Positions 1 through 64,000 of a stretch of 64,000 nucleotides of DNA are shown one piece after another. Where the stretch lies: assembly GCF_026625785.1 (NCBI RefSeq), contig NZ_CP113063.1, positions 5,022,001 through 5,086,000 on the forward strand, in the 5' to 3' direction. How positions within the stretch are numbered: position 1 is the stretch's first letter; each line of letters begins with the position of its first letter. Source of the stretch: Gordonia sp. SL306 (GTDB lineage: Bacteria; Actinomycetota; Actinomycetes; Mycobacteriales; Mycobacteriaceae). The notes beneath the pieces were generated by a model. It was not told where the DNA came from, did no database searches, and saw nothing but the letters and a program-made list of their open reading frames with translations. Both the position numbers and the translations under genes were made by a program.

Positions 1-2
1 TC

Positions 3-944
3 GGCACCCGCGACTTCGTGAATCCGCCACAGGTTCTCGGCAACATGCGGTTGCCCAAACACGTCGACCGACGGACCGGGAAAGGGCGTCGCGACCTCGC
101 GTCCGCACTGCGATCGACCGGTATCGAGATGCCGCGTGGTCGGTCGAAGAAGCAGCGTGCGGTCGCCGCCGACGATCGTGAACTCGGCCGTCTGCGTTCG
201 ACGTTGCGCAATCACCCCGCACATCGTCTCGACGGAAACGACGAACTGTTCCGTCTCGCGGAGCGACGCAATCGGGTGGTCCGCGAGATCGCGTCCGCCG
301 ACCGCGCGATCGGGGAACGCACCTCGACGCTCGGGGTGCAGTTCGGCCGGATCGTCGGCGTCCTCGCCGAACTGGGGTATCTCGATGCCTCCGATGGACC
401 CGGCGGCCGGGAGACATCGGTGACCGCGGCGGGTCATCTACTCAGCCGAATCTACAGCGAGAGCGACCTGCTGGTGACCGAGTGCATCAGGGCCGGGATC
501 TGGGACGCGTTGGCTCCGCATGAACTGGCCGCAGTGGTCGCCGCGATGGTCTTCGAGGCCCGCCGGGAGAGCTACTCGGGCATCGACGCGATGCCCGGCA
601 ACGCCGCGCAACGCGATGCTCTCGCCCGCACTGTCGAGATCTGGCGGGAGGTGACCGCCGTCGAGTCCAGGCATCGCGTCGACCCCACGCGGGAACCGGA
701 CACCGGATTCTCGGTTGCGGTGTCGCTGTGGGCATCTGGGCGTTCGCTCACCGAATCCCTCGCCGCTGCGGGCGAGCGCGGTCAGTTGCTGTCGCCGGGT
801 GATTTCGTCCGGTGGAATCGTCAGGTCATCGACCTCCTGGAACAGATCCGGCTCGGAGTGGGGGCCGATACACGGCTCGCCGGTTCGGCACGCGCCGCCG
901 TCGGCGCGATCCGGCGTGGCGTGGTGGCTGCGGAGCTGCGCTGA
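3..944 (+). CDS. helY: ATP-dependent RNA helicase HelY, C-terminal part (5' end outside window)
   Basis: The open frame is already running at the left edge (in-frame codons from position 3), so only the last ~313 residues are present. The protein is the tail of a DEAD/DEAH-box (Ski2/Mtr4-type) helicase. Its final ~170 residues fit the helical DSHCT domain of that family, including ELGYLD, a VTAAGHLLSRIYSESDLL stretch and an AAMVFEARRE stretch. The helicase core with its Walker motifs lies upstream of the window. The identification rests on this C-terminal domain and on the next four genes, which match the M. tuberculosis helY-pepE neighbourhood. The GTG at 18 is not a real start. An imperfect hairpin follows the stop codon. 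Confidence 0.85.
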   Translation, partial: GTRDFVNPPQVLGNMRLPKHVDRRTGKGRRDLASALRSTGIEMPRGRSKKQRAVAADDRELGRLRSTLRNHPAHRLDGNDELFRLAERRNRVVREIASADRAIGERTSTLGVQFGRIVGVLAELGYLDASDGPGGRETSVTAAGHLLSRIYSESDLLVTECIRAGIWDALAPHELAAVVAAMVFEARRESYSGIDAMPGNAAQRDALARTVEIWREVTAVESRHRVDPTREPDTGFSVAVSLWASGRSLTESLAAAGERGQLLSPGDFVRWNRQVIDLLEQIRLGVGADTRLAGSARAAVGAIRRGVVAAELR

Positions 945-967
945 GGGCGACCTCGACGGCCTTACCA

Positions 968-1004
968 CACACGCGTCAGGAGCACACTGGGCTCCCGACG
1001 TGTG
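968..1004 (+). terminator. Imperfect hairpin after helY
   Basis: CACACG and TCAGGAGC at 968-983 pair with GCTCCCGACGTGTG at 991-1004 across a 7-nt loop, with a 2-nt bulge and one mismatch. No T-run follows, which is common in GC-rich actinobacteria. It is a plausible terminator between helY and the next gene. Confidence 0.4.
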
Positions 1005-1151
1005 AGGTAACGTTCTCCACGCGGTCGGGAGTACGGGGTGGGCCGGTTCGACCACCCGCCGTGGGACCCGCGGCGGGGCACGTTCCTCCCTCGACGACCA
1101 CCATATCCAGGCGTAACGGTGCCCAGACACCGGGCAGAGCGGGAGAGACGC

Positions 1152-2120
1152 ATGAGCGAGCCGAACGATCCGAGCCGTCCGAGCGGACAGCAGCCGGAGT
1201 CGGATGGATCGGACCCGGCGACGGCAAAGGATGCCTCGACGCCCGACGCGGCACCCGCGCCGCACACACAGCAACCCGAGTACCCGCAACCGGGTTTCTC
1301 CCAGACCGGCCATCCGGATCAAGCCCCCGGACCGGCCGGCCCTCCACAGCCGCATGGCCAACCAACCTACGGTCAACCCGCCTACGGGCAACCCACCTAC
1401 GGGCAGCCGGCCTACGGGCAGCCGGTGTATGGCCAGCCGGTGTATGGCCAACCCGGCCAGGGGGAGCAAGTCCCGGGTCCGCAGGGCTACGGCCAGCAGA
1501 GCTACGGCCAGCAGAGCTACGGTCGGCCGCCCGTCTACGGCGCGCAACAGCCGGCCGCGGGCGACTTTCCGCCTGCCCAGGGGTTCGCGCCCGGGCAGCC
1601 CGGCCAATACGGTGCACCGGGTCAGTACGCGGGTCCCGGGCAGTACGCGGGCTCGGGTCAGTACGGTGATCCATCCCAACAGAGTGGAGGGTACGGTCCG
1701 CCGCCCGGCGATCAAACCCAACAGCAGTACCCGGGTCCGCCGCAGTACGGCCAGTTCGGGGGCGACCAGTTCTCGTCGATGGCCACCCCTCAAGGCAAGT
1801 CGGGGCGCCGCCGACTGCTGCTGTTCGGCGGCGGGGCTGCGATCCTGATCGCGGCGATCGTTCTGATCACCGCATTCGTCGTGCCGGGCTGGGCGCCGAA
1901 GACGATCTCACAGGACGCCGTGCAAGAGGGCGTCAAGAAGGTCCTCACCGAGGACTATCAGGCCAGCGAGGTCTCCGACGTCGCGTGCCCGTCCGGCGAA
2001 CGCGTCGAACAAGGGGCGTCCTTCACCTGCAAGGCCACCGTCGGCGGCCAGCAGCAGACCGTCACGGTGACCTTCCTCGACGATGACGGCAAGTACGAGG
2101 TGTCTCGCCCGACCAGCTGA
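1152..2120 (+). CDS. Proline/glutamine-rich single-pass membrane protein with DUF4333 domain
   Basis: The product is 322 aa. I chose ATG 1152, preceded by a GGGAGAG ribosome site, over the longer frame that opens at 1038. Residues 1-~215 are low-complexity and rich in Pro, Gln, Gly and Tyr, with six consecutive QPxYG pentapeptides (residues ~70-99) and further QQSYG and GQY units. A transmembrane helix ([20 protein letters not shown]) follows near residues 218-240. The last ~75 residues, outside the membrane, fit DUF4333, including the C-P-S-G and F-T-C pair of cysteines typical of that domain. The function is unknown. The position next to helY matches the proline-rich membrane protein Rv2091c. 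The cytoplasmic N-terminus and extracytoplasmic DUF4333 domain are inferred from the architecture. Confidence 0.85.
1359..1448 (+). repeat. Six tandem 15-bp repeats encoding QPxYG
   Basis: Six in-frame 15-bp units of the form CAR-CCN-NNC-TAC-GGN lie end to end and encode [30 protein letters not shown]. The unit is likely to vary in number between strains by slippage. Confidence 0.9.
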
Positions 2121-2149
2121 ATGAAGCGCGTTCTCGAACGTGCGCGAAT

Positions 2150-2449
2150 TCAGGCCGGGTCGGTGGTGATCGTGTACTCGCGGTGGAGGTGACGAGTGGC
2201 GACGCCCCATTCCGACGTCGCGATCCGACGTTGGTGGGCGTCGAACGCCGCCTGATCCGTGAAGCATTCGTCGACCGTCATCCGGTCCGGGGGATCGGGA
2301 CTCGGAGTGACCGAGAAGGCGACACACCCGGGCTCGGCCAGCGTCAGCCGGCAGTGCCGCTCGAGCAGTGCGTGCACGCGTTCGCGTTCTTCGGCAGGGA
2401 CGAGAATCCAGCCGGTGAGGCGGATCTCGCCACCTCGTCGTGGGGTCAT
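2150..2449 (-). CDS. Antibiotic biosynthesis monooxygenase (ABM) domain protein
   Basis: The product is a 99-aa single-domain protein with the dimeric ferredoxin-like ABM fold. It has [13 protein letters not shown] at the N-terminus, an [10 protein letters not shown] strand, [14 protein letters not shown] and a C-terminal EYTITTDP. Relatives include small quinol monooxygenases and haem-degrading or regulatory proteins, so the substrate cannot be named. The start is ATG 2449, because it forms an ATGA overlap with the stop of the upstream exonuclease gene. An ATG-like start 21 bp earlier is possible but less likely. The gene is translationally coupled to the exonuclease. Confidence 0.75.
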
Positions 2450-3444
2450 CGCTCTGATCGGGCAGGCCAATCGAGGGCTTTGGCCAAGCGAGCAACCGAC
2501 GCCCCGATACCGAGTTCGTCGATCAGATCGGCCAGTCCGCCGGGGTCTGCGGGGGCGTCCGGCAGCCGATCGTCGTCGGTGCTGTCGATGGTTTCGGCAT
2601 CGGTGCGAACCAGCACCACCGTGCGAGCGGCCGTCAGATACTCCGCGGACGCCAGCAACGACTTCCGTGCTCGGGTGGCGAGCGACGATGCGCCGGCCGC
2701 CGCGGCGGCCTCCAGTGCATCGAGACTCCCGAACTCGCGGATCAGTTTCGCCGCGGTCTTCTCGCCGATGCCGGGGACGCCCGGCAGCCCGTCGGACGGA
2801 TCGCCGCGCAGCATCGCCATCTCGGCGTAGGCGACACCGGCCCGGTCCTCGGGAACCGAGTATTTCTCGGCGAGTTCGACCGGACCCATCATCTCCGCCT
2901 TCGACAGGCCCCGGCCCACGTAGAGCACCCGGACCTCGACCGGATCGTCGGAGACGACCTGCAGGAGGTCTCGATCACCGCTGACCACGATGACCGGGTC
3001 CGTCGACTCGTCGTAGGCCAGGGTGCCGATCACGTCGTCGGCCTCACAGCCGACCGCGCCCGACGTAGCGATCCCGGCGCAGCGCAGCACGTCGAGGATC
3101 ATGTCGACCTGCGGGGTCAACGTGTCCGGGACCTCCTCGACGTCGGTGAGGGGTCCGCCGTCGGAGTCCGCGCCGCCGCCCGGGGTGTGTGGAACCTCTT
3201 CGGCCACCCGGTGCGCCTTGTACGAGGGGATGAGGTCGGTGCGGAACGCCGGCCGCCAGTCGAGGTCCAGGCAGACGACGAGCCGGGTCGGCCGTTCCCT
3301 GGTGACCAGGGCCGCGATGGTGTCGACGAAACCCCGGACCGCGTTGACCGGGCGGCCATCTGGCGAGGTCATCTTCTCCGGCAGGGCATAGAAAGAGCGG
3401 AACCACAGACTCGCCCCGTCGAGGAGCATCAGCGAACCAGCCAT
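2446..3444 (-). CDS. 5'-3' exonuclease (Pol I N-terminal / FEN superfamily)
   Basis: The product is a 332-aa stand-alone relative of the 5' nuclease domain of DNA polymerase I. Acidic metal-binding motifs appear in order: [14 protein letters not shown] (D9), [13 protein letters not shown] (D60, D62) with the SYKAHR arch motif, GCEADDVIG (E134, D136, D137), [10 protein letters not shown] (D157, D159) and [18 protein letters not shown] (D215, D218 plus the helix-3-turn-helix). The full catalytic set is present. A loop of ~20 residues rich in Gly, Asp and Pro (about 84-107) follows the arch motif. Members process flap or RNA-primed ends. The gene corresponds to Rv2090 in the syntenic M. tuberculosis locus and overlaps the ABM gene by 4 bp. 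It is divergent from the peptidase gene, with 37 bp between starts. Confidence 0.9.
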
Positions 3445-3469
3445 GCCCCAACTCTGTCATTGTCCGGCG

Positions 3470-3475
3470 TAGGCT
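3470..3475 (+). promoter_or_regulatory. -10 box of a leaderless transcript (peptidase)
   Basis: TAGGCT ends 6 nt before the ATG at 3482, so transcription should start at or next to the start codon. Confidence 0.5.
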
Positions 3476-3481
3476 GCGCTC

Positions 3482-4594
3482 ATGGCCTACCGGTTCTCCT
3501 CCGACGTTTACCGCAATCGCCTCGAGAAGGCCCGACAACTCACCGCCGATGCGGGCCTCGACGCGCTCCTGGTGTCCACCGGCCCGGACCTGCGATACCT
3601 CACCGGCTCACGCGCCGACACCTTTGAACGCCTGACCGCACTGGTCGTCCCGGCCGACGCCGATCCACGACTTGTCGTCGCCCGCCTGGAACTGGCGTCG
3701 GTCCGCGACTCGGCCATCGCCGACCTCGGGATCGAGGTCGCGGACTGGGTGGACGGACAGGATCCCTACGGGCTCGCCCTCGCCGGATTGCGGCCGTCGT
3801 CCAAGCTCGCCGTGTGCGACACGATGCCCGCACTGCATGTGGTCCCGATCGCCTCGCACATCGGCTCCACCCCCGCGCTGGCCACCGACGTCCTGCGTGA
3901 ACTCCGGATGATCAAGGACAACAGCGAGATCGACTCGCTGCGGGAGGCCGGAGCGGCGATCGACAGGGTGCACGCGAAGATGGGGGAATGGCTGCGGCCC
4001 GGCCGTACCGAGCGCGACGTCGCCGACGACATCCGCGCCGCGATCCTCGCCGAGGGCCACACCGAGGCCGCCTTCATCATCGTCGGGTCCGGCCCGCACG
4101 GCGCGGACCCGCATCATGAGTATTCCGACCGCGTCATCGAGGCCGACGACATCGTCGTCATCGATATCGGCGGTCCCGTCGATCCGGGATACAACTCGGA
4201 CTCCACCCGCACCTACTGCTTCGCCGAACCGGCTTCGGACGTCGCCGAGGCCTATGCCGCGCTGCACGATGCACAGCGAGCAGCTGTCGAGGTGATCCGT
4301 CCCGGGATCACCGCCGAGCAGGTCGACGCGACCGCGCGAGATCACCTGCGCGAGTTCGGTCTCGCCGACAACTTCATCCATCGGACCGGGCACGGCATCG
4401 GGTTGTCGGTGCACGAGGAGCCCTACATCGTCGGCGGCAACAGCATCACGTTGCGGCCCGGGATGGCGTTCAGCGTCGAACCTGGTGTCTACTTCGACGG
4501 TCGGTGGGGGGCACGCATCGAGGACATCGTGGTGGTCACCGACGACGGCTGCGAGGCGATGAACACCCGTCCGCACGAGCTCGCGATCCTCTGA
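3482..4594 (+). CDS. pepE: M24-family metallopeptidase, Xaa-Pro dipeptidase type
   Basis: The product is 370 aa. Residues 1-~130 form the creatinase/prolidase N-terminal domain (LLVSTGPDLRYLTG). Residues ~138-370 form the pita-bread catalytic domain. The five metal ligands are all visible: D218 in VIDIGG, D230 in NSDSTRTY, H294 in RTGHGIGL, E323 in FSVEPGVY and E337 in ARIEDIV. The expected role is cytoplasmic hydrolysis of X-Pro dipeptides with two divalent metal ions. The gene sits where M. tuberculosis has pepE (Rv2089c). No Shine-Dalgarno sequence precedes the start, but a TAGGCT box does. Confidence 0.88.
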   Translation: MAYRFSSDVYRNRLEKARQLTADAGLDALLVSTGPDLRYLTGSRADTFERLTALVVPADADPRLVVARLELASVRDSAIADLGIEVADWVDGQDPYGLALAGLRPSSKLAVCDTMPALHVVPIASHIGSTPALATDVLRELRMIKDNSEIDSLREAGAAIDRVHAKMGEWLRPGRTERDVADDIRAAILAEGHTEAAFIIVGSGPHGADPHHEYSDRVIEADDIVVIDIGGPVDPGYNSDSTRTYCFAEPASDVAEAYAALHDAQRAAVEVIRPGITAEQVDATARDHLREFGLADNFIHRTGHGIGLSVHEEPYIVGGNSITLRPGMAFSVEPGVYFDGRWGARIEDIVVVTDDGCEAMNTRPHELAIL

Positions 4595-4600
4595 TCCGCC

Positions 4601-4700
4601 GATCGGGCACAGATCTTCAGCGATCGGGCACACATCCGCGCCGATCGGGCGCGAACTCGACCCACGGTGCCCGATCGACGCGAATCTGTGCCCGATCGAC
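4601..4700. repeat. Intergenic cluster of a GATCGGGCAC decamer, direct then inverted
   Basis: GATCGGGCAC occurs at 4601 and 4622, with a one-base variant (GATCGGGCGC) at 4643, spaced exactly 21 bp apart. The inverted form GTGCCCGATC follows at 4667 and 4688, also 21 bp apart. The direct and inverted arms can fold into long hairpins. The block fills the space between two convergent genes, so it could act as a bidirectional terminator or be a small mobile repeat unit. Confidence 0.7.
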
Positions 4701-4753
4701 GGGAAGGCGGGCCCGGTCGATGACGATGTGCGCCCGAGGGGAGGCGGCGGAGA

Positions 4754-5155
4754 TCAGCCCAGGAGTGTCTTCGAACCCATGACGCGCCGGACCGCGATCT
4801 CGATGACCACGCGTCGCGGATTGGGTTTCGGCTCGCGGTAGCGCAGGCCGTAGCGCTCCTCCGCATCCCGGACGTCGTCCGGTTCCCGGCGAATGGTGGC
4901 CGGTCCCTCGAGAGTCAGCCACCGCGGGCCGTCGACATTGGTCACCGATGCGTACCCACCGCGCTCGACGTTGCGGACCTTCTGCTTCCCGTCTGTGGTG
5001 ATCACCCGGGCGAGCCCGTGCTCGCCATCCCACGTGAAGCCGACGGCGACGACGTGCGGTGTGCCGTCGGCGCGCGCAGTGGCCAGCGTGGCGAGATGGC
5101 GTTCGCGGAGGAATTCGGCCGCGGCCGGGCCCAGATCGGCGGGGGTACGGGTCAT
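4754..5155 (-). CDS. F420H2-dependent biliverdin reductase-like PPOX-fold protein
   Basis: The product is a 133-aa split-barrel flavin/deazaflavin oxidoreductase of the pyridoxamine-phosphate-oxidase-like class. It has FLRERHLATLATARADGTPHVVAVGFTW-type strands, a KVRNVERGGYASVTN segment and a RRVVIEI C-terminal strand. Its place beside the SDR and cobL matches Rv2074, a characterised F420H2-dependent biliverdin reductase. I use MTRTPADLG as the start (5155), because the longer frame would run into the promoter of the divergent SDR gene. Cofactor and substrate are inferred from family and synteny. Confidence 0.75.
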   Translation of the reverse strand: MTRTPADLGPAAAEFLRERHLATLATARADGTPHVVAVGFTWDGEHGLARVITTDGKQKVRNVERGGYASVTNVDGPRWLTLEGPATIRREPDDVRDAEERYGLRYREPKPNPRRVVIEIAVRRVMGSKTLLG

Positions 5156-5192
5156 GGCGGTCACGTTAGCGGTCGATGCGATACTGACAGCC

Positions 5193-5960
5193 ATGGCCCT
5201 GCCACCGACGACCGGAACCATCGTGCTGTTCGGCGGCCGAAGCGAGATCGGCGTCGCGCTGACCCGACGACTCGCTCAGGGGCGCACCGTGGTGCTGGCC
5301 GCGCGACGCCCCGACGATCTCGGGGCAGAGGCGTCCCGATTGATCGAGGCAGGTGCTTCCCAGGTGCACACCGTCGCCTTCGACGCCGACGATACCGCGT
5401 CCCACGGAGCGCTCATCGACTCGGTGATCTCCCGATTCGGTCCGATCGAGGCGGCCATCGTCGCGTTCGGCATCCTGGGCGATCAGGTCCGCGCCGAGAC
5501 CGACGTCGAACATGCGCTGCAGATCGCGCACACCGACTACCTGGCCCAGATCAGCGTCCTGACCCCGCTCGCGACCGCGCTGCGTGCGCAGGGTTCCGGA
5601 ACCATCGTCGTCTTCTCGTCGGTGGCGGGCATCCGGGTCCGCAAGGCCAACTATGTCTACGGATCCACCAAGGCAGGCCTCGACGGATTCGCCAGCGGAC
5701 TGGCAGATGCACTCCACGGCAGCGGAGTTCACCTCTTGCTCGCCCGGCCGGGGTTCGTCGTCGGCGCGATGACCAAGGACCTCATGGAGTCGGGCGTCAC
5801 ACCGGCACCACTGTCGGTCGACGCCGAACAGGTCGCCGACGCCGTCGCGCGCGCGTACCGACGGGGCAGAGGCGAGGTATGGATTCCGTGGGCCCTGCGA
5901 CCATTGTTCGTCGGCATGCGGCTCATCCCTCGCCCGATCTGGCGACGGCTGTCTCGATGA
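5193..5960 (+). CDS. Short-chain dehydrogenase/reductase, first gene of the cobL-M-K operon
   Basis: The product is 255 aa, a classical SDR Rossmann fold. The nucleotide-binding loop is GGRSEIG (14-20), and an N-A-x-G-like segment appears as VAFGILG. Ser142/143 (FSSVAG) and the Y156-x3-K160 pair (YVYGSTK) form the catalytic set. The C-terminus is basic (RPIWRRLSR). The sequence resembles DprE2-like reductases and Rv2073c, which lies next to cobL in M. tuberculosis. The stop overlaps the cobL start (ATGA), so it is co-translated with corrin-synthesis genes. No corrinoid role is known for this SDR, and its substrate is unknown. Confidence 0.85.
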   Translation: MALPPTTGTIVLFGGRSEIGVALTRRLAQGRTVVLAARRPDDLGAEASRLIEAGASQVHTVAFDADDTASHGALIDSVISRFGPIEAAIVAFGILGDQVRAETDVEHALQIAHTDYLAQISVLTPLATALRAQGSGTIVVFSSVAGIRVRKANYVYGSTKAGLDGFASGLADALHGSGVHLLLARPGFVVGAMTKDLMESGVTPAPLSVDAEQVADAVARAYRRGRGEVWIPWALRPLFVGMRLIPRPIWRRLSR

Positions 5961-7183
5961 CGGATCGGTTCGTGGTGATCGGGATCGGCGCCGACGGCTG
6001 GGACGGCCTCGGACGCCGGGCCCGCGACGAGCTGTCCGGGGCCGCGACGATCTACGGGTCGGCCCGGCAACTCGACCTGCTGCCCGCGCTCGTCGCGGAT
6101 CTCCGACCGTGGGATTCGCCGATGAGCACACACCTGGCCGCGGTCCTGGCGACCACGGCGCCCATCGGCACCGACGGGGATGTCACCGAGCAGGACGGCA
6201 CAGTCCACATCCTGGCGAGCGGTGACCCGATGTTCCACGGTATCGGCACCACGATCGTGCGCGCCGTCGGTGCGTCCCGCGTCGACGTGATCCCGACCGT
6301 GTCGAGCGCGGCGCTCGCCTGTGCCCGACTGGGATGGGATCTCACCGACGTCGGGATTCTGACGACGGTCGCCCGCGACCTGGATTCGGTTGCCGACGCA
6401 CTCACCGACGGCCGGAACCTGGTGATCCTCAGCCGCGACGAGACGACCCCGGCACAGCTCGCACAGCTGTTGACCGACAACGGGTTCGGCTGGTCGTCGA
6501 TCACCGTCCTCGAGCAGCTCGGCGGCCCCGCGGAACGGATCGTCCGGGGAATCGCCCGCACCTGGTCCGAGCCGGCAGGCGATCCGCTCAACGTCGTCGC
6601 CGTCAGCTGCATCGGACCTCATCGGAGCCGGGCGCCCGGGCATCCCGACGACGAGTACGCCAACGACGGCCAGATCACCAAGCAGCCGATCCGCGCGCTG
6701 ACCGTCTCCGCGCTCGCGCCGAGCCACCGACAACTCCTGTGGGACATCGGCTCCGGATCCGGCAGCATCTCCATCGAATGGCTGCGGTCAGAACCCACCG
6801 GACGGGTCGTCGCGTTCGAGCGCGACGACACACGCAGTGCGCAGCTGATCGCCAATGCCACCCGTCACGGTGTTCGCGGCCGGTTGACGGTGGGCGGCGC
6901 CGCACCGGAGTCCCTGTCGACGGCACCCGAACCCGATGTCGTCTTCATCGGAGGCGGGCTCAGCACACCCGTTCTCGAGGCCGCATGGGCAGCGCTGAGC
7001 GAGGACGGCCGGCTCGTCGCCAACGCGGTCACCCTGGAGAATCAGCATCTGCTCACCGAATGGTATGGCCGCCATGGCGGTTCGCTGCGTCGCCTGTCCG
7101 TGGAGACAGCGGCCCCACTGGGCACGATGACCACGTGGCGCCCGGCGTTGCCGATCGTTCAGTGGGTGGTGGACAAATCATGA
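5957..7183 (+). CDS. cobL: Precorrin-6Y C5,15-methyltransferase (decarboxylating) CobL
   Basis: The product is 408 aa, a two-domain enzyme of the aerobic cobalamin pathway. The N-terminal ~200 residues are the CbiE-type tetrapyrrole methylase (VVIGIGADGWDGL; ILASGDPMFHGIG). The C-terminal ~190 residues are the CbiT-type methyltransferase with the SAM loop WDIGSGSGSISIEW near residue 262. It methylates C5 and C15 of precorrin-6Y and decarboxylates the C12 side chain. The start overlaps the SDR stop and the stop overlaps the cobM start, both as ATGA, so the operon is tightly coupled. Confidence 0.93.
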   Translation: MTDRFVVIGIGADGWDGLGRRARDELSGAATIYGSARQLDLLPALVADLRPWDSPMSTHLAAVLATTAPIGTDGDVTEQDGTVHILASGDPMFHGIGTTIVRAVGASRVDVIPTVSSAALACARLGWDLTDVGILTTVARDLDSVADALTDGRNLVILSRDETTPAQLAQLLTDNGFGWSSITVLEQLGGPAERIVRGIARTWSEPAGDPLNVVAVSCIGPHRSRAPGHPDDEYANDGQITKQPIRALTVSALAPSHRQLLWDIGSGSGSISIEWLRSEPTGRVVAFERDDTRSAQLIANATRHGVRGRLTVGGAAPESLSTAPEPDVVFIGGGLSTPVLEAAWAALSEDGRLVANAVTLENQHLLTEWYGRHGGSLRRLSVETAAPLGTMTTWRPALPIVQWVVDKS

Positions 7184-7947
7184 CCGTGTACGTCATCGGT
7201 GCCGGACCTGGCGCTCCGGACCTGATCACCCTGCGCGGAGCCGAGATCCTCGGCCGTTGTCAGACCTGCCTGTACGCGGGATCGCTGGTTCCCGCCGAGC
7301 TCCTCGACCGATGCCCGCCGGACGCCGTCCTCATCGACACCGCCCGGATGCCGCTCGCGGAGATCATCTCCCACATCGTCGCGGCGGATGCCGCCGGACA
7401 TCACGTGGCGCGACTGCATTCGGGCGACCCGTCGTTGTACTCGGCGATGACCGAGCAGCGCCGGGAGCTCGCGGCCCGCGGGATCCCGGTGGAGGTCGTG
7501 CCCGGCGTCCCCGCGTTCGCGGCCGCGGCGGCCGCTCTCGACTGCGAGCTGACCGCACCCGGCGTCGGACAGAGCCTGCTGCTCACCCGGGTCTCGACAC
7601 TGTCGACGGACATGCCTCCGGGCGAGGAACTCGACCGCCTCGCCACCACCGGTGTGACCCTGGCCCTTCACCTCGCCGCACACCGTGCCACCGAGCTCAC
7701 CGCTGTCCTGACGCCGTATTACGGGGCTGACTGTCCCACCGCCACCGTGGCGTTCGCCAGTCGGCCGGATCAGCAGATCGTGCGCTGCCGCCTCGCCGAC
7801 CTACCGGTGACCCTGGCCGACGCGGGCATCCGGCGCACCGCGGTGATCTTCGTCGGCCGGGTTCTCGATCCGTCCGCCCATCCCGCCGTCAGCGACAGCT
7901 ACCTCTACTCGGAGGCCCGCATGACAAAGCTCCGGCGTGATGGATGA
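7180..7947 (+). CDS. cobM: Precorrin-4 C11-methyltransferase CobM
   Basis: The product is a 255-aa single-domain uroporphyrin-III-C/tetrapyrrole methylase. The N-terminal SAM-site motif is YVIGAGPGAPDLITLRGA. A CLYAGSLVP segment, HSGDPSLYSAM and VVPGVPAFAAAAAAL follow, as expected for CobM/CbiF. It transfers a methyl group to C11 of precorrin-4. The 5' end overlaps cobL by 4 bp and the 3' end overlaps the cobK region by up to 11 bp, depending on the cobK start. Confidence 0.93.
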   Translation: MTVYVIGAGPGAPDLITLRGAEILGRCQTCLYAGSLVPAELLDRCPPDAVLIDTARMPLAEIISHIVAADAAGHHVARLHSGDPSLYSAMTEQRRELAARGIPVEVVPGVPAFAAAAAALDCELTAPGVGQSLLLTRVSTLSTDMPPGEELDRLATTGVTLALHLAAHRATELTAVLTPYYGADCPTATVAFASRPDQQIVRCRLADLPVTLADAGIRRTAVIFVGRVLDPSAHPAVSDSYLYSEARMTKLRRDG

Positions 7948-7957
7948 CGCCGTTGCG

Positions 7958-8725
7958 ATGAGTTCCGGGCCGATCCTGCTGCTCGGGGGCACCGGCGAGG
8001 CTCGCGCGGTGGCCGAGCATTTGGTCGCCGCCGATATCGCGGTGATCAGTTCGCTGGCCGGCCGAGTCCGTGACCCGCGCCTGCCGGTCGGGGACGTCCG
8101 GATCGGCGGGTTCGGGGGAATCGACGGCCTCGCCGACTGGATTCGGACCCATCATGTCGTCGGCGTGGTCGACGCGACGCACCCCTTCGCCACCACCATG
8201 ACCGATCACGCCGCTACCGTTGCGGACCGAATGGCCCTGCCACTCTTACGAGTTCGGCGACCGGCGTGGACTCCAACCGCTGACGACAGCTGGGTGACGG
8301 TGCCGGACATGCGTGCTGCGGCCCGAGAGATCGAGACACGCGCCGCCCGACAACGAGATCTGCGGGTGTTCCTGACCACCGGTCGCCAGGACGTCGGGGT
8401 GTTCGCCGGCATCACCGACGCCAGATTTCTCATCCGGGTGGTCGATCCGCCGACGTCCGACCTACCCGCGCTCCACCGGATCCTGCGCTCGCGGGGTCCC
8501 TACGATCTCTCGAGTGAGCGGGAACTGATGCGTGCGAACGAGATCGACGTGCTGGTCACCAAGAACAGCGGGGGAGAGCTCACCCGGGCGAAGCTCACCG
8601 CGGCCGCTGCGCTCGGTGTCGACGTGGTGATGGTGGACCGTCCGGCCGAACCGGCGTCGGGAGATTCCGTCGATTCGGTGGCCGCCGCGATCGACTGGGT
8701 TCGCGACCACCTGACCGGGGGCTGA
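7958..8725 (+). CDS. cobK: Precorrin-6A reductase CobK
   Basis: The product is 255 aa and reduces precorrin-6A with NADPH. The N-terminal LLLGGTGEARAVAEHL loop, VDATHPFATTMTDHA, TTGRQDVGVF and VTKNSGGELTRAKL are CobK/CbiJ signatures. In-frame alternatives at 7937 (GTG) and 7940 (ATG) would overlap cobM. I prefer ATG 7958 because it gives the usual short lead before the nucleotide loop and has GGATGA about 10 nt upstream. It is the last gene of the SDR-cobL-M-K operon and converges on cobIJ with a gap of one base. Confidence 0.9.
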   Translation: MSSGPILLLGGTGEARAVAEHLVAADIAVISSLAGRVRDPRLPVGDVRIGGFGGIDGLADWIRTHHVVGVVDATHPFATTMTDHAATVADRMALPLLRVRRPAWTPTADDSWVTVPDMRAAAREIETRAARQRDLRVFLTTGRQDVGVFAGITDARFLIRVVDPPTSDLPALHRILRSRGPYDLSSERELMRANEIDVLVTKNSGGELTRAKLTAAAALGVDVVMVDRPAEPASGDSVDSVAAAIDWVRDHLTGG

Positions 8726-8726
8726 C

Positions 8727-10229
8727 TCAACCCGGGTGATGCCGCGGCGTGTACACGAGGTCGCCGCCCGCACGCGTCACCGCGGTGGTCGCCGACGACC
8801 CGATGATGAGCAGGGTGCGCATGTCGACGGTCTGGGGATCGAGTTCGCCGACCGAGATCGTCCGCAGGCTCTCGGTCGGTCCGCCCACATCGCGACCCAC
8901 GACCAGCGGCCGGTCCGGTGAGACCGACTCCAGCAGGATCTCCTTGAGCTTGCCGACCTGCCAGGTGCGGTGGGACGACCCGGGGTTGTAGATCGCCACC
9001 ACGAGATCCGCTGCCACCGCGTGCTGGATCCGGTCCGCGATCACCTCCCACGGCTTGAGGCGATCCGACAGCGAGATGATCGCGAAGTCGTGGCCCAGCG
9101 GCGCACCCACGGCCGCGGCCACCGCGCTCGCAGCCGTCACCCCGGGGGCCACCCGCACCGCGACATCGTGCCAACGTGGTTCGGCGGCCACCTCGGCGAC
9201 GGCCGCGGCCATCGCGAAGACGCCGGGATCCCCGGACGACACGACGGCGACCCGAGCGCCCCGGGCGGCGAGATCGAGGGCGAACTCCGCCCGCTCGGCT
9301 TCCACCCGGTTGTCGCTCGCGTGGACTCGTTGCCCGGGGCGCGCGGTCACCCGCGACAGGTAGGTGGTGTAGCCGACGAGATCGGTGGCGCGGGCGAGTT
9401 CGAGTTGGACCTGCGGCGTCGTCTGATCGTCGGCGCCGGGGCCCAGTCCGACCACCACCACCTCGCCGCGCTCCGCGGTGACCTCCGGCGGGCGATTCGG
9501 GTTGTTCAGCGGCCCGGGTACCACGATCATCGAGAAGTACGGCACCTCATCGGGATTCACGTCGCGCAGCGGGATGACCCGCTGGGCCGGAGTGGACGCC
9601 CGCTCCACGTACCAGGCCTCGTCGGCCCGGCCTGCTGATACCAGGGCGTCACGAACCCGGACAAAAGTGCGGCCGAGCTTCAGGACGGCGATGGCCTCCG
9701 CGGCGCGGAAACGCGCGACCAGCTCCGCCGCCGGCAGCGTGCCGGGTACCACGGTCAGGGTCTCGTCGGCTTCGACCAGTGGGATCCCGAGGGCGGCCGA
9801 CGACGCACTCACCGACGTCACGCCCGGCACGATCTCGGCATCGAACTCGCCGACGAGCCTCTTGTGCATGTGCATGTACGAGCTGAAGAACAACGGATCA
9901 CCCTCGGCCAGCAGCGCCACGTCGCGGCCCGCGCGCAGATGCCCGGCGAGGCGGGCGGCGCTCTCGGCGTAGAAATCGTGCAGCGCCCCTGCGTACCCGC
10001 CCGGATGATCGGTGGACTCGGTTGTCACCGGATACATCAGGCGTTCTTCGATCTGTCCCTCGCGCAGGTACGGCGCCGCCACCGACCGCGCGATGCTGTT
10101 CCCGTGTCTCGCACAGTGATACGCGATGACATCGGCAGACCCGATGATGCGGGCCGACTTCACCGTGACCAGGTCGCTGTCCCCGGGCCCGAGGCCGATT
10201 CCCCAGAGCTTTCCACTCACCGACGTCAC
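8727..10229 (-). CDS. cobIJ: CobIJ: precorrin-2 C20- / precorrin-3B C17-methyltransferase fusion
   Basis: The product is 500 aa, two tetrapyrrole methylases in one chain. Residues 1-~245 are CobI (LWGIGLGPGDSDLVTVKSARI; AEGDPLFFSSYMHMH; VPGVTSVSASSAALGIPL). Residues ~248-500 are CobJ (VVVVGLGPGADDQTTPQ; VSSGDPGVFAMAAAV; VAPGVTAASAVAAAVGAPLGHDF; VAIYNPGSSHRTWQ). The fusion is usual in mycobacteria. The chain handles methylation at C20 and then the ring-contracting methylation at C17. The start overlaps the cobH stop by 4 bp. Confidence 0.93.
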   Translation of the reverse strand: MTSVSGKLWGIGLGPGDSDLVTVKSARIIGSADVIAYHCARHGNSIARSVAAPYLREGQIEERLMYPVTTESTDHPGGYAGALHDFYAESAARLAGHLRAGRDVALLAEGDPLFFSSYMHMHKRLVGEFDAEIVPGVTSVSASSAALGIPLVEADETLTVVPGTLPAAELVARFRAAEAIAVLKLGRTFVRVRDALVSAGRADEAWYVERASTPAQRVIPLRDVNPDEVPYFSMIVVPGPLNNPNRPPEVTAERGEVVVVGLGPGADDQTTPQVQLELARATDLVGYTTYLSRVTARPGQRVHASDNRVEAERAEFALDLAARGARVAVVSSGDPGVFAMAAAVAEVAAEPRWHDVAVRVAPGVTAASAVAAAVGAPLGHDFAIISLSDRLKPWEVIADRIQHAVAADLVVAIYNPGSSHRTWQVGKLKEILLESVSPDRPLVVGRDVGGPTESLRTISVGELDPQTVDMRTLLIIGSSATTAVTRAGGDLVYTPRHHPG

Positions 10230-10849
10230 TCCTCCGGACTGGCCAATGCATTGATCGCGGCGGCGGTGATCGCCGATCCACCGCGCCGCCCGGTCACCGT
10301 GATGAACTCGAGGTCGCTGCGGAGCGCCAGGGCCGCGCAGGATTCGGCGGCACCGACGAAGCCGACGGGTGCGCCGACGATGGCCGCCGGACGCGGTGCC
10401 CCGTCGTCGATCATGTCCAGCAGTGCGAACAGTGCCGTCGGGGCATTGCCGATCGCCACCACTGCTCCGTCGAGATGAGGACGCCAGAACTCTAGCGCGG
10501 CAGCCGTTCTGGTGGTGCCGAGGCGTTCAGCGAGTGCAGGTAGCGACGGTTCGGAGAGGTGGCAACGTACGACGTTGTCGGCGGGCAGACGTTTACGGGT
10601 GACCCCCGCGGCCACCATCGAGGCATCGCAGAGAATCGGTGCACCCGTTCCGAGTGCCGCACGGGCGGCCTGCACGACACCCTCGGTGGCCGCCACGTCC
10701 TCGGTGAGGTCGGTCTGCCCGCAGGCGTGGATCATGCGCACCACCACCTGCGCCACGTCGGGTGCGAAGGCCGTCAGATCCGACTCGGCACGGATCGTGG
10801 CAAAGGACTGGCGATAGATCGCGGCGCCGTCACGCAGGTAGTCGCTCAT
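10226..10849 (-). CDS. cobH: Precorrin-8X methylmutase CobH
   Basis: The product is 207 aa and moves the C11 methyl group to C12, giving hydrogenobyrinate. Family landmarks are SYATIRAE-like QSFATIRAESDL at the N-terminus, the catalytic-His region VVRMIHACGQTDL, ILCDASMVAAGVTR, and GNAPTALFALLDMI with PAAIVGAPVGFVGAAESC at the C-terminus. It lies between cobG and cobIJ in one minus-strand operon, 12 bp after cobG. Confidence 0.94.
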   Translation of the reverse strand: MSDYLRDGAAIYRQSFATIRAESDLTAFAPDVAQVVVRMIHACGQTDLTEDVAATEGVVQAARAALGTGAPILCDASMVAAGVTRKRLPADNVVRCHLSEPSLPALAERLGTTRTAAALEFWRPHLDGAVVAIGNAPTALFALLDMIDDGAPRPAAIVGAPVGFVGAAESCAALALRSDLEFITVTGRRGGSAITAAAINALASPEE

Positions 10850-10861
10850 GGTGCGGCCAGC

Positions 10862-12022
10862 CTATCGACGGTGCGTCACGTACCCACCGTCGGGAGTCGC
10901 CTCGACACTGCGATGGGGACCGCTGGGGGAGCCGCATCGACGGCCGCACCCCACCCAGTGTTCGCGCTCGGTCACCGGTTCACCGTCCCGGATCCGTACC
11001 AGCAGATCCTCGCGGACCGGGGCCAGCGACTTTGCGCATCCCGGGGCTCCGACACAGCAGCTGACCGTGGCCCAGGGGGAGCCGGCGTCGAAGATCAGGC
11101 CCATCGGCGCCAGGACCCGCACCACCGTCTCGGCGACACCTTCGTCCAGATCGCAGATGAGGATCTCGCGGTCGGGGGTCACGACGATCGGTGCCTGCAC
11201 GGCGGCCACGAACTCGGCGAGCCGCGCGGGCAGGCGGCCGAGCTCGACGACGGCGCCGAGCAGTACACGGCCGTCGTCCTGGTCGAACCAGCCGACGATC
11301 GGGTCGGCAGGCCCCGGGTCGGGACCTCCGACGGCCGGCGCCAGCCGCGCGCGAACCCGGTCGTCGAGCTCGGTTCGCTGCGCCTCGGTGAGATCGCTGA
11401 CCCGCCACGCACCGGGGCAGATGGCGATCATGTCCGTGGCGACGGCCAGGAGTTCCGCGCTGATCGCGTCGTCGCCGCGGGCCGAGCCGAGGGCTGTGCC
11501 GCCCACCAGCACGTCGACGACGATCTCGCCGGACCCATCGGCCGACCGGACGATCGCACAGGCATCGGGTTCCCGGCGCGCGATGTCGCCGCGGCCGTCG
11601 TCGAGGCCGAAGAGGAAACGGCCGGAGAGCGCCGCCGACACCTCGGCCGCCTGCAGCCGGTCGTCGAGCAGATCCGCGAGCGGCCGCACGTCGGCGATGC
11701 CGCCGATCCGGCCGGTCAATGCACTGACCTCGATGTTGCGGACCTTGTCGTGCGTCGAGCTCGGGGCAAGCCCTGCCTCGACGACCGCGTCCGCCACCGC
11801 ATCGACATCGGTGAGTCCGCGCAACTGGAGATTGGCCCGCGCCGTCAACTCGAGATATCCGTCGCCGTGCGCGGTCGCGGCCTGGGCGAGGAGTTCGAGC
11901 TGAGCGGGCCGAATACGCCCGCCCGGGAGCCGCACCCGGGCAACCGCGCCGTCGGCGGCGGCGTGGGTGCTGAACACGCCGGGACAGCGGTCGGTGGCAT
12001 CGCGCCGGACAGCTTCGGTCAC
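10862..12022 (-). CDS. cobG: Precorrin-3B synthase CobG
   Basis: The product is 386 aa and related to sulfite/nitrite reductases. Two ferredoxin-like halves are followed by the iron-sulfur/sirohaem-type cysteines CCVGAPGCAKS and GCGRRCG near the C-terminus. It forms the C20 hydroxy-lactone of precorrin-3B using oxygen, so the aerobic pathway is indicated. The open frame extends much further upstream (to 12553), but that part is antisense to the riboswitch and cobN and has no family similarity. The GTG at 12022 (VTEAVRRDATDRCPGVFSTH) gives a normal family length and follows GGGAGAG. Confidence 0.88.
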   Translation of the reverse strand: MTEAVRRDATDRCPGVFSTHAAADGAVARVRLPGGRIRPAQLELLAQAATAHGDGYLELTARANLQLRGLTDVDAVADAVVEAGLAPSSTHDKVRNIEVSALTGRIGGIADVRPLADLLDDRLQAAEVSAALSGRFLFGLDDGRGDIARREPDACAIVRSADGSGEIVVDVLVGGTALGSARGDDAISAELLAVATDMIAICPGAWRVSDLTEAQRTELDDRVRARLAPAVGGPDPGPADPIVGWFDQDDGRVLLGAVVELGRLPARLAEFVAAVQAPIVVTPDREILICDLDEGVAETVVRVLAPMGLIFDAGSPWATVSCCVGAPGCAKSLAPVREDLLVRIRDGEPVTEREHWVGCGRRCGSPSGPHRSVEATPDGGYVTHRR

Positions 12023-12070
12023 CTCTCCCAGGGTAGGCCCCCGCCGCAGGGCCGCGACGCCCGCGCTGAC

Positions 12071-12076
12071 TAGGCT
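12071..12076 (+). promoter_or_regulatory. -10 box upstream of the cobalamin riboswitch
   Basis: TAGGCT lies just before the conserved riboswitch region and would start the transcript near 12083. It also lies ~50 bp from the divergent cobG start. Confidence 0.45.
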
Positions 12077-12079
12077 GAA

Positions 12080-12205
12080 CGCACCGAGGAGCGGCAGAAG
12101 CCGGTGCAAATCCGACGCGGTCGCGCCACTGTGACGGTGTTCGCCGGTAGACGACCGAGGACACCGAAGCCAGACCTGCGCTCCGGTAACCCCCGACACG
12201 CACGA
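12080..12205 (+). ncRNA. Cobalamin (AdoCbl-type) riboswitch upstream of cobN
   Basis: The conserved core is easily read. GCCGGTGCAAATCCGACGCG is followed by GGTCGCGCCACTGTGAC at about 12100-12135, and the B12-box element GAAGCCAGACCTGCG at about 12166-12180. These match the P3-P6 core and B12 box of the cobalamin riboswitch family (Rfam RF00174). The aptamer ends ~55 nt before the cobN ATG, which has its own GAGGAGAA ribosome site. No T-rich terminator is seen in the gap, so translational control by hiding the ribosome site is the more likely mechanism. The boundaries are approximate. Confidence 0.9.
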
Positions 12206-12257
12206 CAGACGGCACCACCGACGACACACCGGGCGCGCCATCCCGGCGAGGAGAACC

Positions 12258-15200
12258 ATGATCCTGCTGCTCTCGACCTCCGACACCGACCTCATCACGG
12301 CAGCGGCCTCCGACGCCGACTTCTCCGGCGCCAACCCGTCGCGCATCCTGGTCGACGACATCGGCCCGCTGGCCGCGGACGCCGACATCGTCGTCGTGCG
12401 CATCCTGGGTGGCACACGGGCCTGGGAGGACGGGCTCGCCGCGGTGGCGGCGACCGGCAAACCGCTGGTGGTCTGTTCCGGCGAACAGCAGCCCGACCCC
12501 GACCTGATGGCGCACTCGACCGTGCCGGCAGGCGTGGTCGCCGAGGCGCACAACTATCTCGCGGCGGGTGGCGTGGAGAACGTCGTCAACCTCCACAACT
12601 TCCTGTCCGACACCGTTCTGCTGACCGGTCTCGGCTTCGATCCGCCGCAGCAGACCCCGGCGTGGGGTGTGCTCGAGCGCCCGGCGCAGGCCGCCGTCAC
12701 CTCTGCTCCCACCATTGCCGTCCTCTACTACCGCGCACAGCACCTCGCCGGCAACACCCGCTACGTCGAGGCGCTCTGCGCGGCGATCGAAGATCGCGGC
12801 GGGCGCGCTCTGCCGATCTACTGCGCGTCGCTGCGCACCGCGCCCGACGATCTCATCGAATTACTGGGTACCGCCGATGCGCTCGTGGTGACCGTCCTCG
12901 CCGCCGGCGGCGCCACACCGGCGACGGCATCGGCCGGTGGCGACGACGACGCGTGGAACATCGAACGGCTCGCTGCGCTCGACGTCCCGATTCTGCAGGG
13001 CTTGTGTCTCACCGGTTCCCGCGCCGACTGGGCGGCGACCGACGACGGCCTCTCGCCCCTGGACGTGGCCACGCAGGTGGCCGTACCCGAGTTCGACGGG
13101 CGCATCATCACGGTGCCGTTCTCGTTCAAGGAGTTCGACGAGAACGGCCTGCCCTGGTATCAGCCGGATCCGGAACGCTGCGCCCGGGTGGCCGGGATCG
13201 CGATGGCACACGCCCGATTGCGACGTACTCCTCCGTCGGATCGTCGTGTCGCACTGATGCTTTCGGCGTACCCGACCAAGCACGCCAGGATCGGCAATGC
13301 CGTCGGGCTCGACACCCCGCGAAGTCTGCTCCACCTCCTGGTCGCGTTGCGGGCAGCCGGCTACGACATCGGACCAGACGCCGGTCCGGACGCGATACCC
13401 GGACTGGCCGAAGAGGATTCCGATGCCCTCATCCATGCCATCGTCGAGACGGGCGGGCAGGACCCGGACTGGCTGACCGAGGAGACGCTGGCGGCCAGCC
13501 CGATCCGCGTCGCCGCCGACGACTACCGCCGATGGTTCGCAACGCTGCCCGACGACCTGCGGAGCTCCGTCGAACAGCATTGGGGAGCTGCGCCGGGTGA
13601 TCTGTTCGTGGACCGGTCGTCACGCCCCGACGGCGAGATCGTGGTGTCCGCCATGCGCTTCGGCAACATCACCCTCATGGTGCAGCCGCCGCGCGGGTTC
13701 GGCGAGAACCCGGTCGCGATCTATCACGATCCCGATCTGCCTCCGTCGCACCATTATCTGGCGTCCTACCGCTGGTTGACCGGTCGCGGTGCCGGTGTCG
13801 CCGACATCGACGGGTTCGGCGCCGACGCGATCGTGCACGTCGGCAAGCATGGCAATCTCGAGTGGCTGCCCGGCAAGACCCTCGGGATGTCGGCCGCGTG
13901 CGGTACCGACGCCGCTCTCGGCGACGTCCCGCTGATCTATCCGTTCCTGGTGAACGATCCGGGGGAGGGCACGCAGGCCAAAAGGCGTGCCCACGCGGTG
14001 CTCGTCGACCATCTCATCCCTCCGATGGCGCGCGCCGAGTCCTATGGCGACATCGCCCGGCTCGAGCAACTGCTCGACGAGCACGCCAACATCTCCGCGC
14101 TCGACCCCGCCAAGCTGCCCGCGATCCGTCAGCAGATCTGGACGTTGCTGACCGCCGCCAAGATGGACCACGACCTCGGGCTGTCCGAACGTCCCGACGA
14201 GGACGTCTTCGACGACATGCTGCTGCACGTCGACGGCTGGCTCTGCGAGATCAAGGACGTTCAGATCCGCGACGGTCTCCACGTCCTCGGCCAGGCACCC
14301 GAGGACGAGAGCGAGGTCGACCTCGTCCTGGCGATGCTGCGAGCACGTCAGCTGTGGGGCGGCACGCAGGCACTACCCGGCCTGCGCGAGGCCCTCGGTC
14401 TCACCGAGGACGGCAGCGCGGCCCGCAACTCGGTCGACGACGTGGAGACCACCGCCAGAGAACTCGTCGCCGCCTGTGCGAAGGAGGGCTGGACGCACGC
14501 GGCCGTCGACGCCGTGGCCGCCGGTCATCCGCCTGCGGTGGCCGATGTGCTCGGATTCGCGGCGCGCGAGGTGGTGCCGCGCCTGCGGCAGACCGGCCGC
14601 GAGATCGACCAGATCCTGCACGCCCTCGACGGCGGATTCATCGAGGCAGGCCCCAGCGGGTCGCCGCTGCGCGGGCTGATCAACGTGCTGCCGACCGGAC
14701 GAAACTTCTACTCGGTGGATCCCAAGGCCGTCCCGTCCCGTCTCGCCTGGGAAACCGGTCGCGCCCTGGCCGATTCGCTGGTGGAACGGTATGTCGGCGA
14801 GCACGGCCACCATCCGGCGTCGGTCGGCCTGTCGGTGTGGGGGACCAGTGCGATGCGCACCTCCGGTGACGACATCGCCGAGGTCCTCGCACTTCTCGGT
14901 GTGATGCCGGTGTGGGACGAGGCGTCCCGACGCGTCGTCGATCTGGAGTTGATCGACCTCGCCGAGCTCGGCCGCCCGCGCATCGACGTCACGGTGCGCA
15001 TCTCCGGGTTCTTCCGCGATGCGTTCCCGCACGTGGTCACGATGCTCGACGACGCCGTCGCGCTGGCCGCCGCGGCCGACGAACCCGACGACCGGAATTA
15101 CGTCGCCGCCCACGTGCGCTCCGCGATGACCGAGCACGGCGATCGGCGACGCGCGTCCACCCGGATCTTCGGTTCCAAGCCGGGCACGTACGGGGCCGGG

Positions 15201-15884
15201 CTGTTGCAGCTGATCGACTCGCGCGAGTGGCGTAGCGACGCCGATCTGGCGCAGGTCTACACCGAATGGGGTGGCTACGCGTATGGACGGGACCTTGGTG
15301 GCATCCCCGCGGTCGACGACATGAGGACCGCCTACCGACGCATCGCCGTCGCGGCGAAGAACACCGACACCCGCGAGCACGACATCGCCGATTCGGACGA
15401 CTACTTCCAGTACCACGGGGGCATGGTGGCGACCGTGCGCGCGCTGACGGGGTCGTCGCCGGACGCGTACATCGGTGACAGCACCCGCCCGGACTCGGTG
15501 CGCACGCGCACCCTGTCGGAGGAGACCAGCCGGGTGTTCCGGGCGCGCGTGGTCAATCCGCGCTGGATCTCCGCCATGCAGCGGCACGGATACAAGGGCG
15601 CATTCGAGATGGCGGCCACGGTCGACTATCTGTTCGGATACGACGCCACGACCAACGTGGTGGCCGACTGGATGTATGAGAAGCTCACCGAGTCCTACGT
15701 CCTCGACGAGGACAATCAGCGTTTCATGCAGCAGTCGAACCCCTGGGCATTGCACGGTATCGCCGAACGCCTGCTCGAGGCGGTCGATCGGGACCTGTGG
15801 GAGGAACCGCCTGCCGACATGCTCGATCGGCTGCGGCAGGTCTATCTGCAGGCCGAAGGAGATATCGAGGGTCGCGCCGAGTGA
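12258..15884 (+). CDS. cobN: Cobaltochelatase subunit CobN
   Basis: The product is 1208 aa, the large porphyrin-binding subunit of the ATP-dependent aerobic cobalt chelatase (paired elsewhere with CobS/CobT-type AAA subunits). It inserts Co2+ into hydrogenobyrinic acid a,c-diamide. Family hallmarks include HVGKHGNLEWLPGK at about 525, YPFLVNDPGEGTQAKRRAHA, LPTGRNFYSVDP, SVWGTSAMRTSGDD, RISGFFRDAFPHVV, RIFGSKPGTYGAGL and FQYHGGMVATVRAL. The length is normal. GAGGAGAA precedes the ATG, and the gene is under the riboswitch. No CobS/CobT partner lies in the window. Confidence 0.96.
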   Translation: MILLLSTSDTDLITAAASDADFSGANPSRILVDDIGPLAADADIVVVRILGGTRAWEDGLAAVAATGKPLVVCSGEQQPDPDLMAHSTVPAGVVAEAHNYLAAGGVENVVNLHNFLSDTVLLTGLGFDPPQQTPAWGVLERPAQAAVTSAPTIAVLYYRAQHLAGNTRYVEALCAAIEDRGGRALPIYCASLRTAPDDLIELLGTADALVVTVLAAGGATPATASAGGDDDAWNIERLAALDVPILQGLCLTGSRADWAATDDGLSPLDVATQVAVPEFDGRIITVPFSFKEFDENGLPWYQPDPERCARVAGIAMAHARLRRTPPSDRRVALMLSAYPTKHARIGNAVGLDTPRSLLHLLVALRAAGYDIGPDAGPDAIPGLAEEDSDALIHAIVETGGQDPDWLTEETLAASPIRVAADDYRRWFATLPDDLRSSVEQHWGAAPGDLFVDRSSRPDGEIVVSAMRFGNITLMVQPPRGFGENPVAIYHDPDLPPSHHYLASYRWLTGRGAGVADIDGFGADAIVHVGKHGNLEWLPGKTLGMSAACGTDAALGDVPLIYPFLVNDPGEGTQAKRRAHAVLVDHLIPPMARAESYGDIARLEQLLDEHANISALDPAKLPAIRQQIWTLLTAAKMDHDLGLSERPDEDVFDDMLLHVDGWLCEIKDVQIRDGLHVLGQAPEDESEVDLVLAMLRARQLWGGTQALPGLREALGLTEDGSAARNSVDDVETTARELVAACAKEGWTHAAVDAVAAGHPPAVADVLGFAAREVVPRLRQTGREIDQILHALDGGFIEAGPSGSPLRGLINVLPTGRNFYSVDPKAVPSRLAWETGRALADSLVERYVGEHGHHPASVGLSVWGTSAMRTSGDDIAEVLALLGVMPVWDEASRRVVDLELIDLAELGRPRIDVTVRISGFFRDAFPHVVTMLDDAVALAAAADEPDDRNYVAAHVRSAMTEHGDRRRASTRIFGSKPGTYGAGLLQLIDSREWRSDADLAQVYTEWGGYAYGRDLGGIPAVDDMRTAYRRIAVAAKNTDTREHDIADSDDYFQYHGGMVATVRALTGSSPDAYIGDSTRPDSVRTRTLSEETSRVFRARVVNPRWISAMQRHGYKGAFEMAATVDYLFGYDATTNVVADWMYEKLTESYVLDEDNQRFMQQSNPWALHGIAERLLEAVDRDLWEEPPADMLDRLRQVYLQAEGDIEGRAE

Positions 15885-16028
15885 CGTGATCACGGCGACG
15901 GCCGGGCCGGAAAGAAATCCCGCGGATTCGGGAGAAAACCGGCACGCTCGATCGTTGGACAGGGCAGAGACAGGGCGACACCGACCATCTCGGCGGTGGA
16001 CGAGGTCTCGGAAAGGCGGAGATCCCCA

Positions 16029-16529
16029 ATGCGGATGATCTACGTGATCGCCTACTTTGCGGTCGAGATCGGTGCGTTCGTCGCGATGGCACACTTCCTC
16101 GGATTCGGATGGGCGGTGTTGATCACCCTGGCCGCGGTCGTGGCCGGGTTCGCGCTGCTCCAGCAACAGGGTCGCAAGGTCTTCGCCGAGCTCCGACGTG
16201 CATCGCGCAACGAGGTCGACCCGCGCGGTCCGCTCACGGATACCGCACTTCTCGCCGCGTCGAGCCTTCTGCTCGTCATCCCCGGGATCGTGTCCACGAT
16301 CATCGGTCTGGTGCTGCTGGCGCCGCCGGTACGTCGGATGATGCGTCCGGTGGTCGCCGCCGCCGGTGCCCGCCGGTTCGCCGCGACCATGGACCGCGCG
16401 GGCATCTATGCCAGCGGCATGTACGTCGGCCGCGGCACCGTCGTCGACGGCACGGTGGTCGATGTCGACGGGACCGTCGTCGATCCGACACCCGGGCCTG
16501 CAGATCGCGGGTTGCCCCGGGGGCGATAG
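16029..16529 (+). CDS. fxsA: FxsA family membrane protein
   Basis: The product is 166 aa. The N-terminal half has two hydrophobic segments (IYVIAYFAVEIGAFVAMAHF; WAVLITLAAVVAGFALL), and a third follows at ~77-100 (ALLAASSLLLVIPGIVSTII). The motif LLVIPGIVSTIIGLVLLAPPVR is characteristic of FxsA, the cytoplasmic membrane protein first described as a suppressor of phage T7 exclusion by F. The C-terminus has three GTVVD repeats. ATG 16029 follows GGCGGAG. The gene corresponds to Rv2053c in the syntenic locus. Its cellular role here is unknown. Confidence 0.88.
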   Translation: MRMIYVIAYFAVEIGAFVAMAHFLGFGWAVLITLAAVVAGFALLQQQGRKVFAELRRASRNEVDPRGPLTDTALLAASSLLLVIPGIVSTIIGLVLLAPPVRRMMRPVVAAAGARRFAATMDRAGIYASGMYVGRGTVVDGTVVDVDGTVVDPTPGPADRGLPRGR

Positions 16530-16565
16530 TCCGAGCGCCCGCTCGTCAGGGCACACTGGACCACC

Positions 16566-18206
16566 GTGACCACGGAACTGCTACTCGGTGGCGTCGTCTA
16601 TTCACCGGCCGCCCCGGATGCCACTGCCATGGCCGTGACCGACGGCACCGTTGTCTGGGTTGGCAGTGACGACGTCGGCAAGGCTCTGCACCCCGATGCC
16701 CGGGTCACGGACCTGCAGGGCCGCTTCGTCGGACCGGGATTCGTCGACTCGCATGTCCATCTCACCTCCACGGGCCTGGCACTCGCCGGCCTCACCCTCA
16801 ACGAGGCAACGGACCGGTCGGACTGTCTGCGTCGGGTGGCCGCATTCGCTTCCGTCACCGATGAGGGTGAGCTGATCTGGGGCCTCGGCTGGGACGACTC
16901 CGGCTGGCAGGGTGCCGATCCCGATGATCGCCGGTTCCCGACGACCGCGGAGATCGACGCGGTGGTCGGCAATCTGCCGGTTTACCTGGCCCGTATCGAC
17001 GAGCATTCCGCCGTCGCGTCGACCGCGCTACGGCGTCTGGTGCCCGACCTCGAGGCCGCCGTCGGCTACCACCCAGACGAACCGCTGGTCGCCGAGGCCC
17101 ATCACCTCGTGCGCGGTGCGGCCCGTCAGCTGGTCACCGCGGCACAGCGCACCCGCGCCCAGCGCCGCGCTCTCGACACCGCGGCCGCACATGGCGTGGT
17201 CGCCGTCCACGAGAACGGCGGCCCGGACATCAGCGGTCTCGACGACTTCCTCGCCCTCGCCGACCTCGACCACCCGGTCGAGGTGCGTCGCTACTGGGGC
17301 CAGGCTGTCCAGAGCGCCGAGCATGCCCGCGAACTCCTGGCGATCAGCCACGCCGACGCCCTGGCAGGCGATCTCTTCATCGACGGGGCGATCGGCTCGC
17401 ACACCGCCTGGCTGACCGAGCCGTACACCGACCACCCCGGCCACACCGGCATCAGCTACCTCGACTACGAGACCATCCGCGACCACATCCGGGCCTGCAC
17501 CGAGATCGGCATCCAGGCCGGGTTCCATGTGATCGGCGATGCGGCAACGGCTTCGGTGGTCGCAGCATTCCAGGAACTCGCCGCCGAACTCGGCACCCCG
17601 GCACTGGCCCGGTGTGCCCATCGACTCGAACACGCCGAGATGGTGTCGACCGAGCAGGCCGTGACCTTGGCACGTTGCGGCGTCGTCGCGAGCATGCAGC
17701 CGCTGTTCGACGCGGAATGGGGCGGGCCGGGCGAGCTCTACGAGCAACGTCTCGGAGTCCCGCGCACCGCCGGCTTGAACAACTTCGCCGGACACGCCCG
17801 CGAGGGGGTGATCCTGGCCTTCTCGTCCGATGCGCCGGTGACACCGATCGACCCGTGGTCGTCCATCCGGGCGGCCGTGCACCACCACCAACCCCGCAAC
17901 GCGATCTCCGCCCGCGGCGCCTTCGCCGCGTCCACCCGAGGTGGCTGGCGGGCCGCAGGCGTCAACGACGGGCTCACCGGAACGCTCGTCCCCGGGGCTC
18001 CTGCGAGCTACGCGGTCTGGGACATCGACGATCTCGTGGTCGCCGGATCCCACGCCGGGGTGCAGCGCTGGTCGACCGATCCCCGCTCGCGGGTGCCGGC
18101 CCTTCCGGACATCGCCCCCGGCGCACGACTGCCGAGATGCGTCCGCACCGTCCACCGCGACACCGTCCTGTTCGACGGCGGGGCGCTCGACGGCGGCCCC
18201 GCGTGA
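16566..18206 (+). CDS. Amidohydrolase family protein (YtcJ/Amidohydro_3 type)
   Basis: The product is 546 aa with a GTG start. An N-terminal β-sandwich is followed by the metal-binding H63-x-H65 in FVGPGFVDSHVHLTSTG. Later landmarks of the amidohydrolase barrel include FIDGAIGSHTAWLTEPY, GFHVIGDAATASVVAAF, CAHRLEHAEMV and FSSDAPVTPIDPW. The family hydrolyses C-N bonds in diverse substrates, and nothing here identifies the substrate. The stop overlaps the lnt start (GTGA), so it is co-translated with lipoprotein N-acyltransferase. This may reflect operon convenience rather than function. Confidence 0.85.
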   Translation: MTTELLLGGVVYSPAAPDATAMAVTDGTVVWVGSDDVGKALHPDARVTDLQGRFVGPGFVDSHVHLTSTGLALAGLTLNEATDRSDCLRRVAAFASVTDEGELIWGLGWDDSGWQGADPDDRRFPTTAEIDAVVGNLPVYLARIDEHSAVASTALRRLVPDLEAAVGYHPDEPLVAEAHHLVRGAARQLVTAAQRTRAQRRALDTAAAHGVVAVHENGGPDISGLDDFLALADLDHPVEVRRYWGQAVQSAEHARELLAISHADALAGDLFIDGAIGSHTAWLTEPYTDHPGHTGISYLDYETIRDHIRACTEIGIQAGFHVIGDAATASVVAAFQELAAELGTPALARCAHRLEHAEMVSTEQAVTLARCGVVASMQPLFDAEWGGPGELYEQRLGVPRTAGLNNFAGHAREGVILAFSSDAPVTPIDPWSSIRAAVHHHQPRNAISARGAFAASTRGGWRAAGVNDGLTGTLVPGAPASYAVWDIDDLVVAGSHAGVQRWSTDPRSRVPALPDIAPGARLPRCVRTVHRDTVLFDGGALDGGPA

Positions 18207-19906
18207 GTTCGCCCCGGTCCGCGTGGACCGTGCTGTCGGTCCAGACGATCGTCGCCGTGGTCGCGGGCATCGCCATGTGGGCAGCCTTTCCGCCCCGCAA
18301 CCTCTGGTTCCTCGCGGTCGTCGGCCTCGGCCTGATGGCGGTCCTCCTGGGCGCCGGTCGCCCACGGGTCCGCACCGGGGCGTGGCTCGGCTTCGTCTTC
18401 GGACTGGCATTCTTCGTACCCCTGCTCCCGTGGATCGGCGTGTACGTCGGGCCGCTGCCGTGGCTGGCGCTCGCCGCGGTGCTGTCGGTGTACCTCGCGT
18501 TGTTCGGGGTGATCGCGGTGCTCACCATGCGGCTGCCGGTCCCGCCCGTCTGGTTCACCCTGTCCTGGGTGGCGGTCGAGGGTGTGCGATCGGCCTTCCC
18601 ATTCGGCGGATTTCCTTGGGGGAGAGCGGCATTCAGTCAGGTCGACGGACCGTTGCTACCCATGGCATCGGTCTTGGGCGCGCCTGGGCTCTCGGCCGCG
18701 GTGGCGCTCCTGGGTGCGTCGATCGCGTGGTTGTGTCAGATCGCCTTCAGGGCTGTCCGCGACGGCGAGTACCACGGTCGAACGGTGGTCCGCGGAGCCG
18801 CACTGGCCGTGGTCCTCGCCCTGATCGGCCCGGTCTCCGCCATCGCACTGACCCCCGGCACCGTCGACCGCAACGTCGCGTCGTCGTCGGCACAGGTGTC
18901 GGCGGTCCAGGGCAATGTGCCCCGGCTCGGACTGGAGTTCAACGCACAGCGACGCGCGGTTCTCGACAACCATGTCCGGCAGACCGAACGACTAGCCGAC
19001 GCCATTCGGAGCGGCAACGCCGAGCAACCCGACTTCGTGGCGTGGCCGGAGAATGCCTCGGACATCTCACCGCTGACCAACCCGGACGCCGCGCAGGAGA
19101 TCACCGCGGCGTCGGTGTCGGTCGGCGCGCCGATCCTGGTGGGCACCCTGGTGATGAATCCCGACGGTCGGCCGACCAACACCGTTCTGGTCTGGGATCA
19201 GGAACGCGGCCCCGTCGATCGCTACGACAAGCACATCATCCAGCCCTTCGGCGAGTATCTGCCGTGGCGCGGCTTCTTCCGGAAGTTCTCCTCGTATGCG
19301 GACATGGCAGGCAACTTCCGGCCGGGTTCCGGATCGTCGACGCTGACCGTGCCGGGGCGGTCGGGACCAGTGCAGGTCGGCGTCTCGACGTGCTGGGAGG
19401 TCGCCTTCGACAGATCGGCGCGCGCGGCGGTCGACGACGGCGCCCAGATCCTCTATGTGCCGACCAACAATGCGACGTTCGGCCGCACCGAGATGACCTA
19501 TCAGCAGCTCGCCATGTCGCAGGTGCGAGCAGTCGAACACGGACGTGCCGTTGTGGTCGCCGCCACCAGCGGTGTCAGCGCGATCATCGATCCCGACGGG
19601 ATGATCACCGCTCAGAGCGGCATCTTCAGCCCTGCGGTGCTGTCGAGCCGGTTGCCCTTGCGCAGCGACACCACGCCGGCGACGCGGTTGGGGAGCTGGC
19701 CGCAGACCGTGGCGATGATCATCGCGGCGGTGGGGCTTTTGTTCGCGGTGGGACGGCATACTAGGTTCTCATTCAGGCAACGCAGCCCACATCGCCGAGT
19801 CACAGACCCCGCTTCCGCGGACCTGGCGCAGCCCGTCGGCCAGGCAGTGACGAAGGACCACGCGGGGCCCGAAGATCAAGCGAAGGAGCTCGGTGGCATT
19901 GGGTAG
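18203..19906 (+). CDS. lnt: Apolipoprotein N-acyltransferase Lnt
   Basis: The product is 567 aa. An N-terminal membrane domain of several helices (up to ~residue 215) is followed by a periplasmic-side nitrilase domain. The catalytic triad is visible: Glu ~283 in AWPENASD, Lys ~343 in [15 protein letters not shown] and Cys ~397 in [10 protein letters not shown] last helix ([16 protein letters not shown]) is followed by a ~50-residue charged tail. It adds the third acyl chain to mature lipoproteins. In M. tuberculosis this domain is fused to Ppm1; here the two are separate genes overlapping by 14 bp. Confidence 0.92.
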
Positions 19907-20735
19907 TCAGACACCCGGGAATGAGCAACCGGGGAACAATCAGCCGGCGGGCAGGGCCTCCCACGAGGACATGCAGGCCGTTGTCGGGGCGCAGGGCGAA
20001 CGCGCCCTGGTCGTCATCCCGACGTTCAACGAGCGCGAGAACCTGCCCGGCATCGTCACCCGCCTGCACGCGGCTCTTCCGGGTGCCCATGTCCTCGTCG
20101 TCGACGACTCCAGTCCGGACGGCACCGGCGACGTCGCGGAGAGCATCGCCGCGCAGGACACGGCCAAACGCGTCCATGTCCTGCACCGCACGGAGAAGGA
20201 CGGTCTGGGCAAGGCCTATCTGGCCGGATTCGCGTGGGGTCTCGCCCGCGAATACGCGGTCATCATCGAGATGGACGCAGATGGCAGTCACGCGCCCGAG
20301 CAGCTCGGTCGATTGCTCGAAGCGGTCAATGCCGGTGCCGACCTGGTGATCGGGTCACGGTATGTGTCGGGCGGAGAGCTGGTGAACTGGCCGAAACGTC
20401 GGGAGTTCCTGTCCCGCGGGGCCAACACCTATGCGCGTCTCGCGCTCGGCGCGAAGGTGCACGACATCACCGCCGGATTCCGCGCCTATCGGAGAACCGT
20501 CCTGGAGAAGATCGATCTGGGATCGGTTGAATCGGCCGGTTACTGTTTTCAGATCGACCTGGCGTGGCGGGCGGTCCGGGCCGGCTTCGACGTCCGAGAG
20601 GTCCCGATCACCTTCACCGAACGCGAGGTCGGCGAATCCAAGATGAGCGGTGGCGTGATGACCGAGGCGTTCCTGATGGTCGCGCGGTGGGGACTGGAGA
20701 GCCGGCTGGAACGGTTCGGACTCCGTAAGAACTGA
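19893..20735 (+). CDS. ppm1: Polyprenol-monophosphomannose synthase (Ppm1, GT2)
   Basis: The product is 280 aa with a GTG start inside the lnt tail. A ~35-residue polar extension precedes the GT-A domain. [16 protein letters not shown] starts the fold, [15 protein letters not shown] and [13 protein letters not shown] carry the nucleotide/metal aspartates, and [10 protein letters not shown] and [17 protein letters not shown] are DPM-synthase motifs. It makes polyprenyl-phosphate mannose, the mannose donor for lipomannan, lipoarabinomannan and protein mannosylation. There is no C-terminal membrane anchor, so it probably docks on Lnt. Confidence 0.93.
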
Positions 20736-20784
20736 CGTCGGGCGTCACCCGACACCGGGGGATCACCGACAGGCTGCAGACGAG

Positions 20785-20819
20785 AACGGCCGGATGAGAC
20801 GAGGTCTCATCCGGCCGTT
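20785..20819. terminator. Perfect 16-bp hairpin between convergent ppm1 and rbpA
   Basis: AACGGCCGGATGAGAC pairs perfectly with GTCTCATCCGGCCGTT around a GAG loop. It sits 49 bp after the ppm1 stop and 11 bp after the rbpA stop, so it can serve both strands. Confidence 0.9.
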
Positions 20820-20830
20820 GTCGACTGCGA

Positions 20831-21175
20831 TCAGTTCGTGACGCCCTTGCGGCGCTGCTTGAGCAGGTCGAGGCGCTCGTTGAGCAGCACCTCGAGCTCC
20901 TCCTCGGAGCGGCGTTCGAGCAGCATGTCCCAGTGGGTGCGCGGCGGCTTGGTCTTCTTCTCCTCGGGCTCAGCGCCCTCGAGCAGAGTGCCTTCCATGC
21001 CGTTCTTGCACGGCCACTTCGACGGCACCTCGGCGTCGTCGGCGAATGGGACGTCGAAGATCTCGCCGTTGTCGGTGCGGTACTGGACGATACGTCGTGG
21101 TGCGAGGTCGTGATCGCGATCGGTCTCGTAGCTCACCGCACCGAGGCGGCTACCTCGAAGTACTCGATCTGCCAT
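20831..21175 (-). CDS. rbpA: RNA polymerase-binding protein RbpA
   Basis: The product is 114 aa. The N-terminal tail MADRVLRGSRLGAVSYETD, the RbpA core domain (QYRTDNGEIFDVPFADDAEVPSKWPCKNGMEG) and the C-terminal sigma-interaction helix (THWDMLLERRSEEELEVLLNERL) are all present. It binds the β subunit and group 1/2 sigma factors and stabilises open complexes, and it is restricted to Actinobacteria. ATG 21175 follows AGAGGA, and a TTG 6 bp earlier is not needed. A long leader (~100 nt) separates it from a TAGAAT box. Confidence 0.96.
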   Translation of the reverse strand: MADRVLRGSRLGAVSYETDRDHDLAPRRIVQYRTDNGEIFDVPFADDAEVPSKWPCKNGMEGTLLEGAEPEEKKTKPPRTHWDMLLERRSEEELEVLLNERLDLLKQRRKGVTN

Positions 21176-21280
21176 GGACAATTCCTCTCAAACATTTCGT
21201 CGGGCGCTGACGCTGACAAGCGGGCCCATCGCTATCGGGCACCGGGAGTGCGTGCGGCACCTCGGCACTGAACACAAATC

Positions 21281-21286
21281 ATTCTA
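21281..21286 (-). promoter_or_regulatory. Candidate -10 box for rbpA
   Basis: On the minus strand the hexamer is TAGAAT, a near-consensus -10 box, about 105 nt before the rbpA start. No clear -35 box was seen at 17-18 nt spacing. Confidence 0.45.
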
Positions 21287-21343
21287 CGCGTCCGTCAGGG
21301 CTCGCCGGGCGAGCCACGGACGGCGACGTCACGGGGCCCCGGG

Positions 21344-21349
21344 TACGGT
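21344..21349 (+). promoter_or_regulatory. -10 box of a leaderless transcript (zinc-finger gene)
   Basis: TACGGT ends 7 nt before the GTG at 21357. Confidence 0.45.
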
Positions 21350-21356
21350 CATAACC

Positions 21357-21689
21357 GTGGACGACCCTCGCCGACGCCCGTACTCGTGCGCATGGTGTGG
21401 GCGCAGCATGATCGACTCGAACCAGGGCAGGCGACGCAAATACTGCAAGCAATCCTGCCGTCAACGCGCCTATGAACAGAGAGCGCTCACGCAGGGCACT
21501 TCTATTCCCGTCGACGCGGTGATCTTGACGGCCGCCGAGGCCGACGCGTTCGGTGATCGGATGTTCGCGCTCCGATGCGCCGCCGAAGACCTGGTCACCG
21601 CAGTCTCGGAACGCGCGGACGTGGCCACCCTCAACTCGCTCGGCGACGATCTGCTGTCACTCGCACGTGAAGCCGAGCGACTACGGTGA
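21357..21689 (+). CDS. Small zinc-finger protein, function unknown
   Basis: The product is 110 aa from GTG 21357. The frame is open further upstream, but that part overlaps the rbpA leader. The N-terminal third has C11-x2-C14 (YSCAWCGRSM) and C30-x3-C34 (RKYCKQSCRQRAYEQR), a treble-clef zinc site rich in Arg and Lys. The rest is helical (AEADAFGDRMFALRCAAEDLV; LNSLGDDLLSLAREAERL). I do not recognise a named family. The basic zinc knuckle suggests nucleic-acid binding. It overlaps the DUF475 gene by 4 bp and is probably co-transcribed with it. Confidence 0.75.
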   Translation: MDDPRRRPYSCAWCGRSMIDSNQGRRRKYCKQSCRQRAYEQRALTQGTSIPVDAVILTAAEADAFGDRMFALRCAAEDLVTAVSERADVATLNSLGDDLLSLAREAERLR

Positions 21690-22834
21690 TCCTCCGGATC
21701 TTCGGGCTGTCCGCGCTGGTCACTCTCGCGGCGCTGCTGGTGGCGTATCTGTACCAGGGATGGACCGGTCTGGCCCTCTGCGCGATCCTCGGCATCCTCG
21801 AGGTGTCGCTGTCCTTCGACAACGCGGTCATCAACGCGACGGTGCTCGAGCGCATGAGCCGGTTCTGGCAGCGGATGTTCCTGACCGTCGGTGTGATCAT
21901 CGCGGTCTTCGGGATGCGGCTGCTGTTCCCGCTGGCGATCGTGTGGATCACCGGCGGGCTCAATCCCGTCGAGGCCTTTCGCCTGGCCATGAATCCGCCT
22001 GCGGGTGACGCGGAGTACTTCCCTGACGGCACCCCGAGCTACGAGACGATCCTGCTGGAGGCGCATCCGCAGATCGCGGCCTTCGGAGGCATGTTCCTCC
22101 TCCTGTTGTTCCTGAACTTCGTCCTCAGCAACCGCGAGATCACCTGGTTGTCGTGGATCGAGAAGCCACTGGGCCGGCTGGGCCGACTCGATCAGCTGTC
22201 GATCGTTCTCGCGGCCATCACGCTCGTCGTCGTCGGGGAGTACCTGGTGCCCGACGACGGTCGTGCCACCGTGCTCATCTCCGGCCTGCTCGGCATGATC
22301 ACCTACATTCTCGTCGACGGCCTGAGTTCGCTGTTCGAGAGTGAACAACCGGGCAGCGACGATCACCTGTCGTCCGCGGAGGCCACCATGGCCGAGGCGG
22401 GCTCGGCACGACGACCGAGCCCGGTGACCGTGGCCGTCGGCAAAGCCGGCTTCTTCCTGTTCCTCTACCTCGAGGTGCTCGATGCGTCGTTCTCCTTCGA
22501 CGGGGTGATCGGAGCCTTCGCGATCACACCCGACCCGATCATCATCGCCCTCGGCCTCGGTTTCATCGGCGCCATGTTCGTCCGGTCGATCACGATCTAT
22601 CTGGTCCGTCAGGGCACGCTCGGTCAGTACCGCTACCTCGAGCACGGGGCGCATTGGGCGATCGGCGCTCTCGCGGCGATCCTGCTGCTCAGCGTCCACA
22701 TCCACATCAACGAGGTCATCACCGGCCTGGTGGGCGTCGCATTCATCGGTGCGTCGCTGGCCAGCAGTATCTGGGCCAATCGCCGGGATCAACGCCGCAA
22801 GGAACGCAGGACGCAGGTCGGGGTCGCGCAGTGA
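21686..22834 (+). CDS. DUF475 (TerC-related) integral membrane protein
   Basis: The product is 382 aa with a GTG start overlapping the previous stop. Multiple hydrophobic helices run along the chain. Two copies of a helix with acidic residues, GILEVSLSFDNAVINATVLE near residue 35 and YLEVLDASFSFDGVIGAFAI near residue 265, are the E-x2-LSFDN and E-x2-DASFSFD signatures of DUF475 and TerC-type transporters. Related proteins are proposed metal (Mn2+) exporters or tellurium-resistance components. Metal transport is inferred from that relationship only. Confidence 0.85.
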   Translation: MILRIFGLSALVTLAALLVAYLYQGWTGLALCAILGILEVSLSFDNAVINATVLERMSRFWQRMFLTVGVIIAVFGMRLLFPLAIVWITGGLNPVEAFRLAMNPPAGDAEYFPDGTPSYETILLEAHPQIAAFGGMFLLLLFLNFVLSNREITWLSWIEKPLGRLGRLDQLSIVLAAITLVVVGEYLVPDDGRATVLISGLLGMITYILVDGLSSLFESEQPGSDDHLSSAEATMAEAGSARRPSPVTVAVGKAGFFLFLYLEVLDASFSFDGVIGAFAITPDPIIIALGLGFIGAMFVRSITIYLVRQGTLGQYRYLEHGAHWAIGALAAILLLSVHIHINEVITGLVGVAFIGASLASSIWANRRDQRRKERRTQVGVAQ

Positions 22835-22902
22835 GGCGACCCGCGATCGAGTCACGCCCCGGGCGGAGCGTCCGCGTCCGCGGTGGCCGTCGGGTACCGG
22901 GC

Positions 22903-22908
22903 TAGACT
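22903..22908 (+). promoter_or_regulatory. -10 box of a leaderless transcript (adenylyl cyclase)
   Basis: TAGACT ends 7 nt before the GTG at 22916. Confidence 0.5.
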
Positions 22909-22915
22909 TCACGTC

Positions 22916-23746
22916 GTGACCGGTACGGACGGAGACGCGGTGGCATCGGGGGAGCAGCGGGACGATCGACCTGCGGCCGCGCGCCCGAGCCGGCGGGCGG
23001 CCGACGCTCTCGCGAGATCCGATGCGAACGCCGGCGCGGTACGTGCCGCACGAGCGGCACGCAGCCTCATCCCGGATTCCCGGTCCGCCCCGCCGGGTGG
23101 CCGCGCGTCGGATCGGGTCGCCCGCCTGATCGGTGAATCCCGTCCGGACCGCCCCAGTGTGCTGCGGGAACTGGGCCTCGGCGCGGTTCAGGTGTGGCAG
23201 GCGCTCGTCTCCCGTCGTCCTTTCCGCGACGACGACCCGGTACCGGCCACGATCCTGTTCACCGATCTGGTGGGGTTCTCCACGTGGGCTCTCGATGCCG
23301 GAGACGACCAGGTCCTGCGACTGCTCGCCCAGGTGAACGACGTGACCGAATCCGTGGTCACCGCTCGCGCCGGCAGTGTCGTCAAACAACTGGGCGACGG
23401 TTCGATGGCGGTCTTCCTCGACGGGACCGAGGCCATCGAGGCCGCGTACGAGGCCATCTGTGCGGTGAGCGCGTTGACCATCGACGGTTATCGTCCACAG
23501 CTGCGGGCGGGGCTGCACACCGGGACACCGCGCGCGGTCGGCGACGACTTCCTCGGCGTGGACGTCAACATCGCGGCGCGGGTCGCCGACGCCGCCGGCC
23601 CCGGCGAACTCCTGGTGAGCGATGCCACCCTCGCATCCGCGGACGCCGAGAAGTATCACCGGCGCAGGCGCAGGTTCAAGGCGAAAGGCGTACCACGCGA
23701 TCTGGAGGTCTTCGCCGTGGTGCCCCGCTATGACGCCGGTACTTGA
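22916..23746 (+). CDS. Class III adenylyl cyclase (cytoplasmic)
   Basis: The product is 276 aa from GTG 22916. Residues 1-~70 are Arg/Ala-rich and probably disordered. A short helical linker (VLRELGLGAVQVWQALVS) precedes the cyclase homology domain at ~110-270. Both metal aspartates (D117 in FTDLVGFSTW, D161 in LGDGSMAVF), the adenine-selecting Lys157 and Asp216 (GVDVNIAAR), and the transition-state Asn218 and Arg222 are present. It should therefore be an active, adenine-specific cyclase making cAMP. There is no membrane segment or other sensor domain. Confidence 0.88.
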   Translation: MTGTDGDAVASGEQRDDRPAAARPSRRAADALARSDANAGAVRAARAARSLIPDSRSAPPGGRASDRVARLIGESRPDRPSVLRELGLGAVQVWQALVSRRPFRDDDPVPATILFTDLVGFSTWALDAGDDQVLRLLAQVNDVTESVVTARAGSVVKQLGDGSMAVFLDGTEAIEAAYEAICAVSALTIDGYRPQLRAGLHTGTPRAVGDDFLGVDVNIAARVADAAGPGELLVSDATLASADAEKYHRRRRRFKAKGVPRDLEVFAVVPRYDAGT

Positions 23747-23962
23747 CGCCGGTGCCTGACGCCACGCGTCGTAGCGGGCATCGAGTTGGTCATCTGCAGA
23801 TCGTGGACCATTCGCTCACAGGTCACTTCGACGTCTGCTCATCTGGTGACACTGGTCGGTGACTCGGCGCACAATGGGTTGGTGCCTGTACGGGCGACCG
23901 CGTCGAGTCGGCGGCGCGGGTCGCCGCGGGTGGCAGTGTCCGGAAGACAATCGCGGGACGTG

Positions 23963-24190
23963 ATGGCAATGGACAACAAGCAGCAGCAGATGCTGGCATT
24001 CGAAACTGATTGGTACCAACTCGGCGGCGGCTCGTCGCGCGTGATCACCGAGCGGTTCGGCCTCACCGATCGCGACTTCTTCAGTGAGGTCGACCGGATC
24101 GTCGCGTCGGATCCGCCTCCCTCGCTGACGCATTCGGAGTTGGGCAGGATGCGCAGTGTGATCCGTCGCCGACTGTGGATGGCGCGCTGA
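23963..24190 (+). CDS. DUF3263 family small protein
   Basis: The product is 75 aa. The core (QQQMLAFETDWYQLGGG; ITERFGLTDRDFFSEVDRIV; MRSVIRRRLWMAR) matches actinobacterial DUF3263 proteins. These small acidic/basic helical proteins have no assigned role and look like a sigma- or HTH-type fold. The start is uncertain: GTG 23960, ATG 23963 and ATG 23969 are adjacent. The open frame reaches back to 23786, but that part is low in complexity and unlike the family. Confidence 0.7.
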   Translation: MAMDNKQQQMLAFETDWYQLGGGSSRVITERFGLTDRDFFSEVDRIVASDPPPSLTHSELGRMRSVIRRRLWMAR

Positions 24191-24248
24191 ACCCAGCTGT
24201 CGGCACGGGTGCCCGACGGAAGTGCTCGACTCCGGGCCTCTCGGACGC

Positions 24249-24254
24249 TAATCT
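24249..24254 (+). promoter_or_regulatory. Candidate -10 box for the DUF2236 gene
   Basis: TAATCT lies about 52 nt before the ATG at 24306, which has a GGAGG ribosome site. Confidence 0.45.
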
Positions 24255-24305
24255 GACAACAGCAGTCCTCAGAATGCTTGTCGTCTGAATTCGTGGAGGT
24301 CCGAC

Positions 24306-25307
24306 ATGACGGTCACACAGCCCTCGCCGACCGAGTCCGCCGGCGCGGTGATCTCGCACGCCGACGACGAGATCGAGCTCATCCCGCCGGACTCGCTGAC
24401 CGCCGAGCTCACCGGGCGGTTCACCTTCTTGCCGGTCAACGGCGCGGCCTTCGTGATGCAGGTGATGCACCCGACCATCGGCGACATCGTCGGGAAGTAC
24501 TCGGTGTTCCGGACAGATCCGCTCGGGCGCGCCGTTCGCTCGATCGATTCCGTGCTGCGCTGGGTCTACGGCGGCACCGAGGCGATCGAAGAGGGCAAGC
24601 GACTGCGGCGGATGCACCAGCCCCTCCAGATGCGGAACGCGCAGGGTGCTCACATCAGCGCCCTGAACCCCGAGGCCTACCAGTGGGTCATCGCCACGGC
24701 CTTTCCCACCTCGTGCAGCGCCGCGCCGCTGATCCTCGGGCGGGAGTTCACCGCTCCCGAACGCGACGAGGTCTTCCGGGACAACCGGCGGATCGCGAAG
24801 ATCGTGCAGGTACCGATGCGCGGCTATCCCGAATCGATCGAGGAGTTCTGGCGGTATTACGACGACATGGTCGAGAACACCTTGGTCGCGCATCCGGTGG
24901 CCCTCGACCTGATCGCCCAGATGAAGGCGGCGCCGAGGCTCGACGGCGCAGTCCCGCCCCCCGTGCTCCGGCTGGCCAACACGGTCGCGCGGGTCGCCGC
25001 CGTCCCGGTCCAGAAGCTGAACTACCTGACCACCGTCGGCGTCATGGAGCCACGCGTACGCGAGATCCTCGGCTTGTCGTGGAGCGCCGACGAGCAGCGT
25101 GAACTGGAGCGGATCCACTCGGCCATCCGGTTGTCGTACCGAGTCCTGCCCGAGCGGCTCACCTACTTCCCGCTGGCCTATCACGCGCGCCGCCACCACG
25201 CCGCCATACAGGCGATGAAGCGCCGCGAAGGCGCCGGTGCCGCCTACAAGGTCGCAGACCGCGCAGGCGCCCCCGCCGCAGGCCAGGGGCCGCCCGCGAA
25301 GTTCTAA
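24306..25307 (+). CDS. DUF2236 / MpaB-type oxygenase family protein
   Basis: The product is 333 aa. It fits the DUF2236 fold shared by the latex-clearing protein and the mycophenolic-acid protein MpaB. The AAFVMQVMHPTIGDIVGKYSVFRTDPLGRAVRS-type N-terminal region is typical, and the conserved F-x-x-RMHQPLQ (RRMHQPLQMR) is followed by ALNPEAYQWVIATAF and a C-terminal RLTYFPLAYHARRHHA. Characterised relatives are haem-containing and cleave C=C or aliphatic chains. Haem binding and substrate here are inferred. GGAGG precedes the ATG. Confidence 0.8.
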   Translation: MTVTQPSPTESAGAVISHADDEIELIPPDSLTAELTGRFTFLPVNGAAFVMQVMHPTIGDIVGKYSVFRTDPLGRAVRSIDSVLRWVYGGTEAIEEGKRLRRMHQPLQMRNAQGAHISALNPEAYQWVIATAFPTSCSAAPLILGREFTAPERDEVFRDNRRIAKIVQVPMRGYPESIEEFWRYYDDMVENTLVAHPVALDLIAQMKAAPRLDGAVPPPVLRLANTVARVAAVPVQKLNYLTTVGVMEPRVREILGLSWSADEQRELERIHSAIRLSYRVLPERLTYFPLAYHARRHHAAIQAMKRREGAGAAYKVADRAGAPAAGQGPPAKF

Positions 25308-25310
25308 ACT
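25305..25310 (+). promoter_or_regulatory. -10 box overlapping the DUF2236 stop codon
   Basis: TAAACT uses the TAA stop of the upstream gene as its first bases and ends 6 nt before the GTG at 25317. Confidence 0.5.
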
Positions 25311-25316
25311 GGGCTG

Positions 25317-25586
25317 GTGCCGTTTTCCGACGATGACCTCGACGCGTTCTATCGGGACATCGAGGCGCGCACCGCCGCGTCACCTCCTCGACGCCGTCGA
25401 CGAATCGGTGTCGAGCGGCGTCGTGCCCCAGTGTGCCCGACCCCGGAGAAGGACTCGTTCTCCGCGGAGATGTCTGCGCGCGACAGTATTGCGCGAATTC
25501 GCCACCGTGTCCCTCCCGACGTCACTCTGCGTTGCTATGAATGTGTTTGCGGCTCATGGCATATCACGAGCCGGTCGCCACGGTGA
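25317..25586 (+). CDS. Small conserved-type hypothetical protein with a CxxCxCG motif
   Basis: The product is 89 aa with a GTG start. It has an acidic N-terminus (FSDDDLDAFYRDIEA), a basic middle (PPRRRRRIGVERRR) and a C-terminal CYECVCGSWHITSR that could hold zinc. I do not recognise the family. Its last 31 bp overlap the start of the VOC gene in another frame, so the two are probably translated together. A leaderless promoter signature supports it as a real gene. Confidence 0.6.
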   Translation: MPFSDDDLDAFYRDIEARTAASPPRRRRRIGVERRRAPVCPTPEKDSFSAEMSARDSIARIRHRVPPDVTLRCYECVCGSWHITSRSPR

Positions 25587-26260
25587 CCCGACTCGCGGCC
25601 GCCGGCGCGGTGATCGATCTGGCCACCGTCGACACGGTGGCCACCGCCGACGCGTATGCCCGTTTGCTGGGCGGTGTGGCGTCGACGTCGTCGTCCGTGG
25701 GCAACGGGTCGATCCGATGGCATGCGGTGAACGCGAACGACACCCACCGAGTGTCGTTCGGCGTCGCTGACCGCGTCGCGGCCGAGAGACTGCTCGACCG
25801 CCGCGGGCTGTCGCGCGATGAGCCGGTCGCGGTCACCGACGACGTCGGCTTGGTGGAGGCAGGCGACGGCGAGCTCGAGGCCATCGATCATCTCGTCTTC
25901 ACCGCGCACTCCCGCGATCACGCGCTGGCGGTTTTCGGGGCCTGTCTGGACCTCGATTTCCGGCTCGATCGGGAGATCGGCGACGGCGCACGCCAACTGT
26001 TCTTCCGGGCAGCCGATCTCGTGGTGGAGGTGGTGACCGACTCCGCGCCGGCGGGTGATCCGCAGCCCTGCGCATTGTGGGGTGTCGCGTGGCGATCGCG
26101 AGATGCCGCGGTGACGCACCGTCGGCTGGCCGATCTCGGAGTGCCGACGAGCGAGGTCAGGACCGGACGAAAGCCGGGCACGCGGCTGTTCACCGTCCGT
26201 GATCGCGCCCTCGCCACCCGGACCGTGGTGATCGAGACGGAATCACGTCACGCGGAGTAA
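25556..26260 (+). CDS. VOC (glyoxalase-like) superfamily protein, two-module
   Basis: The product is 234 aa. An N-terminal module (VIDLATVDTVATADAYARLLGG...RVSFGVAD) and a second one (LEAIDHLVFTAHSRDHALAVFGACLDLDFRL...VVEVVTDS) follow the βαβββ vicinal-oxygen-chelate pattern, in the glyoxalase-like-domain-3 style. H117-type and E-type metal residues are only partly conserved, so the reaction cannot be named. ATG 25556 is chosen over a GTG-like start 15 bp upstream. Confidence 0.72.
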   Translation: MAYHEPVATVTRLAAAGAVIDLATVDTVATADAYARLLGGVASTSSSVGNGSIRWHAVNANDTHRVSFGVADRVAAERLLDRRGLSRDEPVAVTDDVGLVEAGDGELEAIDHLVFTAHSRDHALAVFGACLDLDFRLDREIGDGARQLFFRAADLVVEVVTDSAPAGDPQPCALWGVAWRSRDAAVTHRRLADLGVPTSEVRTGRKPGTRLFTVRDRALATRTVVIETESRHAE

Positions 26261-26330
26261 GCACGGATCCTGTCGACCTGCGTGGACCGACCGTTCGGAC
26301 GTTTGCGAGATCAGATGGAAGACTGGACCC

Positions 26331-28112
26331 ATGACCACTCCGCCCGCCGAAGCGGGTCCACGTCCCGCCGTCGTCGTGGTGTCCGCCGATCATGCCGACA
26401 CCCTCATGTCCGAGTTCGAGCGATATCGGCGCGACTACGACATCACCTGCGCGAGTTCGGCGATCGAGGCGATCGCTCTGCTCGGCAGGCTCCGGAGTGA
26501 AGGGCATCAGGTGGCCCTGATCGTCACCGAATCCGAACTCTCCGACATGAATCTCCTCGAGGCGCTCTCGACGTTCCGCAGTATCGTGCCGACCGCCCGG
26601 CGGGTCGTCGGGATCCACTGGAGCCGTTTCCTCCAGGACAGTGAGACGCTGCGGCCTGCCCTGCAGAAGGGCAAGTTCGATACGTTCCTCCTCATCCCGC
26701 GCGGACCGCGGGACGAGGAGTTTCATTACGCGATCACCGAACTCCTGTCGGACTGGGGCGCGACCGTCGCAGCGCCGGAGGTCGAGGTGCTCCGTATCAT
26801 CAGCCCCGCCCTCACGCCACTGACGATGTCGATCCGGGACTTCCTCGAACGAATGGGCATGCCGTACCGGACATATCCTCCCGACAGCTCCGCGGGACGA
26901 GCCGCCATCGCGCTCTGGTCCGCCGACGGCAACCGGATCCCCGCCGAGAGCAACCTGTTTCCCGACGACGGCACCGCCGCGCCGGGTGGGTCACACACCT
27001 CGGTACCCACGCCGCTGGTGCATTCTCTCCGGGGCGCCGCCGACGCGGTCATCTCGCCGGACTCGGTGCGTGACGTCGCGGAGATGCTCTACGGCCGCCC
27101 CTCCGACATCGAGCTCGAGACCATCGTCGACCTGGCAGTGGTCGGGGCGGGACCGGCCGGCCTCGCTGCCGCCGTGTATGCGGCGTCGGAGGGACTGAGC
27201 ACCGTCGTCATCGAGTCGGAGGCCATCGGCGGGCAGGCGGGCACGAGCTCGATGATCCGCAACTACCTCGGTTTCCCCAGGGGTATCTCGGGCATGCGGC
27301 TCGCCCAGCGGGCGCGTACCCAGGCCGTCCGCTTCGGTGCGCGGTTCTTCACGGGCTGGCCGGTGGAGAGTCTCGTCGTCGAGGACTCCTCCGCGCCCTA
27401 CCGCCTGCGGACCGAGGGCGGCGAGGTCTGTGCTCGGTCCGTCCTGATCAGCACCGGCGTCGCCTACCGTCGCCTCGGCGTCGCCGATCTCGAGGATCTC
27501 GTCGGCCTCGGCGTCCATTACGGCGCGGCGATGAGCGCGGCCCGGGAAATGGACGGACACGATGTGTTCGTGGTCGGCGGCGGCAACTCGGCAGGCCAGG
27601 CGGCGATCCACCTCGCCCGGTACGCGCGTTCGGTCACGATCGTGGTCCGACGACCCGATCTCACCTCGACGATGTCGCAGTATCTGATCGGGGAGATCGC
27701 CTTCAACCCCCGCATCACGGTGCGCGGCTCGAGCGAGGTCGTCGACGGCGGCGGTGCCGGCCGTCTGGAATGGATTACGTTGCGCGACAGGATCACCGGG
27801 AATCAAGAGCGATGCGCGGCCGCAGGTCTGTTCCTGCTCCTCGGCGCATCGCCGCACTGCGACTGGCTGCCGGACGACGTGGAGCGCGACGACGACGGCT
27901 TCGTCCTGACCGGTCGGGAAGTTTCGCACGATCGCTGGCTCGGCGATGTGCCACCGGCCAACCTCGCCACCAGCGAACCCGGCCTGTTCGCCGCCGGTGA
28001 CATCAGGGCGGGCTCGATGAAGCGGGTGGCCGCGGCCAGCGGTGAGGGGGCCAGTGTGGTACCCCTCGTGCACACGTGGCTGGAATCGTTGCGACAGGTC
28101 CAGCCCTCATGA
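26331..28112 (+). CDS. Receiver-like / thioredoxin-reductase-like fusion flavoprotein without redox cysteines
   Basis: The product is 593 aa. Residues 1-~135 resemble a response-regulator receiver. The usual phospho-acceptor position reads LIVTESELSDMNLLEAL, so the Asp appears to be replaced. Residues ~150-190 resemble a thioredoxin/glutaredoxin fold (ISPALTPLTMSIRDFLERMG). Residues ~265-593 form the two-Rossmann thioredoxin reductase body: VVGAGPAGLAAAVYAASEG at ~270, GGQAGTSSMIRNYLGFP, GGGNSAGQAAIHLARYA at ~415 and LFAAGDIRAGSMKRVAAA. The CxxC that should precede the second Rossmann loop is replaced by GAAM (residues ~398-401). It is therefore unlikely to reduce thioredoxin and may be a redox sensor or an oxidoreductase for another acceptor. 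Confidence 0.85.
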   Translation: MTTPPAEAGPRPAVVVVSADHADTLMSEFERYRRDYDITCASSAIEAIALLGRLRSEGHQVALIVTESELSDMNLLEALSTFRSIVPTARRVVGIHWSRFLQDSETLRPALQKGKFDTFLLIPRGPRDEEFHYAITELLSDWGATVAAPEVEVLRIISPALTPLTMSIRDFLERMGMPYRTYPPDSSAGRAAIALWSADGNRIPAESNLFPDDGTAAPGGSHTSVPTPLVHSLRGAADAVISPDSVRDVAEMLYGRPSDIELETIVDLAVVGAGPAGLAAAVYAASEGLSTVVIESEAIGGQAGTSSMIRNYLGFPRGISGMRLAQRARTQAVRFGARFFTGWPVESLVVEDSSAPYRLRTEGGEVCARSVLISTGVAYRRLGVADLEDLVGLGVHYGAAMSAAREMDGHDVFVVGGGNSAGQAAIHLARYARSVTIVVRRPDLTSTMSQYLIGEIAFNPRITVRGSSEVVDGGGAGRLEWITLRDRITGNQERCAAAGLFLLLGASPHCDWLPDDVERDDDGFVLTGREVSHDRWLGDVPPANLATSEPGLFAAGDIRAGSMKRVAAASGEGASVVPLVHTWLESLRQVQPS

Positions 28113-28149
28113 CGACGACTGCGTTCCCCGCCGCTCGGCACGCGGCCGA

Positions 28150-29271
28150 TCAGTCGCGAATCCCCCGATAGATCCCACGGCGCACGATCCATGGCTGTAG
28201 CACCGAATCGATCGACCATGCCGGGAACCGGAAGGGCCTGCCATTGGGCGCGAAGACCTCGAGTCCATCGGGCTGGACGCCGACGACCGATCCCCAGCGT
28301 CGGCTCCGGGGCCGGTAGCTGCGCAGCGGTCGCCCGGCGAACGATGCCGTGACGTTGTGCGCCACGAGCCGATCGGCCCGGTTGCGTGCTGAGTTGCGCA
28401 GCGGGTCGGTGGCGGCGACGTCCCCGACCGCGAAGACGTTGTCCTGGCCGTGAACTCGGAGATCCGTGGTGACCCGGACGAAGCCGCGATCGTCGAGGAG
28501 ATCGGCGGGGAGCCATTCGGTGTTGGGCCGGACCGCGCCGATCGCCCAGATGACCGCGTCGGCGCGCGTCGGCTGCTGACCGGTGGACCAGGTGACCGGC
28601 TCGGCGGTGATCCGATCGACGGCCCCTCCATCCGGGATCACCGCGCGGTGGCCGGGGTGCACTGTCACCCCGAGTCGATCGAGCCGCCGGCGCACGTGAT
28701 GCCAGACCCGTGGATGATGCTGGGGGAGTGCGCGATCGCCCGGAAAGTACAGATCAACGGTCTTGCCGGGCCAGACGCCCGCGACGTTGGCCGCCGCGCT
28801 GACCGCGGCGGCCCCGCCACCGATCACCGCCACCGACGACACAGCCGACAGCCGCTCGTGCGTGGATTCGAGGTCTGCGTCGACCTCGTCGATCGACTGT
28901 AGCGTCGGCTGCCGCCAGAATCCGTTACGCACCCCGGTCGAGATGACAAGGGCGTCATAGCTCTCGACGACAACGTCACCGTCGCCACCACAGACCGCGA
29001 CGGTGCGTGCGGCCGGGTCGAGACCGGTGAGGGTGCCGTGGACGACGCGCACACCGTCGAGCCCGCGGAACCTGGTGAACGGAATCCAATAGTCCCGGCG
29101 CCACGCTTCCGGCCGGGCGATCCGGCTGCCGACCTCCTGTCCGCTCACGAGTCCGGGTTTGACGGAGACCCCGACGACGTCGTGGTGGCGGGCCAGGTGG
29201 ATCGCGGTGAGGATGCCGGTGTCGCCGAGCCCGGCGACCACGATCCGCCGGGCGGAGGTGCCGTCAGCCAT
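28150..29271 (-). CDS. NAD(P)/FAD-dependent oxidoreductase (NDH-2/AIF-like)
   Basis: The product is 373 aa. The first dinucleotide loop is VVAGLGDTGILTAIHLA, the second is VAVIGGGAAAVSAAANVAG near residue 150, and the FAD-closing motif is VFAVGDVAATDPL near 300. The layout is that of pyridine-nucleotide disulfide-fold enzymes such as type II NADH dehydrogenase or FSP1/AIF. There is no active-site CxxxxC, so it is not a disulfide reductase. It overlaps the DUF1295 gene by 8 bp, which suggests a joint function at the membrane. The substrate is unknown. Confidence 0.8.
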   Translation of the reverse strand: MADGTSARRIVVAGLGDTGILTAIHLARHHDVVGVSVKPGLVSGQEVGSRIARPEAWRRDYWIPFTRFRGLDGVRVVHGTLTGLDPAARTVAVCGGDGDVVVESYDALVISTGVRNGFWRQPTLQSIDEVDADLESTHERLSAVSSVAVIGGGAAAVSAAANVAGVWPGKTVDLYFPGDRALPQHHPRVWHHVRRRLDRLGVTVHPGHRAVIPDGGAVDRITAEPVTWSTGQQPTRADAVIWAIGAVRPNTEWLPADLLDDRGFVRVTTDLRVHGQDNVFAVGDVAATDPLRNSARNRADRLVAHNVTASFAGRPLRSYRPRSRRWGSVVGVQPDGLEVFAPNGRPFRFPAWSIDSVLQPWIVRRGIYRGIRD

Positions 29272-30166
29272 GCGACGCCGCCCGTGGCGGTCGCGGCAGG
29301 AAGCGGGGCACCCGGTCGATGACCGCCTGGTATCCGGGACGGCGCTCGAGGCTGCGCTTCTCCATCATCGGGATACTCGCACCCTCGAACAGCGCGAGCA
29401 TGATCACCGCCCCGGCGAACAGCCACCACGCGTCGGTCGGTGCTGCGGCGACTCCGAAGAGTGCCAGCGCGAACCAGAACGAGAACTCGCCGAAGTAGTT
29501 CGGATGCCGGGACCAGCTCCACACGCCCCGATCCATGACGTCACCGGGTCGGCGGTGATCGGCGAACACACGCAGTTGCCGATCGGCGACGGATTCGAGC
29601 AGAACCGCGCCGAGCCCGACCACGAACGCCACGACGACGAGCCAGAACGGCCCGTCGGACGGCCGGGTCACCGCCACGTACACGGGGAGCATGCCGACGA
29701 ACACCTGGAGGGTGGGGATGACGTGGATCGCGAAGAGATCCGCCGGCCACGACCACCTTCCCGCGCTCTCGCGGATCATGCCGTAGCGCCAGTCCTCGTG
29801 ATGGAGACCCGGGAAGGTACTCACCCAGTTCGCCGTGAGCCGGACCGCCCAGACCATCACCACGATCGTCAGCATCCACGATCGGAGATCATCGATGCCG
29901 AGATCGCCGCGCCACCACCAGAAGACCAACATCAAGGGCGGTATGACGCTCCAGTAGGCGTCGTAGAAACTCGAGTTCCGGTAGTGGCGACTGAATCCGA
30001 AGATCACCAGAGTGGCGAGGAGGTCGGCGATCAGCGTGTCCAGCCACAGCGCGGACGTGGCGGGTCCCCAGATCAGCCACAGCGCCGCCACGGCGACAGC
30101 GATCACATAGGCGATCGTGATACGGACGAGGCCGTGGGCTCGTCGGCTCGTTTCAAGGGTCGACAT
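29264..30166 (-). CDS. DUF1295 / steroid 5-alpha-reductase-like membrane protein
   Basis: The product is 300 aa with about seven hydrophobic helices. The C-terminal SWSRHPNYFGEFSFWFALALFG and the LERRPGYQAVIDRVPRFLP tail are the DUF1295 (isoprenylcysteine methyltransferase/steroid reductase superfamily) signature. Members reduce lipid double bonds with NADPH or methylate prenyl groups. It is paired by overlap with the flavoprotein 28150-29271, which could supply electrons. A lipid substrate is inferred. Confidence 0.82.
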   Translation of the reverse strand: MSTLETSRRAHGLVRITIAYVIAVAVAALWLIWGPATSALWLDTLIADLLATLVIFGFSRHYRNSSFYDAYWSVIPPLMLVFWWWRGDLGIDDLRSWMLTIVVMVWAVRLTANWVSTFPGLHHEDWRYGMIRESAGRWSWPADLFAIHVIPTLQVFVGMLPVYVAVTRPSDGPFWLVVVAFVVGLGAVLLESVADRQLRVFADHRRPGDVMDRGVWSWSRHPNYFGEFSFWFALALFGVAAAPTDAWWLFAGAVIMLALFEGASIPMMEKRSLERRPGYQAVIDRVPRFLPRPPRAASHG

Positions 30167-30185
30167 GGTGCGCGACGCTCGACCG

Positions 30186-31217
30186 TCAGATCAGGGTCGC
30201 GAGTTGTTCGACGTCGGCGACGCTGCCGGGCGACACCAGCATGGTCGTCACACCGGCGGACTCCCAGCGGGCGACCTGGTCGCGGACGTGTGCGATGTCC
30301 CCGACAATCGCGGAATCCTCCACCACCTCGTCCGGGATGATGCTGGCCGCCTCGTCCTTGCGTCCGGCGCGGAACAGCGCGGTGACCTCGTCGACCACCT
30401 CGGCAAATCCCATCCGGCGGTACACCTCGGCATGGAAGTTCGTGTCCTCGCTGCCCATGCCGCCCATGTAGAGCGCCAGGAACGGCTTGATCGCCTCGTA
30501 ACTGGCGGATCGGTCATCGGTGATCACGATCTGGGCGGTCGCGCAGATCTCGAAATCCTCGCGGCTCCGTCGTGCCCCGGTGCGCGCGAAACCCTCGTCG
30601 AGCCATTCGTTGTACGTGTCAGCCAGGCGCGGCGTGTAGAAGAGTGGCAGCCAACCGTCGGCGATCTCGGCGGCCAACGCGATGTTCTTCGGCCCCTCGG
30701 CCCCGAGCATCACCGGGATGTCGGCGCGCAATGGATGCGTGATCGGTTTCAGTGGCTTGCCGAGCCCGGTGGTGTCGTCGCCGGCCAGCGGCAGCGGATA
30801 ATGCGGTCCCGCGCTGGTCACGGGCGCCTCACGGGCCCAGACCTGTCGCATGATGTCCACGTACTCGCGCGTCCGCGCCAGCGGCTTGGCGAATCGCTGC
30901 CCGTACCATCCTTCGACGACCTGCGGGCCGGAGACACCGAGGCCGACGATGTGTCGTCCACCGGAGAGATGATCGAGGGTCAGGGCCGCCATCGCGCAGG
31001 CCGTCGGCGTTCGCGCGGACAGCTGGAGCACCGAGGTGCCGAGGCGTACGCGTTCGGTCGTCGAGCCCCACCAGGCGAGAGGAGTGTAGGCATCCGATCC
31101 CCAGGCCTCGGCGGTGAACACGCTGTCGAAGCCTGCCGATTCGGCGGCCGCCACCAGTTCGGCGTGGTTCTTCGCCGGCCGCGCGCCCCAATATCCCAGC
31201 TGTAGACCGAGTTTCAT
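30186..31217 (-). CDS. LLM-class F420-dependent oxidoreductase
   Basis: The product is a 343-aa luciferase-like TIM barrel. MKLGLQLGYWGARPAKNHAE at the N-terminus, FDSVFTAEAWGSDAYTPLAW, RVRLGTSVLQLSARTP and GRHIVGLGVSGPQVVEGWYG are typical of the mycobacterial F420-dependent group (Rv3520c-like). Substrate unknown. It precedes the DUF1295 gene by 19 bp and may share its transcript. Confidence 0.85.
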   Translation of the reverse strand: MKLGLQLGYWGARPAKNHAELVAAAESAGFDSVFTAEAWGSDAYTPLAWWGSTTERVRLGTSVLQLSARTPTACAMAALTLDHLSGGRHIVGLGVSGPQVVEGWYGQRFAKPLARTREYVDIMRQVWAREAPVTSAGPHYPLPLAGDDTTGLGKPLKPITHPLRADIPVMLGAEGPKNIALAAEIADGWLPLFYTPRLADTYNEWLDEGFARTGARRSREDFEICATAQIVITDDRSASYEAIKPFLALYMGGMGSEDTNFHAEVYRRMGFAEVVDEVTALFRAGRKDEAASIIPDEVVEDSAIVGDIAHVRDQVARWESAGVTTMLVSPGSVADVEQLATLI

Positions 31218-31262
31218 ATCGCTCCCGTGTTGATCGTCGCCGGCCGGAGGGGCCGATTGTCC

Positions 31263-32381
31263 TCAGCCTAGAGTGTCGTCTCCCAGCATCTCGCGCACAT
31301 CGCGCGCCAACGCGAGGCACGACGTCAGACCAGGCGATTCGATTCCGAACATGTTGACCAGGCCCGGCATGCCGTGCTCGGTGGGGCCCTGGAGGAGGAA
31401 GTCGGCGGCGGGCTCACCGGGACCGCTCAGCTTCGGCCGGACGCCGGCGTAGGCGGGCGCCAGCGCGTGGTCGGGCAGCTCTGGCCAATACCGACGGATC
31501 TCGGCGTAGAACCGATCGGCGCGGTCGGGATCGACCCGATAGTCCACCTGGTCGGTCCACTCGACGTCGGGTCCGAAGCGGGCTGCACCTCCCATATCCA
31601 GGGTCAGGTGGACCCCGAGGCCACCATCGGTGGGCACCGGGTAGATGAGTCGACGGAACGGCACCGGACCCGCGGACAGGGAGTAGTAGTTCCCCTTCGC
31701 CAGCCTGCGTGCCGGGATCCGGTCCGCCGGGAACCCGTCGAGCGAACCGGCGAGATCCCACGCTCCGAGACCCGCGCAATTGATCAGCGCCCGGCACCGG
31801 AGAGACCCGGCATCGGCGACGTCGAGCGTCATCGGTGAACCTTCCCGAACCGACCCTGAGACCACGCGGCTGCCGAGCGCGACACCTGCTCCGGCCGCCT
31901 CCGCGTCGGCCCGCAGCGCCCGCATGAGGCCGTGGCTGTCGACGATGCCGGTCGACGGCGACAACAGCCCTGCGACGCCGACGAGGTGCGGCTCGAGTCC
32001 GCGCAGCCCCGACGCATCGAGCTTCTGCAGATCCGTGACACCGTTCGCGGCCGCATGCGAAGCGATCTCGTCCAGCCGACCGATCTGGTCATGCGCCGTC
32101 GCGACGATGATCTTGCCCAGGCGACGATGCGGCACCCCGCGGTCGGCGCAGTATCGGTAGAGGAGCTCGCGTCCGCTGACACAGGCGGACGCCTTGCGGC
32201 TGCCCGTCGGATAGTAGATACCGGCGTGGATGACTTCGGAATTGTGCGAACTCGTCTGCGTGCCAACGGCACTCTCGGCCTCGAGGACGAGTACCTCGTG
32301 ACCGGCGCGCGCCAGGTCACGGGCCACGGCAAGGCCGACGACACCGGCACCGACGACGACGGCATCGACAGTCTCCACCAC
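31263..32381 (-). CDS. FAD-dependent oxidoreductase, L-2-hydroxyglutarate oxidase (LhgO)-like
   Basis: The product is 372 aa from GTG 32381. The open frame reaches 32819, but the extra part is antisense to the neighbouring gene. [20 protein letters not shown] binds [24 protein letters not shown] is strongly typical of the L-2-hydroxyglutarate oxidase/glycerol-3-phosphate-type DAO group. [32 protein letters not shown] and [18 protein letters not shown] support that. The enzyme would oxidise a 2-hydroxy acid to the keto acid with FAD. A TACCCT box lies 7 nt before the start. The product differs from YgaF-type proteins in no feature I could see. Confidence 0.8.
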
Positions 32382-32388
32382 GATGTCG

Positions 32389-32394
32389 AGGGTA
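32389..32394 (-). promoter_or_regulatory. -10 box of a leaderless transcript (LhgO-like gene)
   Basis: On the minus strand TACCCT ends 7 nt before the GTG at 32381. Confidence 0.45.
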
Positions 32395-32420
32395 GTGAGC
32401 CCCAGCGGCCCTGAGAAGAC

Positions 32421-32426
32421 TAGATT
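32421..32426 (+). promoter_or_regulatory. Candidate -10 box for the nitroreductase-like gene
   Basis: TAGATT lies ~36 nt before the GTG at 32463, which follows a GAGGGGAT ribosome site. It is divergent from the LhgO-like promoter about 30 bp away. Confidence 0.45.
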
Positions 32427-32462
32427 GGGCGACACCTGCCATCGTCGCTCGAGGGGATCTCT

Positions 32463-32810
32463 GTGAACCGGTTTCAGCAGACAGCATCGATCGTCAACAA
32501 GCTCGTGACACCGGTGCTGCGGCTCCCGGGTCTCAGGTCGGTCCTCGGCCGGTCGATCATGGTCCTCCGATACACCGGGCGCACCTCGGGCAAAGCCTTC
32601 GAGCTCCCCGTCGGCTACCGCCGCGACGGCGGCGATATCGTCGTCGGGGTGGCGATGCCGGACAAGAAGAGTTGGTGGCGAAACTTCACCGGTGAGGGAG
32701 GCCGCGTCACCATGGTGATCGACGGGACGACACGCACCGGACACGCGATCAGTCGCCGCGACGACAAGGGCCAGGTGCTGGTCCGGATCGCCGTGGACAC
32801 CGACAGCTGA
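32463..32810 (+). CDS. Ddn-type nitroreductase/quinone-reductase-family (deazaflavin) protein
   Basis: The product is 115 aa with a GTG start. It has the small split-barrel fold with [21 protein letters not shown] and [19 protein letters not shown], the typical TGRKSG...P-V and W-W/xN signatures of the Ddn/F420 nitroreductase-like group. It would use F420H2 or related flavin. It precedes the cyclase-family gene by 26 bp. Confidence 0.75.
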
Positions 32811-32836
32811 GCCGCACAACTCCCGAAGGACCCCCG

Positions 32837-33607
32837 ATGACAGTCATCGACACACTTCTCAGTTCGCTCGCCGACGGCTCGGTCTCGGTCGTCGACCTCA
32901 CCGCGCCGCTGAGCCCGACCACACCGGTCCTGCAGCTGCCGCCGCCCTTCGCCAACACGATCTCGATGTCCCTGGAGACCGTGAGCGACTTCGACGACAA
33001 CGGACCGTTCTGGGGCTGGCACAACATTCACACCGGCGAGCACACCGGTACCCACGTCGATGCCCCCAGCCACTGGGCGACCGGCCGCGAGGGTAGTTCC
33101 GTCGACCAGATCCCACCGGGTCGTCTGGTGCGTCCGGCGGTGCTCCTCGACTTCACCGACGCGGTTGCCGAAGATCCGGACTTCCTTTTGGAACCAGAGC
33201 ATCTCGACGCCCATGTTGCGGAGAACGGACCGCTGCCGGACGGTGCCTGGCTGCTGTTCCGGACCGGATGGAGCCGATTCAACACCGACGCCGGCCGGTT
33301 TCTCAACGCCGACGACGACGGACCGCACAGCCCGGGAGTCTCGGTGGCCGCCGCGCAGTGGCTGGCGTCGTCGCCGATCACCGGATACGGCGTGGAGACG
33401 GTCGGCATCGACGCCGGACAGGCAGCGGCCATGGACCCGATCTTCCCGGCCCACCACCACCTGCTCGGCGCTGACAAATACGGGCTGACGCAGCTCCAGA
33501 ATCTCGGAGCCGTTCCTCGTTCCGGCGCGATGCTGGTCGTCTCACCGTTGCCGATCGTCGGCGGAACCGGCTCGCCCGCACGAGTTCTCGCCCTCGTCCC
33601 GGCCTGA
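32837..33607 (+). CDS. Cyclase-family metal hydrolase (kynurenine formamidase/isatin hydrolase fold)
   Basis: The product is 256 aa. The metal-binding motif H69-x3-H73-x-D75-x3-H79 ([12 protein letters not shown]) is complete, and the second-shell region [11 protein letters not shown] and PAHHHLL follows. Characterised members hydrolyse N-formylkynurenine or isatin with Mn2+/Zn2+. The start ATG 32837 is followed by a standard β-strand lead. The gene is 12 bp from the TPP enzyme gene, so the two probably form a two-step pathway. The substrate cannot be fixed from sequence. Confidence 0.82.
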
Positions 33608-33619
33608 TCGGCCGACACC

Positions 33620-35251
33620 ATGGCGTGCGTGGCGGACGTCGTCGCCCAGACCCTCGTCGAACTGGGCGTCGGGACCTGCTTCGGGGTGGTCGGTAGCGGC
33701 AACTTCGTCCTCACCAACGCCCTTCGGGCACGCGGTGTGCCCTTCGTGGCGACGCGTCACGAAGGGGGCGCTGCGTCGATGGCCGACGGGTACGGTCGCG
33801 TTGCCGATGTGCCGGCGCTGGTGTCGGTGCACCAGGGCTGCGGACTGACGAACGCGATGACCGGCATCGCCGAGGCGGCCAAGAGTCGCACCCCGATGCT
33901 GGTGTTGGCCGCGGACTCCGCGGCCGGCGCGGTGCTCTCGAACTTCAACATCGATCAGGACGCTCTGGCCCGTAGTGTCGGTGCCGTCGCCGACCGTGTC
34001 CACGGGCCCGGTTCCGCCGTTGCCGACGTGACTCGCGCATATCGCACTGCCGTGCAGGGCAGGCGTACCGTCGTCCTGAGTCTGCCGCTCGACATCCAGG
34101 CCGCCGAGCTCGCCGCGCCGGATGCTGCCGCCACCCTGCTCACCTGCGATCCGGTTCGGCCGTCCGCGGATTCCGTTGCGGCACTGCAGGAGTTGATCGA
34201 GGCGGCGGAGCGGCCGGTGTTCGTGGCCGGACGTGGGGGTCGTGCCGCCGGGGCCCAGATCGCCGAGCTCGCCGCGCGTGCCGGTGCGCTCGTCGCGACA
34301 TCTGCGGTCGCGAACGGGTTGTTCCGTGGCGACCACTTCGATCTCGGAATCTCCGGTGGCTTCTCCACCCCACTCACCGCTGAGCTGATCCGTTCCGCCG
34401 ACCTGATCGTGGGGTGGGGTTGTGCGCTCAACATGTGGACGATGCGGCACGGGACACTCATCGGCGCACAGACTGCCGTCGTGCAGGTCGACGACGATCA
34501 GAGCGCCCTCGGGGCCCATCGCCCGATCACCATGGGAATCCATGGGGACTGCGGCGCGACCGCGGCCGATCTGATCGATGCGATCGTGGAGGAGCGCACC
34601 GGATACCGGACCGTGGAGGTGGCGCGACGCCTGGCGGCCGGGCGACGCTGGAACGACGTGACCACGACGGACATCTCGACGGCCGACCGCATCGATCCGC
34701 GGGTGTTCAGCGCCGTACTCGATGGCGCACTGCCGTCCGAGCGCGTCGTCGCGGTCGACTCCGGCAACTTCATGGGTTATCCCAGTGCCTATCTACGGGT
34801 TCCCGACGAGAACGGTTTCGTGTTCACCCAGGCCTTCCAGTCCATCGGACTCGGCCTGTCCAGCGGGATCGGCGCCATGCTCGCGCGACCCGACCGGCTC
34901 GCGGTGGTCGCCGCAGGCGACGGGGGATTCCTGATGGGCGTCGCGGAGTTGGAGACGGCTGTCCGGCTGGGTCGGCCGATGCTGATCGCCGTGTACGACG
35001 ATGCCGCATACGGCGCCGAGGTGCACCACTTCGGCCCCGACACCGACCTCGGTTCGGTCACCTTCCCGGACACCGACATCGCCGCGCTGGCCCGCGGTTT
35101 CGGCGCTGCCGCGGTCACGGTCAGAAGCCGCGCCGACATGGAACACGTTGTGACGTGGCTCGATTCCCCCTCAGGGGTGCTGGTCGTCGATGTGAAGATC
35201 GCTTCCGACGGCGGGGCCTGGTGGCTGGCCGAAGCCTTCACAGGACATTGA
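33620..35251 (+). CDS. Thiamine-pyrophosphate-dependent enzyme (acetolactate synthase/decarboxylase-like)
   Basis: The product is 543 aa with the three-domain layout of the POX/AHAS family. The N-terminal PYR domain has the activating Glu (RHEGGAASMADGYGR, residue ~48). The central Rossmann-like domain spans ~190-330. The C-terminal PP domain has AAGDGGFLMGVAELETAV followed by YDDAAYGAE, where the usual NN is replaced by DD. It should decarboxylate a 2-oxo acid. It is the last gene of the 32463-35251 unit. Confidence 0.85.
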   Translation: MACVADVVAQTLVELGVGTCFGVVGSGNFVLTNALRARGVPFVATRHEGGAASMADGYGRVADVPALVSVHQGCGLTNAMTGIAEAAKSRTPMLVLAADSAAGAVLSNFNIDQDALARSVGAVADRVHGPGSAVADVTRAYRTAVQGRRTVVLSLPLDIQAAELAAPDAAATLLTCDPVRPSADSVAALQELIEAAERPVFVAGRGGRAAGAQIAELAARAGALVATSAVANGLFRGDHFDLGISGGFSTPLTAELIRSADLIVGWGCALNMWTMRHGTLIGAQTAVVQVDDDQSALGAHRPITMGIHGDCGATAADLIDAIVEERTGYRTVEVARRLAAGRRWNDVTTTDISTADRIDPRVFSAVLDGALPSERVVAVDSGNFMGYPSAYLRVPDENGFVFTQAFQSIGLGLSSGIGAMLARPDRLAVVAAGDGGFLMGVAELETAVRLGRPMLIAVYDDAAYGAEVHHFGPDTDLGSVTFPDTDIAALARGFGAAAVTVRSRADMEHVVTWLDSPSGVLVVDVKIASDGGAWWLAEAFTGH

Positions 35252-35542
35252 AGCCGTTGACACGAGACGGATGCCGACGAGTCGGAACAACGGGCCGGTA
35301 GTAATTGCCGAAAAGCCAACGGATAATGGCGTGGTTGTTGGCCTTCATTCGGTCCGGTTAGGGCCGTAAACGATCGCTCGGGACGGGGCAGAGGTTGAAT
35401 CGTGCTGACTTGTAGAACTCGTTCAACCATGCAGCGAGATCATTCACTCGCGCATGCTCGGCTACGCCAAGGGAATGCGGCGGCGGGTCGGACGCACTGC
35501 CACGCTTGACCCCGTGGGGCACTGAGGTGTGGCCATCTCATC
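35252..35542. other. Gene-poor, less GC-rich gap (291 bp)
   Basis: No convincing gene. It is visibly richer in A and T than its flanks and marks the left border of the putatively acquired block. Short inverted repeats (CCAAC...GTTGG near 35318-35343) are present. A minus-strand frame ending at about 35362 could encode a short peptide (VNDLAAWLNEFYKSARFNL) that I could not place and that may be a remnant of a mobile-element gene. Confidence 0.4.
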
Positions 35543-35950
35543 TCAGGTGGCCGATGCGGAGGCGTGCCGATGGGTGGCGGGCTGGAACAGTTCGATCAGA
35601 TTGCCGGCAGGGTCGGCGAGCAGGATCTGCCGGCCGCCCGGGCCGCTGACCGGATGGCTGCGGAATGCGACGCCGGCGTCGCGCAGGCGGGCGCTCTCGG
35701 CATCGAGGTCACTGACGATGAGGTGGATGCGGTTGCCGCCCGGGCCGGTGGTGTCTGCGGGTGTGGCGCGGGCGCCGGAACTGGCCGGGCCGGACAGCAG
35801 GAGGCGCAGGGAGCCCCGGATCACGTCGGCGAAGGCGGGGGCGGGATTGGTGTGCAGGGTGAAGCCGAGGTGGCGGGTGTAGAAGTCGATGGCGGCGGGC
35901 ACGTCATCGACGAGGTACCGGACGCTGGCGTATTCGCTCGGTGTGGTCAT
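35543..35950 (-). CDS. VOC-family (bleomycin-resistance/glyoxalase-like) protein
   Basis: The product is 135 aa. The VOC pattern is YLVDDVPAAIDFYTRHLGFTL, then RIHLIVSDLDAESARLRDAG, and ILLADPAGNLIELFQP, which supplies the C-terminal metal Glu. It does not show the vicinal-cysteine motif of the ArsI organoarsenical lyase, although it is next to an arsenate reductase gene. It is 13 bp downstream of the ArsR-ArsC fusion and probably in the same operon. Function unknown. Confidence 0.8.
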   Translation of the reverse strand: MTTPSEYASVRYLVDDVPAAIDFYTRHLGFTLHTNPAPAFADVIRGSLRLLLSGPASSGARATPADTTGPGGNRIHLIVSDLDAESARLRDAGVAFRSHPVSGPGGRQILLADPAGNLIELFQPATHRHASASAT

Positions 35951-35963
35951 CGGTCACTCCTTG

Positions 35964-36725
35964 TCACGGTTGGGTGGTGAGGATCGGCAGTAGGTATCGG
36001 ATGCGGCCGTCGATCTCGGCCGCGGTGGCCTGGAAGGCCGGATAGTTGGTGTCCTCGTCGGTACCACCTGGTGTCGCTGGGTCGGGGATGCTCCAGTGGA
36101 CCGAGCGGATGTCGGCGCCGAACTGAGGGCAGACTTCCCGGGCCTTGTCGCACAGGGTGACCACCTTGTCGAACCGGTGGTCGGCGAGGGTGTCGAGATC
36201 GCGGGGACGCCGGCCGGTGATGTCGATCCCGAACTCGTCTCGCAGCACCCGCACCGCGTTGGGATGCATGTCCGGTTTGGGGCAGGTGCCGGCGCTGATC
36301 GCGTCGACCCGACCGTTGCCGTAATGGTGCGCAAGCGCTTCCGCGATCACGGAGCGGGCACTGTTGCCGGTGCACACGAACAGCACCGCCACGGGTGTCT
36401 TCGGGTCGAAAAGTGGGGGTGGGGGGGTCCGGCCGAGTGCCGGGTGCAGTGCGGCGCCGGTGCCGCCCAGCATCTGGCTGCAGCGGTCCAGGTCGAGGTG
36501 GTAGTAGCTATCGCGGCCGTCGAAGCTGCTGCGTGTGGCCCTCACCAGCCCGCCGTCGCGCAGCAGTCGCAGGTGGTAGGAGATCAGGCTTTGCGGCTCA
36601 CCGACCAGCGTCACCATCTCCCGGACTCGGTAGTCGCTGCCGGACAGCGTCGCCAACAGCTGCCACCGCAGCGGATGTGCGGCCAGCTGCACGAACGTCG
36701 GGACGGGTTGACGCAACGGCACCAC
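35964..36725 (-). CDS. ArsR-type repressor fused to thioredoxin-coupled arsenate reductase
   Basis: The product is 253 aa. Residues ~10-85 are an ArsR winged helix (FVQLAAHPLRWQLLATL; PQSLISYHLRLLRDGGLV). Residues ~110-250 are a low-molecular-weight phosphatase-fold ArsC. The P-loop is VCTGNSARS (C118, R124), the relay cysteines are C192 and C199 (TLCDKAREVCPQF), and the general acid is D215 (IPDPATPGG). All three redox cysteines of the thioredoxin-coupled class are present. No extra N-terminal arsenic-binding cysteine pair is obvious in the ArsR part. The start GTG 36725 or 36722 lies just downstream of the palindromic operator at 36749. Confidence 0.88.
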   Translation of the reverse strand: MVPLRQPVPTFVQLAAHPLRWQLLATLSGSDYRVREMVTLVGEPQSLISYHLRLLRDGGLVRATRSSFDGRDSYYHLDLDRCSQMLGGTGAALHPALGRTPPPPLFDPKTPVAVLFVCTGNSARSVIAEALAHHYGNGRVDAISAGTCPKPDMHPNAVRVLRDEFGIDITGRRPRDLDTLADHRFDKVVTLCDKAREVCPQFGADIRSVHWSIPDPATPGGTDEDTNYPAFQATAAEIDGRIRYLLPILTTQP

Positions 36726-36748
36726 TACACGAGAATAACACGAGATAC

Positions 36749-36764
36749 ATCAAATCAGTTTGAT
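36749..36764. promoter_or_regulatory. ArsR-type palindromic operator
   Basis: ATCAAATCAGTTTGAT has ATCAAA and TTTGAT half-sites with a 4-nt centre. It matches the ATCAA...TTGAT type bound by ArsR-family repressors. It is the only clear palindrome in the 59 bp between the ArsR-ArsC start and the divergent permease start, so it may control both. Confidence 0.7.
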
Positions 36765-36784
36765 CTAACTGGCGACGGCGATGG

Positions 36785-38098
36785 ATGCGAGTGGAGCAGG
36801 GTGTCGAAACAACGATGACTGGTACGCCGGGCGGGCTGCACCGGCGCTTGGGGCTCACCGATGCGGTCGTTATCGGTCTCGGGGCGATGCTCGGGGCTGG
36901 GATCTTCGTGGCCCTGGCGCCCGCGGCCGGTGCGGCGGGGTCGGGGTTACTGATCGGGCTCGCGGTCGCGGCGGTGGTGGCCTACTGCAATGCAACCTCG
37001 TCGGCGCGGCTGGCGGCACGATACCCGGTCTCCGGTGGCACGTATGTGTATGGGCGCGAACGACTCGGCGAGTTCTGGGGCTATCTGGCGGGCTGGTGTT
37101 TCGTGTTCGGCAAGACCGCCTCCTGTGCGGCCATGGCGTTGACCGTGGGCGCCTACGCCTGGCCCGAGCAGGCCCACGCCGTCGCGGTCGCGGCGGTCGT
37201 GGCGTTGACGGCGGTGGACTACCGCGGCGTTCAGAAGTCGGCCCTGCTGACCCGGGTGACCGTCGCCATCGTGCTGGCCGTGCTCGCTGCGGTCGTCGCC
37301 GCAGCGTCGACCTCCGAAACCACCGAGGTCGCCCGGCTTGCATGGGGTTCCGACATCACGGTGGGCGGGGTGCTGCAGGCGGCGGGGCTGTTGTTCTTCG
37401 CCTTCGCCGGGTACGCGCGGATCACGACCCTCGGTGAGGAGGTCCGCGATCCGGCGCGCACCATTCCCCGCGCGATCCCGCTGGCCCTGGGCATCACCCT
37501 GCTCGTCTACACGCTTGTCGCGGTCGCCGCGCTGCTGGTGCTGGGTCCGAACGGGCTGGCCGAGGCGACCGCACCGTTGTCGAGCGTGGTGGCCTCGGCC
37601 GGGGTCGGCTGGCTCGAGCCCGTCGTGCGCGTCGGGGCAGTAGTGGCCGCGCTGGGCTCGCTGCTGGCCCTGGTGCTGGGTGTCTCTCGTACCACCCTGG
37701 CGATGGCACGGGACCGGCATCTCCCGTATTTTCTGGCCTCGGTGCACCCCCGGTTCGGGGTGCCGCATCGCGCCGAACTCGCCGTCGGTGTGGTCGTGAC
37801 CGTCGCCGCAGCAACCACCGATGTCCGTACCGCAATCGGATTCTCGTCCTTCGGCGTGCTCGTCTATTACGCCGTCGCCAACGCCTCCGCATGGACGCTC
37901 ACGCAGACTGACGGACGGCGGCTCGGGCGTGCCATCCCGGCATTCGGGCTGGTCGGATGTCTGATACTGGCGTTCATTCTGCCTGGGCGGTCGGTCCTGG
38001 CCGGCACCGCTGTCTTAGCGGTGGGCGCAGTGATCTACGCCGTGCGCCGCCGACTCGGCGCTCCGCCCGCGCCGACATCAGACGTGCCGCAGCAGTAA
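36785..38098 (+). CDS. APC-family amino-acid/polyamine permease-like transporter
   Basis: The product is 437 aa, with about 12 hydrophobic helices over the LeuT-like APC fold. The first helix region LTDAVVIGLGAMLGAGIFVALAPAAG has the unwound G-x-G motif. LAARYPVSGGTYVYGRERLGEFWGYLAGW and the FAFAGYARITTLGEEVRDPARTIPRAI loop are typical of APC. ATG 36785 is used, with an internal ATG at 36815 possible. It faces the ArsR-ArsC gene across the operator. An arsenic-linked APC transporter is unusual. The substrate may be an arsenical or an amino acid. Confidence 0.82.
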   Translation: MRVEQGVETTMTGTPGGLHRRLGLTDAVVIGLGAMLGAGIFVALAPAAGAAGSGLLIGLAVAAVVAYCNATSSARLAARYPVSGGTYVYGRERLGEFWGYLAGWCFVFGKTASCAAMALTVGAYAWPEQAHAVAVAAVVALTAVDYRGVQKSALLTRVTVAIVLAVLAAVVAAASTSETTEVARLAWGSDITVGGVLQAAGLLFFAFAGYARITTLGEEVRDPARTIPRAIPLALGITLLVYTLVAVAALLVLGPNGLAEATAPLSSVVASAGVGWLEPVVRVGAVVAALGSLLALVLGVSRTTLAMARDRHLPYFLASVHPRFGVPHRAELAVGVVVTVAAATTDVRTAIGFSSFGVLVYYAVANASAWTLTQTDGRRLGRAIPAFGLVGCLILAFILPGRSVLAGTAVLAVGAVIYAVRRRLGAPPAPTSDVPQQ

Positions 38099-38188
38099 GT
38101 CCACCACCAGAAAAGAGCTTCACCGAGCCGGCCACAACTGAGGTGCAGTAGTCCGGAACGAGGCCCGTGAGGTCTTCGTGAGGGATCC

Positions 38189-38345
38189 GATCCACTCGGG
38201 GAGTCTCGGTTCCGGGATTTCAGTCGTCAGGAGTTGTTCCGGTACTTCACCCTGCCCCGGCTGACGTCGCGTTCGCCGATCCTGGCCGGGCCGCGGGCCG
38301 GCGGACTGGTTGGGAGTGAGGGTGGCTCAGGCCCGCGGTCATTTC
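38189..38345 (+). pseudogene. Remnant of a Tn3-family transposase N-terminus (DUF4158), frame-broken
   Basis: Three short reading-frame pieces follow one another. RDFSRQELFRYFTL is in one frame at 38213-38254, PADVAFADPGR is in a second, and GPADWLGVRVAQARGHF is in a third up to ~38345. Read together they match the N-terminal DUF4158 region of Tn3-family transposases, so two frameshifts and a truncation have destroyed the gene. No start, catalytic DDE part or terminal inverted repeat remains. Confidence 0.65.
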
Positions 38346-38629
38346 GTCCATCGCGGCGATGAGGTGCACAGGAATCACCCCGGGCGGGGTGATGGTGTCG
38401 ATGCCTTGTTGTTTGAGCACGAACAGGTCGACGCTGCTTGAAACCGGGCGGCGAGGTCGGTTATGTGCCGCACCGATCGGAACGGCCGCGACAGACGGGT
38501 GATCACCAGTTCGGCAGGGTCACCGATGGGTTTGGTGATGTATCGCAGTGTCAGGGTGGTGCCGGGATAGGCACCGATCAGACCCGGCCACATGTCCAGA
38601 GTCCTGATTTCGGACAGATCGGTAACCAT
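38324..38629 (-). pseudogene. Remnant of a serine resolvase (Tn3 TnpR-like), frameshifted
   Basis: On the minus strand, GDPAELVITRLSRPFRSVRH and ITDLAARFQAA are followed, after a one-base frame change near 38433, by VDLFVLKQQGIDTITPPGV and LIAAMDEMTAGL. This is the E-helix end of the serine-resolvase catalytic domain (L-V-x-T-R-L-x-R-x-x-R-S-x-R-H). The catalytic Ser region at the N-terminus and the HTH at the C-terminus are missing. Confidence 0.7.
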
Positions 38630-38675
38630 GGACTACACGACATCCGGTGGCATTTCGACGATTACTACCGAAACC

Positions 38676-39944
38676 TCAACGACCACCCTTGAGAGCGCGT
38701 CGCGGGCGCAGTTCGGAGCGAAGCCACGCATAGACACCGTCGTGGTTCAACAGCGTGAAATGGTGCGCGCTCCCGACATGGAAGCCGTCCGATGGCCGCA
38801 AACCGATTGTGCGGTGACGACTCTGTCCGCGCCCGCTCTCGGCCAGCACCAGACCATCGCCCAGCAGTCGCCCCAGCGGGTGATCGGCGCGTCGGGTCAC
38901 CGACGCGGTCGCGAACAGATGACGGACGTTCGGCGGCAGCGGAGCGTCGTCGGGGAGCGGCTGTCGGAGCACATCGCGCTCGACGTCACGCCACCCCTCT
39001 TCGGTGAGCGTGCCGTGAAAGAGGTCCCGGACTCCCGCACTGCGCCGCCGGAGCAGGTTGCCGAACGGATTCGTCGCGGGAAACCCGCCGAGCGCGGCGG
39101 TGGCCGCATGCACGCCTTTCGCCATCGGTGCGCCGAGATGCGGCGTACCCAGATACACCGTATGTCTCAGCAGGGCGGCCCAATACAGGTCTTCGCGGAC
39201 GGCTCGCTCGCAGGCACTCCGGATGACGAGCCCACCCATGGAATGGCCGATCAACGACAGGTCGGTCACCGGCACCGGCCACAGCAGGACGAGAGCCGAC
39301 AGGACATCGGCGAGTTCACGGCCGTTGTCGCTCACGTGGCGACCGGAGTTGTAGCGGATCCGGATCTCGGTGCTGGCGATGTCGTCGCTGAGTCGTCGGC
39401 CGTAGGTGGGGCGGCCGCCGATCTCCCAGGCGTACTCGGATTCCATCAGGCCGTGGAGGAACACCGTGAGGTGGCTGCCGGCATCGGGAAACACCGCTCG
39501 CAGGGCTTCCGCGGTGGGCGCCACCTCCCGGCCGTCGACACGAATCGTCATCGCGGCGGCCAATGGGGAAGTGTCCTGCGACAATTCGTCGCCGATGAGG
39601 CCGTTGAGGATGCCGAGCGAGATTGCTCCGCGGGAGGTCTCAGAGGGGGCGCGGCCGGCCACCGGAACCGCCGCGACCATGCCGGCCAGTCTCGCGACGA
39701 GATCGGCGGAACCTCCGGCGGTGGTGTAGGCCGCCAGCGCGAGCGTGTTGTGGACCATGCGGACCGGGTCGACTCGGCGTCCGAACGCCATGCGTAACCC
39801 GCCGAACACGCCGTCGGCGATGGATGTATGGACCTTGGCGACGCCGGTGGTCGCCCGGCGGAGTTCGGTCCCCGCGAGCACGGCGAGGGCGTCGAGTTCC
39901 TCCTGGCGACAGTCGACGGAAGCGGTCACGGATGGAGTGTACAT
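38676..39944 (-). CDS. Lipase/esterase-like alpha/beta hydrolase
   Basis: The product is 422 aa. The first ~150 residues are helical and not a signal peptide. The hydrolase domain has the oxyanion HG at 164-165 (VFLHGLMESEYAW), the nucleophile Ser235 in LIGHSMGGLVIRSA, a LGTPHLGAP stretch typical of PGAP1/lipase-like enzymes, and a late His (AHHFTLLNHDGV, ~400). It starts 38 bp after the LuxR-type regulator gene on the same strand, so it is probably the fourth gene of that operon. A role in releasing fatty acids from lipids for the dioxygenase is inferred. Confidence 0.8.
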   Translation of the reverse strand: MYTPSVTASVDCRQEELDALAVLAGTELRRATTGVAKVHTSIADGVFGGLRMAFGRRVDPVRMVHNTLALAAYTTAGGSADLVARLAGMVAAVPVAGRAPSETSRGAISLGILNGLIGDELSQDTSPLAAAMTIRVDGREVAPTAEALRAVFPDAGSHLTVFLHGLMESEYAWEIGGRPTYGRRLSDDIASTEIRIRYNSGRHVSDNGRELADVLSALVLLWPVPVTDLSLIGHSMGGLVIRSACERAVREDLYWAALLRHTVYLGTPHLGAPMAKGVHAATAALGGFPATNPFGNLLRRRSAGVRDLFHGTLTEEGWRDVERDVLRQPLPDDAPLPPNVRHLFATASVTRRADHPLGRLLGDGLVLAESGRGQSRHRTIGLRPSDGFHVGSAHHFTLLNHDGVYAWLRSELRPRRALKGGR

Positions 39945-39982
39945 CTGTGCACCGAAGAGCCGTGGGACGCGAGTCCTCGCTG

Positions 39983-42664
39983 CTATTGGTCCCAGACGAT
40001 CTTGGCCAGTGCTTCCCGATCGGCGACGTCGAGCTTGATGGACGCACGATAGATGTGTCCCTCGACGGTCCGCACGGACACCGTGAGGCGTTCGGCGATC
40101 TCGCGGTTGGTCAGTCCCTGGGCCACCAATGCCGTGATCTCCCGTTCCCGCGCGGTGACCGGCAAGGGTCGGGCGGCCAGACGGATCGCAGGGCTGGTCG
40201 CGCCGTCGCAGATCTTGGAGAGGCGCAGGGCCCGCGCGCTCGACTCCGCGCGCTTCCCGCGACGCCCGGCGTGCTCGTGCAAAGCCACCGCCTGGGCCGC
40301 GGCATCGGCTGCCGACAGGAGCAGTCCGGCATGTTCGAAATCCCGACTCACATCGTCGAGTGCCGCCGCGTCCGCCTCGGCGACCGCCATTGCGTGCCGT
40401 GCGTACAGGCGCGCCACCGCTCCTTGCAGCGCGGGCGCGACGGCGGCGAGGCGGTCGGCGACGGTTCGGTCGCCGAATCTCGCGGCGTGATGCAAGGCCT
40501 CAGCTTCGAGAGCGAACTGCCCACTGTCGTGGGCGACATCGGCCGCCGAACGCGCGAGCTCGACCGCCGAGCGGTCACTCCCTCCTGCGGCGGCAACCCA
40601 GGCGCGGGCGATGATGCGTTGCGGTTCGTGCAGCGCCACATGCGATCCGACGTGCTCCTCGGCGTCGCGGAGCACACGCTCGGCCTCTGCCACATGGTTG
40701 AGGGCCGCGTAGGCCCGGGCCAGCAGCAGTCGCGCGGGAAGCCGCCAGGGCAGCGACGTCTCCGCGTTGAGAGCGGCGAGTGCCTGCTCGATCGCCGAGA
40801 TCGCCTCGCGGAAGCATCCGCGGTAGGTCGCCACCAGACCGGACATGATCTTGGCGATGGCCCATCCGAGGAACTGTCCCGACGACGAGAACTCGGTGTA
40901 GCCGGCCACCCGCTGTTCGGCTGTGACGAGGTCGCCGACCATCGTCAGCGCGAGCGCGTCGCAGTACCGCACCATGACGCGGATCATCCCGTCGGTGGCC
41001 TTCTGCTCGGCTCGACACCGCTCCGCGATCGGTTCGTAGTCGTGACCGCGACCGGCGACCGGCATGGCCAGCCCGGCGGCGAACGCTGCGAAGTCGATGG
41101 CCTGCTTCGGTACGTCCGGCTGGGCCAGCACCCGTTCGGCCTCGTCGATGCCCTCAGCGATCCGGTTCTCGTGCACAGCCATCGCGGCGCCTGCGGCGTC
41201 CACGACCAACATGATCGCGGGATAGTCGACCTTGTCTCGCATCAGATCGAGGAGCCGATGGCTCTGCGTGACGTCGCCGATCGACCAGAACAACAGACTC
41301 ATGCGGGGCACGCCCCACTGCACGAGTTGCAGCTCGTCCAGATCATCGGGGTCGAAGCGGGCCAGGATGTCGTCGGCCTCCATCGGACGGCCCTGCCAGA
41401 GCAGTGCCCGCGACAGGAGCTCGCCTGCAGCGAGTCCGCCGTCACGGTCGAATGCCGCTCGGGCCAGACGTTCTCCCAGCGGGAGATTGGCAAGGAAGAG
41501 CGCATCCTTGGCAGCCGAGATCAGCAGACCGGCGTCGATCTCCTGGTCACTGTCGACGCACAGCCGGGCCAGCCGAATTCGGTCGGCGGCAGATGCTACC
41601 TCGCGATCGCGTAGTTGAGAGACGATGCGGGAGCGCAGCTTCCGGCCGGCCATCGTGCCGATACGCCGACGGATGACGTCGCCGTAGAGCGGGTGGACGA
41701 ACCGGACGTTGGTGGTCGCGCCGTCGCGCGTGACCCGGATCAGATTCTGCACCTCGGCCGCATCCAGGGCATCGGCGCCGACCAGCTCGATAAGAGTGTC
41801 GATGTCGAGGGGTTCGCACAGCGCCAGCAACTTGAGCGCCTCCATCACCTGCTCACCCGCGCGATCGAGACGATCGTCGAGCAGCGCGACGAGGCCCGAC
41901 GGCACCGCGGTCGGGCCGCGGAGCTGCCACACCCCGTTGGTCTCCGACAAGGTACCCGCGTCCACAGCGCCTTCGACCATGTTCCGCAGGAACAACGGGT
42001 TACCGCCGGACGACTCCCAGATCACGTCCGCACTCAGGCCTTCGAGGGTCCCGCCGAGCACACGTTCGACCAGGGTGGTGCAGTCGCCTTTGCCGAGCGG
42101 CTGCAGTTCGATGCGCGTCAGATAGCCGTCCTTCCACAACGACGTCACCGCATCGGGAACCGGTTCGCCGGTCCGCACCGTCGCGACGATGCGGGCCGAC
42201 CGCTCGATGGCGATCTGATGGAGCAGTGTGGCCGAGAGCTGGTCGAGCAGATGCGCATCGTCGACCCCGACGATGGTGTCGGGCTCGGCCAGCAGGGCTT
42301 CCCGCGCCGACACGAGTGCCGCGATCGGGTCACGCGATGCGATCGGCTGCACCCAGGGCGCGAACGCACCGAGCGGAATCGCGTGCGACGATTCCGTGCA
42401 GGCCGCCCATTGGACGGGCACACCGAGTGCGCCGGCGACGGTCCGCGCCAACGTCGTCTTACCCACGCCCGCGGCGCCCACGAGCACCACACCGCGGCCA
42501 TCAGAACTCGTCAGCGCGGTTCGAATGGCATGGTCTTCGGCCGGTCGACCGAGCAGCTGCCAGCGGCCTCCCATGGGGGCCGAGTATAGATCGGACGACC
42601 GGTCAGGTGTGACTGTTCGGCGCAGTCCCTCGTCCTCGTCTGGCATACCGGTGAGGATGCTCAT
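39983..42664 (-). CDS. Large ATP-binding LuxR-family regulator (LAL type)
   Basis: The product is 893 aa. Walker A is GAAGVGKT (63-70) in VVLVGAAGVGKTTLARTVA. Walker B is TIVGVDDAHLLDQL near 130. A long TPR-like helical middle section (~300-800) follows. The C-terminal NarL/LuxR HTH is LTAREREITALVAQGLTNRE, continuing to SVRTVEGHIYRASIKLDV. LAL proteins are one-component activators that usually bind a small ligand through the TPR part. Its ATG overlaps the stop of the catalase-fold gene (ATGA), so it is co-translated with the enzymes it probably controls. Confidence 0.9.
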   Translation of the reverse strand: MSILTGMPDEDEGLRRTVTPDRSSDLYSAPMGGRWQLLGRPAEDHAIRTALTSSDGRGVVLVGAAGVGKTTLARTVAGALGVPVQWAACTESSHAIPLGAFAPWVQPIASRDPIAALVSAREALLAEPDTIVGVDDAHLLDQLSATLLHQIAIERSARIVATVRTGEPVPDAVTSLWKDGYLTRIELQPLGKGDCTTLVERVLGGTLEGLSADVIWESSGGNPLFLRNMVEGAVDAGTLSETNGVWQLRGPTAVPSGLVALLDDRLDRAGEQVMEALKLLALCEPLDIDTLIELVGADALDAAEVQNLIRVTRDGATTNVRFVHPLYGDVIRRRIGTMAGRKLRSRIVSQLRDREVASAADRIRLARLCVDSDQEIDAGLLISAAKDALFLANLPLGERLARAAFDRDGGLAAGELLSRALLWQGRPMEADDILARFDPDDLDELQLVQWGVPRMSLLFWSIGDVTQSHRLLDLMRDKVDYPAIMLVVDAAGAAMAVHENRIAEGIDEAERVLAQPDVPKQAIDFAAFAAGLAMPVAGRGHDYEPIAERCRAEQKATDGMIRVMVRYCDALALTMVGDLVTAEQRVAGYTEFSSSGQFLGWAIAKIMSGLVATYRGCFREAISAIEQALAALNAETSLPWRLPARLLLARAYAALNHVAEAERVLRDAEEHVGSHVALHEPQRIIARAWVAAAGGSDRSAVELARSAADVAHDSGQFALEAEALHHAARFGDRTVADRLAAVAPALQGAVARLYARHAMAVAEADAAALDDVSRDFEHAGLLLSAADAAAQAVALHEHAGRRGKRAESSARALRLSKICDGATSPAIRLAARPLPVTAREREITALVAQGLTNREIAERLTVSVRTVEGHIYRASIKLDVADREALAKIVWDQ

Positions 42665-43794
42665 TCGGGCAGATCGCCGGGGCCGCCGGGTTCGCTCATC
42701 GGCGCGTTGTTGACCTGGTGGCGAAACTGGCTCGAGGCGTCATACACCTTCCGCTTCAGCCGGTTGATCGAGCCCAGCGGCCGATGCGCGTCGAGCCCGC
42801 GCCACGAGTTGAACGACAACACGTCATCGCCGTAGGCCCGCCGCTCGGGCGTGTAGGGGTCCTGCCGGCCGAATCGGACGGTCGCGACCGTCCGGTGTGG
42901 CGACACCTCCTCCGGCCAGTCGAAGGTCGCATCCTCGATCCATCGGCGGTCACTGCTCGCACAGAGTTGGACCCGCAGCTCGTATTCGGCGCTGTGGCAG
43001 GAGAAGAAGTCGACCACCATGTCCTGGAACGCGTTGACCCCGGTGCCGTCGGCCACGGGCACCCCTGCCAGCGCACGTACCTCCGGCGATGACGGGACGA
43101 ACGCCATCCGGGCCACGTACTCGCCGTAGCGCAAGGGAGCCGACGAATAGAACGTGTCGCCCAGGATGTGGGTGTTCGGCCGGACGAAGACCGCAAGACT
43201 CTCCGGCAGCGGACGGCCGATGGGGCGCAGGACGCGCTTGTCGATACCTGCCAGGAGTTCGCTGCCGATCTTGAGTGCGGGATCCGAGAGACGGGCCAGT
43301 GCCCAGGCGGTGGGCATACCCCGTTTGTAGTACGCCTCGGCGTCGGCGAACAGGAAGTCCCGGTGCGTCACCATGATGAGGTCCTGAGTCGTCGCGGTGT
43401 CGTCGGGCAGTGCGCGTTCTCCCTCCACCCCGAGGACCTTGATGCCGAGACCGCGCACACCTCGCATCTGATCACTGCGAATGGCACCAGACGTGCTGGA
43501 CAACCTCGTGATGATGTCGAAACGTCGACCGCCATGCGCGAAGAGCCCCTGGGCCAGTTCATCGTCGAGGTCGTCGTGGACCTCGAGTGTCCCGCGCAGG
43601 ATTCCGTGGCTCTTGGCATGGGCATCACGCAAACCGCGTTTGGTCTTGCGATATGCGCGTTCGTTGTTGCCTCGCAGGCTGCCCACGATCTTGTCGATGT
43701 AGGCGTCCTCGTCGGGTTTCGGGCGCTCCAGGTCGGGGTCGTAGCGCACGTAGGTCGTCGTGCTGGTCATCCTGCTGGTGTCCTCTCGGGTCAT
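42661..43794 (-). CDS. Catalase-fold haem protein (y4iL/allene-oxide-synthase-like)
   Basis: The product is 377 aa, much shorter than true catalases (~500). It has the distal His in RDAHAKSHGILRGTLEV (H59, equivalent to the catalase HAKG His), TRLSSTSGAIRSDQMRGVRG with GLGIKVLGVEG, and LIMVTHRDFLFADAEAYYK. The RxFSYxD motif with the proximal Tyr of classical catalases is not recognisable; the region reads LSFNSWRGLDAHRPLGSINR. Relatives in this catalase-like group include haem proteins that process fatty-acid hydroperoxides. Start and stop overlap the neighbours by 4 bp each. Confidence 0.78.
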   Translation of the reverse strand: MTREDTSRMTSTTTYVRYDPDLERPKPDEDAYIDKIVGSLRGNNERAYRKTKRGLRDAHAKSHGILRGTLEVHDDLDDELAQGLFAHGGRRFDIITRLSSTSGAIRSDQMRGVRGLGIKVLGVEGERALPDDTATTQDLIMVTHRDFLFADAEAYYKRGMPTAWALARLSDPALKIGSELLAGIDKRVLRPIGRPLPESLAVFVRPNTHILGDTFYSSAPLRYGEYVARMAFVPSSPEVRALAGVPVADGTGVNAFQDMVVDFFSCHSAEYELRVQLCASSDRRWIEDATFDWPEEVSPHRTVATVRFGRQDPYTPERRAYGDDVLSFNSWRGLDAHRPLGSINRLKRKVYDASSQFRHQVNNAPMSEPGGPGDLPE

Positions 43795-45665
43795 CGGCCC
43801 GGCCAGGGTGCGAACGGATTGTCGACACCCGCGAGAACCGGTGCCAGGGTGGGGAAGTGGCGCAGCAAGACCGACCGCATCGAATTGTCGCGCACCCAGG
43901 CCATCCCCACCTCGGTGTAGATCTCCTGACGAAAGTCGGTGGTGAAGAAGCGGTCGCTGGACAACCGCCGGGACGCCATCAGCACGAACACCCGAAAGGC
44001 GGTGTCACTGAAGCCGAATCCGGGGGGCTTGCGTTCCGCGTGCAGGCCGACCATCAGGTCGAGGTTGTCGATGTCACCATAGATGTCCTCGAGTTCTTCG
44101 GCCCACTCGGCGTTGTCGGTCAGAGCGGCGAACGAGGCGACGCGAGGGAGACGGAACAGACGGCGGAACTCGTTGTAGCGAGGCACCCCTCGTTCTCGAT
44201 CCCGCAGGATGTCGACAGTCGCCAGGTCGATCGGCCGTCCATCCGGCCGGGCGAGCTCCTGCAGCGCGGCAGGGTAGTTGTGCAGGGTGAGTTCACCGGC
44301 TTTCGCACGGCCGAAGGAATAGAAGAGATCCGGCATCGAGGTCTCGGCGAGACGATCGCGGACATGATCCGCGAGCAGTTCGTCCAACGTGTGAACCGCT
44401 TGCGGGCGGTTGCCGTCGATGTCGCGGATCTTCAGCTCGTCGGGGAGCAGGGAGTGCATGCGGTAGACCGCGACGAACTCCTCGGTCAACGAGTACGGGA
44501 CGCCGTGGTGGTTGGTCGTGCTGCCGGGGATACCGCACAACACCTCGCTCTCGGCCACCCTGCCGAACCTGCGGGCGAACCGCTCGCCGAGCAGTCCGAA
44601 CCAGTTGCCGCGCATCGCGGAAACCGTCGTCGGGTGCGCGATGATCGCGGGAGTCCAGTCGATGGTGTGGATCTTGGCCATCAGGGCCGTGTTGACCAGC
44701 CGCGCGGTGTCGTAGAGCTGCTGATCGGTCATGAACGGATAGGCAGCAGCCAGCCGCCGGCAGATCGCGTTGTGTTCGCGCAGGAACAACGAATGCAGCA
44801 GGGCCAGGCCGACCCAGAAGTTCGCCACCGGCCCGTTGGGATCGAGCAGGGTGTCGGCCTCGGCGGGCGGGAGTCCGTTCTCCGCCAGGAGGATCTGCCC
44901 CCGATCGCCTGATCGGATCGCGTCCGCATAATCCTGTTGGCTTCCGTAGATTTGCGAGCCGTCCCACCAGTGGGTGTCGCGGTTCGCAAAGGTCGGTGGG
45001 GCATCTGGGTCCGCACCGGGGGCGAGCGTCGACCGATGGACGCTCATGGGACGGTGCTCTTCGGGCCAGTCATCCGAGGCGGGCAGGGGGATCTCCCGGC
45101 AGGGCGTCTGCTCGTCGTCCGGGTGACTGAACCAGTCGTGCACCTCGAACTGAATCCATGCCGCGGCAAGGAGGTTCAGCGAATCAACCGGCCGGAACTC
45201 GTCGCGGGTGAACAGGCGCTGACTGATCTCCCGCGGATTCGGGTCCAGGAGTCGCGCGGGGTCGGGAGACGAGTTCGCCGGGGGCACGTTGCGCCCGAAT
45301 CTGCTCGACGCCGCCCCCATCAGCGGTGCGTCGAGGTCGTTGTGGGTCCCGCCGGGCAGGCGGGCGCGCAGCGCTCGGGAATCCCAGTGCGGTTGCCGCT
45401 CGTCGGGATCACGGCCGCTGTCATACAGGTTCAGGGCACGCAGTTGGCTGCGGAGGCCGACGAGGACGGCCAGGCCGACCGGGCGCCACAGGGTCGGCCA
45501 TCCGGCTGCTCGATCCACCACTTCGGCGGCACGGGCGAGGTTTCGGGTGATCGGACCTCGCCGGTCCGGTGACGGTTCTCGATCTGCACCACTCGACGCC
45601 ATCAACAGCGCCAACCACACCCACCGGGGCACGCCCACCTCCGCTTCGCGTCGCGACCACAACAT
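43791..45665 (-). CDS. Animal-type haem peroxidase, alpha-dioxygenase/cyclooxygenase-like
   Basis: The product is 624 aa. The distal haem His is H176 in AAAWIQFEVHDWFSHPDD. The proximal region EEFVAVYRMHSLLPDEL has Tyr401 three residues before His404. That Y-x-x-H spacing is the one in cyclooxygenase (Tyr385/His388) and plant alpha-dioxygenase, and it is absent in plain peroxidases such as myeloperoxidase. WWDGSQIYGS and LREHNAICRRL are family landmarks. The first ~70 residues are hydrophobic-helical (WVWLALLMASSG) and may anchor it. Fatty-acid oxygenation is therefore the best prediction. It is the first gene of the cluster. Confidence 0.85.
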   Translation of the reverse strand: MLWSRREAEVGVPRWVWLALLMASSGADREPSPDRRGPITRNLARAAEVVDRAAGWPTLWRPVGLAVLVGLRSQLRALNLYDSGRDPDERQPHWDSRALRARLPGGTHNDLDAPLMGAASSRFGRNVPPANSSPDPARLLDPNPREISQRLFTRDEFRPVDSLNLLAAAWIQFEVHDWFSHPDDEQTPCREIPLPASDDWPEEHRPMSVHRSTLAPGADPDAPPTFANRDTHWWDGSQIYGSQQDYADAIRSGDRGQILLAENGLPPAEADTLLDPNGPVANFWVGLALLHSLFLREHNAICRRLAAAYPFMTDQQLYDTARLVNTALMAKIHTIDWTPAIIAHPTTVSAMRGNWFGLLGERFARRFGRVAESEVLCGIPGSTTNHHGVPYSLTEEFVAVYRMHSLLPDELKIRDIDGNRPQAVHTLDELLADHVRDRLAETSMPDLFYSFGRAKAGELTLHNYPAALQELARPDGRPIDLATVDILRDRERGVPRYNEFRRLFRLPRVASFAALTDNAEWAEELEDIYGDIDNLDLMVGLHAERKPPGFGFSDTAFRVFVLMASRRLSSDRFFTTDFRQEIYTEVGMAWVRDNSMRSVLLRHFPTLAPVLAGVDNPFAPWPGR

Positions 45666-45682
45666 CCGGACACCCGGAATGT
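45661..45682. promoter_or_regulatory. Near-palindrome at the start of the dioxygenase operon
   Basis: AACATCCGG and CCGGAATGTT pair around ACAC with one bulged base, overlapping the ATG of the dioxygenase gene. Position suggests a repressor or ribosome-access site. Confidence 0.3.
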
Positions 45683-45912
45683 TCTGCGACCAGTATGTGG
45701 TCCGATCACGAACTCGGCATGAGTAATCGACTACTCGTTGCCGACGACAGGGCGACCCGGGGGAGCGGCGCGACCACTGAGGAGGCGGGCGTTTCGGTAC
45801 CTGAAATCAGGTAGTCGCCTACTCGCGTCGGCCGCGATCAGGGCAGACAGGATGGTCACGTGCCCGGGTCGATCATCACCCGTCGCGCTTCTGGCAGAGA
45901 AAGGCGGCAGGT
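45666..45912. other. Divergent intergenic region (247 bp) of the dioxygenase operon
   Basis: No gene seen. It contains a near-palindrome at 45661-45682, GACCA-GTATG-TGGTC around 45690, the perfect 7-2-7 palindrome at 45797, and GTAG-TCGC-CTAC right after it. Confidence 0.6.
45797..45812. promoter_or_regulatory. Perfect 7-2-7 palindrome, candidate NarL/LuxR-type operator
   Basis: TACCTGA-AA-TCAGGTA is a perfect 16-bp palindrome in the control region between the dioxygenase operon and the CYTH-like gene. NarL-family HTH proteins bind inverted heptamers with this 7-2-7 spacing, and the operon encodes such an HTH. Confidence 0.55.
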
Positions 45913-46647
45913 GTGATCACACCGATCGACATCAAGGTGAACCTCGACGACCCATCTCCGGCACTATCCGCGCTGGACCTGACACATCAACAGGGCCGGC
46001 ATCGCGAGATCTGGTTCGCCGAGGTCCGCCCAGGGGTCACAGAGTCGCCGTTTCCGCTGCTCAGCAACCATCTGATCATCCGTATCCGCAGCGGCGATGT
46101 CGATGACCTGACCGTGAAGCTACGGCCGTGCCGTCAGGATCAGCTCGCCGAACCCTGGACCCACCCCTTCCACACCGACGCGGTGAGCTACCGCCTGGGC
46201 TGGGACTGGAGCGGAACACACCGCGTGCTCACGGCATCAGCGGTCTGCGGACGGTCGCCGGGATCACTCGCCGCCGAGATGGCCGACGGAACGGACCCGT
46301 TGTCGGTGCTCGACCCTGCACAGCGTCAATTCGTCGTCACCTGTACACCCGTCGGGGTGCCCATCGACCATCTACGGGCGTTGGGGCCGATCTCATCGAC
46401 CACCTGGTCGGACATCACCATCGACCAATGCACGGTGGACATCGAGAGGTGGACCGTCGGCGACGTCGATCTCCTCGAACTGTGCGAACAGATCCATCCG
46501 CACGACGGCGAGAGCCTCGACGAGTTCGAGGCCCGCGCCGCCGCACGACAACAGTCCCTGGAACGTTCGATCCGCAGACGCGGCCTTGAGCCTGCCGACA
46601 CCGGGGCGAAGACCGAACGAGTGCTCACCAGCCTCACTCGTGCGTGA
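45913..46647 (+). CDS. CYTH-like domain hypothetical protein
   Basis: The product is 244 aa with a GTG start. The pattern REIWFAEVRPG, LIIRIRSGDVDDLTVKLRPC and a later WTVGDVDLLELCEQIHPHD resembles the β-strand/charge pattern of CYTH (adenylate cyclase IV/thiamine triphosphatase) proteins. The exact ExExK motif is not evident, so activity is uncertain. A helical C-terminus (EFEARAAARQQSLERSIRRR) follows. It is divergent from the dioxygenase operon and convergent with the catalase gene. Confidence 0.5.
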   Translation: MITPIDIKVNLDDPSPALSALDLTHQQGRHREIWFAEVRPGVTESPFPLLSNHLIIRIRSGDVDDLTVKLRPCRQDQLAEPWTHPFHTDAVSYRLGWDWSGTHRVLTASAVCGRSPGSLAAEMADGTDPLSVLDPAQRQFVVTCTPVGVPIDHLRALGPISSTTWSDITIDQCTVDIERWTVGDVDLLELCEQIHPHDGESLDEFEARAAARQQSLERSIRRRGLEPADTGAKTERVLTSLTRA

Positions 46648-46682
46648 CGTGTGACCCGGCTCGTGTTCGGTCGGCCATTTGA

Positions 46683-48212
46683 TCAGCCCGCGCGCACCTT
46701 CTCCTGCATCGACGTGCGCGCCGGATTGCCCTGCTCATCGACCTTCGGGTCCGGTTCGTCGCGCTTCTCGGTCACGCCCGACTTGATCCGCGCACCGATG
46801 TCGGGGTCGACCCGCGACCAGTACTCGAACGCCCGTTCCAAGACCGGTTCGGAGACGCCGTTGAGCAGGTGCCCGACCACGTTGTCGACGAACCGCTCGC
46901 GGGCAGCGTCGTCGAACACCTCACGGACCATCGTGCCCGCCTGACCCCAGTCGTCGTCCTCCGGGTGGTCGACATATGCACTCCGGACGATCTCGCCGTC
47001 GGCGGCCCACTGGGGTTCTGGTTGCCCCGGATAGACGGCGGCCGGGCCACCCTTGGAATTCGGTGCGTAGACGGGGTCGGTCACCGGGCTGATCCGCATG
47101 TGGCCGTCCTTGGTGTAACTGTGCACAGCATTGCGCGGAGCGTTGACCGGGATCTCCTTGTAATTGCCACCCAACCGCGCCCGGTGGGCATCTGCATAGG
47201 AGAACACCCGTCCGAGCAGCATCCGGTCCGGGCTGAACCCGATACCGGGGACCACGTTGTTGGGTTCGAACGCCGCCTGCTCGATCTGCGCATGATTGTC
47301 GGTCGGATTGGTGTGCAGGGTCATCTTCCCGACCTCGTGCAGCGGATAGTCGCCGTGCGGCCACACCTTGGTCAGGTCGAACGGATTGAACCGATAACCG
47401 ACCGCGTCGTCATACGGCATGAGTTGCACCTTGAGCGTCCAGCTCGGGTGATTGCCGCCGGCGATCGACTCGAAGAGGTCGCGGGTGTGGAAATCGGTGT
47501 CGGCTGCCGCCATCTGGTCGGCTTCGTGCTGCGTGAAGCACTCGACGCCCTGATCGGTGATGAAGTGGTATTTCACCCAATGTTTGACGCCCTGGGCGTT
47601 GACCCAGAGATATGTGTGCGAGGTGTAGCCGTTCATGTGCCGCCACGTCTTCGGGATTCCGCGATCGCCCATCAGCCAGGTGACCTGGTGGGCGCTCTCC
47701 GGTGAGAGGGTCCAGAAGTCCCACTGCATGTCGTGGTCACGAAGGTTGTTGTCGGCACGCCGTTTCTGCGAACGGATGAAGTGCTGGAACTTCATCGGGT
47801 CCTTGACGAAGAAGACCGGCGTGTTGTTGCCGACCATGTCGTAGATGCCCTCGTCCGTATAGAACTTCAGGGCGAACCCACGGGGATCGCGCCAGGTGTC
47901 CGGGCTGCCCCGCTCACCGGCCACGGTGGAGAACCGCGCCATCATCTCCGTCTTGACGCCCGGCTGGAACAACGCGGCACTCGTGAACTCCGAGACATCC
48001 TCGGTGGTCTCGAACGTGCCGAAGGCGCCACTACCCTTGGCATGTGGCTGCCGCTCCGGGATTCGCTCGCGGTTGAACTGCGCCATCTGCTCGATCAGGT
48101 AGTGATCGTGCAAGACGATGGGACCGCCTGCCCCGACGGTGAGCGAATGCTCATCGCTCCCGGCCGGCGCCCCCGAATCACGCGTCGTGTACACGGAATT
48201 TTTGTCGGACAT
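46683..48212 (-). CDS. katA: Monofunctional haem catalase (KatA type)
   Basis: The product is 509 aa. The distal His57 is in [19 protein letters not shown]. The distal Asn lies in the [16 protein letters not shown] stretch. The proximal Tyr339 and Arg335 are in [20 protein letters not shown]. Length is that of small-subunit (clade 3) catalases. It decomposes H2O2 in the cytoplasm. GGAGG lies 4-5 nt before the ATG. It is separate from the catalase-fold protein at 42661 and is not part of that operon. Confidence 0.95.
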
Positions 48213-48419
48213 GTCGCCTCCGAAAAGGTCGATCCGTTATGGGCTGTGGTACCCGAACTGCTTCAGGTCCTGCGGCGAGCCTACGCCGGTCGGGCGTAAC
48301 AGGAAGGCGAATCGCGTCGTGGAACTCTCGTGGGCGAGCATGAATCATTGCTGCACAGCACTATTCGGGATATCTATGAATCAGGCGACCATCGCGTGGG
48401 CGTCCATCGCCGCAGTTGT

Positions 48420-49421
48420 CTACCCGGCGGCGGTGCGGAGTTTCTCGAGCAAGGGACCGGCTGCCTGCGCCAAGAAGGCGTCCTGCGACGCTCCGCCGAT
48501 CTGGACGAGTGCGATATCGGTGAAACCGGCTTCCCGGTATGGCCGGACGGCGTCGACGATGGCATCGAGATCGGGCCCGCAAGGGATCGAATCCGCGACG
48601 TTCTCGGGAGTCACGAACTGGGTGGCCGCGGCGAACCCGGCAGTGGTGGGGAGATCGGCATTGACCTCCCAGCCACCGCTGAACCATCTGAACTGGTCGT
48701 GGGCGCGGGCGACCGCTGCATCACGGTCGGAGTCCCAGCAGATGGGGATCTGACCGATCGCCCGGCTCTCGGCACCTGTGTCCGGGGATTCGTATCGGTT
48801 CCACTGCTCGACGATGCCGGCGTCGGGTTCGACGGCGATGAGATGGTCGGCCAGCGGGCGGAACTCGCCGATTCCACGCTCCCCGGACACCGCGACGCCG
48901 ATCGGCACCCGGTCGTCCGGAAGATCCCAGATCCGCGCCGAATCGACCTGGAAATACTCTCCACGAAAATCGACGAGTCCGCCGTCGTGCAGGTCCCGAA
49001 TGATCTCGATGGCCTCGACCAGCATGGACTGTCGATCGGCGATACCCGGCCACCCCGTGCCGACGACGTGTTCGTTCAGGTTTTCCCCGCTTCCCAGCCC
49101 CAGGGTGAAGCGTCCGTCGGCGAGAATCTGCAGAGTGGCAGACTTCTGCGCGATGATCGCCGGGTGATAGCGGATGGTCGGGCACGTCACGTAGGTCATC
49201 AATCCGACTCTTTCGGTCGCGTGGGCGACCGCGCCGAGCACACTCCACGCGTACGGCGCGTGGCCCTGAGACGACAACCAGGGAAAGAAGTGATCGCTCG
49301 ACACCTCGAAATCGAATCCGACACGCTCTGCGTCGATCGCGTACCGAACGAGGTCCTTGGGTCCTGCCTGCTCGGTCATCAAGGTGTATCCGAATTGTGT
49401 TGCCGAAGGCGTAGCGGTCAC
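48420..49421 (-). CDS. LLM-class F420-dependent oxidoreductase (TIGR03557 type)
   Basis: The product is 333 aa. The N-terminal FGYTLMTEQAGPKDLVRYA, FEVSSDHFFPWLSSQGHAPYAWSV and RFTLGLGSGENLNEHVVG are hallmarks of the F420-dependent glucose-6-phosphate-dehydrogenase-like group. The GTG at 49421 is chosen because AAGGAG lies 7 nt upstream. The ATG at 49439 would overlap that ribosome site. Substrate unknown. Confidence 0.87.
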   Translation of the reverse strand: MTATPSATQFGYTLMTEQAGPKDLVRYAIDAERVGFDFEVSSDHFFPWLSSQGHAPYAWSVLGAVAHATERVGLMTYVTCPTIRYHPAIIAQKSATLQILADGRFTLGLGSGENLNEHVVGTGWPGIADRQSMLVEAIEIIRDLHDGGLVDFRGEYFQVDSARIWDLPDDRVPIGVAVSGERGIGEFRPLADHLIAVEPDAGIVEQWNRYESPDTGAESRAIGQIPICWDSDRDAAVARAHDQFRWFSGGWEVNADLPTTAGFAAATQFVTPENVADSIPCGPDLDAIVDAVRPYREAGFTDIALVQIGGASQDAFLAQAAGPLLEKLRTAAG

Positions 49422-49510
49422 GGTCTCGCTCCTTTGCATGGGCGGTTGTCCGGGATTCCTGAGACTCTGGACGACGAGTACGTGATCGGCGGCCAAACCA
49501 GGAGGCTCAC

Positions 49511-50197
49511 ATGGACGGTTCGGACACTGCTTCACCGATCGGCACCGGTGCCACTGTCGACACCGTGCTACTCGATGTCGACGGTACCCTCGTCGATTCG
49601 ACATATCTGCATGCTCTGGCATGGATGCGGGCCTTCGCCGCCCACCACCTCGTGCCGCCCTGGTGGCGGGTGCATCGCACCATCGGCATGGGCGGCGACC
49701 TCCTGGTTGGGGAGGTCTGCGGTGATGAGGTGGAGCACCGCCTCGGCAGCGCTCTGCGCGCGGAATGGGCCGACAGATATCGCGAGTTGTTGCCCGAGGT
49801 CCGGCCACTTCCGGGGGCCCGACAACTGGTCCACGCGCTCACCGACCGTGGCCTCAAGGTGGCCTTGGCCTCGTCGGGCGCCGCCGAGTTCACCGATGCC
49901 GCGATCGATTCCCTCGGTATGACCCGCGGCGAGTTCGCGGCGGTGACGTCGGCCGAGGACGTGGACAATTCGAAGCCCGAGCCCGACATCCTCGCCACCG
50001 CACTCGAACGCGCCGACGGTCGTCACGCTGTGGTCGTCGGGGACACGATCTGGGACATCGAGTCGGCACGCCGTCTGCAGGCGGGTTGCGTGGCGGTCCG
50101 CACCGGGGGGTTCGCCGAGTCGGAGCTGACCGACGCCGGCGCGATGCTGGTCGTCGATTCGATCGGCACCCTCGCTGAACAGGGTTGGACCCCTTGA
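49511..50197 (+). CDS. HAD-superfamily phosphatase
   Basis: The product is 228 aa. The catalytic aspartates are D22 and D24 (VLLDVDGTLVDS). The helical cap follows, then motif II (VALASSGA), Lys in DNSKPEPDILATAL, and motif IV (VVVGDTIWDIESARRLQ). It fits the phosphoglycolate-phosphatase/β-phosphoglucomutase subfamily. Substrate unknown. It is a free-standing gene with AraC-type regulator gene 140 bp downstream. Confidence 0.88.
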   Translation: MDGSDTASPIGTGATVDTVLLDVDGTLVDSTYLHALAWMRAFAAHHLVPPWWRVHRTIGMGGDLLVGEVCGDEVEHRLGSALRAEWADRYRELLPEVRPLPGARQLVHALTDRGLKVALASSGAAEFTDAAIDSLGMTRGEFAAVTSAEDVDNSKPEPDILATALERADGRHAVVVGDTIWDIESARRLQAGCVAVRTGGFAESELTDAGAMLVVDSIGTLAEQGWTP

Positions 50198-50337
50198 CAA
50201 CTCGTGTCGGGACGTAGCGTACGGATCGTATGTCCGGCTGTCGTCCCTGATACGGCGTACTGCGCCGGTGTCGGAGGGCAGATCACGCGCACCGGCGGTG
50301 GTGGGCAATCACGGCCCGACGTGGCACGATCACATAC

Positions 50338-50787
50338 GTGACCAGCACGTCCTCTGATGATCAGCGACTGCAAGACCTCGCCCGCCTCCGCCGGGTCCGC
50401 GATCGCATCGATCGGGAGTATGCGCAGCCATTGAACGTGGAATCGCTCGCACGCGGAGCGCATATGTCTGCCGGGCACCTCAGCCGAGAGTTCCGCCGGG
50501 TGTACGGCGAGTCCCCCTACTCGTACCTGATGACCCGGCGGATCGAACGAGCGATGGCGCTGCTACGCCGAGGCGACCTCAGTGTCACCGAGGTCTGCTT
50601 CGCGGTCGGATGTTCGTCGCTCGGAACCTTCAGCACGCGCTTCACCGAACTGGTGGGGCGCACGCCCAGCGCCTACAAGCGTCACGACGGAGACGCCATC
50701 GACGGCATACCGGCGTGCCTGGCGAAACAGGTCACGAGACCGATCAGGAATCGAGAAGCGCAGGGCACGCAGTCGCGCTTACGGTGA
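50338..50787 (+). CDS. AraC-family HTH regulator (short)
   Basis: The product is 149 aa with a GTG start. Both HTH motifs of the AraC DNA-binding domain are present (NVESLARGAHMSAGHLSREF; SVTEVCFAVGCSSLGTFSTRF), ending in LVGRTPSAYKRH. There is no sensory domain, which makes it a MarA/SoxS-like short regulator. It ends 5 bp before the VOC gene and likely governs the VOC-UvrA2 block. Confidence 0.9.
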   Translation: MTSTSSDDQRLQDLARLRRVRDRIDREYAQPLNVESLARGAHMSAGHLSREFRRVYGESPYSYLMTRRIERAMALLRRGDLSVTEVCFAVGCSSLGTFSTRFTELVGRTPSAYKRHDGDAIDGIPACLAKQVTRPIRNREAQGTQSRLR

Positions 50788-50792
50788 GTCCC

Positions 50793-51203
50793 ATGAACAT
50801 CACCATTCAGTACACCTTCCTGCCCCAGACCGATCCCGACGCGACGTTGGCCTTCTATCGGGACACGCTCGGCTTCGAACTCCGTAAGGATGTCGGCTAC
50901 GAGGGCATGCGGTGGCTCACCGTCGGGCCGCCGAATCAGCCGGGCACATCGATCGTGCTCCATCCGCCCGCCGCGGACCCGGGCATCAGCGAAGAGGAGC
51001 GCCAGACGATCCTGGAACTGATCGCCAAGGGCAGCTATGGCGCGGTCACGTTGGCCACCGACGATCTCGACGGACTGTTCGAGCGGCTCGAGGCCAGCGG
51101 CGCCGAGGTCATCCAGGAACCGATGCAACAGCCATATGGTGTGCGCGACTGCGCATTCCGAGATCCATCCGGCAATCTGATCAGGATCGACGAGATCAGC
51201 TGA
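50793..51203 (+). CDS. VOC-family (glyoxalase/antibiotic-resistance-like) protein
   Basis: The product is 136 aa. ATG 50793. The VOC pattern is FLPQTDPDATLAFYRDTLGFEL, VTLATDDLDGLFERLEASG and CAFRDPSGNLIRIDEIS. An E-x-I metal residue ends the fold. Members bind or inactivate toxic organics. It sits between an AraC regulator and a UvrA-like ATPase, which together look like a self-protection module. Confidence 0.85.
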   Translation: MNITIQYTFLPQTDPDATLAFYRDTLGFELRKDVGYEGMRWLTVGPPNQPGTSIVLHPPAADPGISEEERQTILELIAKGSYGAVTLATDDLDGLFERLEASGAEVIQEPMQQPYGVRDCAFRDPSGNLIRIDEIS

Positions 51204-51365
51204 TCGGCGGCGATCCGATGTGCAGATACCGCGAGGGACGCCTGACCGTCGACGAATTCGGGACATTGGTCCCGACATACCCGACAAATCGCGCCGGCAT
51301 GGTTGGATCGACGCCGAACCCGTCACCCGCAGACGTCCAGACCGCAGCGACCAGATGGAGGCACG

Positions 51366-53762
51366 ATGAGCACGGCCACGAAGGCGAAGAACAGGTCGCC
51401 TGCTGAACACCTCGCCGACACCCACGACCTGATCCGGGTGCACGGAGCGCGTGAGAACAACCTCAAAGATGTCAGTCTCGACATCCCCAAGCGCAGGCTG
51501 ACCGTGTTCACCGGGGTGTCCGGATCGGGAAAGAGCTCGTTGGTGTTCAGCACGATCGCTGCCGAGTCGCAGCGGATGATCAACGAGACCTACAGCGCAT
51601 TCGTGCAGGGCTTCATGCCGAACCTCGGCCGCCCCGACGTCGACGTCCTCGAGGGACTGACGACGGCGATCATCGTCGACCAGGAGCGGATGGGCGCCAA
51701 TCCGCGCTCGACGGTCGGTACCGCCACCGACGCCAACGCGATGTTGCGCATTCTGTTCAGTCGTCTCGGCAAGCCCTACATCGGTTCGCCGCAGGCATTC
51801 TCGTTCAACGTGGCGTCCATCAGCGGTGCGGGCGCGGTGAGCATCGAGAAGGCCGGTCGCACGGTCAAGGAGCGCCGCAGCTTCTCGATCACCGGCGGCA
51901 TGTGCCCGAGATGCGAGGGCCGTGGTGCGGTCTCGGACTTCGACCTGACGGCGCTCTACGACGAGTCCAAGTCGCTCAATGAGGGAGCCCTCACCATCCC
52001 CGGCTACAGCATGGAGGGCTGGTACGGCCGGATCTACCGGGGCTGTGGATGGTTCGATCCCGACAAGCCGATCAAGAAGTTCACCAAGCGTGAACTCAAT
52101 GATCTGCTCTACAAGGAGTCGACGAAGATCAAGGTCGAGGGGATCAACCTGACCTACCTTGGCTTGATCCCGCAGATCCAGAAATCGTTCCTGTCCAAGG
52201 ACCGTGAAGCGATGCAGCCCCACATCCGGGCCTTCGTCGATCGCGCGATCACGTTCACGACTTGTCCCGACTGCGACGGAACACGCCTCGCCGAGAGTGC
52301 ACGCTCGTCGAAGATCAAGGGCAAGAACATCGCCGACCTCTGCGCGATGCAGATCAGCGACCTCGCCGACTGGGTTCGCGACCTCGACGAGCCATCGGTG
52401 GGACCGTTGCTGACCAGTCTGGGGGAGACCCTCGACTCGTTCGTCGACATCGGGCTCGGCTACCTGTCTCTCGAGCGTCCGGCAGGCACACTGTCCGGCG
52501 GTGAAGCGCAACGCACGAAGCTGATCCGTCATCTCGGTTCGTCGCTCACCGACGTCACGTATGTGTTCGACGAGCCCACGATCGGTCTTCACCCACATGA
52601 CATCGACCGGATGAATGACCTGCTGCTACAGCTCCGAGACAAAGGCAACACCGTACTGGTCGTCGAACACAAACCGGAGGCGATCACCATCGCCGATCAC
52701 GTCGTCGATCTCGGCCCTCGGGCCGGCCGGGACGGGGGTGAGGTGGTCTTCGAGGGCACCGTGGCTGAGCTCCGAAAGAGCAGCACCCTCACCGGCAAGC
52801 ATCTCGACGATCGGGCCGCACTGAAGGAATCGGTGCGGACGTCTACGGGCGCACTGGAGATCCGTGGTGCGTCGACCCACAATCTGCAGAACGTAAACGT
52901 CGACATCCCCCTCGGCGTCCTCGTCGTCGTGACCGGCGTCGCCGGCTCGGGGAAGAGTTCACTGATCGACGGCTCGGTGGCCAGACGCGACGACGTCGTG
53001 TCGATCGATCAGGCGGCGATCAAAGGCTCCAGGCGCAGCAACCCCGCCACCTACACCGGTCTGCTCGATCCCATCCGGAAATCCTTCGCCAAGGCGAACG
53101 GTGTGAAACCTGCACTGTTCAGCGCGAATTCGGAGGGCGCATGCCCCAACTGCAAGGGGGCAGGGGTCATCTACTCCGATCTCGCGATGATGGCAGGTGT
53201 CGCCACCCCGTGTGAGGTCTGCGAGGGGAAGCGCTTCTCCGCAGAAGTGCTCGAGTACACCTTCGGCGGCCGTGACATCAGTGACGTCCTCACGATGTCG
53301 GTGGCCCAGGCCGAGGAGTTCTTCGGCTCCGGCGACGGGAAAATACCTGCGGCGCACAAGATCCTGGTCAGGTTGCGGGACGTGGGGCTCGGCTACCTCA
53401 CCATCGGGCAGCCTCTCACCACGTTGTCCGGCGGAGAACGTCAGCGCCTGAAGCTCGCGTCGCAGATGGGCGACAAGGGCGACGTCTACGTGCTCGACGA
53501 GCCGACCACCGGACTTCACCTCGCCGACGTCGAGCAGTTGCTGGAACTTCTCGACCGGCTGGTCGACGCCGGGAAATCCGTCATCGTGATCGAGCACCAT
53601 CAGGCCGTGATGGCACACGCCGACTGGATCATCGACCTCGGCCCGGGGGCCGGACACGACGGCGGACGCGTGGTCTTCGAGGGGACGCCGAGCGACCTGG
53701 TCGGCGGTCGGTCCACACTCACCGCGCACCATCTGGCCGATTATGTGGGAGCGCCTTCCTGA
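51366..53762 (+). CDS. UvrA-like ABC ATPase, UvrA2/DrrC type
   Basis: The product is 798 aa, shorter than UvrA (~950). It has two ABC ATPase halves, with Walker A at GVSGSGKSS (~50) and GVAGSGKSS (~523). Signatures are LSGGEAQRTKL and LSGGERQRLKL, followed by FDEPTIGLHP and LDEPTTGLH. Zinc CxxC pairs are at MCPRCEGRG/CPDCDGT and ACPNCKGAG/CEVCEGKR. The UvrB-interaction domain appears to be missing, as in UvrA2 and the Streptomyces DrrC resistance protein. It should bind DNA or drug-DNA adducts rather than take part in classical nucleotide-excision repair. ATG 51366. Confidence 0.87.
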   Translation: MSTATKAKNRSPAEHLADTHDLIRVHGARENNLKDVSLDIPKRRLTVFTGVSGSGKSSLVFSTIAAESQRMINETYSAFVQGFMPNLGRPDVDVLEGLTTAIIVDQERMGANPRSTVGTATDANAMLRILFSRLGKPYIGSPQAFSFNVASISGAGAVSIEKAGRTVKERRSFSITGGMCPRCEGRGAVSDFDLTALYDESKSLNEGALTIPGYSMEGWYGRIYRGCGWFDPDKPIKKFTKRELNDLLYKESTKIKVEGINLTYLGLIPQIQKSFLSKDREAMQPHIRAFVDRAITFTTCPDCDGTRLAESARSSKIKGKNIADLCAMQISDLADWVRDLDEPSVGPLLTSLGETLDSFVDIGLGYLSLERPAGTLSGGEAQRTKLIRHLGSSLTDVTYVFDEPTIGLHPHDIDRMNDLLLQLRDKGNTVLVVEHKPEAITIADHVVDLGPRAGRDGGEVVFEGTVAELRKSSTLTGKHLDDRAALKESVRTSTGALEIRGASTHNLQNVNVDIPLGVLVVVTGVAGSGKSSLIDGSVARRDDVVSIDQAAIKGSRRSNPATYTGLLDPIRKSFAKANGVKPALFSANSEGACPNCKGAGVIYSDLAMMAGVATPCEVCEGKRFSAEVLEYTFGGRDISDVLTMSVAQAEEFFGSGDGKIPAAHKILVRLRDVGLGYLTIGQPLTTLSGGERQRLKLASQMGDKGDVYVLDEPTTGLHLADVEQLLELLDRLVDAGKSVIVIEHHQAVMAHADWIIDLGPGAGHDGGRVVFEGTPSDLVGGRSTLTAHHLADYVGAPS

Positions 53763-53812
53763 TCCGACGCGCGGAAACGCGATTTCCGGGGACATGGGAT
53801 CGCGGGCGGTCC

Positions 53813-53818
53813 TAGACT
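53813..53818 (+). promoter_or_regulatory. -10 box of the P450 transcript
   Basis: TAGACT places the transcript start near 53825, at the left arm of the inverted repeat. Confidence 0.45.
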
Positions 53819-53822
53819 CCGG

Positions 53823-53850
53823 TTGGAACAGATGCAAGAATCCGTTCCAA
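53823..53850. promoter_or_regulatory. Inverted repeat TTGGAAC-N14-GTTCCAA in the P450 leader
   Basis: TTGGAAC at 53823 and GTTCCAA at 53844 are perfect complements, separated by 14 nt. It lies just after the TAGACT box and 60 bp before the chosen start, as expected for an operator for a dimeric repressor or for a hairpin in the leader. Confidence 0.5.
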
Positions 53851-53909
53851 GAAGGCACGGGCAGCCCATCGTCCGTGTCGACGTCGATCAGACGAGGGAG
53901 TGGACGTCG

Positions 53910-55328
53910 GTGCAATCCGCGAAGAAGAGGTTCCAAGCCGGTCTCGGCGCATTGTCCAAGGCATACCCGAGCACACCGAGAGCATTGGCCGAGCCGCCGG
54001 CCGGGTCGGACCTCAAGCCGGTGATGGGCGACGCCGGCATGCCGTACCTGGGCAACACCCTGGAAGCGCTGGCCGACCCGTTGGGCAGTGCGATGGCGCG
54101 GTACGACAGGTTCGGCCCGGTCTCCTGGTCGGGCTCGCTGAACATGAACATCGTCACGCTGGTCGGGCCGGAGGCGATCGAATGCGCCTGGATGAACCGG
54201 CAGAAGGCGTTCTCGAGCGAAGAGGGCTGGGAACCGATGATCGGCCCGTTCTTCCGCCGCGGCATCATGCTGATGGATTTCGACGAGCACATGCATCACC
54301 GCCGAATCCTGCAGCAGGCGTTCACGCGTCCGCGACTCAACGGCTACCTCGACATCATGACGCCCCACATCGAGAAGACGCTGTCCAACTGGCAGGTCGG
54401 CACGGGCTTCCCGATGTACTCCCGCACGAAGGACCTGACCTTGTCGCTCGCCACCGAGGTCTTCGTCGGTGCGTCGCTCACCGAGGGCGAGGCGCACCGA
54501 CTCGAGAGTGCGTTCGAGGCGGCCGTCCGCGGCGGGCAGGCACTCGTGCGTGCCGACGTGCGGGACTGGACCTGGGCGCGGGGTCTGCGCGGGCGCGGGG
54601 ATCTGCAGCACTACTTCCGATCTGAGATCGCCGCTCGGCGGGCCGGCGACGGTGATGACCTGTTCAGCGTCCTCTGCCACAGCGAGGACGAGGACGGCAA
54701 CACCTTCAGCGACGAGGACGTCGTCAATCACATGATCTTCGTGATGATGGCCGCGCATGACACCAGCACCATCGCGTTGTCCATGCTCACGTACTTCCTC
54801 GGTCGGTACCCGCAATGGCAGGACAGGCTCCGGGAGGAATCCCTCGCGTTGGGGAAGTCGACGCTCGACTACGACGACATCGATTCGTTGCCGAGCCTCG
54901 ACCTCGCGTTCAAGGAGACGCTGAGGATCAACGCCCCGGTGGGCATGCTCTTCCGGAAGACCATCGCGGACACCGACATCCTCGGTCATTACGTACCCAA
55001 GGACACGCTCGTCGCCATCCACCCCTGGGCCTCGATGCTGCGTGAGGAATGGTGGCCGAACCCGACGCATTGGGACCCCGACCGGTTCTCACCCGATCGT
55101 CGTGAGGACAAGGTGCACCGTTTCGCGTGGGCGCCGTTCGGCGGGGGCGCACACAAGTGCATCGGCCTCTACTTCGGTGGGATGGAGGTCAAGTCGATCA
55201 TGCACCAGATGCTGCAGCGTTTCGAATGGTCGGTGCCCGCCGACTATCGGCTCGACCTCACCTACGGAACCGGCCCGACGCCCGCCGACGGCCTGCCGAT
55301 CGATATGCGACGGCGCGTGAGTCCCTGA
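53910..55328 (+). CDS. Cytochrome P450
   Basis: The product is 472 aa from GTG 53910, which has GAGGGAG 9 nt upstream. The open frame reaches back to a TTG at 53823, but that region holds the promoter and inverted repeat. The I-helix oxygen-activation motif is MAAHDTSTIAL (~281). The ExxR is in FKETLRIN. The haem ligand is Cys ~417 in FGGGAHKCIGLYFGG. It needs external ferredoxin/reductase partners, none in the window. Substrate unknown. It is 31 bp before the acyl-CoA dehydrogenase gene and is probably co-transcribed with it, so an acyl or terpene chain is possible. Confidence 0.92.
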   Translation: MQSAKKRFQAGLGALSKAYPSTPRALAEPPAGSDLKPVMGDAGMPYLGNTLEALADPLGSAMARYDRFGPVSWSGSLNMNIVTLVGPEAIECAWMNRQKAFSSEEGWEPMIGPFFRRGIMLMDFDEHMHHRRILQQAFTRPRLNGYLDIMTPHIEKTLSNWQVGTGFPMYSRTKDLTLSLATEVFVGASLTEGEAHRLESAFEAAVRGGQALVRADVRDWTWARGLRGRGDLQHYFRSEIAARRAGDGDDLFSVLCHSEDEDGNTFSDEDVVNHMIFVMMAAHDTSTIALSMLTYFLGRYPQWQDRLREESLALGKSTLDYDDIDSLPSLDLAFKETLRINAPVGMLFRKTIADTDILGHYVPKDTLVAIHPWASMLREEWWPNPTHWDPDRFSPDRREDKVHRFAWAPFGGGAHKCIGLYFGGMEVKSIMHQMLQRFEWSVPADYRLDLTYGTGPTPADGLPIDMRRRVSP

Positions 55329-55359
55329 CCCACTGCAGTCCACCCTGGAGGATCGACGC

Positions 55360-56637
55360 ATGGATTTCGCGTTGCCCGAATCGTTGACCGACTACCTGGC
55401 CGAACTCGATGCGTTCATCGACGACGAGATAGTCCCCTTGGAGCAGGCCGACGACAACGTCCGATTCTTCGATCATCGACGCGAGGACTCGAGAACAGAT
55501 TGGGGCCGGGACGGACTCCCGAGCGCCGACTGGGAGGCGCTCCTCGGCGAAGTACGTCGGCGCGCCGACGCTGCGGGCCATTTTCGCTACCCGTTCCCTT
55601 CGGAGTTCGGTGGACGTGATGGCTCCAACCTGGCCATGGCGGTCATCCGGGAGCATCTCGCAGGCAAGGGGCTCGGCCTGCACTGCGACCTCCAGAACGA
55701 GCACTGCATCGTGGGTAACAACATCGGCCTGCTGCTGATGCTGGAGTACGGCTCACCCGAGCAACGGGAGGAGTGGGTGGAAGATCTGGCAGCCGGACAG
55801 AAGTTCTTCGCCTTCGGCATCACCGAACCCGACCACGGCTCGGACGCCACGCATATGGAGACCACTGCGGTCCGCGACGGCGACACGTGGCTGATCAGCG
55901 GCGAGAAGACGTGGAACACCGGCATCCACGCCGCCCATCGGGACATCGTCTTCGCCCGAACGAGCGGCGATGCCGGTGACGCACGCGGCATCACGGCGTT
56001 CCTGGTGGACCCGAAGTCCGACGGATTCACGGTCGAGGAGTACCTGTGGACCTTCAACATGCCGACGGACCATGCCCACATCAGCCTGCGGGACGTACGT
56101 GTGCCGCACTCGGCCATCCTCGGCGAGGAGGGGCGCGGACTGCAGATCGTGCAACACTTCTTCAACGAGAATCGGATTCGCCAAGCGGCCTCGAGCCTCG
56201 GTGCCGCCCAATATTGCATCAACCGAGCTGTCGCGTACGCCAACGAGCGCTCGCCTTTCGGCCGGAAACTCTCCACCAATCAGGCGATCCAGTTTCCTCT
56301 CGTCGATCTGCACACCCGTGCTGCGATGCTGCGGGCGCTGGTTCGCGAAACGGCGTGGAAGATGGACACCGAGGGGCCCTTCGCGGCGTCCCAGGAGGTC
56401 TCCATGTGCAACTATCAGGCCAACCGATTGTGTTGCGACGCAGCGGACCAGGCCATGCAGACCTTCGGTGGGCGTGGTTACTCACGCCATGAACCCTTCG
56501 AACACATCTACCGCCATCACCGCCGGTATCGCATCACCGAGGGGGCCGACGAGATCCAGATGCGCCGGGTCGCCGGATACCTGTTCGGTTTCATGTCGGC
56601 TGGCGCGCCCAAAGGGGTCGGTCCGACTCAGGCCTGA
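55360..56637 (+). CDS. Acyl-CoA dehydrogenase
   Basis: The product is 425 aa. The flavin-binding motif is FAFGITEPDHGSDATHME (~150). The middle domain is VPHSAILGEEGRGLQIVQHFF. The C-terminal helical bundle has NRAVAYANERSPFGRKL and AMQTFGGRGYSRHEPFEHIYR. The Glu at ~394 (ITEGADEIQMRRVAGYLFG) is in the catalytic position of long-chain-type dehydrogenases. It oxidises an acyl-CoA with FAD. The stop overlaps the convergent hydrolase stop by 10 bp. Confidence 0.92.
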   Translation: MDFALPESLTDYLAELDAFIDDEIVPLEQADDNVRFFDHRREDSRTDWGRDGLPSADWEALLGEVRRRADAAGHFRYPFPSEFGGRDGSNLAMAVIREHLAGKGLGLHCDLQNEHCIVGNNIGLLLMLEYGSPEQREEWVEDLAAGQKFFAFGITEPDHGSDATHMETTAVRDGDTWLISGEKTWNTGIHAAHRDIVFARTSGDAGDARGITAFLVDPKSDGFTVEEYLWTFNMPTDHAHISLRDVRVPHSAILGEEGRGLQIVQHFFNENRIRQAASSLGAAQYCINRAVAYANERSPFGRKLSTNQAIQFPLVDLHTRAAMLRALVRETAWKMDTEGPFAASQEVSMCNYQANRLCCDAADQAMQTFGGRGYSRHEPFEHIYRHHRRYRITEGADEIQMRRVAGYLFGFMSAGAPKGVGPTQA

Positions 56638-57470
56638 CGCGTCGAGGACGGGGTCTGCTCGCCCAGTTGTGAGCGCGCCCAGGCGAGCGCGTGGTCGGCG
56701 ACCGCCTCCCATCCCGGCTCGGCGCACGTCCAGTGCGAGCGCCCCGGAAACTCGTGGAAGTCGGTGACGGCCGACGACTTCCGATAGTGGCGGGCGTTGG
56801 ACTTGTTCACCGAGGGCGGCATGATGTGGTCGGCCCCGCCTGCGATGAACAGCAGCGGTGCGCGATCGTCTCGCGAATAGTCCACCGCGGTCTCGAGATG
56901 TCGCGGCGTCAGGTTCGCGAAGACACCGTACCGCCACACCCATGCTCCGGGAGCGGGGATCGCGTAGCGGTCGTAGGCCGCCCGCGACTCCTCGTCGCTC
57001 ACGGTGTTGGTGAAGGCGTACTGGAACTCCTCATGCGTGAAACCCGCGGCCTTGTGGCGGTTGGAGGGGCGCTTGAGGATCGGGAACAACGACTTGAGCT
57101 GCGACGGCGGGTTCACGAGAACGCCCTCGGTCGGCGCGGAGTCGATCACCACCGCAGCGGCACCCAGCCCTCGATCGACCAGGAGCTGGGTCATGGTGCC
57201 GCCGAACGAGTGTCCGATGAGGATCGGCGCCGTGGGTAGCGATTCGATGATCCCCGCCAGATGGTCGACCGTGTCCTCGACGGTGAGGGAGGCGATCACG
57301 TCCGGGTTCTCCCGCAGCGCCTCGACCTCGATCTCGAAGCCGGGATAGGCGGGGGTCAGCACCTGCAGTCCCTTGTTCTCGTAGTAGGTCACCCAGTGTT
57401 CCCAACTCCGCGGTGTCATCCAGAGACCGTGGATCAGGACAACTGTGTCGGGAGAGGACGAGGAGGTCAT
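56628..57470 (-). CDS. Alpha/beta hydrolase
   Basis: The product is 280 aa. ATG 57470 is preceded by GGAGAA. The oxyanion loop is VVLIHGLWMTPRSWEHW, the nucleophile is Ser88 in ILIGHSFGGTMTQL, and the catalytic Asp and His are in LFIAGGADHIMPPSV and EFPGRSHWTCAEPGW. No signal peptide. Substrate unknown. It is divergent from a second, secreted hydrolase 255 bp away. Confidence 0.87.
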   Translation of the reverse strand: MTSSSSPDTVVLIHGLWMTPRSWEHWVTYYENKGLQVLTPAYPGFEIEVEALRENPDVIASLTVEDTVDHLAGIIESLPTAPILIGHSFGGTMTQLLVDRGLGAAAVVIDSAPTEGVLVNPPSQLKSLFPILKRPSNRHKAAGFTHEEFQYAFTNTVSDEESRAAYDRYAIPAPGAWVWRYGVFANLTPRHLETAVDYSRDDRAPLLFIAGGADHIMPPSVNKSNARHYRKSSAVTDFHEFPGRSHWTCAEPGWEAVADHALAWARSQLGEQTPSSTRQA

Positions 57471-57510
57471 AGTGTTCTCCGAAGATGTTCGCCGAGTGAG
57501 GGATTGGACG

Positions 57511-57522
57511 ATGGCCGGCCAT
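57511..57522. promoter_or_regulatory. 12-bp palindrome ATGGCCGGCCAT between divergent hydrolases
   Basis: A perfect palindrome is flanked by two direct ATTGGAC heptamers. It lies ~40 bp upstream of the minus-strand hydrolase start. Confidence 0.3.
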
Positions 57523-57570
57523 TGGACCGTGATGATATCGCCATCGCGCCCCGGCAACCTGGCCGATCGT

Positions 57571-57595
57571 GCACAGTTCTGTGCCCTGCGGGCAC
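57571..57595. promoter_or_regulatory. Two overlapping perfect inverted repeats
   Basis: GCACAG-TT-CTGTGC (57571-57584) and GTGCCC-TGC-GGGCAC (57581-57595) overlap. They could be a regulator site or alternative hairpins. Confidence 0.35.
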
Positions 57596-57725
57596 GCGTG
57601 GCGGTCGGTCGGCGTAACAGCGAGCGAACTCGGGCGGTGGCACTCACAATGAGACTGCGCGTCACTGCTCCGGCGTGTCCCGGTCCGGAGAGTCAGGTTC
57701 GCCCATCACGAAAGGTACTCAGGTC

Positions 57726-58574
57726 ATGCCTTCCACCGTTCTTTCCGGTCGGTCGCAACGTGCGCTCCTCGCCAGGGTCGCGGCCGCCGTGATCATCGTC
57801 CTCGGCATTCTCGGATTGTCGGCCGGCCCTGCTGCCGCAGCGCCACCGCCGAAGCCGGCGATCGTACTGGTGCACGGCGCATTCGCCGATGCCAGCGGCT
57901 GGCGCGACGTCGCGACGACGCTCAGGGGTCAGGGCTACCCGGTCCAGACCTTCGACAATCCGCTGCGTGGGCCGGCCCACGATTCGGCGCTTCTCGAGAA
58001 GCAACTCGCGGGCATCAAGGGGCCGGTGGTGCTGGTGGGGCACTCCTACGGTGGCGCGGTCATCACCAACACGCATGACCCCGATGTGGTCGCCAACGTG
58101 TACATCGCCGCATTCGCGCCTGCACGAGGTGAGTTCGTCCAGGGACTGCTCAACCCGCTGACCTTTCCGGGCAGCCGATTGCTCCCGCCCGCGCTGCAAT
58201 TGAAGGTCGTCGACGATCCCACCGGTCCGGGTGGCAAGAACCTCGACGGATACATCGCGCGGCCCTACTTCCGCGACATCTTCGCCCAGGACGTGAGTGT
58301 CGCGACGGCCGCCGACATGTTCGCCCATCAGAAGTCGGCCGCGCTCGTCGCGAACCTCGAACCGTCGGGCGATCCGTCGTGGCGCAATGTCCCGAGTTGG
58401 TACCTGGTGTCCCGGCAGGACCGTGTCATCCCGCCCGACCTGCAACGTTTCATGGCCTCCCGTGCCGCCAAGGGCCGCACCAGTGAGGTGGACGCGAGTC
58501 ACGCGTCTCTGGTGTCACGTCCGGGCGCCGTGGCCGCTGTCGTACTGAAGGCGGCCCGCGCTTCGCAACGGTGA
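57726..58574 (+). CDS. Secreted alpha/beta hydrolase
   Basis: The product is 282 aa. A signal peptide is clear: basic N-terminus, AAVIIVLGILGLSAG hydrophobic core and AAA cleavage region near 37-39. The oxyanion loop is IVLVHGAFADASGWRDV, the nucleophile is Ser107 in VLVGHSYGGAVITNT, Asp lies in VSRQDRVIPPDLQ, and the late His is in DASHASLVSRP. The sequence matches the salicylate-esterase-like alpha/beta hydrolases of actinobacteria. GAAAGG precedes the ATG. Confidence 0.87.
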   Translation: MPSTVLSGRSQRALLARVAAAVIIVLGILGLSAGPAAAAPPPKPAIVLVHGAFADASGWRDVATTLRGQGYPVQTFDNPLRGPAHDSALLEKQLAGIKGPVVLVGHSYGGAVITNTHDPDVVANVYIAAFAPARGEFVQGLLNPLTFPGSRLLPPALQLKVVDDPTGPGGKNLDGYIARPYFRDIFAQDVSVATAADMFAHQKSAALVANLEPSGDPSWRNVPSWYLVSRQDRVIPPDLQRFMASRAAKGRTSEVDASHASLVSRPGAVAAVVLKAARASQR

Positions 58575-58635
58575 CCACGGTGAGCCTGCTCCGCGGCTCG
58601 CTTGACGACTCGCGGAGCAGGCCCTGCCGGGAGGG

Positions 58636-59592
58636 ATGACCATGGTCGTCGTCTTCGATACCGCCGACGTGGTTCCCGCCGAGCGGATGGACGCCACGAT
58701 CGCGGAATTCCAACTGCAGTCTTTTCCGGCCCGCGTCACTTTCGACCCCTGCGACGACATCACAGCTGTGATGGAGCTGTGGCGGTACGGCGCCGTCAGC
58801 GTGTTCCGCGCACGAACCACCGGTCATCGCCTGTCGCGGACGTCAACGCATATTCGGCGGGGACCGACGGCCACGCTCGCGATCGCGGTACAGGAGAAGG
58901 GTGTCGGACACCTCGAACAGCACGGCGGCGAGGAGAGTTTTCGTCCGGGTGACCTGATGGTGGTCGATCTCGACGCCCCGTACGTCGCAGGGTGGGATGG
59001 CGCCGGGGCCGCGCGCAGCATCCGGGTACCGATACAGGACGCCGGAGTCCATCCCGATGAGCTGCCAGAACTGGTCCGACGTATCCGGGCGAGCCCTCTG
59101 CACGGAATCGTCGCGCGGCACATCTGGGAGCTCTGTGTTCCCGATTCCCCGGCGGATCGGCGGACACGGGGCCTGGTGGGAGAGGCGGGTTCGGCTCTGG
59201 TCCACGGATTGTTCGCGACCGTGCGCGATCCCGCCGATCAGATCCGATCGGATGCCTTGATGGCGATGGTCGCGGATTTCGTCCGCAGGCATCTGACTGA
59301 TCCCGGCCTGTCGGCCGGCATGATCGCGGATAATCTGGGGGTGTCCGTCACCGAGCTACGGCAACTCGCGACCTCCGAGCAGTTCGACCTCGACCGATGG
59401 ATGCTGGCCGAGCGCCTCCGGCTGGCCCGGTGCGTCATCGCCCGGCAAGGCTGTCAGTTGCGTGCCGACCAGTCCCGGTCGCTGGGTTTCGCGGATCGGG
59501 CACACTTCGCCGAAGAGTTCTCCGCCGCATACGGGCTCTCGCCACAGGAATGGCAACAGATCACGGCCGACCGCCGCGGCGCGGACGGCTGA
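58636..59592 (+). CDS. AraC-family regulator, first of three paralogues
   Basis: The product is 318 aa. The N-terminal sensor (residues 1-~195, AraC-binding-like, with LAIAVQEKGVGHLEQHGG and DLMVVDLDAPYVAGW) resembles that of the two genes downstream. The C-terminal ~100 residues hold the AraC HTH pair (AGMIADNLGVSVTELRQLA; GFADRAHFAEEFSAAYGLSP). HTH 1 is slightly diverged. The gene is 61 bp after the hydrolase stop. Confidence 0.88.
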   Translation: MTMVVVFDTADVVPAERMDATIAEFQLQSFPARVTFDPCDDITAVMELWRYGAVSVFRARTTGHRLSRTSTHIRRGPTATLAIAVQEKGVGHLEQHGGEESFRPGDLMVVDLDAPYVAGWDGAGAARSIRVPIQDAGVHPDELPELVRRIRASPLHGIVARHIWELCVPDSPADRRTRGLVGEAGSALVHGLFATVRDPADQIRSDALMAMVADFVRRHLTDPGLSAGMIADNLGVSVTELRQLATSEQFDLDRWMLAERLRLARCVIARQGCQLRADQSRSLGFADRAHFAEEFSAAYGLSPQEWQQITADRRGADG

Positions 59593-59616
59593 TCAGGAAA
59601 CGATTCGGGGCCAGCC

Positions 59617-60588
59617 ATGACAGTCGTGTTCAGCACAGAGGGGCTCGCCCCGGCCGATCGCGTGGAAGCGACCTGCGTTGCCATGCAGGAACAATCGGTG
59701 CCCTCGACCGTCCGGCTGGAGAATTCGATCGGGGTGCGGTCTCACATGGACGTCTGGACGTACGGGGACGCCAGCATCTTTCGGGCCGAGATGACCGGAT
59801 TCCGACTCATCCGCACCCAGAAGCAGATCGACTCCGGTCCGGGCGAGATGCTGGCGATCGCGATTCACGAAGGCTGTGTCGGAAAGCAGGAGCAATACGG
59901 GACCCAACGCTCGGTGCGCCCGAACGAGTTGATGCTGATGGACCTCAACTCCCCGTACGACTATCGACTCAGCGGGATCGGCGCGTCCCGATGTCTCCAT
60001 GTCCCGATCGACGCCGTCGGATTGCCCTACGAGGTGGTGAAATCGGCGGCCCTCCGGCTGCACGCCAGTCCCGTGGCGGCGATGACGGTCAACCACATCT
60101 CTCAGCTGACGGTGCAGGCCGAGACATTGACGTCGAGCGTGGCGGCCCGATCGCTGGGGGAAGCGAGTGTCGAACTCGCCCGGACCCTGATCGCGTCCGC
60201 GTACGACATCGATTACGCGCGGGGCGCGATGGCCGAGATGCTCCTGCCTCGCATCAGGTCCTACGTCAAACAGCATCTCGCGGATCCACACCTCTGCCCG
60301 CAATCTATCGCGGCCGCACACGGGATCTCGCCACGCCACCTCTTCAAGTTGTGCGCATCAGCGGAATTCAGCCTCGAACAGTGGATCATCGCCGAGCGCC
60401 TCGCGCGGGCACGTGAGGATCTGGCCAGACCCGAGTTGCGGTCATCCACGGTGTCGGCGATCGCGCACCACTGGGGCTTCACCAACGATTCGCACTTCAG
60501 CCGACGTTTTCGGATGATGTACGGCTTGTCGCCCCGTGCCTGGCGGCAGATGAGTTCGCTTGTCCCGGCTCCCAATCCGGACGCGTAG
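59617..60588 (+). CDS. AraC-family regulator, second of three paralogues
   Basis: The product is 323 aa. The sensor has LAIAIHEGCVGKQEQYG and NELMLMDLNSPYDYRL, aligned with the first paralogue. The DNA-binding domain is typical: QSIAAAHGISPRHLFKLCA, followed by HHWGFTNDSHFSRRFRMMYG and LSPRAWRQM. The gene starts 24 bp after the previous stop, so it lies in the same transcript. Confidence 0.92.
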   Translation: MTVVFSTEGLAPADRVEATCVAMQEQSVPSTVRLENSIGVRSHMDVWTYGDASIFRAEMTGFRLIRTQKQIDSGPGEMLAIAIHEGCVGKQEQYGTQRSVRPNELMLMDLNSPYDYRLSGIGASRCLHVPIDAVGLPYEVVKSAALRLHASPVAAMTVNHISQLTVQAETLTSSVAARSLGEASVELARTLIASAYDIDYARGAMAEMLLPRIRSYVKQHLADPHLCPQSIAAAHGISPRHLFKLCASAEFSLEQWIIAERLARAREDLARPELRSSTVSAIAHHWGFTNDSHFSRRFRMMYGLSPRAWRQMSSLVPAPNPDA

Positions 60589-60602
60589 CAGCGGACCGCG
60601 GC

Positions 60603-61559
60603 ATGGCGCTCCTCCTCGACACCGCCACCATCGATTCTCGAGCAGTCATCGCGGAGCTGCACAACGCTTTCCGGGTGGCCGGAACCGCTCCGGGTCTCAC
60701 CGTCACCCCGTTGGTTCCACACCATGCGTTCCGGGCGCGGGTCAGCGGCTGGACCATCGGCGAGGGCACATCGCTCATGCATGTCGAATCGGATCCGATC
60801 ACCCTGTCGGTCAGCAGTTCCCGTCTGAGGACCGGAGTCGCCGACCGCGTGGCGCTCGTCGCGGTCTCACCCGGGTCGTGGAGCCACCGTCAACATGGTG
60901 TCGTCACGCACGCAGATTCCCGGGAGTCCACCCTGTTGATGGTCGATCAGGCCGCCCCCTACGACTTTCGCCGAACCGACCGGGGCGCGTCGACCATCGT
61001 CCACGTCGATACCAACCTGCTCAACCTTCCACCGGCCGCGGTACGCCGGGCCATCCAGAGACTCCGGCCGTCCAGCCGCCTATATCAGCTCTACCTGTCA
61101 TTCCTGGGCGAGTTGCAGGAGGTCGCGGATTCGAACCCACAGGTGTTGTCCGAGCTGAACGCGACAACGACCCTCCTCACGCATGCCCTGATCCTCGACG
61201 CCGCCGACGACACCTCCGGCAGTACGGGCGACGACATCCCCGACCTCGTGCGCAGGGTCCGGGCTCACATCGAACGGAACATCACCGACCCCGAGCTCTC
61301 GGCGGGTTCCATCGCGATGGCCCACAACATCTCGGTCCGAGGACTGTACAAAGCGTGGCAGATGACGGAAACAGGTCTGCAGGAGTACATCATCGGCCTG
61401 CGCCTCGACCGGGCGCGCGACTCACTTCTCGATCAGCCTCACCTGACGATCGCCGCAGTCGCCCGACAACACGGGTTCACCGATCCAACACATTTCACGC
61501 ACCGCTTCCGCGACAGGTTCCAGCTCAGCCCGCGGGACTGGCGACGGATGAACCGGTGA
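60603..61559 (+). CDS. AraC-family regulator, third of three paralogues
   Basis: The product is 318 aa. The sensor is more diverged (LLMVDQAAPYDFRRTDRG matches the DLxAPY motif of the others). The HTH pair is GSIAMAHNISVRGLYKAWQ and ARQHGFTDPTHFTHRFRDRF, ending in QLSPRDWRRM. It starts 14 bp after the second gene. Confidence 0.92.
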   Translation: MALLLDTATIDSRAVIAELHNAFRVAGTAPGLTVTPLVPHHAFRARVSGWTIGEGTSLMHVESDPITLSVSSSRLRTGVADRVALVAVSPGSWSHRQHGVVTHADSRESTLLMVDQAAPYDFRRTDRGASTIVHVDTNLLNLPPAAVRRAIQRLRPSSRLYQLYLSFLGELQEVADSNPQVLSELNATTTLLTHALILDAADDTSGSTGDDIPDLVRRVRAHIERNITDPELSAGSIAMAHNISVRGLYKAWQMTETGLQEYIIGLRLDRARDSLLDQPHLTIAAVARQHGFTDPTHFTHRFRDRFQLSPRDWRRMNR

Positions 61560-61578
61560 GCGAGTGAAGCCGGAACGG

Positions 61579-62163
61579 TCACGCGCCGACGGCCCGACCG
61601 ATGGGTTCCGGTGCGAGCGTTCGCACACCACGACGGATCCGCCGGGTGCGCACCAGTCGGAGATGGGCGTCTCCGGAGGTCGCGAACAGCGCGACGTCGT
61701 CCGGGAGAGCCTTCGCGATCCGACGTACCTGGCCAGTCGGCCGATCCTCTCGCATTCCGACCACCACGTGCGCCGCCTCCAACTCTCGTGCGGCCCGGGA
61801 GAGAACTCTCACCGGGTCGCCCTCTATCGCGACCACGGTTTCCGGTTCCAGTGAATGTGCGTGCAGCGCCTCGACGCCGCGGCGGAGCTGCTCGTCGATG
61901 GCTGCCCGGTCCGACAGGAGATACGCCTCGGATTTCAGGGCGTCGTGCATGAACGATGTCGATCGTGGTGGGCGGATCGGGTTGATCGCGCAGACCAGCG
62001 CTATTCGGGCATGTGCATCGGCCGCACGCAGTACGGACTCCAATGCCCGGGTCGACACCGGGGAACCGGTGTAGCCGACGACGATCATGCCGCGCACGGG
62101 CAGCCGGTCGATCGCTGTCGCGGTGCGCGCCTGGTTCGGGTGGAAGATCTCAGATATGGTCAC
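61579..62163 (-). CDS. Universal stress protein (UspA family)
   Basis: The product is 194 aa. The core is MIVVGYTGSPVSTRALESVL, then ALVCAIN, VVVGMREDR and the C-terminal VALFATS. The G-2x-G-9x-G(S/T) ATP motif is only partly visible, so ATP binding is uncertain. GTG 62163 is chosen because AGAGG lies 8 nt upstream; a GTG at 62172 would overlap it. It is convergent with the AraC genes and divergent from the sensor kinase. Confidence 0.82.
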   Translation of the reverse strand: MTISEIFHPNQARTATAIDRLPVRGMIVVGYTGSPVSTRALESVLRAADAHARIALVCAINPIRPPRSTSFMHDALKSEAYLLSDRAAIDEQLRRGVEALHAHSLEPETVVAIEGDPVRVLSRAARELEAAHVVVGMREDRPTGQVRRIAKALPDDVALFATSGDAHLRLVRTRRIRRGVRTLAPEPIGRAVGA

Positions 62164-62322
62164 GGCTCTCACCTCTTGTCGTCACGGACCTGCTCTGACC
62201 TCTGCATTCGACGGTAGGGATCAGAGCCCACGGGATCCGCATGCCGTAGACGGACCTGTCCTCCATCCGTGGGTGGAGCCGCGATTCCAACCACAGACAG
62301 ACGACTGCACGCTGCGGCGGCC

Positions 62323-62328
62323 TATCCT
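62323..62328 (+). promoter_or_regulatory. -10 box of a leaderless transcript (sensor kinase)
   Basis: TATCCT ends 6 nt before the GTG at 62335. Confidence 0.5.
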
Positions 62329-62334
62329 TTTCTT

Positions 62335-63495
62335 GTGTCGGTGTCGTCAATGGCCGCGGTTGTCCGCCGCCGGATCGAGATGGCGGGCGACGGTTATCCG
62401 CCGCTCTACCCGGCCGTGACTCTCGCCGGCTCGGCCGGGTTGACCATCGGCGCCGTCGTGCAACGACTGCCCCTGGAACCGCCTTGGTGGGCGCTCCTCG
62501 GGGCCGCACTCGCCAGTTTGTCTCTGGTCGTGGATCTCTGGATTCCGAGCAAGGTGGTCTGTGCCGTCCTCGCCGCGGGAGGCGTGGCACTGATGCTGAT
62601 GGATCCGGTGCCGGTGGACGTGGCACCGCTGCTGCTCGCGCTCACGACCGCGATAGCAGCGGCGATGGAGTCATTGCGCCGCGGCCTGGCCGTCGCGGCG
62701 CTGTCGGTGGCGGTCGTCCTGGTCGGCAGCCAGGCCGGGCATCTGCAATCTCCGGTGGTCTACGTCCTCGCGATCCTGTGCGGATGGCTCATCGGCTATA
62801 TGATTCTGTATCAGAAGCTGTTGTCCCAGAACGAATTACGTGACCAACAGGCTCGATCTGAACGGTCCGCCAGCGAGGAGCGCCGCCGTATCGCCCGCGA
62901 GGTCCACGACGTCATCGCACATTCGTTGTCGATCACGATGTTGAATGTCACGGGCGCGCGGCGCGCACTCCAGGAAGGTGCACACGACGAGGCGCTCGAG
63001 GCACTCGAAGATGCCGAGCGCCTCGGTCGTCAGGCCATGACCGAGATCCGCTACATCGTGAAGGTCCTGGGTTCGTCTGATGATTCGGCGGCACCGACGC
63101 CCAGTGCCCGCGACATCGATCGACTGGTCGACGATTACCGAAAGGCGGGCGTCGCAGTGAGCTTCGATGTCGATGTCGACCTCGAGACGATTCCGGCCCC
63201 CCTCGGGGCGGCACTCTATCGAATCACCCAGGAGTCCCTGACCAACGTGGTGAAGCATTCGCGCAACCCCACCGCGACAGTCACCTTGACCGCGGATTCG
63301 GACATCGTCTTGTGCGTCCGCAACCCGCATTCTCCGGTGACGGGCCGTGCATCATCGGACGGTTCGGGCATCGACGGGATGAAACAACGGGCGCAGTTGC
63401 TCGGCGGGGTCGTCGACGCCGGAGGCCACCAGAAGGCATGGGTGGTCCGCGCGGCCTTTCCCGGCAACGCCGACGCCGTACGGCGGGCCGGCTGA
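62335..63495 (+). CDS. Membrane sensor histidine kinase (NarL-type, HisKA_3)
   Basis: The product is 386 aa from GTG 62335. Four or five hydrophobic helices cover residues ~25-150. The dimerisation/phosphoacceptor motif is RRRIAREVHDVIAHSLSITM (H ~191). The HATPase part has ALYRITQESLTNVVKHS (N-box) and a GSGIDGMKQRAQLLGG (G2-box). This is the NarX/DesK-like class. It overlaps its response-regulator gene by one base, so the two are a cognate pair. Confidence 0.92.
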   Translation: MSVSSMAAVVRRRIEMAGDGYPPLYPAVTLAGSAGLTIGAVVQRLPLEPPWWALLGAALASLSLVVDLWIPSKVVCAVLAAGGVALMLMDPVPVDVAPLLLALTTAIAAAMESLRRGLAVAALSVAVVLVGSQAGHLQSPVVYVLAILCGWLIGYMILYQKLLSQNELRDQQARSERSASEERRRIAREVHDVIAHSLSITMLNVTGARRALQEGAHDEALEALEDAERLGRQAMTEIRYIVKVLGSSDDSAAPTPSARDIDRLVDDYRKAGVAVSFDVDVDLETIPAPLGAALYRITQESLTNVVKHSRNPTATVTLTADSDIVLCVRNPHSPVTGRASSDGSGIDGMKQRAQLLGGVVDAGGHQKAWVVRAAFPGNADAVRRAG

Positions 63496-64000
63496 TGACG
63501 TCGACGCGATCGGTTCCGGTGAGCCCGTTCGGCATCCGCGTGCTGCTCGTCGACGACCAGGAGCTCGTCCGGACCGGACTACGTCGAATCCTGCGGGCCC
63601 GGGACGGATTCGACATCGTCGGCGAATGCGGCGATGGCGATGAGGTTGTCGAGAAGGTGGCCTCGTGCGCGCCGGACATCATCCTGATGGATCTGCGAAT
63701 GCGCCACGTCGACGGCATCACCGCCACCGCCACCGTGCGGACGCTACGTGACCCTCCGCCGGTGCTCGTGTTGACCACCTTCGACGACGACCAGTTGCTG
63801 TCGGGCGCCCTGCGCGCGGGCGCGGCAGGTTTCATCCTGAAGGATTCGCCTGCCGAGGCGTTGATCTGGGCCGTGCGGGCCGTGGTGCGCGACGGCGCAT
63901 TTCTCGACCCGGCAGTCACCGAACGGGTGCTCCGCGGATTCCGCCGCGCGACACCCGAACCGCGTGAACCCGCCGGCAGCGGACTGACCGAACGCGAACT
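63495..64000 (+). CDS. Response regulator, NarL/FixJ type (3' end outside window)
   Basis: ATG 63495 overlaps the kinase stop. The receiver domain has the acidic pair VLLVDDQELVRTGLRR (D20, D21), the phosphoacceptor D66 in IILMDLRMRHVDG, VLTTFDDDQL and the Lys in AAGFILKDSPAE. Only the first bases of the LuxR-type HTH (GLTERE) are present, and the right edge of the window cuts the gene. Confidence 0.93.
   Translation, partial: MTSTRSVPVSPFGIRVLLVDDQELVRTGLRRILRARDGFDIVGECGDGDEVVEKVASCAPDIILMDLRMRHVDGITATATVRTLRDPPPVLVLTTFDDDQLLSGALRAGAAGFILKDSPAEALIWAVRAVVRDGAFLDPAVTERVLRGFRRATPEPREPAGSGLTERE

Follow-up and report, generated by a model that had tools for sequence, protein, structure and literature searches.

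We found that the genes for a putative alpha-dioxygenase (DOX), a catalase-fold protein (CATL) and a LAL regulator, which lie side by side in Gordonia sp. SL306, form a core that, judged by gene linkage across genomes, is more than a chance neighbourhood. We read this core as a probable two-enzyme fatty-acid oxidation module, DOX plus CATL, under a self-regulating LAL switch, and give this reading a probability of about 0.6. The window analysed is the whole stretch of 64,000 nucleotides (contig NZ_CP113063.1, positions 5,022,001 to 5,086,000). The four minus-strand open reading frames described in the initial annotation were all recovered where it had placed them, with 4-base ATGA overlaps at the DOX/CATL and CATL/LAL junctions and 38 bp separating LAL from a serine hydrolase (lipase) frame. 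The features discussed below are as follows.

43791..45665, minus strand: DOX, assigned as an alpha-dioxygenase, 624 aa (PF03098, E 5.8e-108)
42661..43794, minus strand: CATL, 377 aa, with a catalase fold (His59 as distal His, Tyr351 as candidate proximal haem ligand, and Arg358)
39983..42664, minus strand: LAL regulator, 893 aa (PF13191 and PF00196, both above cut-off)
38676..39944, minus strand: serine hydrolase (GHSMGG, DUF676/PGAP1-like), 422 aa, a neighbour without conserved membership
45721..45736, no strand assigned: candidate LAL operator 1, GAGTAATCGACTACTC, 55 bp upstream of the start codon of DOX
45809..45824, no strand assigned: candidate operator 2, with 2 mismatches, in the gap that separates DOX from the divergent gene
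45913..46647, plus strand: divergent gene encoding 244 aa, with a CYTH/triphosphate-tunnel-like fold predicted by AF2 and Foldseek

Rfam at the gathering threshold gave zero matches within the window, and no sigma-70-type promoter or terminator was found in 45560-45960. A PADLOC search for anti-phage defence returned weak hits for LAL only; the six further proteins submitted gave no hit.

DOX resembles the rice and Arabidopsis alpha-DOX enzymes far more than it does cyclooxygenases: its match to rice alpha-DOX 4kvj has an E-value of 7e-117, against 1.1e-16 for the best COX-2 chain, and its homology to the plant enzymes spans nearly the whole length and ranks above that to COX and peroxidases. 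The initial annotation had spoken of a COX/alpha-DOX-type dioxygenase; the alpha-DOX half of that label holds, and a COX-type identity was rejected in its favour, the COX match being far weaker. Cyclooxygenases carry an EGF-like domain; a Pfam search of DOX returned An_peroxidase as its sole domain, which does not place it among the cyclooxygenases. In the alignment, Tyr401 and His176 fall on the catalytic Tyr and the distal His of plant alpha-DOX, as the earlier functional proposal presupposed, and His404 falls on the proximal His (rice chain 4kvl has Phe at the position of the catalytic Tyr). The substrate-site residues of DOX are His333, Thr338 and Arg567. His333 and Arg567 correspond to His-311 and Arg-559 of alpha-DOX, which the title of a published paper names as substrate-site residues, given an offset of 3 in the numbering of the rice chain that follows from the alignment. 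Among 92 other DOX rows, Tyr401 and His404 are kept in all, the substrate-site His in 90 and the Arg in 89. In its family identity, DOX is thus an alpha-dioxygenase as far as sequence can tell.

In sequence, CATL stands well apart from catalases; it is also shorter, and it scores 23.3 bits against Pfam PF00199, under the gathering cut-off of 25. Its predicted model and structural comparisons nevertheless point to a catalase fold: the best Foldseek match is a catalase-related M. avium subsp. paratuberculosis protein (3e4w/3e4y), and coral AOS and AOS-LOX stand in the first rows of the comparison, tied with catalases. The earlier observations that CATL is short, keeps the HAK histidine (His59) and lacks the literal RxFSYxD string are all correct, but the ligand tyrosine that was taken to be missing with that string appears to be present. 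The proximal-ligand motif of catalases is RxxxY(x)6R. In a profile alignment of CATL with 3e4w, Tyr351 falls on the Tyr of the matching (K/R)xxxY(x)6R motif, with Lys347 replacing the first Arg, and all 75 rows of the CATL family keep both Tyr351 and Arg358; a CATL without ligand Tyr was accordingly rejected at the level of sequence. Comparison by hhalign with the window's own catalase aligned the N-terminal part alone, and the placement of Tyr351 therefore rests on 3e4w and on family conservation (43 of 52 CATL loci, together with the window, went into the CATL profile). Tyr351 is thus a candidate haem-ligand tyrosine, through which CATL very likely binds haem. The distal His is kept in 70 of the 75 rows, and in one clade it is lost in both DOX and CATL.

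Among the 79 named alpha-DOX loci, CATL adjoins or is fused to DOX in 51, and LAL accompanies the pair in every one of these (51/51). The paired loci belong to Gordonia, Nocardia, Millisia and mycobacterial genera, and gene order is conserved among them. A quick tree built on 93 DOX rows places the window together with all 51 CATL-paired loci on one branch (support 99), and no other row falls on it. Across 397 genomes of the order, CATL was found in 24, DOX in 39 and both in 20, a co-occurrence with a hypergeometric probability of 2.5e-19, uncorrected for kinship. Of the 51 paired loci, 11 encode DOX and CATL in a single open frame, as do four of the 11 genomes of the order whose DOX has at least 60% identity. 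The opposite order, CATL-DOX, was found as six frames in genomes of the order, in 2 of 396 genomes of the phylum (60-61% over nearly the full length), and on plasmids of Rhizobium and Phyllobacterium; the plasmid proteins of these nodule bacteria are annotated just as 'peroxidase family protein'. For plasmids, we examined 7 of 19 records bearing alpha-DOX and 6 of 125 bearing CATL. The fusions imply a one-to-one pairing of DOX and CATL.

This pairing is not universal. A close CATL is missing in 28 of the 79 DOX loci, some of which are short contigs, and DOX can therefore probably work without it. CATL relatives without an adjacent DOX are likewise found, some beside DyP-type peroxidases, some beside another animal-type peroxidase, and some with LAL and, in the one case checked, a truncated globin; CATL may therefore serve other peroxides as well. 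Further candidate fusions were rejected. A CATL-LAL fusion, suspected from long frames in loci L014 and L055, was found in none of the 51 loci by a frame check; the 1035-aa frame of L100 gave no match to an N-terminal catalase domain; and the long frame of L112 has no similarity to DOX and is probably a chance open frame.

The serine hydrolase is, on the same comparative evidence, outside the DOX/CATL/LAL unit. The initial annotation had proposed a possible four-gene operon with this lipase as its fourth member. We retain DOX, CATL and LAL from that proposal, and reject the lipase: it adjoins the unit directly in one of the 51 paired loci (L010) and lies some 1.6 kb beyond it in another (L029), and a homologue occurs in 29 of 36 other genomes of the same genus, just six of which have CATL. 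A looser form of the lipase idea survives: patatin-type phospholipases or other hydrolases were seen near some alpha-DOX genes elsewhere.

Counts of neighbour families are approximate, because these families derive from crude ORF picking and clustering. The divergent gene lies beside DOX in 15 of the 51 loci (in Gordonia, Nocardia and Millisia), and its link to the unit is uncertain. Its AF2 model has a pLDDT of 88.4, with a Foldseek match to 6yp4 (E 1.4e-7); its profile draws on the window plus 14 of the 15 loci, and it is unrelated to the small gene that separates CATL from a DyP-type peroxidase in L089. A gene for a ThDP enzyme closely precedes four CATL-DOX fusions, and one is found roughly 2 kb away from a lone DOX. 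Such neighbours would be in keeping with chemistry on 2-oxo or 2-hydroxy acids, but genes of this type are not specific, and the ThDP gene in the window is related only distantly.

LAL has the size and domains of its class, about 900 aa with an N-terminal AAA_16 ATPase (36-131) and a C-terminal LuxR helix-turn-helix (837-888). Upstream of DOX we found a palindrome, GAGTA-N6-TACTC, which is exact in 31 of the 51 loci, present with at most one mismatch in 41 and with at most two in 42, against a background in the rest of the same loci of 0.003 (exact) and 0.025 (at most one mismatch) per 460 bp. Two copies stand upstream of DOX in 25 of the 51 loci. The copy at 45721-45736 is the sole exact occurrence in the 5.36-Mb genome, although a reversed control also gives one. 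Seven of the nine loci that lack the palindrome are among the 11 with a DOX-CATL fusion. The palindrome is the likely operator, and its conservation fits a LAL that acts on its own operon.

The sequences themselves show the protein families, their active-site residues, the linkage of the genes, the fusions in either order and the conserved palindrome; from these we infer the following enzymatic activities and biological role. A tyrosyl radical at Tyr401 of DOX would remove the alpha-hydrogen from a free fatty acid, and the addition of O2 would give a 2-hydroperoxy fatty acid. CATL, as the partner of DOX, would handle this 2-hydroperoxide ahead of its decay to the aldehyde that is shorter by one carbon, and would most likely yield a 2-hydroxy acid (as a peroxidase) or a 2-oxo acid (as a dehydratase). 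Many alpha-DOXs are described, in part of the text of PMC9305512, as having peroxidase activity of their own with hydroxy acids as side-products, and a partner enzyme is therefore not strictly needed for the hydroxy-acid step. LAL would bind the palindromes before DOX and would thereby, as we propose, control its own operon, probably in response to the substrate or the product.

CATL could instead be a peroxide guard only, removing H2O2 or setting how much peroxide is there to activate or inactivate alpha-DOX, with no action on the fatty-acid hydroperoxide. Its fold, distal His and candidate ligand Tyr, and the DyP-type peroxidases adjoining some of its relatives, would suit such a role; however, a full catalase gene (46683-48212) already lies 1 kb from the unit, the fusions tie CATL to DOX one to one, and CATL is both shorter than and distant from catalases, and we consider this explanation unlikely. 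An allene oxide, the type of product suggested earlier, is itself unlikely because its formation requires a double bond next to the hydroperoxide, while the product of alpha-DOX is a 2-hydroperoxide and not an allylic one. This weighs against CATL as a coral-like allene oxide synthase or hydroperoxide lyase, with the lipase completing a four-gene oxylipin operon, as does the absence of linkage between lipase and unit. Although coral AOS and AOS-LOX share the top of the structural comparison with catalases, and the coral catalase-related domains are fused to lipoxygenase (PMC5617202, in the part available), we regard this explanation as very improbable.

A role in stress defence against fatty-acid or lipid peroxides, with DOX and CATL acting mainly as peroxidases on damaged lipids and LAL as a stress regulator, would agree with the peroxidases and, once, the truncated globin beside CATL relatives, and with the peroxidase activity reported for many alpha-DOXs (part of PMC9305512). 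Nearly all rows, however, keep the residues that serve oxygenation and substrate in alpha-DOX, of which a plain peroxidase would have no need, and this explanation seems to us quite doubtful. We thus prefer the two-enzyme oxidation module. Its extension to a product-sensing oxylipin circuit in Gordonia, Nocardia and their mycobacterial relatives, in which LAL acts on little besides its own operon, is a tentative suggestion.

In the open-access literature, the scope of our search (subscription papers and preprints lie outside it), we found no report of an alpha-DOX/catalase pair or fusion. Actinobacterial members of alpha-DOX already appear in a published tree (PMC8720084), and the part of that paper available to us covers bacterial alpha-DOX genes through this tree and two characterised cyanobacterial enzymes, giving no partner enzyme or purpose. 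The fusions in both orders name CATL as the partner of DOX, and make the question testable with one purified protein pair. The presence of CATL-DOX on plasmids of nodule bacteria makes oxylipin chemistry in symbiosis possible.

DOX shares with the plant and cyanobacterial alpha-DOXs (rice 4kvj, Arabidopsis 4hhr, CalDOX/LepDOX) near whole-length homology, the catalytic Tyr, two haem His and the substrate His/Thr/Arg. Plant alpha-DOX enzymes are stand-alone proteins, whereas the Gordonia DOX is paired, or elsewhere fused, with a catalase-fold protein and accompanied by LAL; the cyanobacterial DOX loci L069-L071 have no close CATL, and stretch L119 has no annotated catalase. CATL aligns over most of its domain with the M. 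avium subsp. paratuberculosis protein (3e4w/3e4y), at about 22% identity and with the same Tyr motif, and that protein reportedly has peroxidase activity. In coral AOS-LOX and HPL-LOX (1u5u, 3dy5), the catalase-related domain is fused to a lipoxygenase, whereas the oxygenase here is an alpha-DOX, with another fold and product and without an allylic hydroperoxide, and its fusions with CATL occur in both orders. The fungal DOX-CYP fusions (linoleate diol synthases) likewise join an animal-peroxidase-type dioxygenase to a second haem enzyme (PMC13049297 and PMC4420034, each in part), but that enzyme is a cytochrome P450 rather than a catalase fold, and the DOX is of another subfamily. If our reading is true, DOX and CATL would join coral AOS-LOX and fungal DOX-P450 as natural examples of a fatty-acid dioxygenase coupled to another haem enzyme, the oxygenase in this case being an alpha-DOX.

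The four open reading frames, both of their ATGA overlaps and the gap of 38 bp all agree with the initial annotation, and the features of the region are as follows.

43791 to 45665, minus strand: DOX, 624 aa; animal haem peroxidase (Pfam, E = 5.8e-108)
42661 to 43794, minus strand: CATL, catalase-fold protein, 377 aa; catalase match below threshold (Pfam, 23.3 bits, cut-off 25)
39983 to 42664, minus strand: LAL, LuxR-type regulator, 893 aa; AAA_16 and GerE (Pfam)
38676 to 39944, minus strand: lipase, 422 aa; DUF676/PGAP1 serine esterase (Pfam)
45721 to 45736: palindrome upstream of DOX, exact copy
45809 to 45824: palindrome, second copy, two mismatches
45913 to 46647, plus strand: divergent 244-aa gene

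The solved structure closest to DOX is rice alpha-DOX (4kvj, E = 7e-117, residues 51-621); Arabidopsis alpha-DOX (4hhr) gives E = 1.6e-113, and the top COX-2 chain follows the plant alpha-DOX matches at E = 1.1e-16. Alignment with the solved plant enzymes bears out His176 as distal and His404 as proximal haem histidine. Tyr401 aligns to a position carrying Phe in rice chain 4kvl, and His333, Thr338 and Arg566/567 align to the alpha-DOX substrate site, of which a paper's title names His-311 and Arg-559. Tyr401 and His404 are found in all 92 other DOX rows, His333 and Thr338 in 90/92, Arg566 and Arg567 in 89/92 and His176 in 84/92. The ranking of structure matches and this conservation argue that DOX is very likely an alpha-dioxygenase; of the earlier label "COX/alpha-DOX-type dioxygenase", the alpha-DOX half stands and the cyclooxygenase half does not.

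No second DOX copy was found in the Gordonia sp. SL306 genome. In one actinobacterial clade Arg replaces the distal His of DOX (IRDWF; loci L104, L106, L107, L108, L102 and L074); the aligned nearby CATL has Asn at its own distal His in the first four, so that both partners are altered together, and only the DOX side of the change was seen in L102 and L074. At L103 and L105, CATL adjoins an animal-type peroxidase only distantly related to DOX (24-25% identity) that lacks the alpha-DOX substrate residues; of the DOX residues considered, this peroxidase retains only Tyr401 and His404. At L073 (Gordonia tangerina) DOX and the adjoining LAL each match in two pieces, as if frame-shifted.

From a scan of named genomes, the best 80 of 90 candidate DOX loci yielded 79 distinct loci. 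A CATL homologue accompanies DOX in 51 of the 79, and LAL is present in all 51, which span Gordonia, Nocardia, Millisia, Mycobacterium, Mycolicibacterium, Mycolicibacter and Mycobacteroides; CATL-LAL is oriented divergently to DOX at five of them (L028, L038, L042, L045, L053). Close CATL is absent from the other 28, partly short contigs, which include mycobacterial L078 and L083 (DOX identity 48-49%); a remote CATL (26%) lies about 4 kb from DOX in L080 (Luteitalea). A quick, unrooted tree built from 93 DOX rows puts the window and all 51 linked loci on a single branch (support 99) that contains none of the unlinked rows. Among 397 genomes of the order, 39 have DOX, at least 24 CATL and 20 both (hypergeometric 2.5e-19, kinship ignored), the CATL count being a lower bound because five of six genomes with CATL-DOX frames were missed as CATL-bearing at the limit applied. 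All 11 genomes with DOX at >=60% identity have CATL fused or within about 0.1 kb. Four of the 24 CATL genomes lack DOX (G205, G243, G354, G356), and one (G216) carries the two on separate contigs.

DOX and CATL also occur as a single open frame. The order DOX-CATL is found in 11 of the 51 linked loci (958 aa in Mycolicibacter kumamotonensis, with about a dozen residues between domains); this label requires three changes on the tree, at least two forced by starred branches. The opposite order, CATL-DOX, forms frames of 933-1004 aa in six genomes of the order, whose DOX domains make their own branch far from the window DOX, and occurs in 2/396 genomes of the phylum (60-61% across almost full length). 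Plasmid-borne examples come from Rhizobium phaseoli (942 aa, E = 4e-22) and Phyllobacterium (949 aa, E = 2e-20; both by profile comparison) and from R. jaguaris (950-residue open frame, E = 2e-16, BLASTP). Among the seven of 19 alpha-DOX plasmid records looked at, DOX is fused, on test, in L116, L117 and L120; L121 has a CDS length close to that of L116, and DOX length is ordinary in L115, L118 and L119. That fusions exist in either order strongly indicates joint action of the two proteins, and we put the probability that DOX and CATL are functionally coupled at roughly 0.95.

On plasmids of Deinococcus, Paracoccus and Agrobacterium (L088, L089, L092), and in an actinobacterial DOX cluster (L106), CATL relatives lie next to DyP-type peroxidases.

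A 2-hydroperoxy acid loses CO2 to give a shorter aldehyde, and no enzyme is required. Since the aldehyde-forming step is enzyme-free, a dedicated partner would most likely divert or use the hydroperoxide that DOX would make, and it seems reasonably probable that CATL acts on it. The simple outcomes would be a 2-hydroxy acid, with CATL as peroxidase, or a 2-oxo acid, with CATL as dehydratase; any one named product is doubtful. Alpha-DOX is described as an alpha-oxidation enzyme leading to fatty aldehydes (PMC8720084). According to a review, many alpha-DOXs have peroxidase activity, with hydroxy acids as side-products, the rice enzyme having none (PMC9305512); this argues both for and against a partner.

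A lyase or decarboxylase of the ThDP type would be compatible with either acid. A ThDP enzyme gene lies directly upstream of CATL-DOX at L094, L095, L117 and L120; at L086 the distance to DOX is about 2 kb. These enzymes share 55-78% identity, and the families they match include acetolactate synthase, decarboxylases and 2-hydroxyacyl-CoA lyases. None was found in the available stretches of the remaining CATL-DOX loci (L096-L099, L116). Downstream of the unit, a ThDP enzyme is also encoded in the window (33620-35251), with ArsR-phosphatase and permease genes, among others, between it and the lipase, and in G. hankookensis (L010:14996-16624), where it is convergent with, and adjoins, the lipase.

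The proposal that four genes stay together in relatives holds for dioxygenase, CATL and LAL and fails for the lipase: homologues occur in 29 of the 36 other genomes from the genus, and only six of those 29 have CATL, the lipase lying 6-7 kb from it in three, directly after LAL in one and elsewhere in two. By raw count, a weak alpha/beta-hydrolase match and an S8 peptidase each occur in 21/51 loci (20 share both) and patatin-type proteins in 4/51; patatins also lie near DOX in Phyllobacterium, in Calothrix and in some actinobacteria. The divergent 244-aa gene, without significant Pfam family and with a predicted CYTH/triphosphate-tunnel fold, adjoins DOX in 15 loci of Gordonia, Nocardia and Millisia. 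Five Nocardia loci (L015, L024, L039, L055, L056) have, close to the unit, a gene that clusters with a caspase-domain protein (domain tested in L075).

Upstream of DOX, the 16-base palindrome GAGTA-N6-TACTC is exact in 31/51 loci and within one mismatch in 41/51 (expected per 460 bp from the remainder of the same loci, 0.003 and 0.025), or within two in 42/51 (background 0.049 per 330 bp), with two or more copies in 25/51; these counts are descriptive, as the pattern was derived from those loci. The exact palindrome occurs once in the entire Gordonia sp. SL306 genome, as does a reversed control, so the evidence lies in positional conservation and not in rarity by itself. Among 20 further genomes, the exact motif precedes DOX in 10 of the 16 possessing the unit, and some have up to 11 copies elsewhere. 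In same-family genomes where CATL-LAL has no adjoining DOX, related palindromes lie upstream: AGGTAGTCGACTACCT at L109 and two-mismatch forms at L110, L111 and L113. A truncated globin gene follows LAL in L109, with similar-sized genes there in the other three. Nine of the 51 loci have no palindrome and seven of these are DOX-CATL fusions, which counts against a single switch common to all. For the window and its kind, LAL would bind the palindrome, and it is likely that it acts there. A second LAL, 50% identical to that of the window, lies in the same genome (G000:C1:1879763-1882351).

These sequence comparisons point to a conserved and probably self-regulated alpha-DOX/catalase-fold module. 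The component families are already known; no report of the pairing or its circuit was found in searches of the open-access literature.
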